Assembly (NCBI GenBank): GCA_022710725.1
Contig: JAKLGK010000004.1
Coordinates: 62,001 to 126,000 of the forward strand
Direction: 5' to 3'
DNA: 64,000 nt
From: Verrucomicrobiota bacterium
Lineage (GTDB): Bacteria > Verrucomicrobiota > Kiritimatiellia > CAIQIC01 > JAGNIJ01
Part shown: piece by piece, positions 1 through 64,000 of the stretch
Layout of the letters: every line of letters begins with the position of its first letter
Numbering within the stretch: the first letter of the stretch is position 1
Notes under the pieces: model-generated
What the model was told of the DNA's origin: nothing
The model's input: only the letters and a program-made list of their open reading frames with translations
The model's database searches: none
Translations under genes and position numbers: made by a program

Positions 1-1137
1 CTTCTGGTCCACCAGCCGGATCAGCCCGGCCAGCGAAACCGACGTCAGCTTCGCATCCTTCAGTTCGGTCTGCTTTTCCCCCAGGCATCGCAGGACGTCG
101 GTCATGACCCAGTTCGACGCCGCCTTGGGATTGCCGGACGCGCGCGCGGTCTCTTCGAAGAAATCCGCGACGGCCTTGTCCGCCACCAGCACGCCGGCAT
201 CGTAGTCCGGCAAGCCGTACTCCGTCACCAACCGATCGCGCCGCTTCGCCGGCAGCTCGGGCAGCGTCGCGCGCCACTGCTCGACGGTTTCCGGCGGCAG
301 GACAACGGGCATGAGGTCGGGCTCGGGGAAATAGCGGTAGTCGTGCGCGTATTCCTTGGACCGCATGGCCTCGGTGACGCCCTTTTCGTCGTCCCACCGG
401 CGGGTCTCCTGCCGGATCGCGCCGCCGGACCGCAGCACCTCTTCCTGCCGGGGCAGCTCGTGCTTCAGCGCGTGGAACACGCCCTTGAACGTGTTCATGT
501 TCTTGATCTCAATCTTCGTGCCCAGCTCGGACTGCCCCTCCGGCCGCACGCTGCAGTTGACGTCGCACCGCAGGTTCCCCTGCTCCAGGTTGCAGTCGCT
601 CACGCCGCCGTAGAGCAGGATCTGCCGCAGGGCGAGAAGAAAGGCCTGGGCCTCCTCGGGGGTTTCGATGTCGGGCTCCGTCACAATCTCCATCAGCGGC
701 GCGCCGGCGCGGTTGAAGTCCACGCCGCTGGACGAGCCGAAGTGCATGCTCTTGCCGACGTCCTCTTCCAGATGGATGCGCGTGATGCCGACGGCTTTCT
801 TCCGGCCCTCGACCTCGATCTCCACCGAGCCGCCCAGGCACAGCGGCTTGTCGTACTGCGAGATCTGGTAGTTCTTCGGCATGTCCGGGTAGAAGTAGTT
901 CTTCCGGTCGAACTTGCTGTACGGATTGATCCGGCAGCCGATCATCAGCCCGGTCAGCACGGTCAGACGAATGGCCTCGCCGTTGACGTTCGGCAGCGTG
1001 CCGGGATACCCGAGGCAGACCGGGCAGACGTGCGTGTTCGGCTCCCCGCCCGGCTCGTTCGGGCAGCCGCAGAAGATCTTCGATCGCGTCTTCAGCTGGA
1101 CATGGATTTCCAGGCCTATGGTCGGAAGATACTTCAT
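1..1137 (-). CDS. gatB: GatB, amidotransferase subunit B (3' part outside the window)
   Basis: GatB is the tRNA-binding and phosphorylating subunit of the GatCAB amidotransferase, which converts Glu-tRNA(Gln) or Asp-tRNA(Asn) to the amidated form using ammonia from GatA. The frame opens at ATG 1137 ([14 protein letters not shown]) and stays open for 379 codons to the window edge, so roughly the last 100 of about 480 residues are missing. Visible family marks are the N-terminal cysteine cluster (CGCP followed by CPVC) and the [11 protein letters not shown] block. Its ATG overlaps the gatA stop codon (ATGA), so it is the last gene of gatC-gatA-gatB. Confidence 0.95.
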
Positions 1138-2597
1138 GACTCGAGGTTCGGCTTTCGGAGATGCCACTCCGTGGATTGCTCGTACGCGTACCCGACGCGG
1201 AGGATGTTCTCTTCCTTGAACGCCGGGCCCAGGATCTGGAGGCCGACGGGCAGGCCGGCGCCCGCGAATCCGCACGGGACGGACAACCCGCAGATGCCGG
1301 CCAGGTTCGCGGTGACGGTAAAGATGTCGCCCAGGTACATCTGGAGCGGGTCGTCCGCCTTCTCCCCGATCCGGTAGGCCGGCGTCGGGACGACGGGCGT
1401 CAGGATGGCGTCGCACCCCGCGAAGGCCTTCTCGAAATCGCCGCGGATCAGCGTTCGGACTTTCTGCGCGCGCAGGTAATACGCGTCGTAGTAGCCGCTG
1501 CTCAACACGTACGTGCCGAGGATGATCCGCCGCTTCACCTCGCGCCCGAATCCCGCGGCGCGGGTCTTGCCGTACATGTCGATCGGGTCCTCGCCCTCGA
1601 CCCGGGCGCCGTAGCGCACGCCGTCGAACCGCGCGAGGTTGGCCGACGCCTCGGCCGTGGCGACGACATAGTATGTCGCAATGGCGTACGGCGTATGCGG
1701 CAGGCTGATCTCGACGAACTCCGCGCCCAGCGCCCGGCATTGCTCCACGGCGGCCCGCACGGCGCGCTCGACCTCGGGATCCGTCCCGGCAATGAAGTAC
1801 TCGCGGGGCAGGCCGAGCTTCATGCCGTTGAGATCGTTCCGGAGCGACGCGGAGTAGTCAGGCACGGGGATCTCGACGCTGCTGGAATCCCGCGGGTCGC
1901 GCCCCGCCATCGCCTGGAGGAGCATCGCGGCGTCCCGGACGTCCCTGGTCATCGGGCCGATCTGGTCCAATGACGAGGCGTAGGCCGTCAGCCCGAAGCG
2001 CGAGACGCGGCCGTAGGAAGGCTTGAGCCCGACGCAGCCGCAGAACGACGCGGGCTGCCGGACAGAGCCGCCGGTGTCCGTGCCCAGCGCGGCCAGGGCT
2101 TCGCCCGCGGCGACGGCGGCGGCCGAGCCGCCGCTGGAACCGCCGGGCACGCGGGCCAGGTCCCAGGGATTGCGCGTGACGCCGAGCGCGGAATTCTCCG
2201 TGGTGGACCCCATGGCGAACTCGTCCATGTTGGTCCGGCCCAGGAAGACGGCGCCCTGTTCGCGCAGCCGGGCGATCGCTGTCGCGTCGTAGGGCGAGAC
2301 GTAGCCCTTCAGGATGCGCGAGCCGCAGGCGCAGGGCTGGTCCTTGACGTTGAGCACGTCCTTGACCGCCAGCGGGATGCCCAGCAGCGGACGCCGGTCG
2401 CCGCCGAGCCGCGCGGCGTCGGCCTCGCGGGCGCGGGCCAGCGCGTCCTCGACGTTCACCCATACGTACGCGCCGACCTTGCCGTCGCGCTGCTCGATGG
2501 CGGCGACCAGGTCGCGGACCAGGTCCTCGGACGTGCATTCTCCGCGGGCCAGCCGGTCCGCTGTTTCGTGCAGGGTCAGATTGGAAAGCCCGGCCAT
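1134..2597 (-). CDS. gatA: GatA, amidotransferase subunit A (glutaminase/amidase)
   Basis: GatA hydrolyses glutamine and passes ammonia to GatB for indirect Gln-tRNA or Asn-tRNA synthesis. The 487-residue length is normal. The amidase signature is intact: Lys79 in GIPLAVKD, the GGSSGGS loop with cis-Ser154, and the nucleophile Ser178 in [11 protein letters not shown]. It lies 10 bases after gatC and overlaps gatB by 4 bases. Because the subunit set is complete, the organism probably makes at least one of Gln-tRNA(Gln) or Asn-tRNA(Asn) by the indirect route. Confidence 0.97.
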
Positions 2598-2607
2598 GTC
2601 GGCGATC

Positions 2608-2913
2608 TCACTCGATGATCTTCGGCACGATGAACTGCCCCTGCCTTTCCTGGGGGGCGTTCTTCATGGCGGCTTCATGATCCAGGCCCGGCCGGACCTC
2701 GTCGTCGCGGAACACGTTCTGGACCGGGAAGGCATGCGCGGTCGGCTCCACCCCCTCGACATCAAGGGCGCCGAGTTCGCGGACGTAGCCGAGCACCTGC
2801 TCGAGCTGCGGCTGGAAAACGGCCGCTTCCTCGTCGGAAAGATGAAGGCGGGCGAGGTGCGCGACGTAGCGCACGTCCAGTCGCGAGGCGTCATCTCGAA
2901 AAGTGTCCGTCAT
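2608..2913 (-). CDS. gatC: GatC, amidotransferase subunit C
   Basis: GatC is the small stabilising subunit that wraps the GatA-GatB interface. I place the start at ATG 2913 ([23 protein letters not shown]), giving 101 residues, the usual length. A longer in-frame opening to 2994 exists, but its N-terminal extension has no family resemblance. The upstream sequence GGGATCGGAG is a plausible ribosome site. Typical features are the VAHLARL helix and the central [17 protein letters not shown] block. It is the first gene of the operon, behind a promoter candidate at 2948-2976. Confidence 0.93.
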
Positions 2914-2947
2914 GCTCCGATCCCATCCATTGGATGCAAACGGGCGG

Positions 2948-2976
2948 AATATAAGGGTCACCCACGCCGACGGCAA
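2948..2976 (-). promoter_or_regulatory. Candidate sigma-70 promoter of gatCAB
   Basis: Read on the minus strand, TTGCCG (2976-2971), a 17-base spacer and TATATT (2953-2948) match a sigma-70 promoter. The predicted transcript would start near 2941, leaving a leader of about 28 bases before gatC. It is a sequence match only. Confidence 0.45.
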
Positions 2977-3016
2977 GCCGACAAACCGACACACAGCCCA
3001 TGATGCGCTCCGCCCA

Positions 3017-3046
3017 ATGTATCACAGTTTATAAACTGTGATACAT
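3017..3046. repeat. Perfect 30-bp palindrome between divergent genes
   Basis: The half-site ATGTATCACAGTTTA is followed directly by its exact reverse complement, with no spacer. 22 of 30 bases are A or T, in a GC-rich neighbourhood. It lies between the two divergent promoter candidates, about 40 bases above the gatC -35 and 52 bases above the epimerase -35. A dimeric regulator site is the simplest reading. No T-tract follows, so a terminator is unlikely. Confidence 0.8.
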
Positions 3047-3098
3047 AGCTTCTCCGGCATTTCCTGCGGACAATGAGCAAACCCTCCCCGCGCGGAAG

Positions 3099-3127
3099 TT
3101 GACACCCCCGTAGGCCAACGGTAGGGT
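3099..3127 (+). promoter_or_regulatory. Candidate promoter for the glycan cluster, probably leaderless
   Basis: A consensus TTGACA (3099-3104) is followed by 17 bases and TAGGGT (3122-3127). Transcription would start about 7 bases later, at 3134-3135, which is the ATG of the first epimerase. No clear Shine-Dalgarno sequence exists there, so a leaderless mRNA fits. Confidence 0.45.
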
Positions 3128-3134
3128 AAATCGC

Positions 3135-4082
3135 ATGACTAAAGCAACGACTCATGTGCTGGTCACCGGGGGCGCAGGTTATCTGGGCTCCATCCTGGTC
3201 CCCGGGCTGCTGGCCCGCGGCTGCTCCGTAACCGTCGTCGACAACTTCCTTTATGGACAAACGTCCCTTCTGGATTGCTGTTTCGATGAGAGACTGACCA
3301 TCCTCCGCGGCGACGCGCGCGACGCGCGGCTGATCCAGCCGCTGGCGGCGCAGGCGGACGTGATCATCCCCCTCGCCTGCCTGGTCGGCGCCCCGCTCTG
3401 CGCCCGGAAACCCATCGAGGCCCGCTCGATCAACCTCGACGCGATCCTGATGCTCTTGAAGCACACCGGCGCCGGCCAGCGGATCCTCTCTCCGACCACC
3501 AATAGCGGCTACGGGATCGGCCAGGAGGGCGTGTTCTGCACGGAGGAAACGCCTCTGCGGCCGGTCTCGCTCTACGGGAAACTGAAGGTCGAACTCGAGG
3601 AAGCCCTGCTGGCCTCCGGCCGGGCGGTATCCCTTCGGCTGGCCACGGTCTTCGGCATCAGCCCGCGGATGCGGCTGGACCTGCTGGTGAACGATTTCAC
3701 CTATCGCGCGGTGACCGACCGGTTCGTGGTGCTGTTCGAGGCGCACTTCAAGCGCAACTACATCCACGTGCGCGACGTCGCCCGGGCGTTCCTGCACGCC
3801 ATGGACCATTTCGACGCCATGAAAGGCCAGGCCTACAACGTGGGGTTGAGCGAGGCGAACCTGTCCAAGATGGAACTGTGCCTGGAGATCAAGAAACAGG
3901 CGCCGGATTTCACGATCATGGAGTCGCCGGTTGGGGAAGACCCGGACAAGCGCAATTACATCGTGAGCAACGAAAAGATCGAGCGCACGGGATACCAGCC
4001 GCGCGTGTCCCTGCAGCAGGGCATCGCGGAACTGATCAAGGGTTACCAGGTAATACGGCGGAGCAGTTACTCGAACGTGTGA
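3135..4082 (+). CDS. NAD-dependent sugar-nucleotide epimerase/dehydratase
   Basis: An extended short-chain dehydrogenase (SDR) of 315 residues. The N-terminal VTGGAGYLGS is the dinucleotide-binding Rossmann motif. The active-site Tyr and Lys are in SLYGKLKVE (YxxxK), and the SPTTNSGYG segment supplies the hydroxyl residue. Such enzymes remodel NDP- or GDP-hexoses or heptoses in the cytoplasm for surface glycans; the substrate cannot be read from sequence. It is the first gene of a plus-strand cluster and the next gene starts 24 bases downstream. The start at ATG 3135 sits where transcription is predicted to begin. Confidence 0.85.
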   Translation: MTKATTHVLVTGGAGYLGSILVPGLLARGCSVTVVDNFLYGQTSLLDCCFDERLTILRGDARDARLIQPLAAQADVIIPLACLVGAPLCARKPIEARSINLDAILMLLKHTGAGQRILSPTTNSGYGIGQEGVFCTEETPLRPVSLYGKLKVELEEALLASGRAVSLRLATVFGISPRMRLDLLVNDFTYRAVTDRFVVLFEAHFKRNYIHVRDVARAFLHAMDHFDAMKGQAYNVGLSEANLSKMELCLEIKKQAPDFTIMESPVGEDPDKRNYIVSNEKIERTGYQPRVSLQQGIAELIKGYQVIRRSSYSNV

Positions 4083-4106
4083 GCCGGACGGAGGGTCTAC
4101 GGTATC

Positions 4107-5057
4107 ATGTCTTTCTGGAGCGACAAGCGGGTCCTGGTGACGGGCGGCACGGGCTTCCTCGGGTCGCACATGATGGAGCGGCTGACGCTGGCCGGCGCGC
4201 GCCATATACGGGCCGTCCGCCACGCGGAATTCGACCTGACGCGCGAGGCGGATGTCGAGCGGTTGTTCGCGAAGCATCCGGCAGACGTGGTCATCCACCT
4301 CGCCGGGCTGGTCGGCGGCATCCTGCCCAACCAGCAACGCCCGGCGGAGTACCTCTACCGGAACCTGATGATGGGCACGCTGGTCATGCACTACGCCTGG
4401 AAGAGCGGCGCGAAGAAGTTCGTCGCCGCCGGCGCGGGGTGCGGGTATCCGCTCAACGCCCCCATGCCGCTCCGGGAAGACGACCTCTGGACGGGCATCC
4501 CGCAGCCCGAAAGCGCGCCCTACTCGCTGGCGAAGCGCATGCTGACCATCCAGGGCGAGGCCTATCACCGGCAGTACGGCTTCAACGCCGCCGTCTGCAT
4601 CCCGGGCAACATCTACGGGCCCCACGACAACTTCAACCTCCACGACGCGCACGTCATCCCCGCGCTCGTGCGCAAGTTCGTCGAGGCCGCGGACCGGCGC
4701 GCGGACTCCGTGAGCGTCTGGGGCAGCGGGCTCGCCACGCGCGATTTTGTCTACGCCGGCGATGTGGCCGACGGCATGCTCCGCGCGGCGGAGCGGATCG
4801 AGGGCTTCGACGTCATCAATCTCGGCGCCGGCCGCGACACATCCGTCGGCGAGGTCGTGGACCTGCTGACGGAGATCACCGGGTTCAAGGGGCGCGTGGA
4901 GTTGGACCGCAGCAAGCCCGAGGGCCAGCCGCGCCGGCTCATGGACTCGAGCCGGGCGCTCGAACGGCTGGGCTGGCGGGCGGAGACCGGCCTGCGCCGC
5001 GGCCTGGAACTGACCGTGGACTGGTACCGGCACCACCAGGACGAGGCGCGGAAATGA
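4107..5057 (+). CDS. GDP-L-fucose synthase-like epimerase/reductase
   Basis: A 316-residue SDR that resembles GDP-4-keto-6-deoxymannose epimerase/reductase (Fcl/WcaG): VTGGTGFLGSHM at the N-terminus, HLAGLVGGI near residue 64, a YSLAK catalytic pair, and GNIYGPHDNFN. One feature is unusual. Where Fcl enzymes have GSSCIYP, this protein reads GAGCGYP (residues 109-115), so the catalytic Ser of the SDR triad aligns with Ala110, while the cysteine (Cys112) is kept. The real substrate may be another GDP-sugar, such as a heptose derivative, given the HddA-like kinase that overlaps its end (ATGA at 5054). Confidence 0.8.
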   Translation: MSFWSDKRVLVTGGTGFLGSHMMERLTLAGARHIRAVRHAEFDLTREADVERLFAKHPADVVIHLAGLVGGILPNQQRPAEYLYRNLMMGTLVMHYAWKSGAKKFVAAGAGCGYPLNAPMPLREDDLWTGIPQPESAPYSLAKRMLTIQGEAYHRQYGFNAAVCIPGNIYGPHDNFNLHDAHVIPALVRKFVEAADRRADSVSVWGSGLATRDFVYAGDVADGMLRAAERIEGFDVINLGAGRDTSVGEVVDLLTEITGFKGRVELDRSKPEGQPRRLMDSSRALERLGWRAETGLRRGLELTVDWYRHHQDEARK

Positions 5058-6073
5058 ATCCCTACCTGCGGGCGAAGTCCCCGCTGCGCTTGAGCTTCGC
5101 GGGCGGCGGGAGCGACATCGAGGCGGTCTACAAGGAGATCGGCGGCGCGGTGCTCGTGGCGACGATCAACAAGTACAGCTACGTCTCGATCCGCCCGCAC
5201 GAGGACGACCGGATCCGCATCCGCTCGCTCGACTTCAACGTCGAGGTCGACTACGCCGCCCGGGGCGAACCCCCGTACGACGGGGTGCTGGACCTCGCCA
5301 AGGCCTGCGTGGAGGAAACGGGCATCCGGCGCGGCTTGGATATCTCGCTGCAGACCGAGGCGCCGCCGGGCAGCGGGCTCGGCAGTTCGTCCTCGATGAT
5401 CACCGCGCTCCTCGCCGGGCTCCAGGTCCTGACCGGCCGGCACATGGACCCCTACGAACTGGCGGAAAAAGCCTACGACGTCGAGCGCGTGAAGATGAAG
5501 ATCAGCGGCGGGAAGCAGGACCAGTACGCGTGCAGCTTCGGCGGGTTCAACCTCATCGAGTTCCACCCGGACAACGTCGAGGTCACCCCGCTGCGCCTGC
5601 GTCCCGACATCCTCAACGACGTCGAAAGCCACTGCATGCTGTGCTTCACCGGCCGCACGCGGCTCTCGGCCAACCTGATCGACAAGCAGGTCGCGGCGTT
5701 TCACGAGGCCGGCAGTTCCAGCCGCGCCGGGACGGAGAAGCTCAAGGCGCTGGCCTACGAGGCGAAGAACCTCCTGCTGCGCGGCAAGATCAGCGAGTTC
5801 GGGCACCTCCTCCACGAGGCCCATCTCGCCAAGAAAACGATGAACCCGCTTGTCACCGACGAGTTCATCGACTCGCTCTACGAGGAGGCGCGCCGGCTCG
5901 GCGCCTTCGGCGGGAAAATCCTGGGCGCGGGCGGCGGAGGCTATCTCATGCTCTTCGCGCCCATCGACAACAAGCAGGCGATCCGCGAGAAGCTGGAGCA
6001 GCTGGGCGGCCGCTTCGCCACGTTCGGATTTTGTCCCGACGGCGTCCAAACATGGACCAGCGCATGCCCGTGA
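5054..6073 (+). CDS. hddA: GHMP-family sugar kinase, HddA-like (heptose 7-phosphate kinase)
   Basis: A 339-residue GHMP kinase. Motif 1 is the start RAKSPLRLSFAGGGSD; the ATP loop is PPGSGLGSSSS (residues 104-114); motif 3 is ILGAGGGGYLMLF near the C-terminus. This arrangement is typical of D-glycero-D-manno-heptose 7-phosphate kinase (HddA) and related fucose/heptose kinases, which phosphorylate the anomeric carbon on the way to GDP-heptose. The start codon overlaps the stop of the Fcl-like gene. The companion genes gmhA, gmhB and hddC are not in this window, so the heptose assignment remains a family-level inference. Confidence 0.8.
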   Translation: MNPYLRAKSPLRLSFAGGGSDIEAVYKEIGGAVLVATINKYSYVSIRPHEDDRIRIRSLDFNVEVDYAARGEPPYDGVLDLAKACVEETGIRRGLDISLQTEAPPGSGLGSSSSMITALLAGLQVLTGRHMDPYELAEKAYDVERVKMKISGGKQDQYACSFGGFNLIEFHPDNVEVTPLRLRPDILNDVESHCMLCFTGRTRLSANLIDKQVAAFHEAGSSSRAGTEKLKALAYEAKNLLLRGKISEFGHLLHEAHLAKKTMNPLVTDEFIDSLYEEARRLGAFGGKILGAGGGGYLMLFAPIDNKQAIREKLEQLGGRFATFGFCPDGVQTWTSACP

Positions 6074-7293
6074 ACGAGCCAGCCGCGCCGCGCCCCGTCA
6101 TCGTCTCCATGTTCCGCTATCCCATCGCCGATCACGAGGCGATGAACAACATCTTCCCGGCCATGCTGAAGGAGCTGGCCACGACCTCGGATGTGCACCA
6201 TTTCTCCTACCGGTCGGAGAAGCCTCACGCCCTGCACGGCCACCCGGGCATCTTCTTCCACGAATTCCCGATCGGCGTCCGGCGCGGGCATAACGCGGAC
6301 AAGTGGCTCAAGACCCTGCTCTGGTTCCCCCTCTCCCTGCGCGTGGCCTGGCAGGCGCGGCGCCTGAAGGCCGGCTTCATCTATATCGAGGAATACATCA
6401 CCTTCCTGCCCCTCCTCCTCCGCCTCGTGTCGGGATGCCCGGTCGTGGTCAGCGGGGCCGACATATTCTGGGATGTCTATCTCGGGCACGGGTTTTTCTC
6501 GGGGCTCGCCCGGAAGTTCCTGCTGGCCGTTGACCGCTTCACCTGGCGTCGGCTGCGGGGAATCATCACCCGCACCGAGGCCATGAGGCGCTACATGGCC
6601 TCGCAAGGCGTCGAGGCGGAGAAGGCATTCGTGGTCCCGGAAGCGTGCGAAACGAGTTTTTTCCATCCCATGGACCGCGTGGCGGCGCGGCGGGAGTGGG
6701 ACCTGCAGGAGGACGACCTGGTCATCGTCCACCACGGCATTCTGCATCCCAACAAGAACCTGGATCACGCCTTTGAGTACCTGCGCCCGGCCTTTTCAAA
6801 ACATCCCGGGCTCCGGCTCTGGATCGCCGGCGACGGGCCGCTCCGCGGCTACCTCGAACGGCGGGCCTCGGAACTGGGCATGGCGGACCGCGTCCGCTTT
6901 CTCGGCTGGCTTCCGGACGTGACCAGGCTCAACTCGTTGCTGAACGCCGCGGACATTTCCCTGATCATGCGCCACGGGGGCTTCTCCGACCATTTCCAGG
7001 TGACGGCCAACCTGTTGCACAGCCTGGCCTGCGGGTGCGCCATCCTCGCCGTCCGCCTCGACGGCATCGCCGAGAACGCCGAGGAAGGCGTGAGCGCCCT
7101 GATGTTCGACCCCGAGTCCGGCGAGGAGTTCAGCCGGCAGTTGGAGCGCCTGATCGCGGACCCGGCGCTGCGCGGACGGCTGCGCGAGGGCGCGGAGCGG
7201 GTCGCCCGGGAACGGCTGGACCCGCGCCGGATCACGGACCTGTGGGTCCGCGCGTTGCGGCATTTCGCGGGCGAGGAGAAGACGGCGACATGA
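6052..7293 (+). CDS. GT4-type glycosyltransferase
   Basis: A cytoplasmic GT-B glycosyltransferase of about 413 residues. The C-terminal half has the donor-binding pattern: VHHGILHPNKNLDHAFEYL, LWIAGDGPLRGYLE, RVRFLGWLPD, and the E-containing segment LACGCAILAVRLDGIAE. It probably adds one sugar to a lipid-linked glycan. The frame overlaps the end of the kinase gene. Two ATG starts are possible, 6052 and 6064, and neither has a strong ribosome site, so I give the longer. Its stop overlaps the next start (ATGA at 7290). Confidence 0.85.
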   Translation: MDQRMPVNEPAAPRPVIVSMFRYPIADHEAMNNIFPAMLKELATTSDVHHFSYRSEKPHALHGHPGIFFHEFPIGVRRGHNADKWLKTLLWFPLSLRVAWQARRLKAGFIYIEEYITFLPLLLRLVSGCPVVVSGADIFWDVYLGHGFFSGLARKFLLAVDRFTWRRLRGIITRTEAMRRYMASQGVEAEKAFVVPEACETSFFHPMDRVAARREWDLQEDDLVIVHHGILHPNKNLDHAFEYLRPAFSKHPGLRLWIAGDGPLRGYLERRASELGMADRVRFLGWLPDVTRLNSLLNAADISLIMRHGGFSDHFQVTANLLHSLACGCAILAVRLDGIAENAEEGVSALMFDPESGEEFSRQLERLIADPALRGRLREGAERVARERLDPRRITDLWVRALRHFAGEEKTAT

Positions 7294-8324
7294 ATACGAA
7301 ATGGCGGGAGAGGCCGGTGTTGATCACCGGCGGCGCGGGATTCCTGGGGGCCAACATGGCCCGGCGGCTGGCCGCGGAAGGCGCCCGGGTGCGGGCCGTG
7401 GACAACCTGGAGCGGGGCCGCCTGGAGCACCTCGCGGAGATCCGCGACCGCATCGAATTCATCGAGCTCGACCTGCGCGATCCGGCGGCCGCGCGACGCG
7501 CCGCGGAGGGCATGCAGGTTGTGTTTCATTTCGCCGCGCGCGTCGGCGGCATCCAGGTCTACCTGGACCGCCCGGGCTCGGTCCTGCTGAACAACGTGCT
7601 CATCGACCAGAACGTCTTCCAGGCCGCGGTCGAGGCGCGCGCGGCGTCGTTCGTGTATGCCGGCAGCGCGCACGTCTACCCGGAAGCCCGCCAGCAGGCC
7701 CCGGATGCCGCCCCCCTCCGCGAGGAGGAGGCCTATCCGGCCCGGCCGGCGCTGACCTACGGGTGGGGCAAGCTGCTCGGCGAGATCACCCTGGAGGCGC
7801 TGGCCCGGGAGCATCCCTGGTTCCGCGTCTCGCTGGCGCGGATCATGGGCGCCTACGGCTACCACCAGGACACCGATCCCGCGACGGGCTCGGCGATCCC
7901 CGTCTTCTGCCGGCGGGCGGCGCGGTGGCCGGAAGGCGCGCCGTTCCGCATCCGCGGGACGGGACGCGAGACGCGTTCATACATTTTCGTGGACGACGTG
8001 CTCGACGCGCTGCTGTTGAGCGTGGAGGCGCAGGAGCGGCTCCAGGTGGTCGGGCCCTTCAACCTGGCGAACGAGGGACGGGCCACCATAGCGGAGATCG
8101 CGGAACGGGTCGTCCAGGTGTCCGGCAAGGACATCCCGCTGACCTTCGATCCCGCCGTGCCGACTGCGTTGTGGGGCCAGGCGGCGGATTGCTCGCTCGC
8201 GCGCAGGCTGCTGGGCGGCTGGACACCCCGCGTATCGCTGGAGGAAGGCCTGCGCAGGATGTATGCTCACGTCGGGAAAAGAGAGGAACCACGGAATAGG
8301 CAGAACACACGAAAGAGGAGCTGA
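7290..8324 (+). CDS. NAD-dependent epimerase/dehydratase (extended SDR)
   Basis: A 344-residue sugar-nucleotide SDR: ITGGAGFLGANMARRL at the N-terminus, FHFAARVGG, a YAGSAHVYP serine segment, and the TYGWGKLLGE YxxxK motif. It differs from the two upstream SDRs, so the cluster carries three related but distinct enzymes. The last dozen or so residues (EEPRNRQNTRKRS) are basic and are encoded by a low-complexity stretch that carries an inverted repeat at 8308-8352. That stretch may be a repeat element that replaced the original end of the gene. Confidence 0.85.
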   Translation: MNTKWRERPVLITGGAGFLGANMARRLAAEGARVRAVDNLERGRLEHLAEIRDRIEFIELDLRDPAAARRAAEGMQVVFHFAARVGGIQVYLDRPGSVLLNNVLIDQNVFQAAVEARAASFVYAGSAHVYPEARQQAPDAAPLREEEAYPARPALTYGWGKLLGEITLEALAREHPWFRVSLARIMGAYGYHQDTDPATGSAIPVFCRRAARWPEGAPFRIRGTGRETRSYIFVDDVLDALLLSVEAQERLQVVGPFNLANEGRATIAEIAERVVQVSGKDIPLTFDPAVPTALWGQAADCSLARRLLGGWTPRVSLEEGLRRMYAHVGKREEPRNRQNTRKRS

Positions 8325-8352
8325 AAGGGATTCACTTTCCGTATCTTTCGTG
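8308..8352. repeat. Inverted repeat at the epimerase 3' end
   Basis: CACGAAAGA (8308-8316) pairs exactly with TCTTTCGTG (8344-8352); inside it GAAAG (8323-8327) pairs with CTTTC (8335-8339). The left arm lies inside the epimerase coding sequence and the right arm lies before the methyltransferase. It may act as a weak processing or termination hairpin, or be a dispersed repeat. Confidence 0.5.
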
Positions 8353-8377
8353 ATTGGCTCTCTGACAGGAATCATCC

Positions 8378-9127
8378 ATGCAAAACGACCAGGCGCGGTT
8401 TTTCGACCAGGCGGACGCCTATCTCTCCGAGAAGGTGGACCGGCGCATCCTGCGCATTCGCGAGTTCCTTGACGAAACGTGGAAGCGTCTCGCCTCGCCA
8501 GGCGCCGTCCTGGACATCGGGTGCGGCAACGGCGCGATCCTGAACCGGCTCCCGGCCGGCGTCTACAAGGCCGGCATCGACGTCTCCGAGAGGCTGTTGG
8601 ACATGGCGAAGGCCAAAGGCGTGGAAACGTTCCTCGTGAACGTGGACGAATCGCCCCTGCCCTTCCCCGACGGGCAGTTCGACCTGGTCATGGCGACGGA
8701 CGTCATCGAGCACGTGGTCCACACCGACCACCTGATGAACGAGATCAACCGCGTGCTCCGGCCGGGCGGCGTCCTGTTCGCGGGCATCCCGAACGTCAAC
8801 CAGCCCATCTCGTTCGTCATGCAGTTCATCCTCGACCTCACCCCGATGTTTTCGGCCCGCTACCGCTGTCCGCACTATCGCGATTTCAGCGCGCGCCTGC
8901 TCCAGCGAATCCTGGAGAAGCACGGCTTCGCGGTGCGCCGGCGCGAAGGGAGCTATATCTTCCCCTTTGAGAACTCCCGGCTGGGCGTCTGGGTGGCCCG
9001 GCGCGTCCCGCGCTGGGGCGCGCAGGTCTTCGTGGCGGCGGAAAAGCAACGGGACGTCCGGATCGAGGAGGGCTTCCATCCCGACATGCCCGCCCTGCTG
9101 AAGTGGCTGAAGGGCGAAGAGGCGTGA
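8378..9127 (+). CDS. Class I SAM-dependent methyltransferase
   Basis: A 249-residue Rossmann methyltransferase. Motif I is VLDIGCGNGAIL (near residue 46), followed by GIDVSERLLDMAKAKG and the post-I acidic loop; FDLVMATDVIEHV and NRVLRPGGVLFAGIPN are the usual motif II/III blocks of methyltransferase type 11 enzymes. By position it probably methylates a sugar or lipid-linked intermediate of the glycan made by the cluster. The upstream GACAGGAATCATCC is a weak ribosome site. Confidence 0.8.
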   Translation: MQNDQARFFDQADAYLSEKVDRRILRIREFLDETWKRLASPGAVLDIGCGNGAILNRLPAGVYKAGIDVSERLLDMAKAKGVETFLVNVDESPLPFPDGQFDLVMATDVIEHVVHTDHLMNEINRVLRPGGVLFAGIPNVNQPISFVMQFILDLTPMFSARYRCPHYRDFSARLLQRILEKHGFAVRRREGSYIFPFENSRLGVWVARRVPRWGAQVFVAAEKQRDVRIEEGFHPDMPALLKWLKGEEA

Positions 9128-9227
9128 AGGCACGAAGCGCCTCGCTCCGGCGAGGACAAAAAACAAGTTCATGTTCTGCCGCTCGACGATGGACAGTGAT
9201 CATGCTTTCGCAACAAGGAGGGTAAAA

Positions 9228-9908
9228 ATGGAATGGGGCCGAAAGATCAAGAGAAGCATCATCCGGTGCGGGATTCCGCCATCGTCCTCCCTTGACTTCT
9301 TCAACTCGCTGCTGGCCCTCGGCCGGTGGATGCGAGCGCATCCCGCGCCGCGGCATTTTGAGCGCCGCCTCCAACTCTTCGAGCATGTCGCGGGTCTCAT
9401 GGGCGGCGAGCCGTTCGACTACCTCGAGGCCGGGGTCATGTTCGGCGATTCGATCCGCGAGTGGAGCCAACTCTCGGCGCACCCGGAAACCCGGTTCTAC
9501 GGGTTCGACACCTTCACGGGCCTGCCGGAGGCCTGGCAGACCGGGTTGAAAAAGTTCGAGCCGGGGTCCTTCAGCAACGACGGGCAGGTGCCCCGCGTGG
9601 ACGATGCGCGGGTCACGTTTATCAAGGGGCTGTTTCAGGACACGCTCCCCGGATTCCTGGCCGAGTACAAGCCGCAGAAGCGCCTGATCGTTCACTGCGA
9701 TGCGGACCTCTATACCTCGACGTTGTATTGGCTGTGCACGTTGAACGGTCTGCTCAAGACGGGCACCATCCTGCTCTTCGACGACTTCGCGGTTCCAACC
9801 CACGATTTCCGGGCCTTCCTGGATTACACGGGCGCGTTCAGGAAACCGTACAAGGTCCTGGCGACGGCCGAAGTGGATTTCGAGAAAATCGCTTTTGAAT
9901 TGACATGA
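9228..9908 (+). CDS. TylF/MycF-like O-methyltransferase
   Basis: A 226-residue enzyme of the TylF/MycF (macrocin O-methyltransferase) family, which O-methylates sugars with SAM and a metal. Visible blocks are FDYLEAGVMFGDSIREW, FYGFDTFTGLPEAW, VHCDADLYTST and GTILLFDDF, with the acidic metal residues in the last two. I chose ATG 9228 because a strong AAGGAGGG ribosome site (9215-9222) sits five bases before it; a start at 9171 has none. A second family member lies at 42233-42955. Confidence 0.85.
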   Translation: MEWGRKIKRSIIRCGIPPSSSLDFFNSLLALGRWMRAHPAPRHFERRLQLFEHVAGLMGGEPFDYLEAGVMFGDSIREWSQLSAHPETRFYGFDTFTGLPEAWQTGLKKFEPGSFSNDGQVPRVDDARVTFIKGLFQDTLPGFLAEYKPQKRLIVHCDADLYTSTLYWLCTLNGLLKTGTILLFDDFAVPTHDFRAFLDYTGAFRKPYKVLATAEVDFEKIAFELT

Positions 9909-9931
9909 GGCGAACGCCGCCGAATATGGGG

Positions 9932-9952
9932 TTAGAGGACTGGTTCCTCTAA
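9932..9952. repeat. Small perfect hairpin before a ribosome site
   Basis: TTAGAGGA (9932-9939), a five-base loop and TCCTCTAA (9945-9952) form an 8-bp perfect stem. It lies between the methyltransferase stop and the AAGGAGG ribosome site of the beta-helix gene. The right arm contains TCCTC, which could alternatively pair with that ribosome site. Confidence 0.55.
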
Positions 9953-9971
9953 TCAACCAAGGAGGCGAGTC

Positions 9972-11381
9972 ATGCAGCGCCGCGTTCGGCTTTTCTCTCT
10001 TCATGCGCTTTGGATCGGTCTGGCCATCGCCCCCTGCGCCCGGGCCATCACCCGCTACGTCGCGCTCTCCGGGGCCTCCATCCCTCCGTACACCAATTGG
10101 GCCATGGCGGCCGCCACGATCCAGACGGCGCTGGACGCTTCGCAGGACGGCGACACGATCCTCGTAAGCAATGGGGTGTATTCTACGGGGAGCCGCGTCA
10201 CACCCGGCGCGATCCTGCCGAACCGCGTGGTGATTACCAACAACGTCATCCTCCAAAGCCTCAACGGCCCCACCAATACGGTGATCGCGGGCGACCGAGG
10301 CACGCCTGTTCGCTGCGTTTATGCCTCGGGCAATGCGGCGATCATCGGCTTTACGCTGACCAATGGCACCGCCAGGGCGACGGGCTCGGACAAGGATACC
10401 TGGGGGGGCGGCCTTTTCTTTAACGGGGCGTCGGACGGGCTGGTTTCCAACTGCATTGTCAGCGGCAATTTCGCGTTGAACGGACAGGGCGGCGGGATCA
10501 GCCTTTACAACGCCAATGTCTGCGTATGCGACTGCGTGATCGACGGCAACAGCGCCGACGGCGGCGGAGGCATGCGCCTTCAGGCCGGCCTCCCCACGCT
10601 GCGGAACCTCGTGCTGACCCACAACGAATCCGACGGCGGGGGCGGCGCCATCCACTACTACCACGCGTCCGGCACGGCCCGTAACCTCCTGATTGCAGGG
10701 AATTCGTCCATCACCCAGGGCGGCGGCCTTTACTTTGACGGATCGGACGCGGAGCTGGACAGCGTGACGATAGCCGCCAATTCCGCGCCGTCGGGATACG
10801 GCGGAGGAGTCATGGTTTCCTACGACAGCAGTCCGTCTCTGCATAATTGCATTCTCTGGGACAACACGACCGAGCAGATTGCCTTCAACCCGGAATGGTA
10901 CGACATCGAGATCACCCTTTCCTACTCGGACGTGCAGGGCGGAGAGGCCGGGATTGTCACGCACGGCGTCGGACCGGTGAACTGGCTGGCGGGCAATACG
11001 AACATCAACCCGCTCTTTGAAGCGGACGGCTCGTACCGCCTCCAGAATCTTTCGCCCTGCGTGGACGTCGGCGAGAACATGGCCTGGATGCCGGACGCCA
11101 CCGACTTGGCGCACAACCCCCGCATCGTGAACGGCCTGGTGGACATGGGGGCCTTCGAGTACGGCGTGGACCGCGACATCTCGATCCGGGTTTCCGCCGT
11201 GGACGTCGTGTGGTTCGGATACGTCGGGGAAACCTACCAGGTGCAGGGCGCCATGAGCCTGCTCAACCCGGTGTGGGAGAACATCGGAAGCCCGGTGGCC
11301 GGCACCGGGGCCTACATGTACGTGATGGACGTCACCCGGGACACCGGGCACCGATACTACCGCGTGATCGAAGCGCCTTGA
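9972..11381 (+). CDS. Secreted right-handed beta-helix repeat protein
   Basis: A 469-residue exported protein. A signal peptide (MQRRVRLFSLHALWIGLA to the ARA region) is followed by a parallel beta-helix with short repeats, such as GGGLFFNGASDGLVSNC, GGGISLYNANVCVCDC and GGGLYFDGSDAELDSV. It ends in a segment containing VDMGAFEYG, which is common in choice-of-anchor style bacterial surface proteins. A strong AAGGAGG ribosome site precedes ATG 9972. The last 25 bases overlap the convergent membrane gene. The fold suggests polysaccharide binding or lyase activity, but I see no catalytic signature. Confidence 0.8.
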   Translation: MQRRVRLFSLHALWIGLAIAPCARAITRYVALSGASIPPYTNWAMAAATIQTALDASQDGDTILVSNGVYSTGSRVTPGAILPNRVVITNNVILQSLNGPTNTVIAGDRGTPVRCVYASGNAAIIGFTLTNGTARATGSDKDTWGGGLFFNGASDGLVSNCIVSGNFALNGQGGGISLYNANVCVCDCVIDGNSADGGGGMRLQAGLPTLRNLVLTHNESDGGGGAIHYYHASGTARNLLIAGNSSITQGGGLYFDGSDAELDSVTIAANSAPSGYGGGVMVSYDSSPSLHNCILWDNTTEQIAFNPEWYDIEITLSYSDVQGGEAGIVTHGVGPVNWLAGNTNINPLFEADGSYRLQNLSPCVDVGENMAWMPDATDLAHNPRIVNGLVDMGAFEYGVDRDISIRVSAVDVVWFGYVGETYQVQGAMSLLNPVWENIGSPVAGTGAYMYVMDVTRDTGHRYYRVIEAP

Positions 11382-13393
11382 TCCGCGGCCAGCCGGAGGT
11401 CTTCCACCAGCAGGACGGCGTGGGCGGCCGGCCCCAGGCTGTCGGTCAACCGAACGACGGTCCGGCCGGGCGGAAGCGACGTCAGGACCACGGCCCACTC
11501 ATGCCTCTGGTTGGCCGGGAAGGTCTCCTGCGCTCCCGTGGAACTCCGCACCTGCTTGGTTCCCTCCACGGCGGCGCCCCGGACCGTCAGGCGGGCCTCC
11601 TGCGGCGCGCCGGTCAGATTGAAGAGTTCGACTTCCGCCGCGCCCTCCAGCATGCGCCAATCCCGGAAATCCTGGGTTTTCGCGTAGCGCCATCCCTCTC
11701 CGTACTGGAGGAAGAACGGCTGGCCGGCCGCGCGCGCTTTTTCGAGCATGTCCTCGGTGGTGTTGTAAAAGATTTCGCAGACAATGCGGTTGGTGTTGTC
11801 GGCGTAGTAGTCCTCGGTCATGCCCAGCCAACGCTGCCGGAGCTTGAGCGCCGGCTCGTTGGTGATGACCGCGTGGCGCGCAAAATACTGGCGCGGCCAT
11901 TCCCAGCCGCCGACCGTGGGCACGTAGAAGTAGCACTTGATCAGTTCGACATAGGCCGCGTCCGGGTAGCGCAGGGCAAACTGCTTCACCGTGTCGCGCC
12001 ACTTGAGTTCCAGAAAATTCTTCAGCGGTTCGTTCGGGACGGTGAAGGTCACATACGTGTTCGTGGGCGCGTGGAACCGCATCTCGTGGCTGGGCTCGAA
12101 CCATCGGTCCACGATCGCCGGGGCGCCCTTCGGAAGGTGGGCGTCCAGCCACCGGCTGACGTGGCTGTAGGGGGTGGGATGGCCCGTCAGGTTGACGGTC
12201 CACCAGAGCGGCGCGGCGGCATGCGCCGCCACGCCCGCCAGGAACAACGCCGCGGACAGGGTCGCCGCCCCGGGACGCGGCCAGCGCCGGCCCACCCATG
12301 CCGCCGCCTCGTGGATCGCCAGCCCGGCCAGCAGGATCGGAATGATCCACAGCGGCGTAAAGTAGCGAAGCGTGTAGATGCCGCCGCTCAAGGTCATCAT
12401 GAGCGCCAGCATGGCAAAGAGGACCACGCCGATCAGCAGCGTCAGCGCCAGGCCCGGTCGCAGGCCGCGGTTCTTCCAGGCCAGGACGAGGCCCAGCAGC
12501 GGAAGGCCCAGGGTCAGGAACACGCCCGGAACGCCCCGGCCCCATCCCATCACGAAGGGCAGCCGGCGCATCGCGGCAAACGTGTACACGGGATCGTTGG
12601 AAATCTTGTCGAGGATATCCCACTTGGTGTTGACGGCCGTGAGGAAGGAATAGGCCCACGGGGCGATGGAGAGCGCCCAGACCGCGAACGCGATCCAGCA
12701 GCGCGCGGGCACCGCGCGGAAATTCCACGCCGCTTTTTTCAGCACCAGGAAGAAGAGCGCCAGCCAGAGCAGCCCCGTGAAGGGCCACGCGGACAGGTGG
12801 GAATACGAGCCGAGGACCGCGGCCGCCGTGACACCGGCGAGCAGGCCGCGCGGCAACGGCCGCCCCCCGGCGGCGTTGTTCAGCAACGGCACAAAGAAGG
12901 CCGCGGTCAGGACGACGAACGGGAGCACGAAGCCATAGGCCAGCCCGATGCGCCCCCAGAACAGGGCGAACGGATTGACCAGCCCCAGGACGCCGAGGAT
13001 CCAGCCCAGGCGCGGGCCGGCCCACCACCGCCCGAGGAACACCAGGAACAGCGGCGTCAGCGCGCTCAACATGGCGAACGGGGTCCGGACGTGGAAAAGG
13101 GTCACCGGCAATTCGAACGTCCGCATATAGATGCAGGTCGCCACGCGCGACAGAGGCATCTGGCGGCCGGCCTGGAACACCTCGATGAACCACTTGAAGT
13201 ACTCGACCGGTTTAACGCCGCCCTGGAGCTGTTCAACCAGCTCCACCTCGTCCGAGCGCGTGTCCGTCACGCCCAGCTTGTAGAAACGGATGCCGATCGA
13301 CAGCGCCAGCAGGACGGCCAGGCCGAGCATCAGCCCCGTGCGGCCGGACGCGGCCGGGCGGCCTTCATCCACGGAATTGTTGTTCCCCGCCAT
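11357..13393 (-). CDS. GT-C (family 39-like) membrane glycosyltransferase
   Basis: A 678-residue protein with about ten hydrophobic segments in its first 420 residues and a large soluble C-terminal part. Residues 40-50 (GVTDTRSDEVE) carry the acidic pair expected in the first periplasmic loop of GT-C enzymes such as PMT/ArnT, which use polyprenyl-linked sugars. The C-terminal region is probably periplasmic and has no fold I recognise. It is transcribed divergently from a second GT-C gene at 13517, suggesting related roles in surface glycan assembly. Confidence 0.7.
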   Translation of the reverse strand: MAGNNNSVDEGRPAASGRTGLMLGLAVLLALSIGIRFYKLGVTDTRSDEVELVEQLQGGVKPVEYFKWFIEVFQAGRQMPLSRVATCIYMRTFELPVTLFHVRTPFAMLSALTPLFLVFLGRWWAGPRLGWILGVLGLVNPFALFWGRIGLAYGFVLPFVVLTAAFFVPLLNNAAGGRPLPRGLLAGVTAAAVLGSYSHLSAWPFTGLLWLALFFLVLKKAAWNFRAVPARCWIAFAVWALSIAPWAYSFLTAVNTKWDILDKISNDPVYTFAAMRRLPFVMGWGRGVPGVFLTLGLPLLGLVLAWKNRGLRPGLALTLLIGVVLFAMLALMMTLSGGIYTLRYFTPLWIIPILLAGLAIHEAAAWVGRRWPRPGAATLSAALFLAGVAAHAAAPLWWTVNLTGHPTPYSHVSRWLDAHLPKGAPAIVDRWFEPSHEMRFHAPTNTYVTFTVPNEPLKNFLELKWRDTVKQFALRYPDAAYVELIKCYFYVPTVGGWEWPRQYFARHAVITNEPALKLRQRWLGMTEDYYADNTNRIVCEIFYNTTEDMLEKARAAGQPFFLQYGEGWRYAKTQDFRDWRMLEGAAEVELFNLTGAPQEARLTVRGAAVEGTKQVRSSTGAQETFPANQRHEWAVVLTSLPPGRTVVRLTDSLGPAAHAVLLVEDLRLAADQGASITR

Positions 13394-13466
13394 ATGATCA
13401 GCCCGGGCCCCTGGCCCGCCGCATACTACCTCGGGGCCGGGTCCTTGTCCATCGCCGGGCGCCCGC

Positions 13467-13495
13467 TTGCAGGCCGATCATGGCGCTGGTAGAGT
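13467..13495 (+). promoter_or_regulatory. Candidate promoter for the 13517 membrane gene
   Basis: TTGCAG (13467-13472), a 17-base spacer and TAGAGT (13490-13495) form a plausible sigma-70 promoter. Transcription would begin near 13502, about 15 bases before the GTG start. Confidence 0.4.
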
Positions 13496-13516
13496 CTGAC
13501 GCGTGAGAACACACCG

Positions 13517-15070
13517 GTGAACGAACCCGTGTCCAGCCCGTCCCGTCGCGCGCTCGACGCCCTGCCCTATCTCGCCCTGGCGGCGTACATCGTGATGACC
13601 TTCGTCCTCATCCCCCGCCACGAACTGTGGCGCGATGAGGCGGCCGACTGGCTGTATACGCGATGGGGCCCTTCGCTGGCCGCCGTGCTGCATGACCTCG
13701 GCTACCAGACGGATCCCGGCGGCTGGCATACCGCCTTGTATTTCCTCCTCAAGGTCTTCCCCTCGCCCCTCGCCATGCAGGTTTTCCATTCGCTGATGGC
13801 GATCGCGGGCGTTTTCCTGTTCATCCGTTTCGGCCCGTTCACGCGTCTGGAAAAAATCCTGTACCCCTTCGGGTTCCTGGTCTTCTACGAGTACAACATC
13901 GTGGCGCGCAACTACGTGCCCATCCTGCTTTTCCTGTGCCTGGCGGCGACGCTCTACGCGCAGCGCTTCCGGCGCCCCTGGCTGTACATGCTCCCGCTGG
14001 CCCTGATGGCCCAGACCCACATGTACGGCGGCCTGTTCGCCGGGACGCTGGCGCTGCTGTACGTGATCGAATTGGCGGCGGCCCATCGAACGCGATGGCG
14101 TGAATACACCCCCTTCCTGGCGCCCCTGTTCGCGCTCGGGCTTGTTTTCCTGGTGTCGCTCTACCAGTTGATCCCGTTTGCGGAAGTGCGCGCGGTGCTG
14201 TCCGGCGGCGGAGAGATCGACTACTTCCAAACGGCGCGGGGCGTCCTGCTTCGCCTGGCGGCGCCGGTCGTGAAGCCGCAGTTCTACTTCTGGCCCGCCA
14301 ACACGGTAAGCGATCAGCACTCCACCCTGCTGGCCCTGCTTGGCCTGGCCGGCCTTCTCTACCTGGTCCACGCCAAGCCTGTCCCCCTGGGTTACTTTCT
14401 GGTCACCGGCGGGATCATCGCCTACCTGCTGGTCTTCCGGGGCAGCAACATGCGCTTCATCGGCATGCTCTGGCTGCTGCTGGTCTTCACCCAGTGGATC
14501 GGCCGCTATTACCCGGCACCCGGCCGGTGGGCGGACTCCAGATGGATGAAGCGGTATCCCCTCCTTCGGGCCGCGATCTTTTCCGCGTTCCTGGCCCTGC
14601 AAGCCATCGGAACAGTCACGGCATTCCGCATGGATTTTCAACACCCCTTTTCGGGCGGACGCGAGACGGCGCAGTTCCTGAACGCCCACCTCAAGAGCAC
14701 CAACGTGCTCGTGGGCACCGTGCTGTCCTACGCCACCCAGTCCATTCAACCCTACATGCGGCCCGAGTTCCCGCCGTTCTATTGCATCGAGCAGGAGCGT
14801 TTCTACCAGGGCCTGATCTGCGACGCCCAGTGGTACGAGAACGACAAGAAAGTGCCGCCCGTGGAGGCCATCCAAAGGCTGATCCGGAAAGCGGATTCCG
14901 GGACCTACGACCAGGTGTTGCTGATCACCCTGATGCCCCTGCAGGCCCCGGGCGTCCGGGTGATCGGCCCGTTCCCGCTGGACCGGCGGGTCTTGTGCGG
15001 CGACGAGAGCTTCTTTGTCCACGAGATCGACGTGGACACCCTGCGGGCGCAGTTGGAAGCGAACCGGTAG
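13517..15070 (+). CDS. GT-C (family 39-like) membrane glycosyltransferase
   Basis: A 517-residue polytopic protein with a GTG start. The first transmembrane segment is followed by HELWRDEAADW, the WRDE acidic motif of GT-C sugar transferases, and then by many hydrophobic helices up to about residue 370. The soluble tail is shorter than in the divergent neighbour. It likely transfers a sugar from a polyprenyl-phosphate donor on the periplasmic face. No ribosome site is obvious before GTG 13517, but no upstream in-frame ATG is available. Confidence 0.72.
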   Translation: MNEPVSSPSRRALDALPYLALAAYIVMTFVLIPRHELWRDEAADWLYTRWGPSLAAVLHDLGYQTDPGGWHTALYFLLKVFPSPLAMQVFHSLMAIAGVFLFIRFGPFTRLEKILYPFGFLVFYEYNIVARNYVPILLFLCLAATLYAQRFRRPWLYMLPLALMAQTHMYGGLFAGTLALLYVIELAAAHRTRWREYTPFLAPLFALGLVFLVSLYQLIPFAEVRAVLSGGGEIDYFQTARGVLLRLAAPVVKPQFYFWPANTVSDQHSTLLALLGLAGLLYLVHAKPVPLGYFLVTGGIIAYLLVFRGSNMRFIGMLWLLLVFTQWIGRYYPAPGRWADSRWMKRYPLLRAAIFSAFLALQAIGTVTAFRMDFQHPFSGGRETAQFLNAHLKSTNVLVGTVLSYATQSIQPYMRPEFPPFYCIEQERFYQGLICDAQWYENDKKVPPVEAIQRLIRKADSGTYDQVLLITLMPLQAPGVRVIGPFPLDRRVLCGDESFFVHEIDVDTLRAQLEANR

Positions 15071-15084
15071 CGGCCTGTTCGCGC

Positions 15085-16335
15085 TCACGCGCGCGGCGGC
15101 GCTCCAATCGGATCCGGCTTCCGGCCGGCCTTCAGAACAAGGTCGAATCCATAGGCGGACAGGATGGCCAGCACCAGCTGGAACACTTGCAGGAACTTGT
15201 TCGGATTGCGGATATTGTTAATGACCGGCAGCTTGTAGAAGACGGCGTACAGGGGAAAGTACTTCCCGAACGACAGCAGCAGCGTCACCAGCGCGGCGAC
15301 GCCCCAGAAAATGATCTCGGGCTTCTGCCGCGCGCCGGCCAGGGCGGCCAGGGCCAGGAGGAGCGGGATGGCGCCCAGGTACTGGTTCTCCAGCTTGAAA
15401 TTCTGGAAGCCGCGCCGGGTTTGCTCCCATCCCTCGGACCGGCCCATGCGCCCCCAGTACGGGCCCGCCGGCTCCCCGCTGCGCCAGCCCATGTAGCCGG
15501 GCGCGACGAAATCAATGCTCTCCTCGGGCGGCCAGCTCCACTGCGTGATGAACGCCCACTTCTCCCCGGGGTTTTCCTGTTCCATCGACGTCACGCCCTG
15601 CACATTGGCGCGATAGCCTTCCCACAACGGGTGGAAGGCAATTATCAAGGCGGACAGCAGCAGGGGAACCAGGACAACCGCCCACTTCCTGCCCTGGGCC
15701 CCGGCCGTCTGCCCGAGCCGGAAAAGGGCATACGGTCCCAGCGCGAGCGCGAAGAACAGCGCCACGTCCGCCTGCTCCAGGAACATCGCGCCCAGCGCCC
15801 CCCCCGCCAGGACCGCGAGGGCGGGCCGGCCGGTCTCCACGGCGCGATCCACCCACCAGAGGTAGGCCGCCGCCCACATCAGCACGCCGAACTTCATGAT
15901 GTGGCCGGCGTAGGTCAGCGTGAAATTGCTGCCGACCCAGAAGGCGGCGAGCGCCGCGACGGCGCAGGCGGGCCAGCTCACGTCCTTGCGCCGGAGGAAC
16001 GCCGCCAGCGCGAGCGAGGCCAGCACAAGGTCCAGCCCGTGCATCCAGTTGACAAAGGGAATCAGCGGCGACAACCAGAGCAGCAAATGGGTCCAGCCGG
16101 GAGGGATCACCATGTTGAAACCCAGCAGCATGCCGTCGTACCAGCCGCCCGAATAGCCGCCGGGGAGCAGCGCCTTCCGCAGCGCCAGGTCGCCGATGTT
16201 GTCGTCGGTGGTGAAAAGAAACCGCCCCGGCAGAAGGATCGAGCGGAAAATGGCAACGGCGACGAGGAGGAGAATGGCGACGAACAGGAAGCGATCCATG
16301 CGGTCGGTTTGCCGGTCCGTCAACGGCCCGTTCAT
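15085..16335 (-). CDS. YfhO-like membrane protein, N-terminal half
   Basis: A 416-residue polytopic membrane protein. It begins with a transmembrane helix (RFLFVAILLLVAVAIF), then a periplasmic segment with TTDDNIGD and GGWYDGMLLG, then about nine further helices, and ends at FQLVLAILSAYGFDLVLKAG, the point where full-length YfhO-type proteins continue into their second half. I chose ATG 16335, which overlaps the stop of the upstream gene (ATGA), over a longer opening reaching 16956. The gene at 17959-19230 looks like the missing C-terminal half. YfhO proteins act in lipid-linked glycan glucosylation. Confidence 0.65.
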   Translation of the reverse strand: MNGPLTDRQTDRMDRFLFVAILLLVAVAIFRSILLPGRFLFTTDDNIGDLALRKALLPGGYSGGWYDGMLLGFNMVIPPGWTHLLLWLSPLIPFVNWMHGLDLVLASLALAAFLRRKDVSWPACAVAALAAFWVGSNFTLTYAGHIMKFGVLMWAAAYLWWVDRAVETGRPALAVLAGGALGAMFLEQADVALFFALALGPYALFRLGQTAGAQGRKWAVVLVPLLLSALIIAFHPLWEGYRANVQGVTSMEQENPGEKWAFITQWSWPPEESIDFVAPGYMGWRSGEPAGPYWGRMGRSEGWEQTRRGFQNFKLENQYLGAIPLLLALAALAGARQKPEIIFWGVAALVTLLLSFGKYFPLYAVFYKLPVINNIRNPNKFLQVFQLVLAILSAYGFDLVLKAGRKPDPIGAPPRA

Positions 16336-17966
16336 GGCGTCCTCCGTGCGCGAATCTGGTCCAGCACGCCTCGCACCTGCGCCTCGCGCGGATTCATGTT
16401 CAACATCTCGACGGCCACACCTTCCGCTTCCTGGAGCCGGTTCCCCGCGAGCAGCGACTGAAGCCGCATGTTCAGCCATTCGTATCGGTGCGGGGCGGAG
16501 GCCGGCCGGTATCCCGCCAGGGCGTCCGCCGCCATCTCCGGCCGGTTCGAATACAGGCAGGTCCTGAAAATCTGCACCAGGACGCCATGGTCCGCGGGCC
16601 GCATCCCGAGGCATTTCGAGAGTTTCCGGAGCTTCGATTCGAACGCCGGGTCCGTGCCGCCCCACCGGCCCTCCTCGAACAACGCCACGAACTCGAAATC
16701 CTTTTCGGCGCGGCGGGTCAACTCGTCCATCGCCGCGGTCAGCGCCGGATCGGCTTCTTTGGCCCGGCGTGCGCAATAGACGGCCTCGTGGGGCAGCCGT
16801 TCGTTCAGGAACTCCCCGGCCAGGAAGGACCAATAGCGACCGCTTTGCACAAAAGTTTTCACGGCCTCCGCCGCCTCCGGCGCAATGGCGGGCGCGAGTT
16901 CCTGGGCCAGCAGTTCCTCGCCCAGCGGGCGGAGATGAATGCTGTCGTTCTGCCATATCTCCACCCCGGGCCCGAACTCGCCGGCCTGCTGCCGCTCGTA
17001 CAGCCGGTTGACCACGGCCCAGGCATCGAACACTTCGGCGCCCTCCCGCGGCTCGCGCTGCGCGGCGGAGTAATCCGCGTGGATGGCCTTGTACAGCTCC
17101 AGCGTGTTGGTGGTCTTGTAGGCGCGGCTGAAGTGCTCCAGCGCGCCGGCTTCATACGCCGGCAGCGGGTAGCGGCGGGATTCCGGGCGGACAAAGATCA
17201 TCAGGCGCGTCCCGCGCTTCCGGCAGCGTTCCGCGAATTCGTCGAGATTGCTCCGGAACCGGTCCACGGGCACCCGCGGGCGCGGCCAGGAGCGATCGAC
17301 CGCTTGCAGCAGCCGGCCGACGCCCTGGGCCAGCCGCATATTCTGCACCCGCACGGCCCACGAGGGGCGGCTGCCGGGGGCCAGGGACAGCAAGGCGTCT
17401 TTTTCGTGGTCGCTGAATCCATCCGCCTGGACAATCTGGTCGTTCCACCCGTGGTACACGATGACCAGGTCCGGGTGGCGGGGCCACACCCAGCGTTCCA
17501 GCGCGATCAGGCTCTGGTGCGTCGAATACGACGAGCAGCCGACGTTCAGCATTTCATAGCGGGTTCCGCCCGTGGCCGCGTTCAGCAGCCGGATCACCCG
17601 CTCGGGATACGGCCGGTACCCGCCCTGCGTGGTGGAGCCCCCCAGGAACGCCACGCGGAATTGCCCGGGTTGCTTCTCGACGGGGACCTCGGGGCGGCGG
17701 AAGCCGTAGCGGTCCGTGTACGGGGTATTCGGCTGCGACACCCAGATATAGCCGGGCGGAGCGAAATCGGTCTGGATATAGAACTCTTCCGTGCCGATGA
17801 AGCCGGCCACCGTGGGTTTCCAGAGCACCTTCTGCCGGGGTTCATGGCGAAACCCGGCCAGGCGCAAGGCTCCCTCGAGGGCCGCCAGCACCAGCGCCGT
17901 CATGACCACGGCGAGCAGGAGCCGTTTGAGCAGGGCGCGGCCCGGACCGCAGGACGGCCTATCCAT
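16332..17966 (-). CDS. Membrane-anchored SGNH/GDSL hydrolase with helical repeat tail
   Basis: A 544-residue protein with an N-terminal anchor helix (LLAVVMTALVLAALEGALRL) and a periplasmic SGNH hydrolase domain. Block I is VAFLGGSTTQGG, with the nucleophile Ser; block III-like GWNDQI carries the Asn; the Asp-His pair is NDSIHLRPLGEE. Residues from about 390 on are helical and TPR-like. SGNH enzymes near glycosyltransferases usually add or remove acetyl groups on surface polysaccharide. The gene lies between the two YfhO-like halves, overlapping one by 8 bases and the other by 4. Confidence 0.75.
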   Translation of the reverse strand: MDRPSCGPGRALLKRLLLAVVMTALVLAALEGALRLAGFRHEPRQKVLWKPTVAGFIGTEEFYIQTDFAPPGYIWVSQPNTPYTDRYGFRRPEVPVEKQPGQFRVAFLGGSTTQGGYRPYPERVIRLLNAATGGTRYEMLNVGCSSYSTHQSLIALERWVWPRHPDLVIVYHGWNDQIVQADGFSDHEKDALLSLAPGSRPSWAVRVQNMRLAQGVGRLLQAVDRSWPRPRVPVDRFRSNLDEFAERCRKRGTRLMIFVRPESRRYPLPAYEAGALEHFSRAYKTTNTLELYKAIHADYSAAQREPREGAEVFDAWAVVNRLYERQQAGEFGPGVEIWQNDSIHLRPLGEELLAQELAPAIAPEAAEAVKTFVQSGRYWSFLAGEFLNERLPHEAVYCARRAKEADPALTAAMDELTRRAEKDFEFVALFEEGRWGGTDPAFESKLRKLSKCLGMRPADHGVLVQIFRTCLYSNRPEMAADALAGYRPASAPHRYEWLNMRLQSLLAGNRLQEAEGVAVEMLNMNPREAQVRGVLDQIRARRTP

Positions 17967-19230
17967 GGGCGGCCTCCCCGGCCGGACGACGAACCAGCAG
18001 GCTCAACGCGGCGCCGCCGCACAGGAGCACCCCCAGGCCCAGGACGTACAAGCTGCCCGCGCCGGAGCGATAGCACAGCTCGACTTCATGATCGCCGGGC
18101 GCCACGGCCACGCCCATGAACAGGAAATCCACCCGCCGCACCGGCGCGGGCCGCCCATCCACGCGAGCCTGCCAGCCCGGATCGAACTTCTCGGCCACGC
18201 GCAGGATGGCCGGCCGGTCCGCCGAAATCCCGATCCTCATGCGGCCCGACCGGTAGGCGAGGACGCGCGCCTGCCCGGTCAGTCCCTGCGCTTGCGATGC
18301 CGGCAGGTCGTCCGCGGTTTCAGGAGCCACCTGCAACACCTGAAAAGGTTCCACTGCCGGATCGGCCAGGCGGCGCAGCGCCTCGTCGTCATTCGCGGCG
18401 GCCCACCCCGCAAAAAGGGCCGCGTACGGCGCGGGTTTCCGAAAAGCCAGGACGACATGCTGGCCGGGCGAGTACGCGGTCGCCGGGACCACGACAAGAT
18501 CGCCGTCGCGCAAGCCCACGTTGTACTCCAGGGCCGGCGCGAAGGCGTCCTTCATGTTCGGATCGGCCTGGATCTGATTCCAAGCGCCGACGGGGGCCAT
18601 GACGTAGCCGACCGCGGACAGCTGCCAGAAACGCAGGGGATGGCGCCCGACCGCCTGCAGGAACCGCTCGTATTCCGCCGGCATGCGCGGCATCTGGGTG
18701 ATGTTGACCGACTTGATGCCGTGGTAGGGAAAGAGGTAGGTCAGCCAGTTGTTATAGAAGCCTTCCTGGGTGAGCATGGCCACCCGCTTGTCCGGGATGC
18801 CCGTCTTGAGCAGCCGGACCACCTCGTTTTCCTGCACGGCGGTCCGCGGCATGGAGTGCACGTAGTGGCGCGCCAGCAGGATCGCATCCGCCGCCATGAC
18901 CAGGACCAACCCCCACCGCGCCATCGCGACCTGAAGGAAAGACCAGCCGGCCCGGCGTCCGGACAGGAGCAGGAAAAAGGCCCCCGCGCAAAGCGCGATA
19001 AACGCGCCATGCCACAGCGCGGCGATCCGGGTGCGCACGATGATCTGGGCGCCGTCGCCCCACCCTTCCGCGGCCAGCCGGTTAGCCGCCGAATACGAGC
19101 CGGCCATCTGGGTGACGGCCCCGAGGGCCAGGAGCGCCGCCAGGGCCAGCGCGCCGCAGATCAGGAATGCCAGCCAACGGGGGCGCCCGACGACTTCCGG
19201 CTGGCCTCGGGACACGGTCGCTGTTTTCAT
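17959..19230 (-). CDS. YfhO-like membrane protein, C-terminal half
   Basis: A 423-residue protein with three N-terminal transmembrane helices, a periplasmic domain and a final helix (LYVLGLGVLLCGGAALSLLV). The segment VAEKFDPGWQARVDGRPAPV followed by the GVAVAPGDHEVELCY block matches the conserved end of YfhO-type proteins, where a GW-x-VDG motif precedes the last helix. No N-terminal YfhO half is fused to it; that half appears to be the gene at 15085-16335. It is the first gene of the operon. No ribosome site precedes ATG 19230. Confidence 0.65.
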   Translation of the reverse strand: MKTATVSRGQPEVVGRPRWLAFLICGALALAALLALGAVTQMAGSYSAANRLAAEGWGDGAQIIVRTRIAALWHGAFIALCAGAFFLLLSGRRAGWSFLQVAMARWGLVLVMAADAILLARHYVHSMPRTAVQENEVVRLLKTGIPDKRVAMLTQEGFYNNWLTYLFPYHGIKSVNITQMPRMPAEYERFLQAVGRHPLRFWQLSAVGYVMAPVGAWNQIQADPNMKDAFAPALEYNVGLRDGDLVVVPATAYSPGQHVVLAFRKPAPYAALFAGWAAANDDEALRRLADPAVEPFQVLQVAPETADDLPASQAQGLTGQARVLAYRSGRMRIGISADRPAILRVAEKFDPGWQARVDGRPAPVRRVDFLFMGVAVAPGDHEVELCYRSGAGSLYVLGLGVLLCGGAALSLLVRRPAGEAAHG

Positions 19231-19238
19231 GCGGTGCT

Positions 19239-19268
19239 ATTCTTAAGGAACGGCCGGATGTTCTTCAA
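19239..19268 (-). promoter_or_regulatory. Candidate promoter of the YfhO/SGNH operon
   Basis: On the minus strand, TTGAAG (19268-19263), an 18-base spacer and AAGAAT (19244-19239) lie just before ATG 19230. The predicted start would leave only 1-3 leader bases, consistent with the missing ribosome site. The match is moderate. Confidence 0.3.
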
Positions 19269-19329
19269 CTTATTAAAGCTCCTCGATCGTTTGTTGCCCT
19301 GGACGGTCGGGCAGAATAGGCTGACCGGT

Positions 19330-20808
19330 TTACGGCGCGGCGCGCTGGCTCCGCTGCTGCGCCGCCCGCCGCCCATAAGCCGCCCGCAGCGCATGCACAT
19401 AGGCCTGCATGGCGTCGCGCAGGTTGCGGGTCTTCCAGAACTCCTTCAGGGCCGCCGCGACCATCGAGGGCCGCAGGGATTTCATCATGGCCCACAGCAC
19501 GTTGAGCGACACGAACCCCGCCAGGTTGCGCCATCCCACCAACTGGAAGTAGGCCCGCCGGATCTCGACCTGCTGCTCCATCGTGAAGTTGATCTCCATG
19601 ACCGGCCGGTCGACCATGCCGCGCCCCTCGTAGGACCGGTCTTTCAGCCAGCCGTTCGCCGTGGCCTGCTCGAACAGCTCCGAGCCGGGGAACGGGATGA
19701 GAAAGTAGAATTCGGAAAACGACGGCTTGATCCTTTTGACCAGTTGCCGGGTGAGTTCGATGTCCTCCATCGTCTCCTCCGGGCAGCCTACGAGGAACGT
19801 GGCCATCGGCGCGATGCCGGCCTCGTGGGCGGCGCGGAAAGCGGCGGCCGTCTGCTCCGGGGTCTCGCCCTTTTTCAGGGCCTTGAGCACCTTCGGCGAG
19901 CCGGACTCCACCCCGATGTCCACCTGGACGCAGCCGGCCTTCCTCATCAGGCGGGCCAGGTCCGGGTCGAACAGGTTCACGCGGACCTGGCAGCCCCACG
20001 TGAGACGGTAGGGCTCCCGGAGCAGCGCCTCGCAGAAATTCCGGGCCCAGGACGGCGGGGCGTTGAAGGTGTCGTCCAGGAAATGGACGGCCTCGATGCC
20101 GTACTCGTTCCGCAGGCGCCGGATTTCCTGCAGGACGTTATCCACCGACCGGCGCCGCACCTTGCGCGTGAACATCAGGTGCGAGGAGCAGAAGGTGCAC
20201 TGGTACGGGCAGCCGCGGCCGGTCATGATCATCGGCGTGCCCGCGTCGAACCACTTGCCGCGGATGCCGCCCGGCGGGCAGAGGTACTTCTCGAAATCCG
20301 GCATGCACTCGTAGGCGGGCAGCGGGATCTCGTCGAGGTTCCAGATCACCTCACCCGGCGTGAACGGCCGGCCCGTCCGGTAGACGCCCGGGACCTGATC
20401 CAGCGGTTCGCCGTCCACGATCCGGCGCAGGGTCTTCTCTCCTTCCCCGACCACTACGGCGTCCGGGCGGAAGCGCTCGAAAACGGCCTCCTTCTCCACG
20501 GTCGGGCCGACGCCGCCGAGAACGAAATGCGCGGACGGCAGGGCGGCGCGCAGGATGTCATACAATTCCTTTGCCCGCAAAGCCGTCTGGGTCATGAAGC
20601 TGATGCCGACCAGGTCGGGTTGGAACTCCACGAGGCCGCGCAAGTCGCCCTGGTCCGGGTCAGGATCGAACACCGTGACGCGGGTCCGATCCTTGATGCA
20701 GGCGGCCAGCACCAGCAGATTCACCGGGATCCGCTGGCGCGATTCCAGCCGTACGTTGACCAGGGCCACTCGTTGAAACGCGCTCATGCCAAGGTGGTTA
20801 TTGTGCAT
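19330..20808 (-). CDS. B12-binding-domain radical SAM protein
   Basis: A radical SAM enzyme with an N-terminal cobalamin-binding-like Rossmann domain (VALVNVRLESRQRIPVNL to roughly residue 130, including VVVGEGEKTLRRIV) and a radical SAM core whose cluster cysteines are in GRGCPYQCTFCSS (CxxxCxxC). The C-terminal 100 residues are helical. I use ATG 20808 (MHNNHLGM) because GCGGAG lies before it; 20832 and 20787 are alternatives. Such proteins methylate or rearrange inert carbons. The substrate is unknown; it lies divergently opposite a second radical SAM gene. Confidence 0.8.
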   Translation of the reverse strand: MHNNHLGMSAFQRVALVNVRLESRQRIPVNLLVLAACIKDRTRVTVFDPDPDQGDLRGLVEFQPDLVGISFMTQTALRAKELYDILRAALPSAHFVLGGVGPTVEKEAVFERFRPDAVVVGEGEKTLRRIVDGEPLDQVPGVYRTGRPFTPGEVIWNLDEIPLPAYECMPDFEKYLCPPGGIRGKWFDAGTPMIMTGRGCPYQCTFCSSHLMFTRKVRRRSVDNVLQEIRRLRNEYGIEAVHFLDDTFNAPPSWARNFCEALLREPYRLTWGCQVRVNLFDPDLARLMRKAGCVQVDIGVESGSPKVLKALKKGETPEQTAAAFRAAHEAGIAPMATFLVGCPEETMEDIELTRQLVKRIKPSFSEFYFLIPFPGSELFEQATANGWLKDRSYEGRGMVDRPVMEINFTMEQQVEIRRAYFQLVGWRNLAGFVSLNVLWAMMKSLRPSMVAAALKEFWKTRNLRDAMQAYVHALRAAYGRRAAQQRSQRAAP

Positions 20809-20904
20809 GGCCGGGACTCCGCGGCAAGCCAATCCGCAACGGCGGCGGGGCGATCCGGAGCGGCGCAGGCTCCCTGCAGCGCGACGGGCCGCGGGGCGGC
20901 AGGA

Positions 20905-20933
20905 TGGTCCGGCCGGCTTCGTTCAGCTATAGT
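20905..20933 (+). promoter_or_regulatory. Candidate -10 (and weak -35) of a leaderless radical SAM gene
   Basis: TATAGT (20928-20933) ends six bases before ATG 20940, so transcription would begin at or next to the start codon. The -35 position reads TGGTCC, a weak match. No ribosome site is present. Confidence 0.3.
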
Positions 20934-20939
20934 GCCCCC

Positions 20940-22409
20940 ATGCTTCAGGCTTCCTGCGATGTTCTTCTGTGCACTTCGAATGCCAGGTACATTCACCCGG
21001 CGTTCGGGTTGCGCTGCCTGCTGGCCAACCTGGGCCCCCTCCAATCCCGGGCCCGCCTGCTGGAATCGGATATCAAAACGGAGCCTTCAACCGTCGCGGA
21101 GGCCATCCTGGCCGAGGCGCCCCGGATCGTAGGCCTCGGCGCGCACGTCTGGAATGCGACGCGCCTCGCCGACATCGCCGCGCGATTGAAGGCCGCCCGG
21201 CCTGACCTGGTCCTCGTGCTCGGCGGGCCGGAACTGACGTCGGAAGAGACGGACCTGACTCGTCCGGCCGATTACATCGTTGTCGGCGAGGGAGAAGAGG
21301 TTTTTCGCCGGTTGTGCGTGGACTTGCTGGAGGGCCGGCGACCCGCCGGCCGGTTCCTCCGGGCCGCGCCAGTCGACCTGTCAAGGCTCGCCCTGCCCTA
21401 TGAGCTCTACACCGACGCCGACCTGAAGCACCGCATCACCTACGTCGAGTCGTCCCGGGGCTGCCCCTATCACTGCGACTACTGCCTTTCGGCCGGGGAC
21501 GCTCCCGTCCGCTACTTTCCCCTGCCGCCGCTGCTGGACGCCCTGGACCGGCTGCTCGATCGCGGCGCGCGAACGCTCAAGTTCGTGGACCGCACGTTCA
21601 ACCTCGACCTGGAACGGTGCTGCGCGTTGCTGGCGTTCTTTCTCGAGCGGATGCGACCGGGCCTCTTCGTCCATTTCGAGATGGTGCCCGACCGGTTTCC
21701 GGATGAATTGCGCGGCCTCCTGGCGCGCTTCCCCACGGGCTCGCTCCAGCTTGAAATCGGCGTCCAGACTTTCAACCCGGAGGTGGCCGCGCGCATCCGC
21801 CGCCCGCTGCGGCCCGAACTCGTGGAAGAAAACCTGGCCTTCCTGCGGAAGCGCACGAACGCCATCCTCCACACCGACCTCATCGCCGGGCTGCCGGGCG
21901 AGACGGCGGAGAGTTTCGCCGCGGGATTCGACCGGCTGGCGCGGCTCGATCCGCACAAGATCCAGATCGGCATCCTGAAGCGGCTGCCCGGCGCGCCCCT
22001 CGCGCGGCACGACGGGCCCGGGGCGATGCGGTACAATCCGCGCCCGCCGTACGAGATCCTCTCCACGTCCGCCATGAAGGAAGCGGAACTGATTGAAATC
22101 AAACGCTTCGCCCGCTTCTGGGAGCGGGTGGTCAACCGCGGGCATTTTCCCCGGACGGCGCCGCTCCTCTGGGCCGGGGCCGCCAGCCCGTACAGGGCCT
22201 TCGCGGAATTCAGCCGATGGCTGTTCGCGCGGTTCGGCCGCGACTACAGGCTGCCGCTGACGGAGTTGGCCGACGCGCTGTTCGAGTTCCTGACGGAAGC
22301 GCGCGGGCTGTCCCGAGAGCGGACCGCGACGAGCCTCTTGAACGACTACCGGGAGCCGGGGCGCAAGGACACGCCCCGGGGATTAAGGCCGTATACCGCG
22401 CGCGGCTGA
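20940..22409 (+). CDS. B12-binding-type radical SAM protein (DUF4080-like)
   Basis: A radical SAM protein of about 489 residues. The N-terminal cobalamin-type domain begins CDVLLCTSNARYIHPAFGL and contains VLGGPELTSEE and IVVGEGEEVFRRL; the iron-sulfur cysteines are in SSRGCPYHCDYCLS. A DUF4080-like C-terminal region follows. I start at ATG 20940, which directly precedes the conserved domain; an upstream in-frame start at 20904 adds 12 residues without resemblance. Together with the divergent gene at 19330-20808 it forms a pair of B12-type radical SAM genes. Confidence 0.78.
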   Translation: MLQASCDVLLCTSNARYIHPAFGLRCLLANLGPLQSRARLLESDIKTEPSTVAEAILAEAPRIVGLGAHVWNATRLADIAARLKAARPDLVLVLGGPELTSEETDLTRPADYIVVGEGEEVFRRLCVDLLEGRRPAGRFLRAAPVDLSRLALPYELYTDADLKHRITYVESSRGCPYHCDYCLSAGDAPVRYFPLPPLLDALDRLLDRGARTLKFVDRTFNLDLERCCALLAFFLERMRPGLFVHFEMVPDRFPDELRGLLARFPTGSLQLEIGVQTFNPEVAARIRRPLRPELVEENLAFLRKRTNAILHTDLIAGLPGETAESFAAGFDRLARLDPHKIQIGILKRLPGAPLARHDGPGAMRYNPRPPYEILSTSAMKEAELIEIKRFARFWERVVNRGHFPRTAPLLWAGAASPYRAFAEFSRWLFARFGRDYRLPLTELADALFEFLTEARGLSRERTATSLLNDYREPGRKDTPRGLRPYTARG

Positions 22410-22483
22410 TCCGCAAATCCGTGGGTTAGTCGAATCGATTCCGGCTTCATTTTCGGCGCATTTTGAATAACATGGACGGACAC

Positions 22484-23407
22484 ATGAGGAACCTGGCCCA
22501 ATGGACGGCATGGATGGCCCTCGCCTGCGCTGCAGCGATCGCGGCGCGGGCCGAACCGGTCCGCGTTGTGACCACCATTTTTCCCCTTTATGACTGGGCC
22601 CGCGCGGTCGGCGGGGAGCGGGTCGACGTAGCGCAACTGCTCCCGCCGGGCGTGGAGGCGCACTCCTACGCGCCGAGGCCCTCGGACGTCTTCGCGCTGA
22701 ACCGGGCGGATGTCTTCCTCTACCTCGGCGCCGATCTCGAGCCGTGGGCCGCCGATCTGGTCCGCGGGATTGAGAACCCCCGCGTTGCCGTGATCGAGGC
22801 CGGCCGGGAGGTGCCCCGCGAGCATGGACACGACGAGGACGACGAAGAGGATGGCGAACACCATCACGAGGCTTCGGACCCGCACATCTGGCTCGACCCC
22901 GTGCTGGCGCAGACCGTGGTGTCCACGATCGCCGCGGGCCTGGCGCAGGCCGATCCGGCCGGGGCGGCGGAGTACGCCGCGCGCGCCGGTCGGTACAACG
23001 CCCAACTCGCGGCTCTGGACGAGGACATCCGGGCCGGCCTCGCGAACTGCCGGCACCGGCAGATACTGTACGGCGGGCATTTCGCGTTCGGCTACTTCGC
23101 CCGGCGGTACGGGCTGACGCATCTCTCGCCGTACGCCGGCTTCTCGCCGAACGCGGCGCCAACCCCGGCGCAGATGGCGGAGTTGGTCAAGGCCATCCGG
23201 GCCTCGGGCCAGACCACGCTGTTTGTCGAGGAACTGCTGGATCCGAAGGTCGGCCGGACCCTCGCGGAGGAAACGGGCACCCGGCTGGAGGTGCTGCACG
23301 GGGCCCATAACCTGACCCGCGAGGAGCGCACGCGCGGCGACGTGACGTACCTCTCGCTGATGCGGGAAAATCTCGCCAAGCTGCGGAAGGCCCTGGGATG
23401 CGAGTGA
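22484..23407 (+). CDS. znuA: ZnuA, zinc/manganese ABC transporter substrate-binding protein
   Basis: A periplasmic metal-binding protein of about 307 residues. A signal peptide (RNLAQWTAWMALACAAAIAARA) precedes RVVTTIFPLYDWARAVGG. Metal ligands are expected in VEAHSYAPRPSD, GGHFAFGYFARRYGL and the late Glu/Asp segment. A His- and acid-rich loop (HGHDEDDEEDGEHHHE) is characteristic of zinc-specific members. I choose ATG 22484 because GGACGGA lies just before it; ATG 22472 and TTG 22463 are alternatives. The 3' end overlaps znuC by 10 bases, so the three-gene transporter is one operon. Confidence 0.9.
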   Translation: MRNLAQWTAWMALACAAAIAARAEPVRVVTTIFPLYDWARAVGGERVDVAQLLPPGVEAHSYAPRPSDVFALNRADVFLYLGADLEPWAADLVRGIENPRVAVIEAGREVPREHGHDEDDEEDGEHHHEASDPHIWLDPVLAQTVVSTIAAGLAQADPAGAAEYAARAGRYNAQLAALDEDIRAGLANCRHRQILYGGHFAFGYFARRYGLTHLSPYAGFSPNAAPTPAQMAELVKAIRASGQTTLFVEELLDPKVGRTLAEETGTRLEVLHGAHNLTREERTRGDVTYLSLMRENLAKLRKALGCE

Positions 23408-24171
23408 ACCCGATCGAGGTCAACGACCTTTCCGCGTCCTACGGCGCCGGCACGGCGCTGGACCACGTGTCCTGGCGGGCGGGAAGCGGCGAGTTCTGGG
23501 CGGTCGTCGGACCCAACGGCTCGGGCAAGACGACCCTGCTGAAGACGCTGCTGGGGCTGCTCCCGGCGGCGGCCGGCGAGATCGCCCTGTTCGGGACGCC
23601 CACCGGCCGTTTCGGCGACTGGCATCGGATCGGTTACCTGCCCCAGTTCAGCGGCATCGCGTCCCCCCGCTTTCCCGCCACCGTGCGCGAGGTCGTCGGC
23701 ATGGAGCGGCTGGCCGCCAAGCGGTTTCCCCGCTGGCTGGGCCCTGCGGACGCCACGGCCGTGACGGACAGCCTGGCCCGCCTGGGCATCGCGGACCTCG
23801 CCGCCCGTCGCATCGGCGAGCTTTCCGGGGGACAGCGCCAGCGGGTGCTCCTCGCCCGCGCGCTCGTGAACCGCCCGCCCTTGCTCCTGCTGGACGAGCC
23901 GACCCTGGCGCTCGACCCCGACAGCCGCAACGCCTTTTACGAACTGCTGGCGGAGATGAATCGCCGGGATGGCGTGACCATTGTCCTCGTCACGCACGAC
24001 AGCGCCACGGCCGGCAACTACGCCAGCCACCTGCTCTATCTCGACCGGAAGGTCGTCTTTTCCGGTTCGTTCTCCGATTTCTGCAGTTCGCCGGAAATGA
24101 CATCCCGGTTCGGGGCCTTCGCCCAGCACACGATCTGCCACCAGCACGACCGGGCGGGAGGCGCGCCTTGA
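23398..24171 (+). CDS. znuC: ZnuC, zinc/manganese ABC transporter ATPase
   Basis: The cytoplasmic ATPase of the metal importer, 257 residues. Walker A is GPNGSGKTT, the Q-loop is in GYLPQFSG, the signature is LSGGQRQR and Walker B is LLLLDEPT, followed by VLVTHD (H-loop). The C-terminal tail AQHTICHQHD is rich in His/Cys, as in many zinc-family ATPases. It overlaps znuA by 10 bases and znuB by four (TTGA). Confidence 0.93.
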   Translation: MRVNPIEVNDLSASYGAGTALDHVSWRAGSGEFWAVVGPNGSGKTTLLKTLLGLLPAAAGEIALFGTPTGRFGDWHRIGYLPQFSGIASPRFPATVREVVGMERLAAKRFPRWLGPADATAVTDSLARLGIADLAARRIGELSGGQRQRVLLARALVNRPPLLLLDEPTLALDPDSRNAFYELLAEMNRRDGVTIVLVTHDSATAGNYASHLLYLDRKVVFSGSFSDFCSSPEMTSRFGAFAQHTICHQHDRAGGAP

Positions 24172-24986
24172 GCGGTATCCTGGAAAGCCTCCAGTACGCC
24201 TTCGTGCAGCGCGCGCTGCTCGCTGGCCTGTTCATCGCCCTGGGCTGCGGCCTGCTCGGCGTGTTCCTCGTCCTCCGGCGCTACGCGATGATCGGGGAGG
24301 GCCTTTCCCACTTCGCGTTCGGGACGGTGGGCCTCGCGCTCCTGCTGGGATGGACGCCGCTGTACGTCGCCCTCCCGCTCGTGGCGCTGGCGTCGCTGGT
24401 CATCCTCTACCTGCCCGAGCGCGCGGCGATGTACGGCGATGCCGCCATCGGCATGGTGTCGGCGGTCGGCGTGGCCGCCGGCGTCCTGCTTTCCAGCCTG
24501 GGCGGCGGTTTCAACGTGGACCTGTTCAGCTTCCTGTTCGGCGACATCCTGTCCGTCAGCCGGGCGGAAACGCGCCTGGCCGTCGGACTGGCCCTCGGCG
24601 TCGTCACCCTCATCGCCCTGTTCTATCACGAGCTGTTCGCCGTCACGTTCGACGAGGCCGGGGCGCGGGTCGTGGGCATCCGCGCCTCGCGCATCAACCG
24701 CCTGCTGGCGCTGCTGACGGCGTTGATGGTGGTGCTCGGCATCCGGGTGGTGGGCACGATGCTGGTCTCCAGCCTGCTGATCTTTCCCGCCGTCACGGCC
24801 CTTCAATTCCGCCGCGGGTTCCGGGCAACGCTGGTCCTCGCGGCGGTCCTCGGCACAACCTCGGTGCTGGCCGGACTGCTGCTCTCGCTCGCGCTGGACG
24901 CGCCCGCGGGGGCCGCGATCGTGCTCGTCAACGCGGCGGCGTTCGCGGCGGCGTTCCTGGCAACCCGCCATGTCCGAGCGGCATGA
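24168..24986 (+). CDS. znuB: ZnuB, zinc/manganese ABC transporter permease
   Basis: The ABC-3 family membrane component, 272 residues with about eight hydrophobic segments. LRRYAMIGEGLSHFAFG is the conserved early cytoplasmic segment, and VGIRASRINRLLALLTALMV belongs to the second half. The start codon is TTG 24168, overlapping the znuC stop. No Zur-type operator was recognised upstream of znuA. Confidence 0.9.
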   Translation: MSGILESLQYAFVQRALLAGLFIALGCGLLGVFLVLRRYAMIGEGLSHFAFGTVGLALLLGWTPLYVALPLVALASLVILYLPERAAMYGDAAIGMVSAVGVAAGVLLSSLGGGFNVDLFSFLFGDILSVSRAETRLAVGLALGVVTLIALFYHELFAVTFDEAGARVVGIRASRINRLLALLTALMVVLGIRVVGTMLVSSLLIFPAVTALQFRRGFRATLVLAAVLGTTSVLAGLLLSLALDAPAGAAIVLVNAAAFAAAFLATRHVRAA

Positions 24987-25068
24987 GGGCCGGATGCCGC
25001 CCGCCCGGAGCCCTGTTCTCCAGGCGGGAAAGCGGGTATCCTTGACCGACAGCAACCGGGGAGGCTGA

Positions 25069-25758
25069 ATGAACCAGCATGTTTTCCGGCTATGCATCGC
25101 GGCCGTGGCGGCCGTCCTGCCTTCAGGCCTCCACGCCCGCGCCGCCGAGGCGCCCTGGATTCTGGCCGAGGAGTCGGGCCGGACATCGAATCTGAACGGG
25201 CCGGTGACGGCGCCGGAACTCCAGCGCGCGTTCACCACGGACCTGGCGCAGCGCTTTCCCATGCTTCCGGCGGAGCAGAAGCAACTGGCGTGCGCGGGAA
25301 GCATCCTATGGTCGATCCTCGATTACAACTGGAAGAGGATGACGCCCGAGCAGCAGGAGTCGTTCCGCCGCCAGTTCCTGGCGGCGGCGATGCCCGCGCC
25401 CCGCCCCGCGATGGCCCCCGCGCTGCCGCCCGCGGCGGGCGGCGCGCCCGTGCGCGGGCGACCGATCAGGGAAGAGAAGATGGTGCACCCGAGAGGAGTC
25501 GAACCTCCACGCCATCGCTGGCACAAGAACCTGAATCTTGCGTGTATGCCAATTTCACCACGGGTGCACCGGGCGTTTGGCTACGAGGAAATATATACCA
25601 CACACCGAGCGTGGCGTCATCGCCTTTTTTTCCCGCCGGCCGGCTCGGGGGTCAGCGTCGCCGGGGGCTGGAACAGCGAAGGATCCGGCGCGGGCCGCAC
25701 GCCGCGGACAATGACCGAGCCATCGGGCTCTTTCTCCAGGCGGACCTCGGTGCTGTAG
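25069..25758 (+). CDS. Small secreted protein of unknown function, 3' end doubtful
   Basis: The start is convincing: a GGGGAGG ribosome site (25056-25062) precedes ATG 25069, and the N-terminus has a signal peptide (VFRLCIAAVAAVLPSGLHARAAEA). The next 100 residues (TSNLNGPVTAPELQRAFTTDLAQRF, then TPEQQESFRRQFLAA) look like real protein. Beyond about 25470 the frame runs antisense through tRNA-Leu and then antisense into the convergent secreted-protein gene, where the translation loses protein character. The original stop was probably near 25480 and may have been lost by a frameshift or rearrangement. I recognise no family. Confidence 0.5.
   Translation: MNQHVFRLCIAAVAAVLPSGLHARAAEAPWILAEESGRTSNLNGPVTAPELQRAFTTDLAQRFPMLPAEQKQLACAGSILWSILDYNWKRMTPEQQESFRRQFLAAAMPAPRPAMAPALPPAAGGAPVRGRPIREEKMVHPRGVEPPRHRWHKNLNLACMPISPRVHRAFGYEEIYTTHRAWRHRLFFPPAGSGVSVAGGWNSEGSGAGRTPRTMTEPSGSFSRRTSVL
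25481..25567 (-). tRNA. tRNA-Leu (anticodon CAG)
   Basis: On the minus strand an 87-base class II tRNA can be folded. The acceptor is GCACCCG with CGGGTGC, discriminator A and an encoded CCA (last base 25481). The D arm contains AAATTGGCA. The anticodon stem CAAGA/TCTTG encloses TTCAGGT, so the anticodon is CAG, reading CUG. The variable arm is long (TGCC/GGCG) and the T loop is TTCGACT. The long variable arm and CAG anticodon make leucine secure. Confidence 0.97.
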
Positions 25759-26477
25759 GCCGAGAAATCCCTGGCGGCGACCGGTATGCCGTCGGGATTG
25801 ATCTCCGTGTGCGTGAACTTCCAGGGGCTGGACTGGTGCAGCACGTGCACGTGGCCGCGGCTGTCGCCGGCCATCTGCGGCTGGAACTGGCGCACGATCC
25901 GGCCCAGGTCGAACACGCCCAGGCAGCGCCCGCTCTTATCGTCGTCCACCCGGAGGAAGAGAAGCTCCATCCGGTCGCGGGTCAGCGTCTTGATCGTGTA
26001 GATGCGCGTGTCCTTGGAGGCGCCGGCCAGTCCCACGGCCAGGCGCCCGACCTCGAAGCCGGGCAGCACATCCAGGTAGGCCTTCTGCGAGACGTAGGCC
26101 TCATCGCCCAGGTCGACGCGGGCCTGGATGGTATAGGGTCCCGTGGCGTGAATCCGGTACGATGGCAGCAGGTTGATCGTCACTTCCCGGGACGCCCCCG
26201 GGGCCAGGTCGAGGGGCGCCGCCAGGAGGGGCTGTCCCGTCGTCAACACAGGCTCGCCCGGAGCCTGTTCAATGCTGAATCCCAATCGCGCGTCCGGGCT
26301 TGAGCCGCCGAAATGGAGGGGGTGGCCGCTGTTGTTCGTCACGCGCACGGTGACCCGGACGGGCTCGAACAGCAGCGCGCGCGAGGCCTCGAGGCGGCAT
26401 CCCACCTCCACCTGGCCGGATGCCGCGCAGGCCAGCGACAGGCCGATCCATCCCGCAAGCCACCCGCTTTGCTTCAT
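25617..26477 (-). CDS. Secreted protein of unknown function
   Basis: A 286-residue exported protein. The signal peptide MKQSGWLAGWIGLSLACAAS is followed by a beta-rich region with RALLFEPVRVTVRVTNNSG and LDLAPGASREVTINL, a pattern common in immunoglobulin-like or transglutaminase-associated N-terminal domains. The remainder, with HVHVLHQSSPWKFTH, has no motif I can name. The GGGGGAG ribosome site fixes ATG 26477; an in-frame opening to 26570 lacks such a site. The gene is convergent with the small secreted gene at 25069 and 39 bases from the tRNA. Confidence 0.7.
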   Translation of the reverse strand: MKQSGWLAGWIGLSLACAASGQVEVGCRLEASRALLFEPVRVTVRVTNNSGHPLHFGGSSPDARLGFSIEQAPGEPVLTTGQPLLAAPLDLAPGASREVTINLLPSYRIHATGPYTIQARVDLGDEAYVSQKAYLDVLPGFEVGRLAVGLAGASKDTRIYTIKTLTRDRMELLFLRVDDDKSGRCLGVFDLGRIVRQFQPQMAGDSRGHVHVLHQSSPWKFTHTEINPDGIPVAARDFSAYSTEVRLEKEPDGSVIVRGVRPAPDPSLFQPPATLTPEPAGGKKRR

Positions 26478-26520
26478 GCTGTAGTCTCCCCCGGCCCACG
26501 GATTCCGGGTCGTCGCCGTT

Positions 26521-27243
26521 TCAGCGGCCCACGGCCAGGCGGGCCGCCACGCGTCCGGGCAATCCGGCATCGAGGATTTTCTTCTGCGTGATCCGGAAAT
26601 CGTACGCCACGCGGCGAAGTTCGACCTGGTTCCGAATCATGTCGTAGATCGCGTAGGAAGCTCGCGGGTCCCCGTCGCGGGGCTGGCCCACGCTGCCGAC
26701 GTTGATGAAATATTTCTTCCCGCGCGTGACCTGGATGCGGGTGTAGAGCCCGCAGCGCACGCCGTCGGCCTTCTCGAACGCGAGGGGCACGTGGGTGTGC
26801 CCGAAGAAGCAGATGGCCGTGGTCTGGTAGTGGAAATGCGCCTCGGCCTCCAGCTTGTCGAAGACGTAGCCCCACATCTCCGGCATGTCCAGGGTGCTGT
26901 GGACCAGGGTGAACGACTCGATCATGGCCACCAGCTTGAGCTTCCGCAGGTACAGCCGCATCTCCTCGGGCAGTTGCTTGCGGGTCCAATCGACCGCGTC
27001 GGCTGCCAGCGGATGGAACCCGCTCAGGTTGTCGTCGTGGGAGCAGTAATGATCATGATTGCCCCGGACGACGGTCGGGCTCAACTCGCGGATCAGGTTG
27101 ACGCATTCGACGGGGTTGGCGTTATAGCCGACCACGTCGCCCACGCAGGCGTAGTGCGTGACCCCCTGCTCCTTGGCATCGGCCAGGACGGCGGTCAGCG
27201 CCTCGAGGTTGGCATGAATGTCTCCGAGGATCGCGTATTTCAT
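26521..27243 (-). CDS. Metallophosphoesterase (calcineurin-like)
   Basis: A 240-residue cytoplasmic metallophosphoesterase. All core motifs are present: GDIHAN (residues 7-12), GDVVGY, GNHDH, a central His in VHST, and GHTHVPLAF, supplying the residues for a two-metal site. The size and order match the YfcE/MJ0936-like group of small phosphodiesterases. The biological substrate is unknown. It is 43 bases upstream of the secreted gene on the same strand, and 72 bases downstream of acylphosphatase. Confidence 0.85.
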   Translation of the reverse strand: MKYAILGDIHANLEALTAVLADAKEQGVTHYACVGDVVGYNANPVECVNLIRELSPTVVRGNHDHYCSHDDNLSGFHPLAADAVDWTRKQLPEEMRLYLRKLKLVAMIESFTLVHSTLDMPEMWGYVFDKLEAEAHFHYQTTAICFFGHTHVPLAFEKADGVRCGLYTRIQVTRGKKYFINVGSVGQPRDGDPRASYAIYDMIRNQVELRRVAYDFRITQKKILDAGLPGRVAARLAVGR

Positions 27244-27315
27244 GGTCCGACCGCGGCTTTCACCGCGAATTCACGCAAGCATAGCGGGTCTTCGCCCAAT
27301 GTAAAGCCGCCTTCG

Positions 27316-27621
27316 TCAGAACTTCACCCCGAATCCATGGAACCCGCCCTCGGCGGCCGACCATACCGCCTGCTCGCCGCGGATGTGCCGGCCCACCGGC
27401 GAAAGATGTATGGCCTGCAGGAAATCGCGCAGGCCGGCTTCCGGCCCCTCGGCCACCAGGCCCACCGAGCCGTCATACTCGTTGCGGACAAAGCCCGTGA
27501 CGTCGAATCCCTCGCTGACCTGCACGACCGTGAAACGGAAGCCGACCCCCTGGACCCGCCCCTCGTAGCGCACGCTCACCCGCCGGCGAGCCGTCCCCTC
27601 CCCTTGGACTTGCTCTTTCAT
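27316..27621 (-). CDS. acyP: Acylphosphatase
   Basis: A 101-residue acylphosphatase that hydrolyses acyl phosphates. YEGRVQGVGFRFTVVQ carries the phosphate-binding loop and the catalytic Arg (the second Arg, in FRFT), and GFVRNEYDGSVGLVAEG has the catalytic Asn and the conserved DGSV turn. The fold is complete at the usual length. It starts 35 bases from the divergent glycosidase gene. A TATACT-like element between them could serve both. Confidence 0.9.
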   Translation of the reverse strand: MKEQVQGEGTARRRVSVRYEGRVQGVGFRFTVVQVSEGFDVTGFVRNEYDGSVGLVAEGPEAGLRDFLQAIHLSPVGRHIRGEQAVWSAAEGGFHGFGVKF

Positions 27622-27656
27622 AAGCCGTGTTACCCGTTTATACTAGACCCGACGCG

Positions 27657-29372
27657 ATGACACCGCAATTACTTCCCGCGCCCCGTCGCCTGCGCCTCCT
27701 CGGCGGATGGCTCGCCGGGAGCGCCGCGCCGCGGCTGGAATCCGGCGCCGGCTCGCCCGAGAGCTACTCGCTGACCGTCGACCGCGACGTCCGGATCGCG
27801 GCCGCCGACGAGGTCGGCCTGCTCCACGGGCAGCGCACGCTCCGTCAACTCCGCCACCAGTACGGGGCGAGGCTGCCCCGGCTCCGGATCGAGGACGCGC
27901 CCGCCTTCCCGAACCGGGGCTACTCGCTGGACATCAGCCGCGGCCGGGTCCCGACACTGGCTTCGCTGAAGACGCTCGTCGGGAAGCTGTCCGCCCTGAA
28001 GGTGAACCGACTGCAGTTGTACATCGAGCACGTGTTCGATTTCGGGTTCGACCCGGACATCGGGGCGGGCTCCGATCCGCTGACCGCGCGGGATATCCGG
28101 GAACTGGACCGGCACTGCCGCGCCCGCCACGTCGAACTGATCCCCTGCCTGGCCTGCTTCGGGCACATGGGCAAGGCCTTGAGCCTGCCGCGCTACCGGG
28201 GCCTCGCAGAGGTCGAATGGCCGGCGCGCGACTGGGAGAGCGCGACCTGGCGTCAGCGGCTGCGGGGCGCGACGCTGAATCCCCGCCGGCCGGAAAGCCG
28301 CCGGCTGATCCGGCGCATGCTGGATGAGTTCCTGCCCCTCTTCTCCTCCGCCCGCTTCAACATGTGCGGGGACGAAACCTACGACCTGGGGCGCGGCGTG
28401 AACGCCGGCTGGGTCCGCCGGCGCGGCGTCGCGGCGCTGTATCTCGAGCACCTGGAATTCGTCCGGGGCGTCGCCCGGGAGCACGGCAAGCAGCTGATGT
28501 TCTGGGGCGACGTGATGCAGCAGCACCCGGAATCCATCCGCCGCGTCCCCCGGGATTGCATCGCGCTGGACTGGGGCTACGAGCGGCACACGGATTTCGA
28601 AAAGGCCGGCCGGTTCATCCGGGCGGGGATCGAGACCTGGGTGTGCCCCTCGACGCGCGGGTACAAGGTCGTGTTCAACGAGGTGGAGGAAGCCCGCGCC
28701 AATATTGCCGGGTACGCGAGGACGGGCCGGCGGCTCGGCGCATCGGGCCTCCTGGTGACCGACTGGGGCGACATGGGCCATTTCAACCTGCCCGCCGCCT
28801 CGCTGCACGGCCTGGCCCTCGGCGCGGCCATGGGCTGGAACCCGGACAGCAGCGAGGGTGCCGTGTTCGACCGCGCATGGTCCATCCAGGCCCTCGGCGA
28901 TCCCGCCGGGAAGGCCGCGGCCCTCTTCGCGCAGGCGGGCTCCGCCGGCTGGGCCCGTTGGCCGCTTCTCCTGCAGGGCCCGGACGCGGACCCGCCGCCG
29001 CCGGAAGCCGCCCGGCTCGCGGCCCGGCAGGCCGCGGCCTGCCGCCGGCGGACCCGCCGATTCGCCGGCCTCCGCCCGAACGGCACGCTGCTCTCGAACG
29101 ACGTCGAGGAACTCGCGGTCGCGGCCGAAGCCATGGAGCTGACCGCGCAGCGGCTGGCCCTGGGCCCCGGCCGCGCCCGGCCGGGCCAAAAACCGGCTTT
29201 AAACCGGCGGCGGATTGTTGTATTTATCCGCGCGCTGGAGTCTTTTTTCCGACGGTATGCGCGGGTCTGGACGAAGACCTCCCGGCCGGCCGGGCTGAAG
29301 GATTTGGCCCGGGCCTTCCGGCAGGCGGCCCGATCATGGCGCGAATGGGCGAAGAAAGAAGGCACACCATGA
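27657..29372 (+). CDS. GH20-like beta-N-acetylhexosaminidase-type glycosidase
   Basis: A 571-residue protein lacking an obvious signal peptide. It has the GH20 plan: a small N-terminal domain, then a TIM barrel with NRGYSLDISRGRVPTLASLK, LYIEHVF and the catalytic Asp-Glu pair in FNMCGDETYDLG, where GH20 enzymes have GGDE. The C-terminal third is helical and Arg-rich. The usual activity would be removal of terminal GlcNAc or GalNAc residues; substrate specificity is unknown. I start at ATG 27657 rather than TTG 27627. The stop overlaps the lepB start (ATGA). Confidence 0.75.
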   Translation: MTPQLLPAPRRLRLLGGWLAGSAAPRLESGAGSPESYSLTVDRDVRIAAADEVGLLHGQRTLRQLRHQYGARLPRLRIEDAPAFPNRGYSLDISRGRVPTLASLKTLVGKLSALKVNRLQLYIEHVFDFGFDPDIGAGSDPLTARDIRELDRHCRARHVELIPCLACFGHMGKALSLPRYRGLAEVEWPARDWESATWRQRLRGATLNPRRPESRRLIRRMLDEFLPLFSSARFNMCGDETYDLGRGVNAGWVRRRGVAALYLEHLEFVRGVAREHGKQLMFWGDVMQQHPESIRRVPRDCIALDWGYERHTDFEKAGRFIRAGIETWVCPSTRGYKVVFNEVEEARANIAGYARTGRRLGASGLLVTDWGDMGHFNLPAASLHGLALGAAMGWNPDSSEGAVFDRAWSIQALGDPAGKAAALFAQAGSAGWARWPLLLQGPDADPPPPEAARLAARQAAACRRRTRRFAGLRPNGTLLSNDVEELAVAAEAMELTAQRLALGPGRARPGQKPALNRRRIVVFIRALESFFRRYARVWTKTSRPAGLKDLARAFRQAARSWREWAKKEGTP

Positions 29373-29884
29373 ACGATGAGAGTCAGCCGGCGTCTTTGCT
29401 GAAGAAGTTCACCGTCGGCGAGAACGTCAAAACCACCGTGCGCCGGGCGATCCTGCTCGCGCTGTTCTGCCTCCTGCTCTTCAACTACGTCCTGTTGCCC
29501 GTGCGCGTGCGGGGCATCAGCATGGAGCCCACGTTCCACGACGGCTCCTGGCACGTGGCCAACCTGCTTCAATTCGCGACCCGGGGGCCCCGGCGAGGCG
29601 AGGTGGTGGTGATCTCGATGGTCGGCGGCCGCCGCACCCTCTATCTCAAGCGGGTGCTCGGGCTGCCGGGGGAAACGATCCACTTCTTCAACGGCCAGAT
29701 GATCGTAAACGGCCGCGAGGAGACGGAGCCTTACCTGGGCGACCGCGGCAAGTGGACGCTGCCCCAGGTCACGCTGGCGGCCGACGAGTATTTCGTGGCC
29801 GGCGACAACCGGACCGCCCCGCTGGAAACCCATACTTTGGGCGTCGTCAAGCGGAAGAAGATCGCCGGCGGGGTCTTCCGTTGA
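29369..29884 (+). CDS. lepB: Signal peptidase I
   Basis: Type I signal peptidase of 171 residues, small but complete. A single transmembrane helix (AILLALFCLLLFNYVLLP) precedes the catalytic Ser51 in GISMEP, and the general base is Lys94 in YLKRVLGLPGE. The last conserved block is FVAGDNR near residue 150. It releases exported proteins at the outer face of the inner membrane. It overlaps both neighbours, by four bases upstream and one base downstream. Confidence 0.93.
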   Translation: MNDESQPASLLKKFTVGENVKTTVRRAILLALFCLLLFNYVLLPVRVRGISMEPTFHDGSWHVANLLQFATRGPRRGEVVVISMVGGRRTLYLKRVLGLPGETIHFFNGQMIVNGREETEPYLGDRGKWTLPQVTLAADEYFVAGDNRTAPLETHTLGVVKRKKIAGGVFR

Positions 29885-30432
29885 TGCCTTCGCGCCTCTC
29901 ATCGCGCCTGGGGCTGGCCGTCCTGGCCGCGGCCGTGGCGCTGTACGGCGCGCTGGCCTGGCACCATCGCGACGTCAGCCGCATCAGCCGGCGCCTGGAT
30001 CGCCTGCGGAAGCTGTTCAACAAGGAGGCCGGCGAGTCGCCCCTGACCGCGCTGCGCCGCGCCCACGAAATGGCCGGCGCCTTCACCGCTTCGCCCGAGA
30101 TCCGCCTGGGGCCGTACCTGCCCGACCTGTTCAGCCGGCAGGAACTGGTCGTGGCCGTGCATCGCGCCCGCCTGCTCCTGGAGGAAATCGAGGTCACCAT
30201 CCGCGACAAGCTGATCACGGTGTCCGACGACCGGCAATCCGCCACCACGGACCTGGCGGCGGAAGGCGTCTATCTCTACCGGGGCGAACAGAGCCGCGAC
30301 ATCACGGAGATCCGCCTCACGTGGGTCAAGGAGAACGGCGAGTGGCTGATCCGCTCGGCCGTGCCGCTGGAGACCATCCAGCCTCCGGGCAAGGTGCGCC
30401 GGATGATCCAGCGCGGCCTGGCCAACCCGTAG
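29884..30432 (+). CDS. Membrane-anchored protein of unknown function
   Basis: A 182-residue protein with an N-terminal helix (SSRLGLAVLAAAVALYGALAW) and a soluble domain whose length and ending (DITEIRLTWVKENGEWLIRSAVPLE) resemble NTF2-like folds. A coupling TGATG links it to lepB, so it may be co-translated and membrane-associated. I recognise no catalytic motif. Confidence 0.7.
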   Translation: MPSRLSSRLGLAVLAAAVALYGALAWHHRDVSRISRRLDRLRKLFNKEAGESPLTALRRAHEMAGAFTASPEIRLGPYLPDLFSRQELVVAVHRARLLLEEIEVTIRDKLITVSDDRQSATTDLAAEGVYLYRGEQSRDITEIRLTWVKENGEWLIRSAVPLETIQPPGKVRRMIQRGLANP

Positions 30433-30456
30433 GCCGGATCAGCGGCCCGGGCGGCA

Positions 30457-31173
30457 TTACTTCAGGGCGCGGTAGAGCAGCAGGGAGGCCGACGTGCAGG
30501 CCACCGCCGACTGCAACTCCGGCGAGACGTCGCCGGCGATCCAGACGGTGCCGTTGTTGATCACTTCCACCGCGCCCACCAGGCCGTCGGGACCGAGGAA
30601 GAGAAAGCCGGAAGGCTCGCCCAGCGGGATCGGAGTGCCCTTGAGTTTCCGGATGCCCTCGACCCGGATGACGGCCGTTCCGTCCGTGAGAACGCCGTTC
30701 AGGACCAGGTCATCGGCGCCCTGCTCCATCGCCAGCTTCCAGGACGGCGCGCCCTCGCCGCCCTCGAAGGTGCAGGCGAACCCCGTATCCGAATGCAGGG
30801 GCCACGTCAGGGTGCCCTTGCTGTCCAGGAAGTTCTCGAACTCCATCTCCTTCCACCGGACGCCCGTGGCGCAATGCGCCTTCCAGGAAGTCCCGCCGGC
30901 CGCCTTCAGCGCGAACTCGTACTTCTGCTTGGCCTTCCCGCTCTCGAAGCCGAGGAACCGCCAGGCCGTGGAATGGGTCCAACCCCTCCGCACCGATTCC
31001 ACCCGGTAGCCGCCGAAATGAAACGATTCGTCGAAGCTGAAGGTCTTGCGTCCTTCCACGGGCATGGCGGACGCCGAGGCCGGCAGGTCGGGCGGCACGG
31101 CCATGCGCGCCATGGTGCACCCCGCCAGGAAGGCCGCCGCCAGGATACACATGGCCCCGCCGATTCGTTTCAT
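30457..31173 (-). CDS. Lipoprotein of unknown function
   Basis: A 238-residue lipoprotein: KRIGGAMCILAAAFLAGC ends in a lipobox cysteine. The mature part is beta-rich, with repeated Trp- and Gly-containing strands (FHFGGYRVESVRRGWTH, SGFLFLGPDGLVGAVEV), but no domain is recognised. CAGGAG lies before ATG 31173. The gene lies convergent to the membrane-anchored gene at 29884. Confidence 0.8.
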   Translation of the reverse strand: MKRIGGAMCILAAAFLAGCTMARMAVPPDLPASASAMPVEGRKTFSFDESFHFGGYRVESVRRGWTHSTAWRFLGFESGKAKQKYEFALKAAGGTSWKAHCATGVRWKEMEFENFLDSKGTLTWPLHSDTGFACTFEGGEGAPSWKLAMEQGADDLVLNGVLTDGTAVIRVEGIRKLKGTPIPLGEPSGFLFLGPDGLVGAVEVINNGTVWIAGDVSPELQSAVACTSASLLLYRALK

Positions 31174-31214
31174 GGAATGCTCCTGTGCCTGGGCGCCGCG
31201 GAGAGGAGCCCGCG

Positions 31215-31901
31215 TCACCCTTTCAAGAGGGCCATCGCCAGGGCGAAATCGGAAGCCGTGCGGATCCGCATGTTCATGGAGGGGCCTTCCACCAGGCGCA
31301 CCTCCTCCTTGACCAGGTCGAGGGCGGATGCCTCGTCGTCCAACTCCACCTTCTTCTTCGCCGCGGCCTTCAAGCCCTTTTCCAGCAGGTCGCGCCGGAA
31401 CGCCGCCGGCGTCTGCGCGAGCCAGTACGCGCCGCCCGTCACGGAGGTGGCCACGGTCAGCCCCTTGCGGGTTTCCTTGACGGCATCGGCCAGCGGCACG
31501 GCCGCCACGCCGGAGCCATAGCGCTTCGTGCTCTTGATGACCTCGCTGATCAACTCGGGTTTGACGAACGGGCGTGAACCCTCGTGCACGACAATCAGGT
31601 TCGCCTCCTCGTCCAGATTCTTGAGCGCGGCCTGCACGGACGCCTGGCGCGAGCCAAAACCCGCGATCACCTTTTTCACTTTTGACAAACCGTACATCTG
31701 GGCCATGCCCAGAACACTGTCGATGCGCGTTTTCTCGGCTACGACAAGGACGTATGAAATGTCCACGCATTGCTCGAATGCGGTCAGCGCATGAACGAGG
31801 ATCGGTTTTCCTGAAAGGTTGATGAAAGGAGTGGAAATTTCAGGGGTGAATTGCTCATCCTTCCCGCAGGCCAATACAACACCCCAACACGTGTAGATCA
31901 T
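31215..31901 (-). CDS. IspD-like nucleotidyltransferase, key residues lost
   Basis: A 228-residue protein with the IspD (MEP cytidylyltransferase) fold. Recognisable blocks are GKPILVHALTAFE, AGFGSRQASVQAAL, VHEGSRP (VHDAARP in typical enzymes), AAVPLADAVKE and AQTPAAF. A gap-free alignment with E. coli IspD over the first 35 residues puts Gln17 at the position of CTP-binding Arg20 and Thr24 at the position of Lys27; VHEGSRP also has Glu107 where Asp106 is usual. It may have lost catalysis or changed function. The upstream region is unusually A/T-rich. No ispF neighbour is present. Confidence 0.7.
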   Translation of the reverse strand: MIYTCWGVVLACGKDEQFTPEISTPFINLSGKPILVHALTAFEQCVDISYVLVVAEKTRIDSVLGMAQMYGLSKVKKVIAGFGSRQASVQAALKNLDEEANLIVVHEGSRPFVKPELISEVIKSTKRYGSGVAAVPLADAVKETRKGLTVATSVTGGAYWLAQTPAAFRRDLLEKGLKAAAKKKVELDDEASALDLVKEEVRLVEGPSMNMRIRTASDFALAMALLKG

Positions 31902-32169
31902 CGGTCCATTCCCGATTCGATGTTCAGAACAACCCTGCCACGCCAGAGACGCGCGGCTAATTCGTGGAAATGTTTACCGACATGCTGTGTGATGTCAAGA
32001 ATCCTTTTGATTTCAACGGTTTATGGATGCTGTTTTCTTACACTCCTACGTATTTCCCCCTATCACGCCTTGCGGTGATTTTATATCATCTTCATTATAA
32101 AGCAAATATGCAACTCGATTTTATCAGTTTCCGCGCCGCATCAGGTTGCGAGGAGACAGAATGTCCCGT
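31902..32169. other. A/T-rich intergenic region
   Basis: The region between ispD-like and plsC (both minus) is much richer in A and T than the surrounding genes, especially 31960-32150. On the minus strand a perfect TATAAT (32099-32094) could be a -10 element, giving a leader of nearly 190 bases to the IspD-like gene; the -35 is weak. I see no gene or RNA. Confidence 0.4.
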
Positions 32170-32814
32170 TCAGCGCGGGGAAACGAGAGCCTGTTCTCGA
32201 AGATGCGCGATTTTGGACATGATCAGATCGCCGATGGCCTGGTAGGAATCCCTGTCCTGTCCCAGCCGCGCAATTTCCTCAAAGGCTATCGGCTGGCCGT
32301 AGTAAATAAAGACCTTGCCGCGACGGATGCGCTGTGCGCCCTTCGGGAACGCCTCGAAGCTGCCTCCAACGTAAACCGGCACCACCGGCACGCCCGCCTT
32401 GGCGACAAGGAAGCCGATCCCGCCCTTGGCGGGTTTCAATTGGCCGTCCGGCGACCTCGTGCCTTCGGGAAACAGGCCCAGCACTTCTCCCTCCTTCAAG
32501 ATCTGGATCCCCTTGCGCAAGGCCGCCACATCGCCGCGAGTCCGGTCCAACGGCACGCACCGGATCCCGTGGAAGAACCAGTTTCGGAACGTCCCGGCGA
32601 ACAGCGTGTCGCGGGCCATGAAGCGCACGATCCGGTGCTTCAAACCGCAGGCGACGATCGGGGGATCGAGATAGCTCGCGTGGTTAGAGGCCAGCACGCA
32701 TCCGCCGGCGGCGGGCACGTTTTCCGCGCCATGGGATTCCAGCTTGAGCCAGACCTTGAGCCAGATCGCCGTGCTCCCGCGGACAAACCGGTACAACAGG
32801 CAACGGTCTTTCAT
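32170..32814 (-). CDS. plsC: 1-acyl-sn-glycerol-3-phosphate acyltransferase
   Basis: A 214-residue acyltransferase of the PlsC family, which makes phosphatidic acid from lysophosphatidate and acyl-ACP/CoA at the inner membrane. The catalytic motif is NHASYLD (His45, Asp50), block II is in IRCVPLDR and block III is FPEGTRS, with VPVVPVYVGG as block IV. It overlaps cmk by four bases, a pairing also seen in other phyla. Confidence 0.9.
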   Translation of the reverse strand: MKDRCLLYRFVRGSTAIWLKVWLKLESHGAENVPAAGGCVLASNHASYLDPPIVACGLKHRIVRFMARDTLFAGTFRNWFFHGIRCVPLDRTRGDVAALRKGIQILKEGEVLGLFPEGTRSPDGQLKPAKGGIGFLVAKAGVPVVPVYVGGSFEAFPKGAQRIRRGKVFIYYGQPIAFEEIARLGQDRDSYQAIGDLIMSKIAHLREQALVSPR

Positions 32815-33497
32815 GTTCCCAGGGCGGCCCGAACCTCGGCGACGATCTGCGCGACGACCTCCTCGATCGTCATGGAGGTGGAGTTGATCACCTTGGCCCC
32901 GAGCGCGATCTGCAGGGGAGCGGTCTTACGGGTGCTGTCCTTCTTGTCCCGGCGGGTCAGCGAATCGAGCACCTTGCTGACGTCCCCCACGCCCTCCATG
33001 TTCTTGAGTTCGAGGCTCCGGCGGCGGGCCCGCTCCTCGGGGTCGGCATCGAGGTAGTACTTGAACGGCGATTCCGGGAACACCACGGTGCCGATGTCGC
33101 GGCCTTCCATGACGATGTCGCCGAACCGGACCATCTCCTGCAGCCGGGCCACCAGGAATGCGCGCACCCCGGGGATGGCGGCAATGTCGGCCACGTTTTC
33201 CCGGACCGGCTCGGACCGGAGTTGCAGGCCGGGATCCTCCCCGTCGATGGTGAACAGCACGACCCGGTTCTCGGCGTAGAATTCGAGCTTCATCCGGTTC
33301 ATCAGGTCGAGCACCTGCTCGGGCTGGCCGATGTTGACGCTCTCGCGCAGGGCCTTCCAGGTCATGCCCCGGTAGAGCGAGCCGGAATCCACGTAGGTGA
33401 ATTTCAATTCCTGGGCGACCCGCTTGGACACGGTGGACTTGCCGGACGCGGACGGCCCATCGATGGCCACGACGCTGACGGAATGGTTATTCGACAT
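32811..33497 (-). CDS. cmk: Cytidylate (CMP/dCMP) kinase
   Basis: CMP kinase of 228 residues. The P-loop is GPSASGKST (residues 14-22), followed by YVDSGSLYRGMTWKAL and the NMP-binding EGRDIGTVVFP. The lid helix contains RRRSLELK. I choose ATG 33497 because GGGGGCAC lies upstream; 33512 is another in-frame ATG. The start lies within the last bases of aroA (overlap 11). It is translationally coupled to plsC. Confidence 0.92.
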   Translation of the reverse strand: MSNNHSVSVVAIDGPSASGKSTVSKRVAQELKFTYVDSGSLYRGMTWKALRESVNIGQPEQVLDLMNRMKLEFYAENRVVLFTIDGEDPGLQLRSEPVRENVADIAAIPGVRAFLVARLQEMVRFGDIVMEGRDIGTVVFPESPFKYYLDADPEERARRRSLELKNMEGVGDVSKVLDSLTRRDKKDSTRKTAPLQIALGAKVINSTSMTIEEVVAQIVAEVRAALGT

Positions 33498-34812
33498 GTG
33501 CCCCCAATGCAATGAGATGATCCCAAAAGGCGGGATAGGATGTTAACACGCAAGCGATGTTGTGAATGCACACCGGCCCCTCGCCGTAGAGTCCGAGCAC
33601 GGCCAGCGACATGGCGATGCGATGATCGCCGTAGCTCTGGATGCCGGCCACGGGCTGCAGGCGGGCCGGGCCGCGGATGAGCATGCCGTCCTCGCGCTCC
33701 TCGACGTCCACGCCGAGCAGCTTCAGGTTGTTGGCCATGCAGGTGATGCGGTCGGATTCCTTGACTCGGAGTTCGCGGGCGTCGCGGATGACCGTCTCGC
33801 CCTCGGCCAGGGCCCCGAGGATGGCGACGAGCGGCAACTCGTCGATGAGCGCGGGGATCTCCCCCCCGCCGACGGTCGTGCCTGTGAGCCGGGCGCCGGA
33901 AACGGTTACGTCGCCGAACGGCTCGGCCTCGTCGGTCCCGCTGCGCGTGGCCACCTCGACGCGGGCATTCATGCGCCGGAGCACGTCCAGCAGCGCGGTG
34001 CGGCGGGGATTCAACCCGACCCCGCTCACGGTGACCGAGGAATCCGGCCGGGCCGCGACGGCGGCCAGGGCATACGCGGCCGACGAGAAGTCGCCGGGCA
34101 CCTCCCAGGGGCGCGCCTTGAGCTTGGGGCCCTTGGCGCCATAGCCCTTCATCCGCACGCGAAGGCCGTCCACTTCCAGTTGGATCCCCGCGTTGAGGAA
34201 GAGCCGCTCGGTGTGATCCCGCGTGGGCAGGACTTCCGTGACGGTCGTCGTCCCCTCCGCGAAGAGCGTCGCCAGCAGGATGCATGACTTCACCTGCGCG
34301 CTGGCGACGGGGATGGCATAGTCCATGCCCTTCAGATTGCCGCCGCGTATACGGATCGGCGGGCGGCCCTTTTCGCCGAGCAGCTCTACGACGGCCCCCA
34401 TTTTTTCCAGGGGCTCCTTGATGCGGTTCATGGGACGCGAACGGAGGGACTCGTCGCCCGTCAACTCGGCCGTGATCGGCAGGCCGGCGAGCAACCCGGC
34501 GAGCAGCCGCATCCCGGTGCCGGAATTGCCCAGGTCCAGCGGGTCCACCGGTTCCAGGAACTTGCCGCCGGTTCCCTGGATGGTCAGTTCGCCGTCGTCG
34601 GTGAAAAAGGACCGCGCGCCGAGCCGCTCCATCGCGTGCAGGGTGTTCAGGCAGTCCTCGCTCTGGAGGAAATTCCGCACCTTCGACGTCCCCTTGGCGA
34701 GCGCGGCCAGCATGGCGACGCGGTGGGAGATGCTCTTGTCGCCGGACATGGACAGCGTTCCGCCAAGCCGGGCCGCCGGGTGAACCAGGACGGACTGCGA
34801 TTTTGGAATCAT
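33487..34812 (-). CDS. aroA: 3-phosphoshikimate 1-carboxyvinyltransferase (EPSP synthase)
   Basis: EPSP synthase, 441 residues, the sixth step of the shikimate pathway. Family blocks are SMSGDKSISHRVAMLAAL, LDLGNSGTGMRLLAGLLA, RPMNRIKEPLEKMGA, the second GDFSSAAYALAA, and KESDRITCMANNL. It lies 3 bases after tyrA and overlaps cmk. Nothing in the sequence suggests loss of function. Confidence 0.94.
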   Translation of the reverse strand: MIPKSQSVLVHPAARLGGTLSMSGDKSISHRVAMLAALAKGTSKVRNFLQSEDCLNTLHAMERLGARSFFTDDGELTIQGTGGKFLEPVDPLDLGNSGTGMRLLAGLLAGLPITAELTGDESLRSRPMNRIKEPLEKMGAVVELLGEKGRPPIRIRGGNLKGMDYAIPVASAQVKSCILLATLFAEGTTTVTEVLPTRDHTERLFLNAGIQLEVDGLRVRMKGYGAKGPKLKARPWEVPGDFSSAAYALAAVAARPDSSVTVSGVGLNPRRTALLDVLRRMNARVEVATRSGTDEAEPFGDVTVSGARLTGTTVGGGEIPALIDELPLVAILGALAEGETVIRDARELRVKESDRITCMANNLKLLGVDVEEREDGMLIRGPARLQPVAGIQSYGDHRIAMSLAVLGLYGEGPVCIHNIACVLTSYPAFWDHLIALGAHVE

Positions 34813-34815
34813 ATG

Positions 34816-35697
34816 TCAGCCTTGCGCATCTTCGCCGGCCCGCCCGCGGGCCAGGGTCCTCCGCCGCCCGCGCGCTTTTTCCAGGAACCTTTTCATGCTG
34901 TCGAACTGCTCCCCTTCAATCAAGCGCGAAAGTTGGTCCACCTCGCCGGCGAAGGCCCGCAGTTCCCGGGCCACGGCGCCGGCATTGGTGCGGATGATGT
35001 CGTGCCAGACCTCCGGCGAACCTTCGGCAATGCGGGTCGCGTCGCGGAATCCCGCGCCGCATAGTTCCGCCCAGGAGGCCGGGTCATCGTCGCGTCCCAC
35101 GGTCGACGCCAGCAGCGCGGCGGCCAGATGCGGCAGGTGGCTTGTCCGGGCCAGGGCCTGGTCGTGCGATTCGGGATCCATGGCGCGGACGATGCCGCCC
35201 ACGCGCTCCCAGAAGGCCCGAAGGGTCTCGAGGGCCGGCGCAGGGGTATCGCGCGTCGGCGTCACCACGATCATGGCGCCGCGGTAGAGGTCCGCGCGGG
35301 CGGCCTGGATTCCCTGCTGCTCCGACCCGGCGATGGGGTGGCTGCCGATGAAAACGGAGGTCGTGCCCCGCAGCCGGGAGCCGATCTGGCCGGCCAGGTA
35401 GGCCTTCGTGCTGCCGACATCCGTCAGCAGGCAGCCGGGCGACAGGTGCGCCCGGGCATTGCTGACCAGCGGCGGGATCGCCAGGATCGGCGCGCAGAAC
35501 ACCGCCAGTTCCGCCCCTTCCACCGCCACGCCGGCGTCGCCGAAGGCTTCATCGACGGCGCCCCGGCGCTGCGCTTCCGCGCGGGTTTCCTCGCGGCGCC
35601 CGTAACCGCGCACCCGGCCCCCGAACCCGGAGGCCTTCAACGCAAGGCCCAGCGAGCCGCCCATCAGCCCCAGCCCTATGATCGCCACCGTCTTCAC
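34816..35697 (-). CDS. tyrA: Prephenate dehydrogenase
   Basis: NAD(P)-dependent prephenate dehydrogenase of 293 residues for tyrosine synthesis. [18 protein letters not shown] is the dinucleotide-binding loop; [22 protein letters not shown] and [13 protein letters not shown] are the conserved blocks of the TyrA fold. The start is GTG 35697, which overlaps the preceding stop (GTGA); the open frame continues upstream to 36006, but that part is antisense-like to the DAHP synthase. Confidence 0.92.
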
Positions 35698-36728
35698 AGG
35701 GTGCGGCCCACGGCCTGCGCGACGGCCTGCAGGTCCTTCATCATCTTCTCGAAGGTCTTGGGGAGGAGGGCCTGCGGCCCGTCGGACAGCGCCTGCTCGG
35801 GGTTCGGGTGCACCTCGACCATGATCCCGTCCGCCCCGGCGGCGACGGCGGCCAGCGCCATCGGCGCCACCAGCGGCCATACGCCCGTGCCGTGACTCGG
35901 GTCCACGAAGACCGGCAGGTGGCTCTCGCGGCGGATCACCGGGACGGCGCTGATGTCCAGCGTGTTCCGCGTCGCCTTCTCGAAGGTCCGGATGCCGCGC
36001 TCGCACACGATCACCTCGCGGTTGCCCTCGCTCAAGATGTACTCCGCGCTCATCAGCAGCTCCTCGATTGTCCCGGCCAGCGCGCGCTTCAGCAGCACGG
36101 GCTTGCGGCAGCGGCCGACGGCCTTGAGCAGGTTGAAGTTCTGCATGTTCCGCGCCCCGATCTGGAGGATGTCCGCGACCTCGGCGATCATCTCGACGTC
36201 GCGCGTGTCCATGACCTCGGTGATGATGGGGATGCCGACCTCCGCCCGGACCTCGGCCAGGTAGCGAAGGCCCTCGACGCCGAGCCCCTGGAAGGCATAG
36301 GGCGAGGTGCGGGGCTTGAACGCGCCGGCGCGGAGCAGCTTCGCCCCCGCGCCGCGGATCACCCGGGCCATGTCGAAGAGCATGTCGCGGTTCTCCACCG
36401 AGCAGGGACCGGCGACCACGACGACCGACGGGCCGCCGATCTCCACCGGCGCGCCGCCCGGCTTGACCGCGGGGATCCGGATGCGCGTGCGCTCGGGCTG
36501 GAACTCGAGGCTGGCCAGCTTGTACGGCTTGAGCACGGCCATCACGGACTCGACGCCCGGGATCGCCTCCAGCGGCTTGGAGCGGATGGCGCGCTCGTCG
36601 CCGATCACGCCGATGATGGTCCGCTCCGTCCCGCGACTGACGTGCGTCGTCAGGCCCCAGCCCCGGATCGTCGCCACGAGGTGGCCGACCTGCTCTTCCG
36701 TGGCGTCGCGCCGGAGAACGATGATCAT
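35694..36728 (-). CDS. aroF: 3-deoxy-7-phosphoheptulonate (DAHP) synthase
   Basis: A 344-residue DAHP synthase of the type with an N-terminal ferredoxin-like regulatory domain (residues 1 to about 70) and a KDO8P-synthase-like barrel. Markers are [46 protein letters not shown] and DPSHGTG. It commits carbon to aromatic synthesis and the N-terminal domain normally senses Phe/Tyr. It overlaps hisC by four bases and tyrA by four. Confidence 0.93.
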
Positions 36729-37834
36729 GCCCCGCCCCTTTCGGCCAGGATCGCCCGCAGGCCCTGGAGGAACCGCTCGTTCTCCTGCTTCAAGCCCACC
36801 GTCACCCGCACGTGGTCGGGCAGCCCGTAGCCGTCCATCGGCCGGACGATCACCTTGCGGCGCTGCAGCGCCTCGAACACCTCGCGCCCGCGGCCGACCT
36901 TGACCAGGATGAAATTGGCGACGGACGGCACGTATTCCAGCTTCATCTCGTCGAAGGCGCCCGCGAGCTGCTCCAGGCCCTCCCGGACCATTTTCCGCGT
37001 GCGCTCGACATACGCCTCGTCCTCCAGCGCCGCGCGCGCGGCCTCCAGGGCCATGGCATTGACGTTGAAGGGCTGGCGGACTCGATGCAGCAGCTCGATG
37101 CCGTGCCTCGACGCGACCGCGTATCCGACGCGCAGGCCGGCCAGGCCGTACGTCTTCGAAAAGGTCCGCAGCACGTACACGTGGCGGCCCTGCCGGACGT
37201 ATTTCAGCGTGTCCGGCTGCTGCGACGGGGGCAGCAGCTCGATGTAGGCCTCGTCCAAGGCGACGACCACGTGGTCCGGAACCCGCGCCATGAACCGGTC
37301 CAGTTCGGCGCCGTTCACCATCGTCCCCGTCGGGTTGTTGGGATTGGCGACGAAGACGATCCGGGTCTCCGGCGTGATGGCCTCCAGCATGGCGTCCAGG
37401 TCGTGCGTGTAGTTCGTCATGGGCACGCTGATCGTTTGCGCCTGCATCGCCGCGGTGATGAGCTTGTAGACCACGAAGGCCCGGTCGGCCATGACGATGT
37501 TGCTTCCGGGCTGCAGGAAGACATGTCCCATCAGCTCGATGATCTCGTTGCTCCCGTTGCCGACGAGGATCTCGTCCATGTGCACGCGGAGCCGCTCGGC
37601 CAGGGCGCGGCGGAGGTAGAAGGCGCCGCCGTCGGGATAAAGGTGCATCCGGGGCGCGGAGCGGATCATGGCCTCCACGGCCTTCGGCGACGGGCCCAGC
37701 GAGTTCTCGTTGGAGGCGATCTTGACGACCTCCTCGATGTTCTCGAAGCCGAGCTCCCGCGCGACCTCCTCGATCGGGCGGCCGGGCTCGTACGTGCCGA
37801 GGCTGTGCACCCAGGGGTTGGCGATGTGTTTCAT
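36725..37834 (-). CDS. hisC: HisC-family histidinol-phosphate/aromatic aminotransferase
   Basis: A 369-residue class I/II aminotransferase of the HisC group. [27 protein letters not shown] and [15 protein letters not shown], which holds the PLP lysine, are diagnostic. Between pheA and aroF/tyrA it probably serves as the aromatic aminotransferase for phenylpyruvate and hydroxyphenylpyruvate, although HisC proteins can also act on histidinol phosphate; the sequence does not separate the two. Confidence 0.88.
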
Positions 37835-37847
37835 GGCAGTCGTGCTC

Positions 37848-38921
37848 CTACGAATCCATGCCGGACGCCCGCGGGTACGCGCCGAGCACCGTCATCAGCG
37901 TGCAGTGCTCGCCGAGGTCGGCCAGCGCCTTCTGCAGCGGCGGGTCGTCCGCGTGCCCCTCGACGTCCACGAAGAAATAGTACTCCCACGCCTTCGTCTT
38001 GCTCGGGCGGCTCTCGATCTTGGTCAGGTTGATGCTGTACCGCTTGAACGCCGACAGGGCGTCGTAGAGCGCGCCCACGCGGTGCTTGACGGCGAAAAGC
38101 AGCGAGGTCTTGTCTTCGCCCGTCGCCTCTCCGTAGCGCGGGCCGATGACCAGGAAGCGCGTCGTGTTGCCGCCGAGGTCCTGGATGTCCTGCTCCAGGA
38201 GGTCCAGCCCGTACAGGTCCGCCGTCAGGGCGCTGGCGAGGGCGCCGCTCCCCTCCTCGCGGGCCGCGGTCTCCGCCGCGCGCGCGGTGCTGGACGAGGA
38301 GATCAGCTCGACGCCGGGCATATTCTCGTGCAGCCAGCGGCGGCACTGCCCGAACACCTCGATCTTGCTGTACAACCGCTTGATTTCGCCCTTCGGGCAC
38401 TTCGCCAGCAGGTTGTGCGAGATGGGCAGGTAGATCTCGGCGCAGATCTTCAGCGGCGTGTCCGTGAACTGGTCCAGCGTATGCGTCACCGCCCCGTCGG
38501 TCGAATTCTCGATCGGCACGACCCCGTAGTCGGCCGCCTTTTTCTCCACGGCGGCGAAGACCTCGCCGATGGTCTCGCAGGGGGCGTACTGAACGCTGCC
38601 GCCGAAGCGGCTGCGCGCGGCCTGGTGCGTGAACGTCGCCGGCGGACCCAGGTAGGCAATCACGACCTTGCGCTCCAAGGCCAGCGAGGCGGACATGATC
38701 TCGCGGTAGATGGCCCGCATGGCATCCGCCGGGAGCGGGCCCTGGTTCAGGGCGTCCACCCGGTCGAGGACGGCCTTCTCGCGGGCCGGGACATACACGT
38801 CCTGCGACGCCGCTTCCTTGGCACGGCCGACTTCCAGGGCCAGGCGCGTCCGCTCGTTCAGCAGGCGGACCAGTTCGGCGTCCAGCCCGTCAATCTTTTT
38901 CCGGAGTTCTTCCAGGCTCAT
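37848..38921 (-). CDS. pheA: Bifunctional chorismate mutase/prephenate dehydratase
   Basis: PheA, 357 residues, catalyses chorismate to prephenate to phenylpyruvate. Residues 1-90 are the AroQ chorismate mutase helices (LEELRKKIDGLDAELVRLLN); the dehydratase domain follows from about 90 (AYLGPPATFTHQAA, PIENSTDGAV, TRFLVIG); a C-terminal ACT domain with ESRPSKTKAWEYYFFVD is the Phe-binding site. Its start overlaps the scpB stop by four bases. Confidence 0.94.
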   Translation of the reverse strand: MSLEELRKKIDGLDAELVRLLNERTRLALEVGRAKEAASQDVYVPAREKAVLDRVDALNQGPLPADAMRAIYREIMSASLALERKVVIAYLGPPATFTHQAARSRFGGSVQYAPCETIGEVFAAVEKKAADYGVVPIENSTDGAVTHTLDQFTDTPLKICAEIYLPISHNLLAKCPKGEIKRLYSKIEVFGQCRRWLHENMPGVELISSSSTARAAETAAREEGSGALASALTADLYGLDLLEQDIQDLGGNTTRFLVIGPRYGEATGEDKTSLLFAVKHRVGALYDALSAFKRYSINLTKIESRPSKTKAWEYYFFVDVEGHADDPPLQKALADLGEHCTLMTVLGAYPRASGMDS

Positions 38922-39727
38922 GGCGCATCCTCTTCATCCCCCTCGCCATCCTCTTCGTCCTCGCCTTCGTCCTCGTCGTATTCCTCTTCCTCGTCCTCTT
39001 CCAGCTCTTCTTCCGCCGCGGGCGGTTCTCCGGCGTCCGCCGGCCCCTCGGGGGCCTCGCTACCCGCGGCATTCGCTTCCGACCCGCCGCCCGCTTCCTC
39101 CGGCGGCGCCCCGGCTCCCGCCGGGGCGTTTTTCCGGATTTGCTCGGTTTCCAGCCGGCGCAGTTCCTGGACGCTCGGCAGGTCGTCCACGTCGCGCAGG
39201 CCGAAGTGCTCGAGGAAACGCTGCGTCGTGCCGAACAGCCACGGCCGGCCCGGCAACTCGCTGCGCCCGGTGATCCGGATCAACTGCATTTCCAGGAGGT
39301 TCCGGATGATCTGGTCCACCGCGACGCCGCGGACCTTCTCGATGTCGGCCCGCGTGCAGGGCTGGCGGTAGGCGATGATCGCCAGCGTCTCCAGCGCCGG
39401 GCGGGACAGGCGCGAGGGCCGTCCCTTTTCCAGCAGGTGCCGCAGCCACGGCCCGCAAAGCGCGTTGTTCTCCATCCGGAACCCGTTGGCCACCTCGTTG
39501 ATCTCGAGGCCCACCTTCTTCTCCACCAGATCCGTCTTCAGCTGCTGGAGCGCCGCGGCCAGGTCGGCCTCGGACGCCCTGGCGTAGTCCTTCGTGATCC
39601 CGCCCTGCGTCTCGGCGACCTGCCCCATGACGCGCTTCAGGTCGGCCAGCGTCAGCGGCTGGCGCGCCACGAAGAGCATCGCCCCGATGATTTCCTTCAG
39701 CTCGGGAAGTATTTCCACATCGCTCAT
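38918..39727 (-). CDS. scpB: ScpB, segregation and condensation protein B
   Basis: ScpB binds ScpA and the SMC head to organise the chromosome. The first 180 residues contain the paired winged-helix domains (ALETLAIIAYRQPCTRADIEKVRG and GRSELPGRPWLFGTTQRFLEHFGL). The last 75 residues are a low-complexity tail ending in about 32 residues that are mostly Glu and Asp (EELEEDEEEEYDEDEGE and on). I start at ATG 39727, not 39769, because it lies directly before the fold. The gene is 16 bases downstream of scpA. Confidence 0.88.
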   Translation of the reverse strand: MSDVEILPELKEIIGAMLFVARQPLTLADLKRVMGQVAETQGGITKDYARASEADLAAALQQLKTDLVEKKVGLEINEVANGFRMENNALCGPWLRHLLEKGRPSRLSRPALETLAIIAYRQPCTRADIEKVRGVAVDQIIRNLLEMQLIRITGRSELPGRPWLFGTTQRFLEHFGLRDVDDLPSVQELRRLETEQIRKNAPAGAGAPPEEAGGGSEANAAGSEAPEGPADAGEPPAAEEELEEDEEEEYDEDEGEDEEDGEGDEEDAP

Positions 39728-39743
39728 GGCGCCTCGACCTTTA

Positions 39744-40478
39744 TCACAAGCCCTCGGCCCGCAACACAACGATTTCTCCGAACGACGACTCCTGCCGGGC
39801 CACCAGCTGCTTGAGCCGGATCAGCTCCAGCAGCGCCAGGAAGGTGCAGACGATCTCGTGCCGGGAGGCCATCTGCGCGAACAGGCTCCCGAACGCGATC
39901 TTTTCCTCGGCCTGCAGCCGCCGGACGATCTGCTCCATCTTCTCCGCCACGGTGAATCGCTCGGAGAAGATCTCCTTCAGCTCCTCCGTCTTCACCCGTT
40001 TCAGCACGTCGCCGAACGCCGTGATGAGGTCGAACAGGCTGACGTCGTGCAGGGCGATCTCGGGGGCCGGCCCGAGCTGGACGTGTTCGCCCTCGCGCGC
40101 GAAGACATCCAGCCGCTGCTCCTCCAGGGCTTCCAGGTGCAGGGCGGCGTCCTTGAACTTCTTGTATTCCACGAGCTGGCGGACCAGGTCCCAGCGGGGA
40201 TCGTCCTCCTCTTCCTCCTCCATCGCGGTCCGCTCCTCGACGGGCAGGAGCATGCGGCTCTTGATCATCATGAGCGTGGCGGCCATGACGATGAAGTCGC
40301 CGGCGATGTTCAGGTCCAGCATGCGCATCAGGTCCAGGTACTGCATGTACTGGGTCGTGATGCGCTCGATGGGAATATCGTAGATGTCCAGCTCTTCCTT
40401 CTTAATGAGGTAGAGCAGGAGATCGAGAGGCCCCTCGAAGACATCCAGCCGGACCTTGTATTCTTCCTGCGGAGGCAT
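39744..40478 (-). CDS. scpA: ScpA, segregation and condensation protein A
   Basis: ScpA (kleisin) bridges SMC heads. 244 residues, with the expected N-terminal VRLDVFEGPLDLLLYLIKKEELDIYDIPI and LVQLVEYKKFKDAA-type helices, and a C-terminal winged-helix-like section. It is the second gene of the unit, downstream of trpS, and directly followed by its partner scpB. Confidence 0.9.
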   Translation of the reverse strand: MPPQEEYKVRLDVFEGPLDLLLYLIKKEELDIYDIPIERITTQYMQYLDLMRMLDLNIAGDFIVMAATLMMIKSRMLLPVEERTAMEEEEEDDPRWDLVRQLVEYKKFKDAALHLEALEEQRLDVFAREGEHVQLGPAPEIALHDVSLFDLITAFGDVLKRVKTEELKEIFSERFTVAEKMEQIVRRLQAEEKIAFGSLFAQMASRHEIVCTFLALLELIRLKQLVARQESSFGEIVVLRAEGL

Positions 40479-40496
40479 GCGCGTCCCTCCGGGCGG

Positions 40497-41459
40497 CTAG
40501 GCCAGCCCCACGGCCTGGCGGGCGCGGCGCAGCGTGTCCCGCGCCACGGCGGCGGCGCGCTCCGCGCCGCTCCGCAGGACGGCCTCGACGTGGTCCATGT
40601 TCTTCTGCAGCTCCGCCCGCCGTTGCCGCAGCGGGGCGAAGTGCGCGTCGAACATCTCGAAGAGCCGTTTCTTCACCTCGCCGTATCCCAAGCCGCCCGC
40701 CCGGTAGCGCGCCGCCATCTCGTCGCGCTGGGCGTTGGAGGCGAAGAGCTTGTAGAGGGCAAAGACGTTGCATTGGTCGGGATCCTTCGGGTCGGCCACG
40801 GTCTTGCTGTCGGTGACGATCCGCATGATCTGCGCCCGGGATTCCTTCGGGTCGCCGAAGATCTCCACGGTGTTGTTGTAGGACTTCGACATCTTCTGCC
40901 CATCCACGCCCGGCACCACCGCCACCTCGTCGCGGATGGAGGGGGCCGGGAGGGTGAAGACCTCGCCGTAGAGATTGTTGAACTTGATGGCGATGTCCCG
41001 GGTGACCTCGACGTGCTGCTTCTGGTCGCGGCCGACGGGGACCACCTGGGACTGCATGATCAGGATGTCCGCGGCCATCAGCACCGGATAGGCGAACAGC
41101 CCGTGCGTCGCCGGCAGGCCCTTGGCGACCTTGTCCTTGTAGGAGTGGCAGCGCTCGAGGAGGCCCATGGGGGTCACCGTGGACAGCAGCCAGGTCAGCT
41201 CCGTGACCTCGGGGATGTCGCTCTGGCGGTAGAACAGGGTCTTCTCGGTGTCCAGCCCGCAGGCCAGGAAGTCCAGGGCCACGTCGATCGACCCCTGCCG
41301 CATGGCGCGCGGGTCCGTGACCGACGTCAGGGCGTGGTAGTCGGCGATGAAGAGGAAGACCTCGCCCTCTTTCTGCAGATCCAGGATGGGCTTCATCATC
41401 CCGAAGTAATTTCCCAGGTGCAGTTTGCCCGAGGGTTGTATGCCGGACAGGATTCTCAT
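40497..41459 (-). CDS. trpS: Tryptophan-tRNA ligase
   Basis: TrpRS of 320 residues, a class I synthetase. HIGH-like motif: SGKLHLGNYFG at residues 9-20; KMSKS motif: GQKMSKSYNN. It charges tRNA-Trp. No ribosome site is clear before ATG 41459; a TAAGGT element (41473-41468) lies eight bases upstream, giving an almost leaderless transcript if it is the -10. It is the first gene of the long minus-strand unit running to plsC. Confidence 0.94.
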   Translation of the reverse strand: MRILSGIQPSGKLHLGNYFGMMKPILDLQKEGEVFLFIADYHALTSVTDPRAMRQGSIDVALDFLACGLDTEKTLFYRQSDIPEVTELTWLLSTVTPMGLLERCHSYKDKVAKGLPATHGLFAYPVLMAADILIMQSQVVPVGRDQKQHVEVTRDIAIKFNNLYGEVFTLPAPSIRDEVAVVPGVDGQKMSKSYNNTVEIFGDPKESRAQIMRIVTDSKTVADPKDPDQCNVFALYKLFASNAQRDEMAARYRAGGLGYGEVKKRLFEMFDAHFAPLRQRRAELQKNMDHVEAVLRSGAERAAAVARDTLRRARQAVGLA

Positions 41460-41569
41460 GGTTCAATACCTTATGTTCGTGCGCGGCGAGGGTATCGGAA
41501 CCGCCCCCCGGCATCAAAACAAAATTCAGGCCGGGCCTTCGGCCGGGACAGCAGGTTTGTCTTGAATAA

Positions 41570-41586
41570 ACGCCCGCGACGGGCGT
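41570..41586. repeat. Short GC hairpin upstream of the barrel gene
   Basis: ACGCCCG (41570-41576), loop CGA and CGGGCGT (41580-41586) form a 7-bp perfect stem between trpS and the divergent barrel protein. It may be part of the control region of either gene. Confidence 0.4.
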
Positions 41587-41635
41587 CCAATGGGTGCGCG
41601 GATGCAGTGGCGATCCTATAACGGAGGTTGTGGAA

Positions 41636-42115
41636 ATGAAGAAGATCATCGGGATGGCGGTTCTGGTTCTGGCCCTGTCGGCGGGGGGCGCGATGGCGAA
41701 CAACGGCTGGGGCCTGTACGGCGCCTGGTGGGAGGGCGGCGACGCCTTCGGGCCGGGCTTCAAGCTGACGTTCGAACTGGTGCCGGCGCTGCAGTTCGAC
41801 TTCCACCTCGCCTACTTCAACGACGTGGGCGACGGCGACACGGACCTCTCCGTCACGCCGCTCGAGTTCGGCCTGGCCATGAACATTCCCGTCTCGGACC
41901 AGCTGAAATTCACGGTCGGCGGCGGCCCGAGCTACAACTTCGTGGACGACGGCGACGCCGACGACGAGATCGGCGGGTACATCGGGGGCAGCCTGGAATA
42001 TTCGCCGTACAAGGACGTCGCCCTCTTCGTCGAGGCCCGGTACATCTTCCTCGACGCCGGGGACGAGGACCTCAACGGCCCCGGCCTGAACGCCGGCCTG
42101 ATGGTGACGTGGTAA
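41636..42115 (+). CDS. Outer-membrane beta-barrel-like protein
   Basis: A 159-residue exported protein. The signal peptide MKKIIGMAVLVLALSAGGAMA precedes alternating strands rich in Gly, Asp and aromatics (PALQFDFHLAYFNDVGDGD, LKFTVGGGPSYNFVDDGD, DVALFVEARYIFLDAGDED), ending in a Trp (LMVTW), as in many small outer-membrane barrels of the OmpW/OmpA-like type. GGAGG at 41623-41627 supports ATG 41636. Its ligand is unknown. Confidence 0.7.
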   Translation: MKKIIGMAVLVLALSAGGAMANNGWGLYGAWWEGGDAFGPGFKLTFELVPALQFDFHLAYFNDVGDGDTDLSVTPLEFGLAMNIPVSDQLKFTVGGGPSYNFVDDGDADDEIGGYIGGSLEYSPYKDVALFVEARYIFLDAGDEDLNGPGLNAGLMVTW

Positions 42116-42139
42116 ACCCCCCGTGCGCGGAATGACGGC

Positions 42140-42200
42140 GCCACGCCCTCACGGCGGCGGGGGAGATCGGATAGTGTTTGACTCCCCGGGAGGGCGTGGC
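42140..42200. terminator. 11-bp inverted repeat downstream of the barrel gene
   Basis: GCCACGCCCTC (42140-42150) and GAGGGCGTGGC (42190-42200) form an 11-bp perfect stem with a 39-base loop. It ends 32 bases before ATG 42233. No T-tract follows, so termination would be weak; an attenuator is also possible. Confidence 0.4.
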
Positions 42201-42232
42201 TAGAAGACTCCCACACATACGGGAGCTTCACC

Positions 42233-42955
42233 ATGCTGGTTACCGGATTCCGCGTCAAACTGTACCTGTACCGGGCCGTCCAGGCCTTCTACCGGCTGAT
42301 CGAGGTCGGCCAGATCCACCCGGTGCGCGAGCTCAAGCTGCGCGCCCTCCAGCGGACCACCGACTACATCGAGAAACACGCCCTCGACGCCGTCGGGCTC
42401 GACACGCAGCGGGATCTCATCGACTACAGCCTGCGCGAGGTCAGGGTCCCCGGGTTCTACCTGGAGTTCGGCGTGTTCACCGGCGGCACGATCCGGCATA
42501 TCGCCAAGCAACTGCCCGCGGGGCAGCTCATCCACGGCTTCGACAGCTTCGAGGGGCTACCCGAGGCGTGGAGCGGGTTCGACCTCGGCAAGGACACTTT
42601 CAACCTCAAGGGCAAGCTGCCGAAGGTTCCCCCCAACGTCGTCCTGCACAAGGGCTGGTTCAAGGACACCATCCCGGCCTGGCTGAAGGAGAACAGCGGC
42701 AAAATCGCCTTCCTGCACATCGACTGCGACCTGTTCTCCTCCACGGTGGAGATTCTCGACGGCCTCGCCCCCCGCATGCAGGCGGGGACGGTCGTGTTGT
42801 TCGACGACTATTTCAACTATCCCAACTGGGAGAATCACGGGTTCAAGGCCTGGCAGGACTACGTGGCAAAGCACGGCGTGAAGTACGATTACATCGGTTA
42901 CGCCCGCCAGCAGGCCGCCGTGCGCGTCCTGGATCCGGGCGCGATCGCGAAGTGA
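42233..42955 (+). CDS. TylF/MycF-like O-methyltransferase (second copy)
   Basis: A 240-residue member of the TylF/MycF family, distantly related to the gene at 9228-9908. Shared blocks are FYLEFGVFTGGTI (YLEAGVMFGDSI in the other), HGFDSFEGLPEAW, FLHIDCDLFSST and GTVVLFDDYFN. The acidic residues that bind metal are in the last two blocks. It has no glycan neighbours here, so its substrate is unclear. Confidence 0.83.
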   Translation: MLVTGFRVKLYLYRAVQAFYRLIEVGQIHPVRELKLRALQRTTDYIEKHALDAVGLDTQRDLIDYSLREVRVPGFYLEFGVFTGGTIRHIAKQLPAGQLIHGFDSFEGLPEAWSGFDLGKDTFNLKGKLPKVPPNVVLHKGWFKDTIPAWLKENSGKIAFLHIDCDLFSSTVEILDGLAPRMQAGTVVLFDDYFNYPNWENHGFKAWQDYVAKHGVKYDYIGYARQQAAVRVLDPGAIAK

Positions 42956-43116
42956 GCTTCCGCCGTCGCGCTCTCCCGGCTGAACTTCGGGAGGCCGTGC
43001 GGACTATTACTCTGGACGCTTTTCCCGCCGGGAAGGATAATGCCGGCGGTTGAGAATGAATGCCGCCGGTCAACGCTACCTGTTCCTGTTCCACTTGGAA
43101 TCTCAAGGAGCCCACG
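42956..43116 (+). other. Gene-free spacer with three small hairpins
   Basis: Between the methyltransferase and the M6 metalloprotease, three inverted repeats are visible: CTCCCG/CGGGAG (42973-42993), TTCCC/GGGAA (43022-43034), and CCGGCGG/CCGCCGG (43043-43069). They may include a terminator and leader structure. A clear AAGGAG (43105-43110) precedes the next ATG. Confidence 0.45.
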
Positions 43117-45945
43117 ATGAAGAGACTCGCTGTCGTCGCCGCCGCGGGGATAAGTCTTGCCCTTTCGAGCCTGCAAGCACCCGCGGTCATGCCGCGGGAT
43201 GACGACGGCGGGAGCGGCAAGGTCGCCCCCGAGGATCGCGACCACCCCAACCCGGCCGAAGTTCGGCGTATACGCGAGCGTATCCGGCTGCAGCAGGAGC
43301 TTCGGCAGAGGCAAGAGCAGCCGGCGCGCCGGCGGTCGACCGCCCGCGAGGCGGAACTGCAGGCGGATATCGACCGGTTGAGGTTGGCGGAGGATGATCG
43401 AGTCCTGGTGATCCTGGTCGAGTTCGCAGGGTCCAACACCTTCTCTTGGACCGCGGGCACGTCCACGTGGGATCCGCTCGGCCGCTGCGAGCGAACGGAG
43501 TACGACGGCGTCAACTTCGGCAACACGAATGCATCCGCCTTCTTCGCCGCCAAGTACGGCTACAGCGGCGTCAGCAATTTCACCTACGTCGGGCCCCTCC
43601 ACAACGAGATCCCGCGGCCGCGCTCCGCCGACGACGAATCGGGCGAAGGCATCTGGACCGAGGATTTCTCGCCCGCCTTCTTCAGCAATATCATCTTCGG
43701 AGCGGGCTGGAACTTCTCCTACCTGCGGGACGACGGTTCCCCGGTGAACGCGGATTTCACGGGAAAATCCGTCCGGGATTACTACCTCGACTTCTCCGGC
43801 GGCGCCTACGAGATCGTCGGCGAGGTCGTCGGCTGGGTCCAGGTCACCAATTCCACGTGGTGGTATGGGGCGGACGCCGTGCCGGGCCGACGGTCCGGCG
43901 CCAATAGCGCGGCCAGCAACGGCGGCGTACCCGGCACGGGCAATGCCCGGCAGTTGGTCATAGATGCGCTGGAAGCCGTCAAGGCCGCGTACCCGGCCTT
44001 CGATTGGGCCAAGTTCGACACTGATAGTGACGGCGTGATAAACCGGTTGTGGATCATCCACGCCGGCCACGGCGAAGAGGACAGCCAGATCCTGCTCAAC
44101 CGGACCTCCTACGGCGAGGGCGCCCTCTGGTCCCATTCGTGGTCGCTCTCCGCGCCCTACGAAATTGTGCCCGGCGTCTCCGCCTACAGTTACATCATGA
44201 TGCCGGAAAACAGCGGGATCGGCGTTCTGGCCCATGAATACGCGCACAACCTGGGGGCCATCGACCTGTACACCTACGGCGACGGCGACACATCGGCGGG
44301 TTTCTGGACGTTGATGGCGGACGACTGGGTCGGGTTTCCGCTCGGCTTCCAACCGCCGGCCATGGACCCCCTCCACCTCGACCAGTGGGGCTGGCTGAAC
44401 CCGCTGGTGATCAACGATCCCTCGCAGGAGTACACGGTTACACTTGGGCAACCCAGCGACTTCCCGGGCGGCGCGGAAGTCTACCGCGCGGTCAAGATCG
44501 AGTTGCCCGACATGGTCGAGCCGCTGCCGGTGGCGCCGATCGGGCAATTCCAGTGGTGGGGCGGCGACGAGTACGACGCCAGCAGTCTCATGATCCAGTC
44601 CGCCCCCTTGGCCATCCCGGCCGGCGGGGCCTCCCTGGTCTATGACACCGCGTACGATACCGAGGCGGGCTATGACTTCTTCCGCATCTACGTCTCCACC
44701 AACGGCCGCGTATCGTGGACGGAGATCGCCGCCTACGACGGGACCAGCGCGGGCTACCCCGCCTACCGGACGCTGACCAACAACCTCGCGGCCTACGCCA
44801 ACCGCAGCATCAACCTGGCCTTCCAGTATTGGACGGACTCTTCCGTCCTGGGCAGCGGGGTCTTCCTGGACGAGGTCCGCGTGGTGTCGGGCGTGTCCAC
44901 TCTCCTGTATGACAACGCCGAGAGCGATTCCGGCTACTGGCAGTACACGGCCCCCTGGACGCGCACCGGGAACACGAAAAGCACGCCCCACGATTATTAC
45001 CTGCAATGGAGAAACACCTCGGGTTCCGGCGGCTATGACAGTGGTCTGGGCAGCACCAATTGGCGCTTCGGCCCCGTCGGTTCCGGGCTGCTCGTCTGGT
45101 ATCACAACACAAGGTACGCCGACAACGAGATCGCCGATTACCTGACCGAGGGCCCGTCGTTCGGCCCGAAGGGCAATATGCTCGTGGTCGACGCCCATCC
45201 CGCCCCGTATCACGATCCCTGGTGGCTGGCACAAGGCTACACCGGCGAGCAGGCCAACATCTCGGGCCGCGGCCTGATGCGAGACGCCCCGTTCTCCCTC
45301 TCCGACACGCCCGCTTTTTGGATAGAGCCGCCGTTCATCCAAGTCGCCACCGGGTTTGCGGGCCGGGCCGCGGTTTCACTGTTCAGCGACGCCCTCGGCT
45401 ACTATCCCGGGCTGGAGAAGGCCGCCATGGCGGGCGATACCAGCCGATGGTTCACGGTCCAATGGGACAGCAGCACCGTGATCCCCTGCGCCAGCCCATA
45501 CGGCGTGAAGGCGGCCGGGTATCCCGGCAATTCCAACTTCTGGCACATCGTCCAGGACCGCGTCACCCTGGGCACGAACGTGTTCCAACAGTACGCCACG
45601 AATCTCGTGGTCGACGGGACGGCCGCCGGCGGCACGGGCAATCCCGGGGCCCTCGCCCCCGTCTATGGGTGGAATGTCCGTCTGTTGAGCGAATCCGGCA
45701 CCCAAGCCACCGTGCGGATCTGGAACGGCAGCCCGGTGGAGGCCATGACCCTGCGCCCGGCCGGAAGCGGCGCGCTGGCTGTTTCCTGCGAACCGGTGGC
45801 CGGGCGGGTTCTCTCTCTGCAGGCTTCCTCCAACCTTCTGCCCGGCGGAGCGGAGTTCCTTACGGTCACCAATTTCAACACGTCCAGCAATGTGGTCGTC
45901 AACATGGACGGGCCCCGGCGTGCCTACCGGATCGGGATAGAGTGA
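43117..45945 (+). CDS. Secreted M6-family metalloprotease
   Basis: A 942-residue exported protease. A signal peptide (KRLAVVAAAGISLALSSLQAPA) is followed by a charged segment, then the catalytic domain: HEYAHNLG (residues 373-380) is the HExxH zinc motif, with Glu374 catalytic, and IIHAGHGEEDS precedes it, as in immune-inhibitor-A-like proteases. The C-terminal 450 residues are beta-rich, containing jelly-roll and lectin-like stretches (GSGGYDSGLGSTNW). Such enzymes degrade extracellular proteins. AAGGAG fixes ATG 43117. Confidence 0.82.
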   Translation: MKRLAVVAAAGISLALSSLQAPAVMPRDDDGGSGKVAPEDRDHPNPAEVRRIRERIRLQQELRQRQEQPARRRSTAREAELQADIDRLRLAEDDRVLVILVEFAGSNTFSWTAGTSTWDPLGRCERTEYDGVNFGNTNASAFFAAKYGYSGVSNFTYVGPLHNEIPRPRSADDESGEGIWTEDFSPAFFSNIIFGAGWNFSYLRDDGSPVNADFTGKSVRDYYLDFSGGAYEIVGEVVGWVQVTNSTWWYGADAVPGRRSGANSAASNGGVPGTGNARQLVIDALEAVKAAYPAFDWAKFDTDSDGVINRLWIIHAGHGEEDSQILLNRTSYGEGALWSHSWSLSAPYEIVPGVSAYSYIMMPENSGIGVLAHEYAHNLGAIDLYTYGDGDTSAGFWTLMADDWVGFPLGFQPPAMDPLHLDQWGWLNPLVINDPSQEYTVTLGQPSDFPGGAEVYRAVKIELPDMVEPLPVAPIGQFQWWGGDEYDASSLMIQSAPLAIPAGGASLVYDTAYDTEAGYDFFRIYVSTNGRVSWTEIAAYDGTSAGYPAYRTLTNNLAAYANRSINLAFQYWTDSSVLGSGVFLDEVRVVSGVSTLLYDNAESDSGYWQYTAPWTRTGNTKSTPHDYYLQWRNTSGSGGYDSGLGSTNWRFGPVGSGLLVWYHNTRYADNEIADYLTEGPSFGPKGNMLVVDAHPAPYHDPWWLAQGYTGEQANISGRGLMRDAPFSLSDTPAFWIEPPFIQVATGFAGRAAVSLFSDALGYYPGLEKAAMAGDTSRWFTVQWDSSTVIPCASPYGVKAAGYPGNSNFWHIVQDRVTLGTNVFQQYATNLVVDGTAAGGTGNPGALAPVYGWNVRLLSESGTQATVRIWNGSPVEAMTLRPAGSGALAVSCEPVAGRVLSLQASSNLLPGGAEFLTVTNFNTSSNVVVNMDGPRRAYRIGIE

Positions 45946-46703
45946 AGAAGCCGGGGGACACGCGAATCCTGGAGGACTTGCTGGCCTCCCTGCCCCACCG
46001 CGATCATCCCGTCCGGGCGGTATGGTCTTGCGCGTTCTGGACGCTGGTCACCACGAAATACTCCGGCCTGTCCTCCACGCTCCGGGGCGAGGAACGGCAG
46101 CACAGCGACCATGCCGACATCACCGTGCCCGATGCGGGGCGACTCCTGGAGAAAACGGCAGGCGAGCTGGCCGACTTCGCGCTCCTCGAGGATTCCGTCG
46201 CGGCCTCGATCGGCATGGCCGCAGTCAACTCGATGATCGAGGTGGACGAGTCGAAATGCGTCGAGCGCGGCGCGGTGGACCTGCTGGTCGAGAAGGGCCG
46301 GGGGCGGACGATCGGCGTGGTCGGGCACTTCGGGTTCGTGCCGAAGCTGCGCGCGGCGGCGAAGAAGCTCTACGTGATCGAGCAGCGGCCCCGGCCCGGC
46401 GACCTGCCGGACACGGCGGCGCCGGACGTCCTGCCCTCTTGTGACGTCGTATGCCTGACGGCGACCAGTTTCATCAACCACACCATCGAACGACTGCTGC
46501 CGCTCTGCGAGAAGGCGTACGTGGTGCTGACCGGCCCAACCTCCCCATTGGCGCCGGCCCTGTTTCATCACGGGATCGACGCCATCTGCGGCTCGCGCGT
46601 CACAGACCCGAATGCCGTGTTGCGCCTGATCAGCCAGGGCGCCTGCTTTAAACAGGTGCGGGGGAACGGGGTACGATTGCTGACAATGCTGGCCGGCGAC
46701 TAA
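45942..46703 (+). CDS. DUF364-like protein (putative heavy-metal chelation)
   Basis: A 253-residue protein with a GTG start overlapping the metalloprotease stop (GTGA). An N-terminal domain (SSTLRGEERQHSDH) resembles DUF4213, and a Rossmann-like second part (GVVGHFGFVPKLRAAAKKLYVIE, VVCLTATSFINHTIERLL, VVLTGPTSPLAPALF) resembles DUF364, a family suggested to bind metals. Function is unproven; coupling to a zinc protease could be accidental. Confidence 0.7.
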   Translation: MKKPGDTRILEDLLASLPHRDHPVRAVWSCAFWTLVTTKYSGLSSTLRGEERQHSDHADITVPDAGRLLEKTAGELADFALLEDSVAASIGMAAVNSMIEVDESKCVERGAVDLLVEKGRGRTIGVVGHFGFVPKLRAAAKKLYVIEQRPRPGDLPDTAAPDVLPSCDVVCLTATSFINHTIERLLPLCEKAYVVLTGPTSPLAPALFHHGIDAICGSRVTDPNAVLRLISQGACFKQVRGNGVRLLTMLAGD

Positions 46704-46716
46704 CAAGGGGGATTCC

Positions 46717-48519
46717 GTGAAGTTCACTGCCTTCGTGGTGACGATATCGGTGTGCATCATTTTTCCGTTGAACCGGGCATCCGCCCAAGGATCGCTGACG
46801 CCGTCGGGGGCGCCGGCGCCGACGATGAAGACACTGGATCAGATCGAGCCCCGCATCCCGATCAACAGCCTCCCCTACTTCATCACCAATAGCGGGTCGT
46901 ATTACCTGGCCGCATCCCTCACGGTCGGCGATGACCACGGTGTCGTCATCCAGGCCGACAACGTCACGCTGGACCTGATGGGCTTCACACTCCAGGGCGG
47001 CACGGGCTACGGCATCTACGCGCCCAATGCCCAGCGAAACGCAATCATCCGAAACGGCATCGTCTCGGGTTGGGGCGGCAGCGGGGTTGATCTAGCCAAC
47101 GCATCGGGCTGCCTGGTTGAGGGCATCACTAGCGTGAGCAACAATAATATGGGCATTTCCATCGGGCCTGAAAGCCGGGCCCGGAACTGCGCGGCGGACC
47201 TCAACAGCAGCGGCATTACGGCGGCCGGCCCCCACTCCACCGTCCGCGACTGCTTTGCGCGCCGGAACATGTACAACGGCATTGACGCGGGCACGTTTGT
47301 CGCCGTGGAGGATTGTGAGGCTACATCCAATGCCCTCCACGGAATCACCTGCAGCTACGACTGCCAGGTCCGGCGCAACCGCTGTGTCGGCAACGGGCAC
47401 ACCGGCGGGAACGGCGCCGGGATCCAGACCGCTGGCGCGCGCAACCGGATCGAGAACAACGAAGCCATCGGCAACTACCGCGGCCTGGACATCTACGAAA
47501 GCCCGCACTGGATCCTGGACAACGTCGTGGAGAAGAACGTGGATAACTACTCCATCTCCTATGACCCCAACTTCACTAACGATATCCGGCTGCTGGTTAG
47601 CGAATTGCCGCTCACCGTTGGCCGTGACTGCTTCGTTCAAATCACCTGTGACATCACCACCTCGACAGGCGGCAACGGGATCACCGTGGAGGGCGAACGG
47701 GTGACTATTGACCTGGGCGGGCACATGCTATACGGGCCCGGAGCGGGCGGCTGCGGTATTTATCAGGATGCCAGCGGTAAGGGGCTCACCGTTCGAAATG
47801 GCAGGTTGGACAGCTGGTCCAGCACGGACCAGGCCGCCATCCAAGCCGGTCAATATGCCCTGATCGAGGATGTCCGGATTGACAACGCGTTTAACGGAAT
47901 CAGGGCCGAATACAACGCAACGGTACGGAATATCCAACTGGAAAGCTGTTATGGACGCTGTATCTGGACCGGGGAGAAGAGTCTCGTGGAAGATTGCGAG
48001 ATAAAAAGCGGCGTGGGCGAAGGTATCTTCGTCGGCAATGACAGCTTTGTGAAATCGTGTCGGATCCGAACAGCTTACTTCGAGGATCACGGAAACGCCC
48101 TTGTCGCTGGCGAGCGCGCCCTGGTAACGGACTGCATCGTGGATAATGTTTCGTCGGGTATCGTCGTCGGGGCACACAGCACGGTGGAGAATTGCGCCGT
48201 GTCGCAAAGCATCGGAACCGGTATCACCGCGGCGGAGTGGTGCGTCATCCGGAACAACCGGGTCTTCTTGAACGGATCATACGGCGCCAGCGGCATTCTG
48301 CTCACGGGCGGCGGGACCCTGGTCGCGGGCAATTACGTGGCGGAGAACGGCGGCTACGGCGTGGATGGCGGAACCAATCTGATAGCCTTGTACCAGAACG
48401 TGGCCTCGGCGAATCATCATGGACACTGGAATGTGGTTGCTGCGAATGGCGTCTCGCAGTTCACCACACCCGCTTCGGCCTCCACGAACCCGGTGCCCAA
48501 CATGGAATACAGCCCCTGA
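46717..48519 (+). CDS. Secreted right-handed beta-helix protein with duplicated domain
   Basis: A 600-residue exported protein with a GTG start after AAGGGGG. After the signal peptide (FTAFVVTISVCIIFPLNRASAQ) two similar beta-helix domains occur: VTLDLMGFTLQGG with GYGIYAPNAQRNAIIRNGIV in the first, and VTIDLGGHMLYG with GCGIYQDASGKGLTVRNGRL in the second. Many strands end in short NGI or NNRV repeats. It may bind or cleave polysaccharide, but no catalytic residues are recognised. Confidence 0.8.
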   Translation: MKFTAFVVTISVCIIFPLNRASAQGSLTPSGAPAPTMKTLDQIEPRIPINSLPYFITNSGSYYLAASLTVGDDHGVVIQADNVTLDLMGFTLQGGTGYGIYAPNAQRNAIIRNGIVSGWGGSGVDLANASGCLVEGITSVSNNNMGISIGPESRARNCAADLNSSGITAAGPHSTVRDCFARRNMYNGIDAGTFVAVEDCEATSNALHGITCSYDCQVRRNRCVGNGHTGGNGAGIQTAGARNRIENNEAIGNYRGLDIYESPHWILDNVVEKNVDNYSISYDPNFTNDIRLLVSELPLTVGRDCFVQITCDITTSTGGNGITVEGERVTIDLGGHMLYGPGAGGCGIYQDASGKGLTVRNGRLDSWSSTDQAAIQAGQYALIEDVRIDNAFNGIRAEYNATVRNIQLESCYGRCIWTGEKSLVEDCEIKSGVGEGIFVGNDSFVKSCRIRTAYFEDHGNALVAGERALVTDCIVDNVSSGIVVGAHSTVENCAVSQSIGTGITAAEWCVIRNNRVFLNGSYGASGILLTGGGTLVAGNYVAENGGYGVDGGTNLIALYQNVASANHHGHWNVVAANGVSQFTTPASASTNPVPNMEYSP

Positions 48520-48529
48520 CGGACGAACC

Positions 48530-49405
48530 ATGAATCCGCGTTTCATCCTGTGCGGCGCGATCCTGGCCCTCTGCGGGCTCACGGCCTGCGGCGCTTCCAC
48601 GATTGACTCTCTCCATCCTTACGCCTATGGCGCCAACATCGGCTGGATCAACGCGCTGGGCGACACGGCCCACGGCGCGGTGATCGGGCAGTACTACTGC
48701 ACGGGCTACGTCTGGAGCGCTAACGGCGGGTGGATCGGGCTGGGCAACGGCCCGGCGAACGGCTGGCGGTACGGCAACGCCGACGCCGCCGACTGGGGCG
48801 TGAACCACGACGGCGAGGGCCGGCTGACTGGCCAGGCCTACGGCGCCAACGTCGGCTGGCTCACGTTCGAGCAGACCCACGGCCAACCGCGCGTGGACCT
48901 GCGCACGGGCAATTTCTCCGGCTACGCCTGGGGCGCGAACGTGGGCTGGATCAGCCTGTCGAACGTGCAGGCGTTCGTGCGGACCACCCGGCTCGACCCG
49001 GGGCCGGACACCGACGGGGACGGGGTCCCGGACCCGTGGGAATACCGGCACACCAACGACCTCACCGTGCTGGACGGCGGAAGCCACGACGCCGACGGGG
49101 ACGGGGCAACGGATTCAAACGAATACGGGGCGGACACCGATCCGTTTTACGACGGCAGTTTGTTCGAGATCGTCGGATTCGCGGCGCGTAACCCGTCGAA
49201 CACGGTGCTATGGACCTCCCGGCCGACGCGCCTGTACCGCGTGGAGGCGACCAACACGCTGGCAAAGGGTTCGACCGGGTGGCCGGATGTCGGCGGCGGA
49301 CTGATCGGCCCGCCCCCCTCCTCGCCCACCGAGATGACGGTCGGCGACGTGACGCAACCGTCGCGCGACTACAGGGTCCGCGCCATCCTGCCGCTGTCCG
49401 AGTAG
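48530..49405 (+). CDS. GANxGWI-repeat lipoprotein with calcium-binding repeats
   Basis: A 291-residue lipoprotein-like protein (lipobox cysteine in LCGLTAC). The first half holds four related motifs: GANIGWINAL, SANGGWIGLG, GANVGWLTFE and GANVGWISLS, spaced 33-46 residues. Two thrombospondin-3-like segments follow (DTDGDGVPDPWEYRH and DADGDGATDSNEYG), which normally bind calcium. Sequence type suggests a surface-exposed structural protein. ATG 48530 follows GGACG. Confidence 0.78.
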   Translation: MNPRFILCGAILALCGLTACGASTIDSLHPYAYGANIGWINALGDTAHGAVIGQYYCTGYVWSANGGWIGLGNGPANGWRYGNADAADWGVNHDGEGRLTGQAYGANVGWLTFEQTHGQPRVDLRTGNFSGYAWGANVGWISLSNVQAFVRTTRLDPGPDTDGDGVPDPWEYRHTNDLTVLDGGSHDADGDGATDSNEYGADTDPFYDGSLFEIVGFAARNPSNTVLWTSRPTRLYRVEATNTLAKGSTGWPDVGGGLIGPPPSSPTEMTVGDVTQPSRDYRVRAILPLSE

Positions 49406-49488
49406 ATTCAGATCGCACAGGCTGTCCAGAAAACGATGCGCCATTCCGATCCCATGACGGAAAGCCGGCCAACCAAAGCCAGGGCTGC

Positions 49489-50394
49489 ATGATGGAACGC
49501 TTTCTGCGGGACATTTTCTGGGTCACCGGTCCGCTCACCGGGGCGGAGTTGCTGGACCGCGCGCGGGCCGACGTGCTGCCCCTCTGGCGCGAGTGCCGGC
49601 GGATCCCGGCGCTGCGCCGGATCCTCTTCGGGCGGCGTTATCTTCGTCTTGATCGCGCCGTCGAGGGCTACGCCCGCTTGTCCCCTTCCATCCGGCGCGA
49701 GTTCCTGACGTACACGGTCCTGGGGCTCAAGGAACAGTCCACGCTGGCGGCGAAGAAAGCGGAGGACCTGCGCCGCGCCGCGGCGGCGATCAGCCAGGAT
49801 AAAATCAACCTCGCCCGGGAAATCGCCGTCTCCGCCATGGCCGAGTTGAACGACCGCGCGCTGGAGGAGCGGTTCTGCTTCCTGATCGCCGGCGACGTGA
49901 TCTACAACATGGCCCACCGCGTGCCGCGCCCCGAGAAGAGCACCGGCGAGATGGTCCGCGGGTCCGACCTCGATATCGTGGTCGTGGCGGCGGACGACCT
50001 GCCCGCGGACGCGATCCAGGCCCTGGACGCCCTCATCTACAAGAAAAAGCATTACCTGCTCGTCCACCCCGACTACCGCGAGGAGGTGGACTATCTCATC
50101 AAGGATTTCCGCCGCGTCCGGGAGCAGACGGACTTCGACACGTTCGAGTCCATGGTCGCCTGCAAGATCATGGACGAGAGCCGCCTGCTGTACGGCAGCC
50201 GCGCGCTGTTCCAGCAGGTCAAGGGCCTGCTGCACGAGCGCCAGGTCCCCCAGCGCCTCCTCCACCTGGAAGCCGCGGCCGTCAAGGAGCGCGAGGAAGC
50301 CGAACAGGCCCTCCTGGCCCCCGAGGAGCGCTTCAGCGCGGAGCTGTACAACCACCTTTTCTTCACCCAGGAAGAGGGCGAGGAAATTTACTAG
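49489..50394 (+). CDS. Nucleotidyltransferase-fold protein of unknown function
   Basis: A 301-residue cytoplasmic protein. The central EMVRGSDLDIVVV contains the GSxLD pattern of the nucleotidyltransferase superfamily, preceded by FCFLIAGDVIYNMAHRV. The N-terminal and C-terminal parts are helical and charged. I cannot name a substrate, and the second acidic residue of the usual triad is not obvious. The stop is only two bases before the first hairpin of the array at 50397-50697. A weak AGGGC precedes ATG 49489. Confidence 0.6.
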   Translation: MMERFLRDIFWVTGPLTGAELLDRARADVLPLWRECRRIPALRRILFGRRYLRLDRAVEGYARLSPSIRREFLTYTVLGLKEQSTLAAKKAEDLRRAAAAISQDKINLAREIAVSAMAELNDRALEERFCFLIAGDVIYNMAHRVPRPEKSTGEMVRGSDLDIVVVAADDLPADAIQALDALIYKKKHYLLVHPDYREEVDYLIKDFRRVREQTDFDTFESMVACKIMDESRLLYGSRALFQQVKGLLHERQVPQRLLHLEAAAVKEREEAEQALLAPEERFSAELYNHLFFTQEEGEEIY

Positions 50395-50396
50395 CC

Positions 50397-50423
50397 CGGA
50401 TAATGCGCGGCGCGCATTATCCG
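50397..50423 (+). terminator. Hairpin directly after the 49489 gene
   Basis: CGGATAATGCGC, loop GGC and the exact complement form a 12-bp stem starting two bases after the stop codon. It is well placed to end the transcript, but no T-tract follows. Confidence 0.5.
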
Positions 50424-50663
50424 CCCAAAGGGCCGTGATGTGCCCGCGTTGCGGGCACAAACGGGGTTTGCCACGTTCGTTTTGTCGAATCCTTGATTCG
50501 ACAAAACGTCACGTCTTCTGGCACGCGAATTGCCTATGCAATTCGCGTGCCCAGAAGCGCTTATTGCGTGAGCGTCTCTACGCTCATGCAATAAGCGGGC
50601 TAGAGCGGTTTGCGAAAAAGCGTAGCCGCCAGCGTGAGCGGGCGGCACGGGAAAGCCGAGTAT

Positions 50664-50697
50664 AACGTGGCCGCGCCGTTACCGGCGCGGCCACGTT
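50664..50697. terminator. 15-bp hairpin between converging genes
   Basis: AACGTGGCCGCGCCG, loop TTAC and the exact complement. It lies 13 bases past the 3' end of the nagB-like gene (minus) and also ends the array on the plus side, so it could terminate in both directions. The T-tract is short. Confidence 0.5.
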
Positions 50698-50709
50698 TCA
50701 ACTGATCCT

Positions 50710-51738
50710 CTACCCCATCAACCCGGTTTCCGGATTGCGGAAGAAGATCAGGTCCTGGACGCGGCGCGAGGCCGAGCCGCTGCTCACGTCCTCGATCTGC
50801 ACCCCGCGCGCCTTGATCGCGTCCATCCGTTCGTACACGCCGGCTGCCGCCTCCCGGTCGATGACGTAGATCATCTCGCCGCCGCGCTGCGAGAAGATCT
50901 GCCCGTACGAGATCGGCACGGCGTCGGTCGGATCCTCGGCCAGCGAGGCGACGATCGGCTCGGCCTTCCGTTTGCCCATCGCCACGAGGAGCACCTTGCG
51001 GGCCTCGTAGATCAGCTCCGCGCCCATCGAGACCGCGTACCGGGGGCTTTCCTCGATGCTCCGGAAATGCCCGTCGGTGACGGCGTTCTGGATCGTGTTG
51101 TCGTCCAGCTTCACGATCAGCACCCGGCTGCCCGCGAACGGGATGCCCGCCTCGTGGAAGCCCACGTGCCCGCGGCCGCCGACCCCGACGATGTGCAGGT
51201 CGATCCCGCCCATCCGCTTGATCTTGGCCTCGTAGGCCTCCTGGATCCCGCGGCGGACCCAGCGCAGGTACTCGGACTTCGCAGCCGCCTTGATGACGAT
51301 CGATCGACCCTTGTCCTTGCCGTGCTCCTCCCAGTCACCGGGATTCGCCTTCAGTTCGGCGATGAACTTCTCCTGGTCGATCAGGCAGCCCCATGGCACG
51401 TTGGTCTCCCGGAACTTCTTCTGCAACAGGCCGAACAGCTCCTGGATCATGAAGAAGCTGTAGCTCTCGGGGTGCAGGGCGCGCTGCTGCGGATTCTCGC
51501 CCGGCAGGCCGATGTACTCGTCCAGGTTGAAACTGCGGATGCGCGAACTGTCGCATCCTCCGTTGTTGGCCGTCTTGGCCAGGTCCTTGTAGAGCCCGGA
51601 AGGCGACATGCCCGTGGCCAGTCCGATGTTGTATTCCGGCCTCTTTTCCAGCACATTCCGAATGTCCGTGGCCACGTACCGGGCGGCCACTTCGCTGACA
51701 TGATCGAAATCCCGCGTGATGATGACCTTGCAGGGCAT
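50710..51738 (-). CDS. nagB: NagB-like protein (glucosamine-6-phosphate deaminase fold)
   Basis: A 342-residue NagB/6-phosphogluconolactonase-type protein; standard NagB is about 260. FNLDEYIGLP carries Asp73 (the usual Asp72), then an insertion-like segment of about 90 residues, then GVGGRGHVGFHEAG, where His191 and Glu196 correspond to His143 and Glu148 but Arg189 replaces the catalytic Asp141. The operon context (glmM, GlmU-like) supports an amino-sugar role, but deamination in the usual way is doubtful. AAGGAG lies 9 bases before ATG 51738. Confidence 0.75.
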   Translation of the reverse strand: MPCKVIITRDFDHVSEVAARYVATDIRNVLEKRPEYNIGLATGMSPSGLYKDLAKTANNGGCDSSRIRSFNLDEYIGLPGENPQQRALHPESYSFFMIQELFGLLQKKFRETNVPWGCLIDQEKFIAELKANPGDWEEHGKDKGRSIVIKAAAKSEYLRWVRRGIQEAYEAKIKRMGGIDLHIVGVGGRGHVGFHEAGIPFAGSRVLIVKLDDNTIQNAVTDGHFRSIEESPRYAVSMGAELIYEARKVLLVAMGKRKAEPIVASLAEDPTDAVPISYGQIFSQRGGEMIYVIDREAAAGVYERMDAIKARGVQIEDVSSGSASRRVQDLIFFRNPETGLMG

Positions 51739-51758
51739 GCGCTTTCTCCTTCTTCGAA

Positions 51759-53114
<1,356 letters not shown>

Positions 53115-53134
53115 GGTTGTTCTCCTGGTTGGGT

Positions 53135-54352
53135 CTAGTCCTTCCACAAAGCCGAGAGTTCGTCCACCAGCGCCTGCAGCCAGGCCGAGCCGGCGCGGCG
53201 CGCGTTCTCCGGCAGCGCGGCAATCGCCTTGAGATAGCCCGCGCCCCGATCCGCGGCGCTCCATGCCTGCAGGAAACCATCCCGATCCGCGGCGCCGGTC
53301 CCTTCCCCCGGCCCCCGCTTCAGGACGGCCTCCATCTCCGGCCAGCGTTCCATCAGCTCGCGCTGGCGCGCGAGCACGGGCTCGGGCAGCGATTCCTTCT
53401 TCGCCAGTTCCAGCGATTTCGCCATCCGTCCCGCCAGGTCGCCCAGGCGCTTGACGCGCTCCTCCAGCACCTCGTCCAGGCGCGCCACGGCGCCCTCGTA
53501 GCAGGCCTGCGCGATCGGGTCGCCGGTCATCCAGGGCTTCCGGACCTGCTCGTACCAGCGCCGCAGCGCCCAGATGTTCCCGATGTAGACCAGGTTGTTC
53601 CTCACCACGCGGGCGACGCTGCGATACAGCTGCGCGCTGTACGGCCGCAGGCCGCCGTCGCCGGCGGCGGGCGCGCCCGCGTAGAGCCGGTTTTCCTCGA
53701 GAATGTCCCGCCGGCATATCTGGCCCGCCGGGATCACCGTGCCGAAGGCGATCCGCACCGGGCCGACCAGCCCCCCCTGCCCGCCCAGGAAGATCGCCGG
53801 CCGGTCGAGCATGACGCCGCGCGGCACGTCGCCGATCAGCGACGGCGTGGCCTTGTCCTGGTGCGGCGTGAAGTTGAAATGGATGTACGACGAGCCGATC
53901 TCGCTGTGGTTCTTCCGGCTGGTCCCGCCCGCCATCAGCGCGTCGCAGAAATTGATCAGGCTGCCGGCGGTGACGTACGGGAGGAAGATCGTCTGCTTGA
54001 GGCCGACCGCGTGGGCGCCGCCGGCCTCCTCCTCCAGCAGCGTGCCCGGCCGGACGTGCGCCGCGCTGCCCATGTTCGCGCCGTCGAGGAACGTCGCGCC
54101 GGAGAAATAGCCGCCTTTGAGCGCCACCTTCTTTCCCAGCTGGCAATCCTCCACCGTGGCCGGCGCCTCGCCGCCGATCACCGAGCCGGCGCCGATCGCC
54201 GTCTCGGCGCCACGCACCGCGCTGCCCGCATGAAGCACAACACCCGGAGCAATCCGCTCCGGGTGGACATCGTCGCCGACCTCGACCGCGGCCGGACAGG
54301 GCATCACGACGCCGCGTTGCAAGAGGGCTTTTACCGCTGGGCTGGATTCCAT
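53135..54352 (-). CDS. GlmU-like left-handed beta-helix protein
   Basis: A 405-residue protein with hexapeptide-repeat strands (VHPERIAPGVVLHAGSAVRG, AIGAGSVIGGEAPATVEDC, MGSAAHVRPGTLLEEEAGG) resembling the acetyltransferase half of GlmU and related UDP-GlcNAc pyrophosphorylase-like proteins; the N-terminal nucleotidyltransferase domain of GlmU is absent. The last 130 residues are helical. Together with glmM and the NagB-like gene it suggests GlcN-1-P acetylation, but specificity is inferred. TTGGAG supports ATG 54352. Confidence 0.65.
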   Translation of the reverse strand: MESSPAVKALLQRGVVMPCPAAVEVGDDVHPERIAPGVVLHAGSAVRGAETAIGAGSVIGGEAPATVEDCQLGKKVALKGGYFSGATFLDGANMGSAAHVRPGTLLEEEAGGAHAVGLKQTIFLPYVTAGSLINFCDALMAGGTSRKNHSEIGSSYIHFNFTPHQDKATPSLIGDVPRGVMLDRPAIFLGGQGGLVGPVRIAFGTVIPAGQICRRDILEENRLYAGAPAAGDGGLRPYSAQLYRSVARVVRNNLVYIGNIWALRRWYEQVRKPWMTGDPIAQACYEGAVARLDEVLEERVKRLGDLAGRMAKSLELAKKESLPEPVLARQRELMERWPEMEAVLKRGPGEGTGAADRDGFLQAWSAADRGAGYLKAIAALPENARRAGSAWLQALVDELSALWKD

Positions 54353-54410
54353 AGGCTTCTCCAAAAGTGGGCGCATTCTAGAGGCGGCAGGACCGGCATC
54401 TCAAGCAGAA

Positions 54411-55154
54411 TCACGGCGGCGAAACCTCCAGCCGCCCGAACACCTCCGCCAGGTCGCCGCGCAGCACGACGTCCGCCGCGCCGTCCAGGGGCGTCGGGTC
54501 CCGGTTAACCACGATCAGGGCGGCGGCCGGCCGGCGCTGGTCCGGCAGCGAGGCGGCCGGGTATACGGCCAAGCTCGTGCCGATCACCAGGACCAGGTCC
54601 GCGAGATGCATGGCCTCCACCGACCGGTTCCAGGCCTCTTCCGGGAGCATCTCGCCGAAGAACGTGATGTCCGGCTTGAACACCCCGCCGCAACCGCAGC
54701 GGGGGACGCGTCCGGTCATGACCTCGGGGACCAGTTCCGACGTGCGCCGTGCGACGCCGCAGTCCTGGCAGGCGCTGGTCTCGACCGTGCCGTGGACGGG
54801 ATACACGCGGGTCGATCCCGCGCGCTGATGCAGGTCGTCAATGTTCTGCGTGGCGATGTGGACTTCCTTGCCTTCGCGCTCCCAGGCGGCCAGGGCCCGG
54901 TGGGCCGCGTTGGGTTGCGCCCGCTGGAGCATGGGATAGAATTCGCGGGCGAAGCGGTAGAAATGCTCCGGGCGGCGGTGGAACTCCCCGATGTCGAACA
55001 CGTTGGCGTTTCGCTCGTCGGCGTAGAGCCCGTCCGCGGACCGGAAATCGGGGATGCCGGACGGCGTCGAGATGCCGGCGCCGGTCAGCGCCGCGATCCG
55101 GCGCGCCCGGCCGACCCGCTCAACGGTTTCGCGGATGGCGTCCGCCCCTTTCAT
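54411..55154 (-). CDS. cobB: Sirtuin (NAD-dependent protein deacylase)
   Basis: A 247-residue class III deacylase. NAD-binding motifs are GAGISTPSGIPDFRS and TQNIDDLHQRAG; the catalytic His is in PVHGT; the zinc ribbon is C-X2-C-X20-C-X-C; GTSLAVYPAASLP is the late NAD loop. It removes acetyl or acyl groups from lysines. It is 11 bases downstream of the small membrane gene and 58 bases from the GlmU-like gene. Confidence 0.92.
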   Translation of the reverse strand: MKGADAIRETVERVGRARRIAALTGAGISTPSGIPDFRSADGLYADERNANVFDIGEFHRRPEHFYRFAREFYPMLQRAQPNAAHRALAAWEREGKEVHIATQNIDDLHQRAGSTRVYPVHGTVETSACQDCGVARRTSELVPEVMTGRVPRCGCGGVFKPDITFFGEMLPEEAWNRSVEAMHLADLVLVIGTSLAVYPAASLPDQRRPAAALIVVNRDPTPLDGAADVVLRGDLAEVFGRLEVSPP

Positions 55155-55165
55155 CGGGACCGCGG

Positions 55166-55342
55166 TTACTTCAGCAGCACGCCGATCACGACGCCGAGCG
55201 CCGTGAAGCCGAGGAAGACGAAGGACTGGATGCTTTTCACCGTGGTCACCAGGAGGTCTACGCTGGTCCGCTCGCGGTTGATGATGAACACGATCGCCGC
55301 CAGGATCAACAGCACCATCGCCAGTATTTTCTGTTTGCTCAT
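55166..55342 (-). CDS. Small membrane protein, LapA-like
   Basis: A 58-residue protein with two hydrophobic helices, KILAMVLLILAAIVFIIN and SFVFLGFTALGVVIGVLL, linked by RERTSVDLLVTTVKSIQ. The plan (helix, short polar segment with N, second helix) resembles the LapA/DUF1049 lipopolysaccharide-assembly family, though the similarity is short. GGGAGAAG precedes ATG 55342. It lies 11 bases upstream of the sirtuin and probably shares its transcript. Confidence 0.75.
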   Translation of the reverse strand: MSKQKILAMVLLILAAIVFIINRERTSVDLLVTTVKSIQSFVFLGFTALGVVIGVLLK

Positions 55343-55408
55343 GAGGCTTCTCCCGAAATCGGTTGGATTATGCCCGGCCCGGCCGCGGTTAGCAGCGAAA
55401 AAATCCGC

Positions 55409-56200
55409 TTACGCAAACAGGTCCTTCCTGTGCCGCAGTTCCGCGAACACGTCCGCCGCCGATTTCCCGGCCAGTCCCAGCCGTTGCATTAGTTCCGGCG
55501 TATCGGCGCGCAGAAACGGGTTCGTGGCTTTTTCTTCGGCCAGCGTGGACGGCACCGTGGCCTTCCCTTCCCGGATCAGCGCCTGGATGCGCACCAGCCG
55601 CTGATGAATCGCCGGATGGTCCGGCTGCAGCAGCGCGGCAAATTGAAGGTTCTCCTCGGCATAGTCGTGCCCGCAGAAGACCAGCGTCTCGTCGGGCAGC
55701 ATGGCGAGCGTATGCAGCGAACCCCACATCGTCGCCGAGCCGCCCTCGATCAGCCGTCCGCAGCCGCCGGTGAAGAGCGTATCGCCCGTCCACAGCGCGG
55801 CGCCCGACGGAAGGTAGTAGCAGAGATGACTTCGCGTATGGCCGGGCGTGCCGATCACCTCGATGGTCTGCCGCCCCACCGAGAGGCGGTCGCCATCCGC
55901 CACGGCCTGGTCGAGCCCGGGGATATGCGCGCAGCCGGGGCCCGCGACCCGGCAGCCCGTTCGGGCTTTCAGTTCCTCGTTGCCGGCGACATGGTCGAAG
56001 TGGTGATGCGTGTTGAGGATCCATTCCAGCTTCAGGCCCCGGGCATCCAGCTGTTCGAGCAGCGGGGCGGCGTCCGCCGGGTCCACGGCCGCGGCCCGGT
56101 CGCCCGCGACAAGGAGATAGCTGAAATTGTCGCCCAGCACGGGCACGATCACGACGAGCGCGTCGCGCAGCGGATGCTCAAAACAGCGCCCCGTCTTCAT
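55409..56200 (-). CDS. gloB: Glyoxalase II-type hydrolase (hydroxyacylglutathione hydrolase)
   Basis: A metallo-beta-lactamase-fold thioesterase of 263 residues. The metal motif is NTHHHFDHVAG (THxHxDH), with HTRSHLCYY, TGDTLFTGGCGR and FCGHDYAEENL completing the two-metal site and substrate loop. It hydrolyses S-D-lactoylglutathione or a similar thiol ester. Its 5' end overlaps the 3' end of the DUF72 gene by 23 bases, so translation may be coupled. Confidence 0.87.
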   Translation of the reverse strand: MKTGRCFEHPLRDALVVIVPVLGDNFSYLLVAGDRAAAVDPADAAPLLEQLDARGLKLEWILNTHHHFDHVAGNEELKARTGCRVAGPGCAHIPGLDQAVADGDRLSVGRQTIEVIGTPGHTRSHLCYYLPSGAALWTGDTLFTGGCGRLIEGGSATMWGSLHTLAMLPDETLVFCGHDYAEENLQFAALLQPDHPAIHQRLVRIQALIREGKATVPSTLAEEKATNPFLRADTPELMQRLGLAGKSAADVFAELRHRKDLFA

Positions 56201-57068
56201 GGGGATTCCTTTCGCGGGCGACTTCCGCCAGCTCTGGGTATTGTCGCAGAAGATCCGGCGGCACGCGAACTTTCTGGCCGGAGAGCATCGCCTTGAGCTG
56301 CAATGCGTTGGCGACTTCCTTGCCCTGGTAGTGGTTGTTGGCGACGATCGTGAGGGAGCGGAACGTCTTTGCCAGGGAAACGGCCCGGGCGCGGATGTCG
56401 TCCACTTCCGGCTTCGAGTACAGGTAATTGTAGGTTTCGTTCCTTCCCGCTTTCCGGTCGAACCACGCCACCCGGTTCCGCCCGTGCAGGCGCAGATACC
56501 CATGCTCGCCGATTCGGCATTCGCGCAGGTCGAAGGAGTCCTTTCCAACGGGGTAGTCGAGGTTGGCCACGGTTACGCCTAGTCCCACCAGGAACTCGAG
56601 GGCCGCGGAAGCCTGCCAGGACCGGTGGCGCAGTTCCAGCACCAGGGCCGCCGTGCCGCGCAGCGATTCGGTGATGGCTCGCAGCAGTGAGCGCGCCTCC
56701 GGGGATTCCGCGAAAGTGAACGGGAACTGGGCGAGGATGTGCCGCAGCCGGCCCGCGTCCAGGATGGGCTTCAATCCGTCGAGAAAGGCGCGGGCCGCGG
56801 CTTCCGAGAAACGCCCTTCATGAGTGAAGTCGCGGTGAAGCTTGGCGCTGAAGAAGAACTCCGGGAGGTCCGCTGTCTGCCGGACCCAGGCGCCGGCCGT
56901 CTTTGCGGCGGGCGGGCGGTAGAAGGTGCTGTTGATCTCGATCAGGTCGAGATAGCCCGCGACGAACCGCAGCTTGTCCTTTTCCCGGCGGGAGTAAACG
57001 AATCCCTCCCAATCCGGGTAGGACCAGCCGGCCACCCCCACGCGAATACTGCCCGGGGCTTCGCTCAT
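56178..57068 (-). CDS. DUF72 protein (YecE-like)
   Basis: A 296-residue TIM-barrel-like protein of the DUF72 family: VGVAGWSYPDWEGFVY at the N-terminus, YLDLIEINSTFYRPP, FFFSAKLHRDFTHEGR, LELRHRSW, YLRLHGRNRVAWF and VANNHYQGKEVANAL are the family blocks. A TIM-barrel hydrolase activity has been suggested for the family but not shown by this sequence. Confidence 0.88.
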   Translation of the reverse strand: MSEAPGSIRVGVAGWSYPDWEGFVYSRREKDKLRFVAGYLDLIEINSTFYRPPAAKTAGAWVRQTADLPEFFFSAKLHRDFTHEGRFSEAAARAFLDGLKPILDAGRLRHILAQFPFTFAESPEARSLLRAITESLRGTAALVLELRHRSWQASAALEFLVGLGVTVANLDYPVGKDSFDLRECRIGEHGYLRLHGRNRVAWFDRKAGRNETYNYLYSKPEVDDIRARAVSLAKTFRSLTIVANNHYQGKEVANALQLKAMLSGQKVRVPPDLLRQYPELAEVARERNPHEDGALF

Positions 57069-57116
57069 GCGTTCCGAGTATAGGCCGTTCGCCCGGCGGA
57101 TACCCGGGGAAAATGG

Positions 57117-59069
57117 CTACGGCTCGCACTGGTTGAGCCAGAGCGTGTTCGTGGAATCGTAGTGTACGAAGACGAGGTCGTCGGCGGTCGTGCGATTGAT
57201 GTCCCCCACCGCGACGGCCTGGCCCCGGTCGTAGCCCAGCGACTGGCGGCTCCGGGCGAAGTTGGTGCCGTCGAGGCCGAACCAGACGGTGTTGTCCTCC
57301 CAGCCGGACATGGCGATATCCAGCCGAAGGTCGCTGTCCAGGTCCGCCACGGCCACGCCCGTGCCGTCGGACGATGCCGCGCCCAGCGGGAACGCCTCCA
57401 GCACGCCGTTGGTCCGGTTGAGGTACACGATGCCCGGGCCGGGCCAGGCGTTCGCGACGACGACGTCCCGGTACCCGTCGCCGTTCAAGTCGGCGATCGC
57501 CACGCCGCGGCTGTCGTCCACGCGGCTGTCCGTCCCCCACAAAGTGAAGCGGGCGCGGCCGTCGTTCCGGTAGCACCGGTTCGCGACGCTGTTCGCGACG
57601 TAGGCGTCCAGGTCGCCGTCGTTGTCGAGATCGCCCAGCGCCACGGCGTAGCTGCGGTCGAGAATGAACGCCGACTGGTCCACGGGCACGAACACGCCGG
57701 AGCGGTTATTGGTCAGCACAAGGTTCTTGAAACCGAACGCCGCGCTGCCCCGGCAGATGAACAGATCATTGTTCGTGTCGCCGTTCAGGTCCCCGATCGC
57801 CACGGCGGTGCAATAGGTATTCGTCGCCGCATACAGGCCGCCGGTGAACACGGCGCTTCCGCTGTTGTACCAGATGCGCGCGCCGTCCGGGCCCGCCGTG
57901 AGCACGTCCACGTGCGCGTCGCCGTTGAGGTCGGCCGCGGCCGCGCCGTTCACCGTGCCGGTGCCAAGCCGCTGACCGCTGTCGGTCACGACAGGCGTGA
58001 AACCCTCGTTGGTGGCCGCGAGCAGGATCTGCGCAGGCCCGTTGTAACCCACGCACATGTCCAGCGTTCCGTCCTCATTGAAATCCGCCAGCGCCAGGGC
58101 ATAGCCATGCTGGTCCCACAGCGTCGACAGGTAGGCCAGGGCGAACTCGCCGCAGTTGGTGGGGATGATTTCAACCCGGACGCGGTAGTAGGTCGCGTCG
58201 GCGGCGATGTTCAGATCCCGCACGGTGCAGGTGGCGCCGGCGAGGGACTCGGAATAGGCGAACGAATCGCTCCAGTCGGGGGTCAGCAGGGCCGTGGCCC
58301 GCAGGACCTCGTAGGTCCGGGAATCAAGCCGCGGATGGTAGAACACGTCGCCCTGCGTCGCTACGTGCTCGATCCGTTCGTTCCACAGGTTGAAGAAGGA
58401 GAACTCGTCGTCGGGTCCCGTGCCGGTGACGTATTCGTTCCGGTTGTCCCGCCGGTCGCCGTCCGGGTCGGCGTCGGCCTCGCCATCCGGGTTATCCACG
58501 CCGAAGAACTCGACCTGCCAGGAATCCTTGATGTCGTCCCCGGCGTATATGCCGAAGTTGTCCGAATCGATATCCATGACCGTCTGCGTCGCGCAACCCG
58601 CCAGGCCGAAGTAGAGCCCCGTGACGGCCGCTTGGGCGTCGGCATACACGATGGAGGCCACCAGCCGGCCGTCGGCCGCAACGGCGGCGAACGGATAGGC
58701 GGGCGTTGCCCACTGGATATCGTTGGCGCCCAGCGGCGAAACGGTATCGTCATCCCAGCGCGCCACGGCGGCCACCTGGCCGGTGGTGCCTTCGTCCATC
58801 GGGATGGGCGCGACGCTCATGTTCAGGCCGGCCAGGTCCATGAGCTGTCCCGCGTAGCCGCTCTTCAGGACGGGATCGCTGCCGGAAATCGCCCCGATGG
58901 CGCCCAGGCTGGCGTCGTTGACATACGCCGCGCCCGCCGCGCGCCGCCCGCCGCCGTCCAGCGTGTCGGCCGTGACCGCGTAGACGCCGCCCGTGCGCGC
59001 CGCGTCCGCCGCGGTGGCGAGCGCGAACAGTCCCACCAAGACGGCTATGCCCTGTCGTCTCGTGATCAT
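57117..59069 (-). CDS. Secreted FG-GAP/VCBS-repeat protein
   Basis: A 650-residue exported protein. Signal peptide (TRRQGIAVLVGLFALATAADA), then a region with the TADTLDGGGRRAAGAAYV pattern found in surface proteins of related bacteria, then seven beta-propeller-type repeats. Each repeat has a calcium loop of the type DFNEDGTLD, DLNGDAHVD, DLNGDTNND, DLDNDGDLD, DLNGDGYRD, DLDSDLRLD and DINRTTADD. The propeller would be extracellular. ATG 59069 overlaps the stop of the S74 gene. Confidence 0.82.
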   Translation of the reverse strand: MITRRQGIAVLVGLFALATAADAARTGGVYAVTADTLDGGGRRAAGAAYVNDASLGAIGAISGSDPVLKSGYAGQLMDLAGLNMSVAPIPMDEGTTGQVAAVARWDDDTVSPLGANDIQWATPAYPFAAVAADGRLVASIVYADAQAAVTGLYFGLAGCATQTVMDIDSDNFGIYAGDDIKDSWQVEFFGVDNPDGEADADPDGDRRDNRNEYVTGTGPDDEFSFFNLWNERIEHVATQGDVFYHPRLDSRTYEVLRATALLTPDWSDSFAYSESLAGATCTVRDLNIAADATYYRVRVEIIPTNCGEFALAYLSTLWDQHGYALALADFNEDGTLDMCVGYNGPAQILLAATNEGFTPVVTDSGQRLGTGTVNGAAAADLNGDAHVDVLTAGPDGARIWYNSGSAVFTGGLYAATNTYCTAVAIGDLNGDTNNDLFICRGSAAFGFKNLVLTNNRSGVFVPVDQSAFILDRSYAVALGDLDNDGDLDAYVANSVANRCYRNDGRARFTLWGTDSRVDDSRGVAIADLNGDGYRDVVVANAWPGPGIVYLNRTNGVLEAFPLGAASSDGTGVAVADLDSDLRLDIAMSGWEDNTVWFGLDGTNFARSRQSLGYDRGQAVAVGDINRTTADDLVFVHYDSTNTLWLNQCEP

Positions 59070-61552
59070 GGATTGGGCGGAGGCAATCGCTTCTCCAACT
59101 GTTCCACGCGCTGCTGGAGTTCCGCGATCTCCCGCTCCTTCGTCTGCAAAGCGGTCTCCAGTTTCCGGTTTAAGCCCTGGATGGCGGCCAGGGCGACGCC
59201 GTCGGCGTCCACGGTGAAGATGCCCCGCTCCGTGTTGCCGAGTCCGAACGCGGCGTGGAAATCCTGGGCCATCGGGCCCAGGTGCGTGCCGGACGTGTCA
59301 TCCTTGAAATTCCACGTCGCCACGGGCAGCGCCGAGACGCCGTCCAGGATGGCCTCCGCGTCCACGGGCTGGAAATTCTCTTTCATCTCGCTGTCGCTCG
59401 ATGTGATGTACGCCGTGGCCTGGACCGTGCCGACGACGTGCAGCTTGTTGGTCGGAGTCGAGGTGCCGATGCCGACGTTGTGCGTGTACGGATCGACGAC
59501 CAGGGCCGGGACCGGCTCGTTGGTGGTCAGGAAGTAAGTGGTGAAGTGATAATCGTAATTGGTCGCGTAGTTGCTGTGCCCGTGGAGATACGTATCGACG
59601 GAGCCCCGCACCGTAAGCCTTTGGGACGGACCCTCCACGGCGAAGGTATACTGATTGCTGCGGGCCAGCAAAACCGGGGTTTCCAGTGTGAACGTGCGGG
59701 CGCGCACGACGCCATCGCCTGCCACGGAATGAGAGTAGAGCAACGCCCCCCCCGTTCCCTCGCCGCTGTAAATATTGAACGTGGCCGTCCAAGGCCCGCC
59801 CGCTTCCGAGTACACCCAGGCCTGAACGGCAACCAATTCGCCAGTCGCTCCAGCGGTGAAGGATTGCCACATCCCCCATTCATGAAAATAGTAGCCGAAA
59901 TTGACATTCGTCTGATCCATCGCCCAGGGGGAGCCGTAGACCTGAAACGGCCCGTCGCCCCAATTCTGGCCCACGGTCAGCAACGTGCCGGTAGCGTTGT
60001 TCAGATACAAGTGGTCGAGCGCGGAGCCGTCGCCATCAAATGCGGTGGCGGTCACCGTTCCGTTCACATCGAGGGCCGTGGACGGGTTGGCCTTGTGGAT
60101 GCCCACGTAGTTGTTGGTCCACACGGCCAGGGCCGAGGCGCCGCCGCCGTTCTGGATGAGCACCTTGCCGTTGTTGTTGCGGATCACGAAGTCGCCGCCC
60201 GCGGCGTCGGCACTGTACTGGCCGCCCGCGGCCGCCTGGCCGAGTTCCCCATGCACGGTGTCGTTGGTGCTGAAGGAAATCGCCGGGGCGACCCCGCTGC
60301 CAGCGCCGTCCACCCGGATGCCGTCGGCGGCCGCCTGCACCCGGACCTCCAGCCGCTTCTGCGGGTTCGTCGCGCCGATGCCCATATTGGATAGGAAATG
60401 GTTGGCCCCGCTGAAGTTCTGCGACGCGTTGAGGCGCGGGATGTTGGTGGACAGCAGCGCGTCGGTCACCGCGCCCGTCATGTTGGCGAAGTTCAGGTAG
60501 TACCAGCCGTGCTGTCCGTCCAGTTGGTCCGCGCTGACACCCGTGAGTGATGCGCCACTGCCGGCAAACGCGGCGGCATGGACCGTGCCCGTGAACGTTG
60601 GACTGGAACTCAACTGCGCGAAGGACACGGCGTGCAGCCCGTCCACCTGGTCCGCGTTGACCCCCGTCAGGGAGGCGCCGCTCCCCGCAAAGCCGGCCGC
60701 ATGAACCGTGCCCGTAAACGTCGGGCTGGAGCTCAACTGGGCAAAGGCCGCCGCATGCAATCCGTCCACCTGGTCAGCGTTCACGCCCGTCAGCGAAGCG
60801 CCGCTGCCCGCGAACGCGGCGGCATGAACCGTGCCCGTGAACGTCGGGCTGGAACTCAACTGGGCGAAGGACGCGGCATGTACTCCGTCCACCTGGTCGG
60901 CGTTCACATTCGTCAATGAAGCGCCGTTCCCTGCGAAGGCGGCCGCATGAACGGTCCCCGTGAACGTCGGGCTGGAACTCAACTGGGCGAAGGACGCCGC
61001 ATGCAGTCCATCCACCTGGTCCGCGTTGATGTTCGTCAGTGAGGCCCCGTTTCCTGCGAAGGCAGCGGCATGAACCGTGCCCGTGAACATCGGGCTGGAA
61101 CTCAACTGGGCAAAGGCCACGGCGTGGAGGCCGTCCACTTCGTCGGCGTTGGCCGCCATTAGCGAGTATCCGGCCGCGGCGACGCGTTGGTCCGGCGAGA
61201 GCTGCTGCAATGCCGAGCCCTGGGGCGCGAACCACACGCGCAGCCGCACGTCGGTGTTGGTGAACACGCTGGACGGCAGCGCGGCCATGTTGACCTGGTT
61301 CGTGTCGCCCAGCAGCATCGCGTACAGGCCCTTGGTCACGGTGGTGGTCACGGCGTTGACACCGTTGCTCCAGAATGTGACGGACCCGGCCCCGTTCACC
61401 AGCGCGAACCGGAACTGGCCCGTGCCGTCGTGGTTCGTTCCGCCCACGGCGACCCGGCCCTGGTAGTTCAGCAGCGGGGGCACCTGCGCCCCGGCCCGGG
61501 CCGCCGCCCCGAGGAGCAGCGCGGCCATGAAGATATATATGCGCGTTTTCAA
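59066..61552 (-). CDS. Secreted fibre with C-terminal S74 intramolecular chaperone
   Basis: An 828-residue protein with a TTG start at 61552 preceded by AGGAG, and a signal peptide (YIFMAALLLGAAARAGAQ). Residues 133-337 are five tandem repeats of 41 residues. The middle is fibre-like, rich in Thr/Gly/Asn. The C-terminal 110 residues have SSDSEMKENF, LGPMAQDFHAAFG and a final coiled coil (LNRKLETALQTKEREIAEL), which fits the peptidase S74 self-cleaving chaperone of phage tail fibres. Here it is on a chromosomal operon and carries a signal peptide, so a surface trimer is plausible. Confidence 0.83.
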   Translation of the reverse strand: MKTRIYIFMAALLLGAAARAGAQVPPLLNYQGRVAVGGTNHDGTGQFRFALVNGAGSVTFWSNGVNAVTTTVTKGLYAMLLGDTNQVNMAALPSSVFTNTDVRLRVWFAPQGSALQQLSPDQRVAAAGYSLMAANADEVDGLHAVAFAQLSSSPMFTGTVHAAAFAGNGASLTNINADQVDGLHAASFAQLSSSPTFTGTVHAAAFAGNGASLTNVNADQVDGVHAASFAQLSSSPTFTGTVHAAAFAGSGASLTGVNADQVDGLHAAAFAQLSSSPTFTGTVHAAGFAGSGASLTGVNADQVDGLHAVSFAQLSSSPTFTGTVHAAAFAGSGASLTGVSADQLDGQHGWYYLNFANMTGAVTDALLSTNIPRLNASQNFSGANHFLSNMGIGATNPQKRLEVRVQAAADGIRVDGAGSGVAPAISFSTNDTVHGELGQAAAGGQYSADAAGGDFVIRNNNGKVLIQNGGGASALAVWTNNYVGIHKANPSTALDVNGTVTATAFDGDGSALDHLYLNNATGTLLTVGQNWGDGPFQVYGSPWAMDQTNVNFGYYFHEWGMWQSFTAGATGELVAVQAWVYSEAGGPWTATFNIYSGEGTGGALLYSHSVAGDGVVRARTFTLETPVLLARSNQYTFAVEGPSQRLTVRGSVDTYLHGHSNYATNYDYHFTTYFLTTNEPVPALVVDPYTHNVGIGTSTPTNKLHVVGTVQATAYITSSDSEMKENFQPVDAEAILDGVSALPVATWNFKDDTSGTHLGPMAQDFHAAFGLGNTERGIFTVDADGVALAAIQGLNRKLETALQTKEREIAELQQRVEQLEKRLPPPNP
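60536..61150 (-). repeat. Five tandem 123-bp repeats in the S74 fibre gene
   Basis: The unit encodes NADQVDGLHAASFAQL, then SSSPTFTGTVHAAAFAG and an SLTN(I/V) end, 41 residues in all. Five complete units fill 615 bases; a partial sixth begins at 60535. Units differ by a few residues, so the repeats have diverged. Confidence 0.9.
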
Positions 61553-61581
61553 GGTTGGTTCTCCTGTTTGATGATCCTCGT

Positions 61582-62028
61582 TCACCGCGCCTCGAGCCGT
61601 TCCACCCACTGCCGGACCTCGTCGCTGTTCTCGGCATGGGACAACGCGGCGCAGGCCTTCACGAACGTGCGGATGACCTGGTCGTGCCGCGCGGCGTATT
61701 CTTGATTATCCAACTGCTGCTCCGAAAGAAGGAGTCGCGCTCGCTCCAACTGGAGCGCGGCCTGGTCAAAGGCTGGGCGCACGTCGGCCGGGAGCAGCGG
61801 CCCGTTGAGCCGTTCCTGGACGCGCCGCTGCTCGTTCCCCGAGAGACTGAAAAGCGGCAGCCGAACCTCCTGCCCGCCCGGGCGCCGGAATAGCACGGTC
61901 CGGCCGTCGCATTCGACCGCCTCGGCTTCGAGGGTGTCTCCGGCCGCGTTGGTCCAGGTGTCCGCGCCGACCCGGCCCGCCGCCACCAGGACCGCCAGGC
62001 CGATCCCCCATCGCGCCGCCCGCTTCAT
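61582..62028 (-). CDS. Small secreted SHD1-like protein
   Basis: A 148-residue exported protein. The signal peptide (RAARWGIGLAVLVAAGRVGA) is followed by a short segment (TWTNAAGDTLEAEAVECDGRTVLFRR, then VRLPLFSLS) that resembles SHD1 domains, which occur in secreted proteins of Planctomycetes and relatives. The C-terminal half is helical. Its start overlaps the next upstream gene by four bases. Confidence 0.7.
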   Translation of the reverse strand: MKRAARWGIGLAVLVAAGRVGADTWTNAAGDTLEAEAVECDGRTVLFRRPGGQEVRLPLFSLSGNEQRRVQERLNGPLLPADVRPAFDQAALQLERARLLLSEQQLDNQEYAARHDQVIRTFVKACAALSHAENSDEVRQWVERLEAR

Positions 62029-62879
62029 TTCACGACCTCCAGGCGGATCAGTTTCATGTCCTCCCGCGGCTCAATATAGAAGTATTTAAAGCCCGAAGTC
62101 GTGGCCACATAACGGTTGCTGTCGCCGCCGGCGCTGACGACGCGGAACGGCGTGGAGGTCCACTGCATCCCCTGCCCCTGGACCTGCGCGGGCGCGGACT
62201 GGATTTCGTAGGTCGTGCCCTGGACGGTCAGGAACCGCACGGCGAGCAGGTTGTCCGCCGTCAGCATCCACTTGTAGACCTGGAAGACGTCTCCCGCGAG
62301 TTCCGGTGCGGTCCCAGCGTTGAACTCATCGATATTGGGCACGCCGTCCCCGTCGAAGTCGTCGCCGGGCAACACCTCGCTGACGTCTGAATACTGGCCG
62401 CCCGAGTTCCAGATGATCAACTGCGTCTCCCACAGGTCGGACATGCCGTCGTGGTCTTCGTCCGTCCCCATGCCCAGGTTGAGGCGCACGGCATCGCCCG
62501 CGGCCCCGACCACCGGCACGGAGGACGTGTTCATCAGCGGCTGGAAATCGCCGCCGCGGTAGACGCTGATGGCGACCGTGTCGCCGGTGCGCGCGGCGTA
62601 CGACGCGTACCGCATGCTCTTCGCGTAGTCCACCGGCACTTCCAGGATGTAGTTGATCCCGTCGCCGAGCTGCTCGTTGACGGTGAACCGCGCGCATTCG
62701 TTGGTGTCGATGTCGAGCGCAATTTCCGTGTCCTGGTCGAACGTAACCGGGCGGCCGTACTCGTCCGTGAGCAGCCCGTAGTACCGAAAGGACGGCAGCG
62801 GCGGGATGGCGCTGGACTCCGGGATCAGGCCCGCAAGCGCGACGGCCAGCAGCAGCAAAGCAAGCGTGCGTCTTTTCAT
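62025..62879 (-). CDS. Secreted protein with EF-hand-like calcium loop
   Basis: A 284-residue exported protein. The signal peptide (KRRTLALLLLAVALAGLIPESSA) is followed by a beta-rich part and a thrombospondin-3-like segment (GTDEDHDGMSDLWE, DDFDGDGVPNIDEFNAG), then a beta-sandwich-like tail. ATG 62879 has GAGAGGCG before it; a longer opening to 62918 lacks it. It stands between the large partial protein and the SHD1 protein. Confidence 0.75.
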   Translation of the reverse strand: MKRRTLALLLLAVALAGLIPESSAIPPLPSFRYYGLLTDEYGRPVTFDQDTEIALDIDTNECARFTVNEQLGDGINYILEVPVDYAKSMRYASYAARTGDTVAISVYRGGDFQPLMNTSSVPVVGAAGDAVRLNLGMGTDEDHDGMSDLWETQLIIWNSGGQYSDVSEVLPGDDFDGDGVPNIDEFNAGTAPELAGDVFQVYKWMLTADNLLAVRFLTVQGTTYEIQSAPAQVQGQGMQWTSTPFRVVSAGGDSNRYVATTSGFKYFYIEPREDMKLIRLEVVK

Positions 62880-62889
62880 GGTCGCCTCT

Positions 62890-64000
62890 CTAATTTCCTG
62901 AATACGAATAGGTTTCAAACAGCAGCTTGATGTCCTTGACCCCTTCGCCGTCGCCGGTCCGGCCGTTGATGAACATCTCGAGCGCCAGCGCGCGGTCGCC
63001 GTTCAGCGAGCCGGCGGGGATGATGAGGTACCACTGGGAGTTCCAGACGGAGCGGCCGATCAGCCGGCTGCTGTAGTTGATGCGCGAGTCGCCCCAGACG
63101 CCGGTGTCGTCGAACGCGCCGAGGGCGCTGTAGCGTCGGATCTCCGCCAGCGGATCGGGCAGGGAGTCGTAGAGCGGGATCCAGTCGGCCTCGTTGATCT
63201 CCGCGCTGCCGATCGTGTACGGCACCGGGATGGCCTGGTCCAGCACCTGCCACGAGCGCAGCGTGTTGCCGGTCAGGTCCGACGGCGAGCGCATGACGTC
63301 CACGCCGACGGGGATCAGGTAGGCCTCCGGCGTGTTCGCCAGACCCACCGGGTACGACACGTTCGCGGCATAGTTGCTGAACCAGATGCCGACGCTGCGG
63401 ATCTTAGTCGCGAACTCGGTGGAGCTGAACGCGTGGTCGCCGCCGGCGAGCACCCGGCCGAAGAAGTTGTGGCCGAAATCCACGGTCGTGCTGAACGGGA
63501 TGACCAGGGCAGGCTCCTTCGCCCGCAGCCCGCCCTCGGCCGCGAACGGGATGCAGTACCGGCGGAATTCCGGCACGGCAAAGAGGTCGTCCACCTTGTA
63601 CGAGTTGAGCGCCGTGCGCCACGCCGCGTCGCCCGAGGTCCCGGGCAGGATCCGGAGCAATTCCGTGCGCAGGGAGAACCACGTCCGGCGCCAGCTCGGG
63701 TTGTTGAAGCCCAGCCGCCCGTCCAGCACCGTCCAGTTGGCGCTCATGCGCGCCAGGATGTCCGCCAGGCCCGGCTCGCCGACCGGCCCGCCGACCTGCG
63801 GCTCCCCGGTCACGATGCGGCCGAGCGTCCGCGCGCGCACGACGTCGCCCAGGAACTCGCTGCCGGGATCGGTGGCCGTCTCCGCGGGCAGAAGGCCCGT
63901 CTCGTAGTCGTAGGCCTTCGCGGCCAGGTACGTGTACATCGCCGCCAGGTCGAAGGCCGAACTGTACCGGCTCAAGGCGTCGTTGCGGAAGAGGCGGAAG
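62890..64000 (-). CDS. Large secreted protein of unknown function (5' part outside)
   Basis: The frame is open from the window edge (residues FRLFRNDALSRY) to 62890, at least 370 residues, so its start lies beyond 64000. The segment TYLAAKAYDYETGLLPAE and the beta-rich end with QWYLIIPAGSLN are not from a family I can name. Its stop lies 10 bases before the next gene, so it is the upstream part of the secreted-protein operon. Confidence 0.75.
   Translation of the reverse strand, partial: FRLFRNDALSRYSSAFDLAAMYTYLAAKAYDYETGLLPAETATDPGSEFLGDVVRARTLGRIVTGEPQVGGPVGEPGLADILARMSANWTVLDGRLGFNNPSWRRTWFSLRTELLRILPGTSGDAAWRTALNSYKVDDLFAVPEFRRYCIPFAAEGGLRAKEPALVIPFSTTVDFGHNFFGRVLAGGDHAFSSTEFATKIRSVGIWFSNYAANVSYPVGLANTPEAYLIPVGVDVMRSPSDLTGNTLRSWQVLDQAIPVPYTIGSAEINEADWIPLYDSLPDPLAEIRRYSALGAFDDTGVWGDSRINYSSRLIGRSVWNSQWYLIIPAGSLNGDRALALEMFINGRTGDGEGVKDIKLLFETYSYSGN

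Follow-up and report, generated by a model that had tools for sequence, protein, structure and literature searches.

The window, a stretch of 64,000 nucleotides from a Verrucomicrobiota genome, carries between two converging genes a run of hairpins at positions 50397-50697, which raises the question what kind of sequence such a run represents. The initial annotation saw here an array of seven hairpins with unrelated stems and considered a structured non-coding RNA, a strand-selective recombination or replication site or a mosaic palindromic element. All seven stems were recovered by an inverted-repeat search at essentially the places given there, together with an extra 3-bp CCC/GGG hairpin (Table 1). 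The folding energy of the 341-nt interval as single-stranded DNA is -138.7 kcal/mol compared to -66.0 +/- 4.0 kcal/mol for dinucleotide-preserving shuffles (z = -18), the z value is -14.8 when the interval is folded as RNA, and the 205-bp element described below reaches z = -17 by itself. The presence of the hairpins is confirmed, at a level far above that expected by chance.

A repeated element with TIRs and target duplications

As a unit, however, the seven-hairpin array did not hold. Searching the genome with the whole interval resolved it into one repeated element, 50395-50599, with 12 copies in its own genome, and a remainder with hairpins six and seven, which lies outside all other copies; beyond query position ~229 of 341 no genome match was obtained except the inverted self-match of the last hairpin. 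The 12 copies, which were assembled by hand from the whole-genome search, comprise six short ones (the window copy, L002/L104, L003/L105, L004/L106, L005/L107 and L015/L103), four long ones with an additional cassette between the CCC/GGG hairpin and H2 (L006, L007, L008, L010) and two with deletions (L011, L012). Five of them show 96-97% identity to the window copy, or a higher one among themselves. The body of the element consists of five large hairpins plus the small CCC/GGG hairpin within 205 bp, and this array is enclosed by a stem of the duplications and TIR ends.

Table 1. Features of the window copy and its surroundings, with four further loci discussed in the text
Feature	Position	Strand	Basis or remark
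Left 4-bp target duplication CTAG	50391..50394	.	Sequence; matching direct duplications in 24/31 copies
Stop codon TAG of the upstream gene	50392-50394		Inside left CTAG duplication
Probable IS1380-type MITE, short form, 205 bp	50395..50599	+	12 genome copies; element-free orthologous locus in G001
Left TIR CCCGGATAATGCGCGGC, 5' arm of H1	50395..50411	+	Copies compared with IS1380 ends
Hairpin H1, left TIR folded on its own inverted copy	50397..50423	+	Inverted-repeat search
Small hairpin CCC-AAA-GGG	50424..50432	+	In the long form, extra hairpin cassette right behind
Hairpin H2	50439..50459	+	Inverted-repeat search
Conserved linker AACGGGGTTTGCCACGTT, consensus GGGGCTTGCCACGTT	50460..50477	+	Same in diverged copy L103
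Hairpin H3	50478..50508	+	Inverted-repeat search; in L103 wholly replaced yet paired
Hairpin H4, one bulged base	50516..50556	+	Inverted-repeat search; stem 50520-50551 lengthened by 6 bp
Hairpin H5, right TIR folded on its own inverted copy	50558..50597	+	Inverted-repeat search; arm match 94%
Right TIR CCCGCTTATTGCATGAG, 3' arm of H5	50583..50599	-	
Right 4-bp target duplication CTAG	50600..50603	.	
Outside the element: imperfect hairpin 50625-50646 and single-copy 15-bp hairpin 50664-50697	50625..50697	.	Inverted-repeat search; arm match 89% in 50625-50646
RAYT-like Y1 gene with its own inverted repeats, unrelated to the MITE (L101)	G000:C1:350200-354000		
RAYT-like Y1 gene with its own inverted repeats, unrelated to the MITE (L102)	G000:C12:154500-158000		
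Long-form cassette in foreign repeat (L238)	G002:C213:1142-1186		
Long-form cassette in foreign repeat (L239)	G001:C255:7649-7690		

The TIRs are 16-17 bp long and of the kind CCCG(n)nTATTGCAYGAG. The left end of the window copy is CCCGGATAATGCGCG and its right end, reversed, CCCGCTTATTGCATGAGC; its TIRs are more diverged than those of copy L038, where CCCGGATATTGCACGA and CCCGCATATTGCACGA agree at 14 of 16 positions. Stems one and five each hold one TIR (CCCGGATAATGCGCG and CCCGCTTATTGCATGAG, respectively), so that the description of the stems as unrelated fails for this pair. The tetranucleotides flanking the element are identical in 24 of 31 copies and mostly CTAG, the duplication being a 4-bp YTRG in general. 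As CTAG is its own reverse complement, it is the matching of the non-palindromic pairs TTAG/TTAG, CTGG/CTGG and ATAG/ATAG that identifies the target duplications as direct repeats. Among the 31 copies from five genomes, all ten clear non-palindromic duplications read TTAG, CTGG or ATAG in element orientation; this one-way asymmetry suggests that the two element ends are treated as non-equivalent.

Furthermore, the sister species G001 has the same gene pair in an element-free state, with the two genes ~50 bases apart. Its orthologous locus reads GAGATCTACTAAACG as against GAAATTTACTAG-element-CTAG in the own genome, and it has ACTAAACG where the own genome has ACTAG-element-CTAG, the site not being base-exact with these diverged flanks. 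At a second locus, L104, the element is also missing in G001, again with diverged flanks and not base-exact, and for a third locus, L112, no syntenic region was found in G001. The hairpins outside the element lie beside the converging nagB-like gene (match to Pfam Glucosamine_iso), at its 3' end. On the other side, the upstream stop codon is separated from the first stem by two bases, as had been stated. The call of a nucleotidyltransferase fold for this upstream gene turned out to be weak: the ORF (49489-50391) has sub-threshold Pfam scores only, 16.7 bits for NTP_transf_2 (cut-off 21) and 18 for PilB3_N (cut-off 27). It adjoins the nagB-like gene in G001, G002 and G003, too.

IS1380 elements as the probable motor

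The element is short, lacks a transposase gene and occurs in dispersed copies (112-256 bp, plus ~35 bp) that have TIRs and a target duplication, and its TIRs are shared with an autonomous element. The latter was found by means of the end-derived pattern TAGCCCGNNTWTTGCRYGAG: G091 contains a 1558-bp element with the same TIR type, a CTAG duplication and a 446-aa transposase of the IS1380 family (NF033539, 402 bits at a cut-off of 180; PF13701, 552 bits). IS1380 copies with related TIRs and duplications are also present in G001, G023, G053 and G062. Those of G001 have the ends CCCGGATTATTCATGAAC and the duplication CTAG, and those of G023 the ends CCTGAATAATTCATCAAC with CTAA or TTAG duplicated; the ends of the diverged copy L103 resemble the G001 type (right end CCCGGTTTATTCATGAACG). 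Because complete IS1380 elements in relatives bear such TIRs and duplications, an IS1380 transposase is the probable motor of the MITE. We therefore consider it most likely, with a probability of about 0.88, that 50395-50599 is a non-autonomous MITE that a DDE transposase of the IS1380 family mobilizes in trans.

Full-length copies in G091, G062, G053 and G001 share with the MITE the TIR type and the 4-bp YTAR duplication. In contrast to these elements of about 1.6 kb, the MITE comprises 205 bp and has no DDE transposase gene, which was found only in relatives, in other genomes; moreover, it contains an internal hairpin array and hairpin-folded TIRs, whereas the ends of the G091 element are not hairpin-folded. 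That no transposase lies near the hairpins, as had been noted from the start, was borne out; the probable motor would act in trans. Against this motor speaks that the own genome, although 94.8% complete, yielded no IS1380 transposase; its motor would then have disappeared, sit in unassembled sequence or have been present only for a time. Likewise, the MITE accompanies IS1380 in only about a quarter of the searched related genomes that have the latter, and some MITE-carrying genomes have no IS1380. On contig C1 of G037, from the same class, at least 16 IS1380 copies are present (16 scored out of 224 first-look candidates), most of which are broken by an in-frame TAG or TGA.

The transposase would recognize the TIRs and use YTAR tetranucleotides for cutting and pasting, in a way similar to the use of TTAA by the piggyBac transposase. 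IS1380 transposases have been described as distantly related to piggyBac (PMC10140906), for which seamless excision has been demonstrated (PMC7351741). Common to both are a 4-bp target duplication and CCC-type ends, but piggyBac is eukaryotic and targets TTAA; a shared chemistry is suggested by analogy.

In the 346 genomes of the class, 79 occurrences of the TIR pattern were counted, compared to 13 of the reversed control, and the matches are spread over 29 genomes, some by chance. When 388 genomes from the phylum were sampled, the type-B core (see below) turned up in four, each of which belongs to this class, and a scan of named genomes with the type-A right-hairpin pattern gave four stretches on contigs of three MAGs.

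Conserved fold, stop codons and possible role

The initial annotation had regarded its reading as refuted if pairing were not conserved in relatives. Pairing was assessed on stems aligned by hand and with RNAalifold. Across eight divergent type-A copies aligned in this manual way, 560 of 584 stem cells are paired, whereas 2000 shuffles, which do not preserve the relatedness of the copies, gave a mean of 494 and a maximum of 513; double changes number 51 as against 12 in the shuffles. Between L104 and L103, 28 of 68 stem pairs differ, 25 of which are changed on both sides with pairing kept (counted with hand-set stems, as MAFFT misaligned L103), and the linkers AAACGGGGCTTGCCACGTTCG and CGTCACGTC are identical. 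A second subfamily, types B and C, is present in G001, G003, G045, G069, G091 and G344 and follows the same plan of TIR hairpin, small hairpin, inner closed multi-branch domain, hairpin and TIR hairpin, with compensatory change in 34 of 68 consensus pairs. As judged from these alignments, the multi-branched fold is kept by compensatory change. For type B a pseudoknot was also considered by eye; a nested fold fits types B and C.

The target sequence YTAG (CTAG or TTAG) includes the stop codon TAG. The end of an ORF of 250 or more codons falls exactly on the duplication at 17 of 62 oriented ends, compared to 15 of 200 control YTAG sites drawn from the fetched loci (p = 1e-4); against the small window-only control (4 of 34 YTAG sites) the excess is not significant (p = 0.12). 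After GC-frame filtering, a coding-like ORF has its stop codon directly next to the element in 17 of 31 copies, all these rates being indicative and not exact, with crude ORF calling and copies within one genome that are not fully independent. Among 28 copies with genes on both sides, 14 lie between convergent, 13 between tandem and one between divergent genes, and the autonomous element of G091 is likewise placed behind an ORF end. Insertion at CTAG or TTAG would duplicate the stop codon and leave the upstream protein intact, and surviving copies would gather at gene ends. We propose that the bias towards stop codons and convergent genes arises because the duplicated stop spares the upstream protein.

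What the hairpins do there is a matter of weighing. It is possible, if short of probable, that the fold is under selection, the hairpin array behind the stop forming a harmless or useful 3' end for the neighbours, for example by end protection or as a two-way terminator. We prefer this reading, in which hairpins at gene ends may be tolerated or useful as two-way 3' ends. A search for intrinsic terminators (GC-rich hairpin with T-run) gave one weak site compared to 0.6 expected by chance, with no T-run standing out, which speaks against a terminator of this type. More far-reaching, and to be taken as speculative, is the idea that a class-specific lineage of IS1380 mini-transposons became portable, structure-conserved 3'-end modules, in which the stop is recreated by the duplication, a two-way hairpin array stands behind it, the fold is selected and stems and TIR types are exchanged to suit IS1380 motors.

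The main rival takes the same MITE to be functionless. The stems would then stay perfect and seem to covary because of template switching within the hairpins, by which one arm is copied onto the other, and not because of selection. This could well be so, with somewhat less than even odds. Double changes predominate in the type-A stems (51 double, 16 one-sided and 24 broken cells), G-T and A-C mismatch columns are roughly equal (14 and 10), a near parity that gives no sign of selection on the RNA of one strand, and the older copies L111 and L113 decay. However, template switching would not protect hairpin order and linkers, which are conserved between L104 and L103 and also within types B and C over six genomes. 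Self-correction of this kind and a selected 3' end are not mutually exclusive.

A mobile gene for a structured ncRNA or ribozyme, with the RNA as the functional product, would account for the strong covariation, the conserved linkers and the conserved plan of closing stem and multi-branch; yet the wobble signature of one strand is absent, the orientation relative to genes is variable and no promoter-like site stands out in 500 bases, so that we regard this as unlikely. Rfam covariance models found only a tRNA elsewhere in the window, and all matches of the element lie below the gathering scores. Very improbable is a REP-like origin, in which a Y1 (HUH) transposase (RAYT or IS200/IS605 type) would mobilize the element in single-stranded form by recognizing its end hairpins and cutting at a fixed tetranucleotide. 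Each end does have a hairpin beside a tetranucleotide, and Y1 transposases are common in the class (81 of 96 relatives, five matches in the own genome), but the tetranucleotides on the two sides agree also in copies with a sequence other than CTAG, as in a target duplication, and these TIRs are found on IS1380 elements; moreover, G074 with its many related copies has no Y1 match, and both RAYT genes inspected from the own genome are unlinked to the MITE and carry their own inverted repeats of ~30-35 bp without a MITE match. An attC or integron array was set aside because TIRs, target duplication and IS1380 explain the anatomy, and the hairpin run can be accounted for without a strand-selective site for recombination or replication.

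Relation to known repeats and variant forms

The element is not an ordinary REP/BIME cluster, as had rightly been said, but a 205-bp multi-hairpin with TIRs and CTAG target duplication; the term mosaic palindromic element came near the mark and missed its multicopy and probably mobile nature. REP and other GTAG- or CGTC-tagged palindromic repeats are found mainly downstream of genes and between converging genes (PMC3733652). The MITE resembles them in being palindromic and in its placement at gene ends. In contrast to these single or paired tagged palindromes of 20-40 bp, it is much longer and multi-hairpin, has TIRs with target duplication and shows no linkage to the RAYT genes at the two loci examined. 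With other bacterial MITEs such as Correia elements and TIMEs it shares the short, non-autonomous form, TIRs with target duplication and dispersed, mainly intergenic copies, and hairpin-folding MITEs are already known (PMC4853749, PMC4133298, PMC3542288). It differs from them by its probable IS1380 motor, by several separate hairpins instead of one long snap-back hairpin, by a fold kept with compensatory change and by many copies exactly on a stop codon. Both MITEs and IS1380 are already known; in the open-access papers searched, there was no description of an IS1380-derived MITE or of a MITE with conserved multi-hairpin fold and stop-codon placement.

The hairpin arrays of related uncultured Verrucomicrobiota genomes can probably be explained as mobile elements and not as unlinked structures. 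They would represent a mini-transposon family whose secondary structure outlasts its sequence and for which the target site YTAG makes stop codons safe landing places. Should the hairpins have an effect on transcript ends, such elements would make up a naturally occurring collection of movable gene ends; should the palindromes instead correct themselves, the many copies would form a natural record of hairpin-templated mutation. Comparison of copies can separate the two.

Element lengths range from about 35 bp over 112 bp (L143) up to 256 bp. The minimal elements of ~35 bp (L114, L149, L173) consist of two TIRs back to back with 4-bp duplications and are probably transposable palindromes that could be taken for REP sequences. 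G074 contains many copies of an ~85-bp element, with just partial IS1380 matches in this genome; at the loci L049 and L053 their boundary is the inner GGGGCTAG of the type-A linker, and their TIR is the variant CATATTTCRCGC. The cassette of the long form (GCGTGAG..TCGCG..CGCGGTCACGCGA type) also turns up within palindromic repeats of other, unrelated kinds in G001 and G002, which suggests that hairpin modules are exchanged between repeat families.
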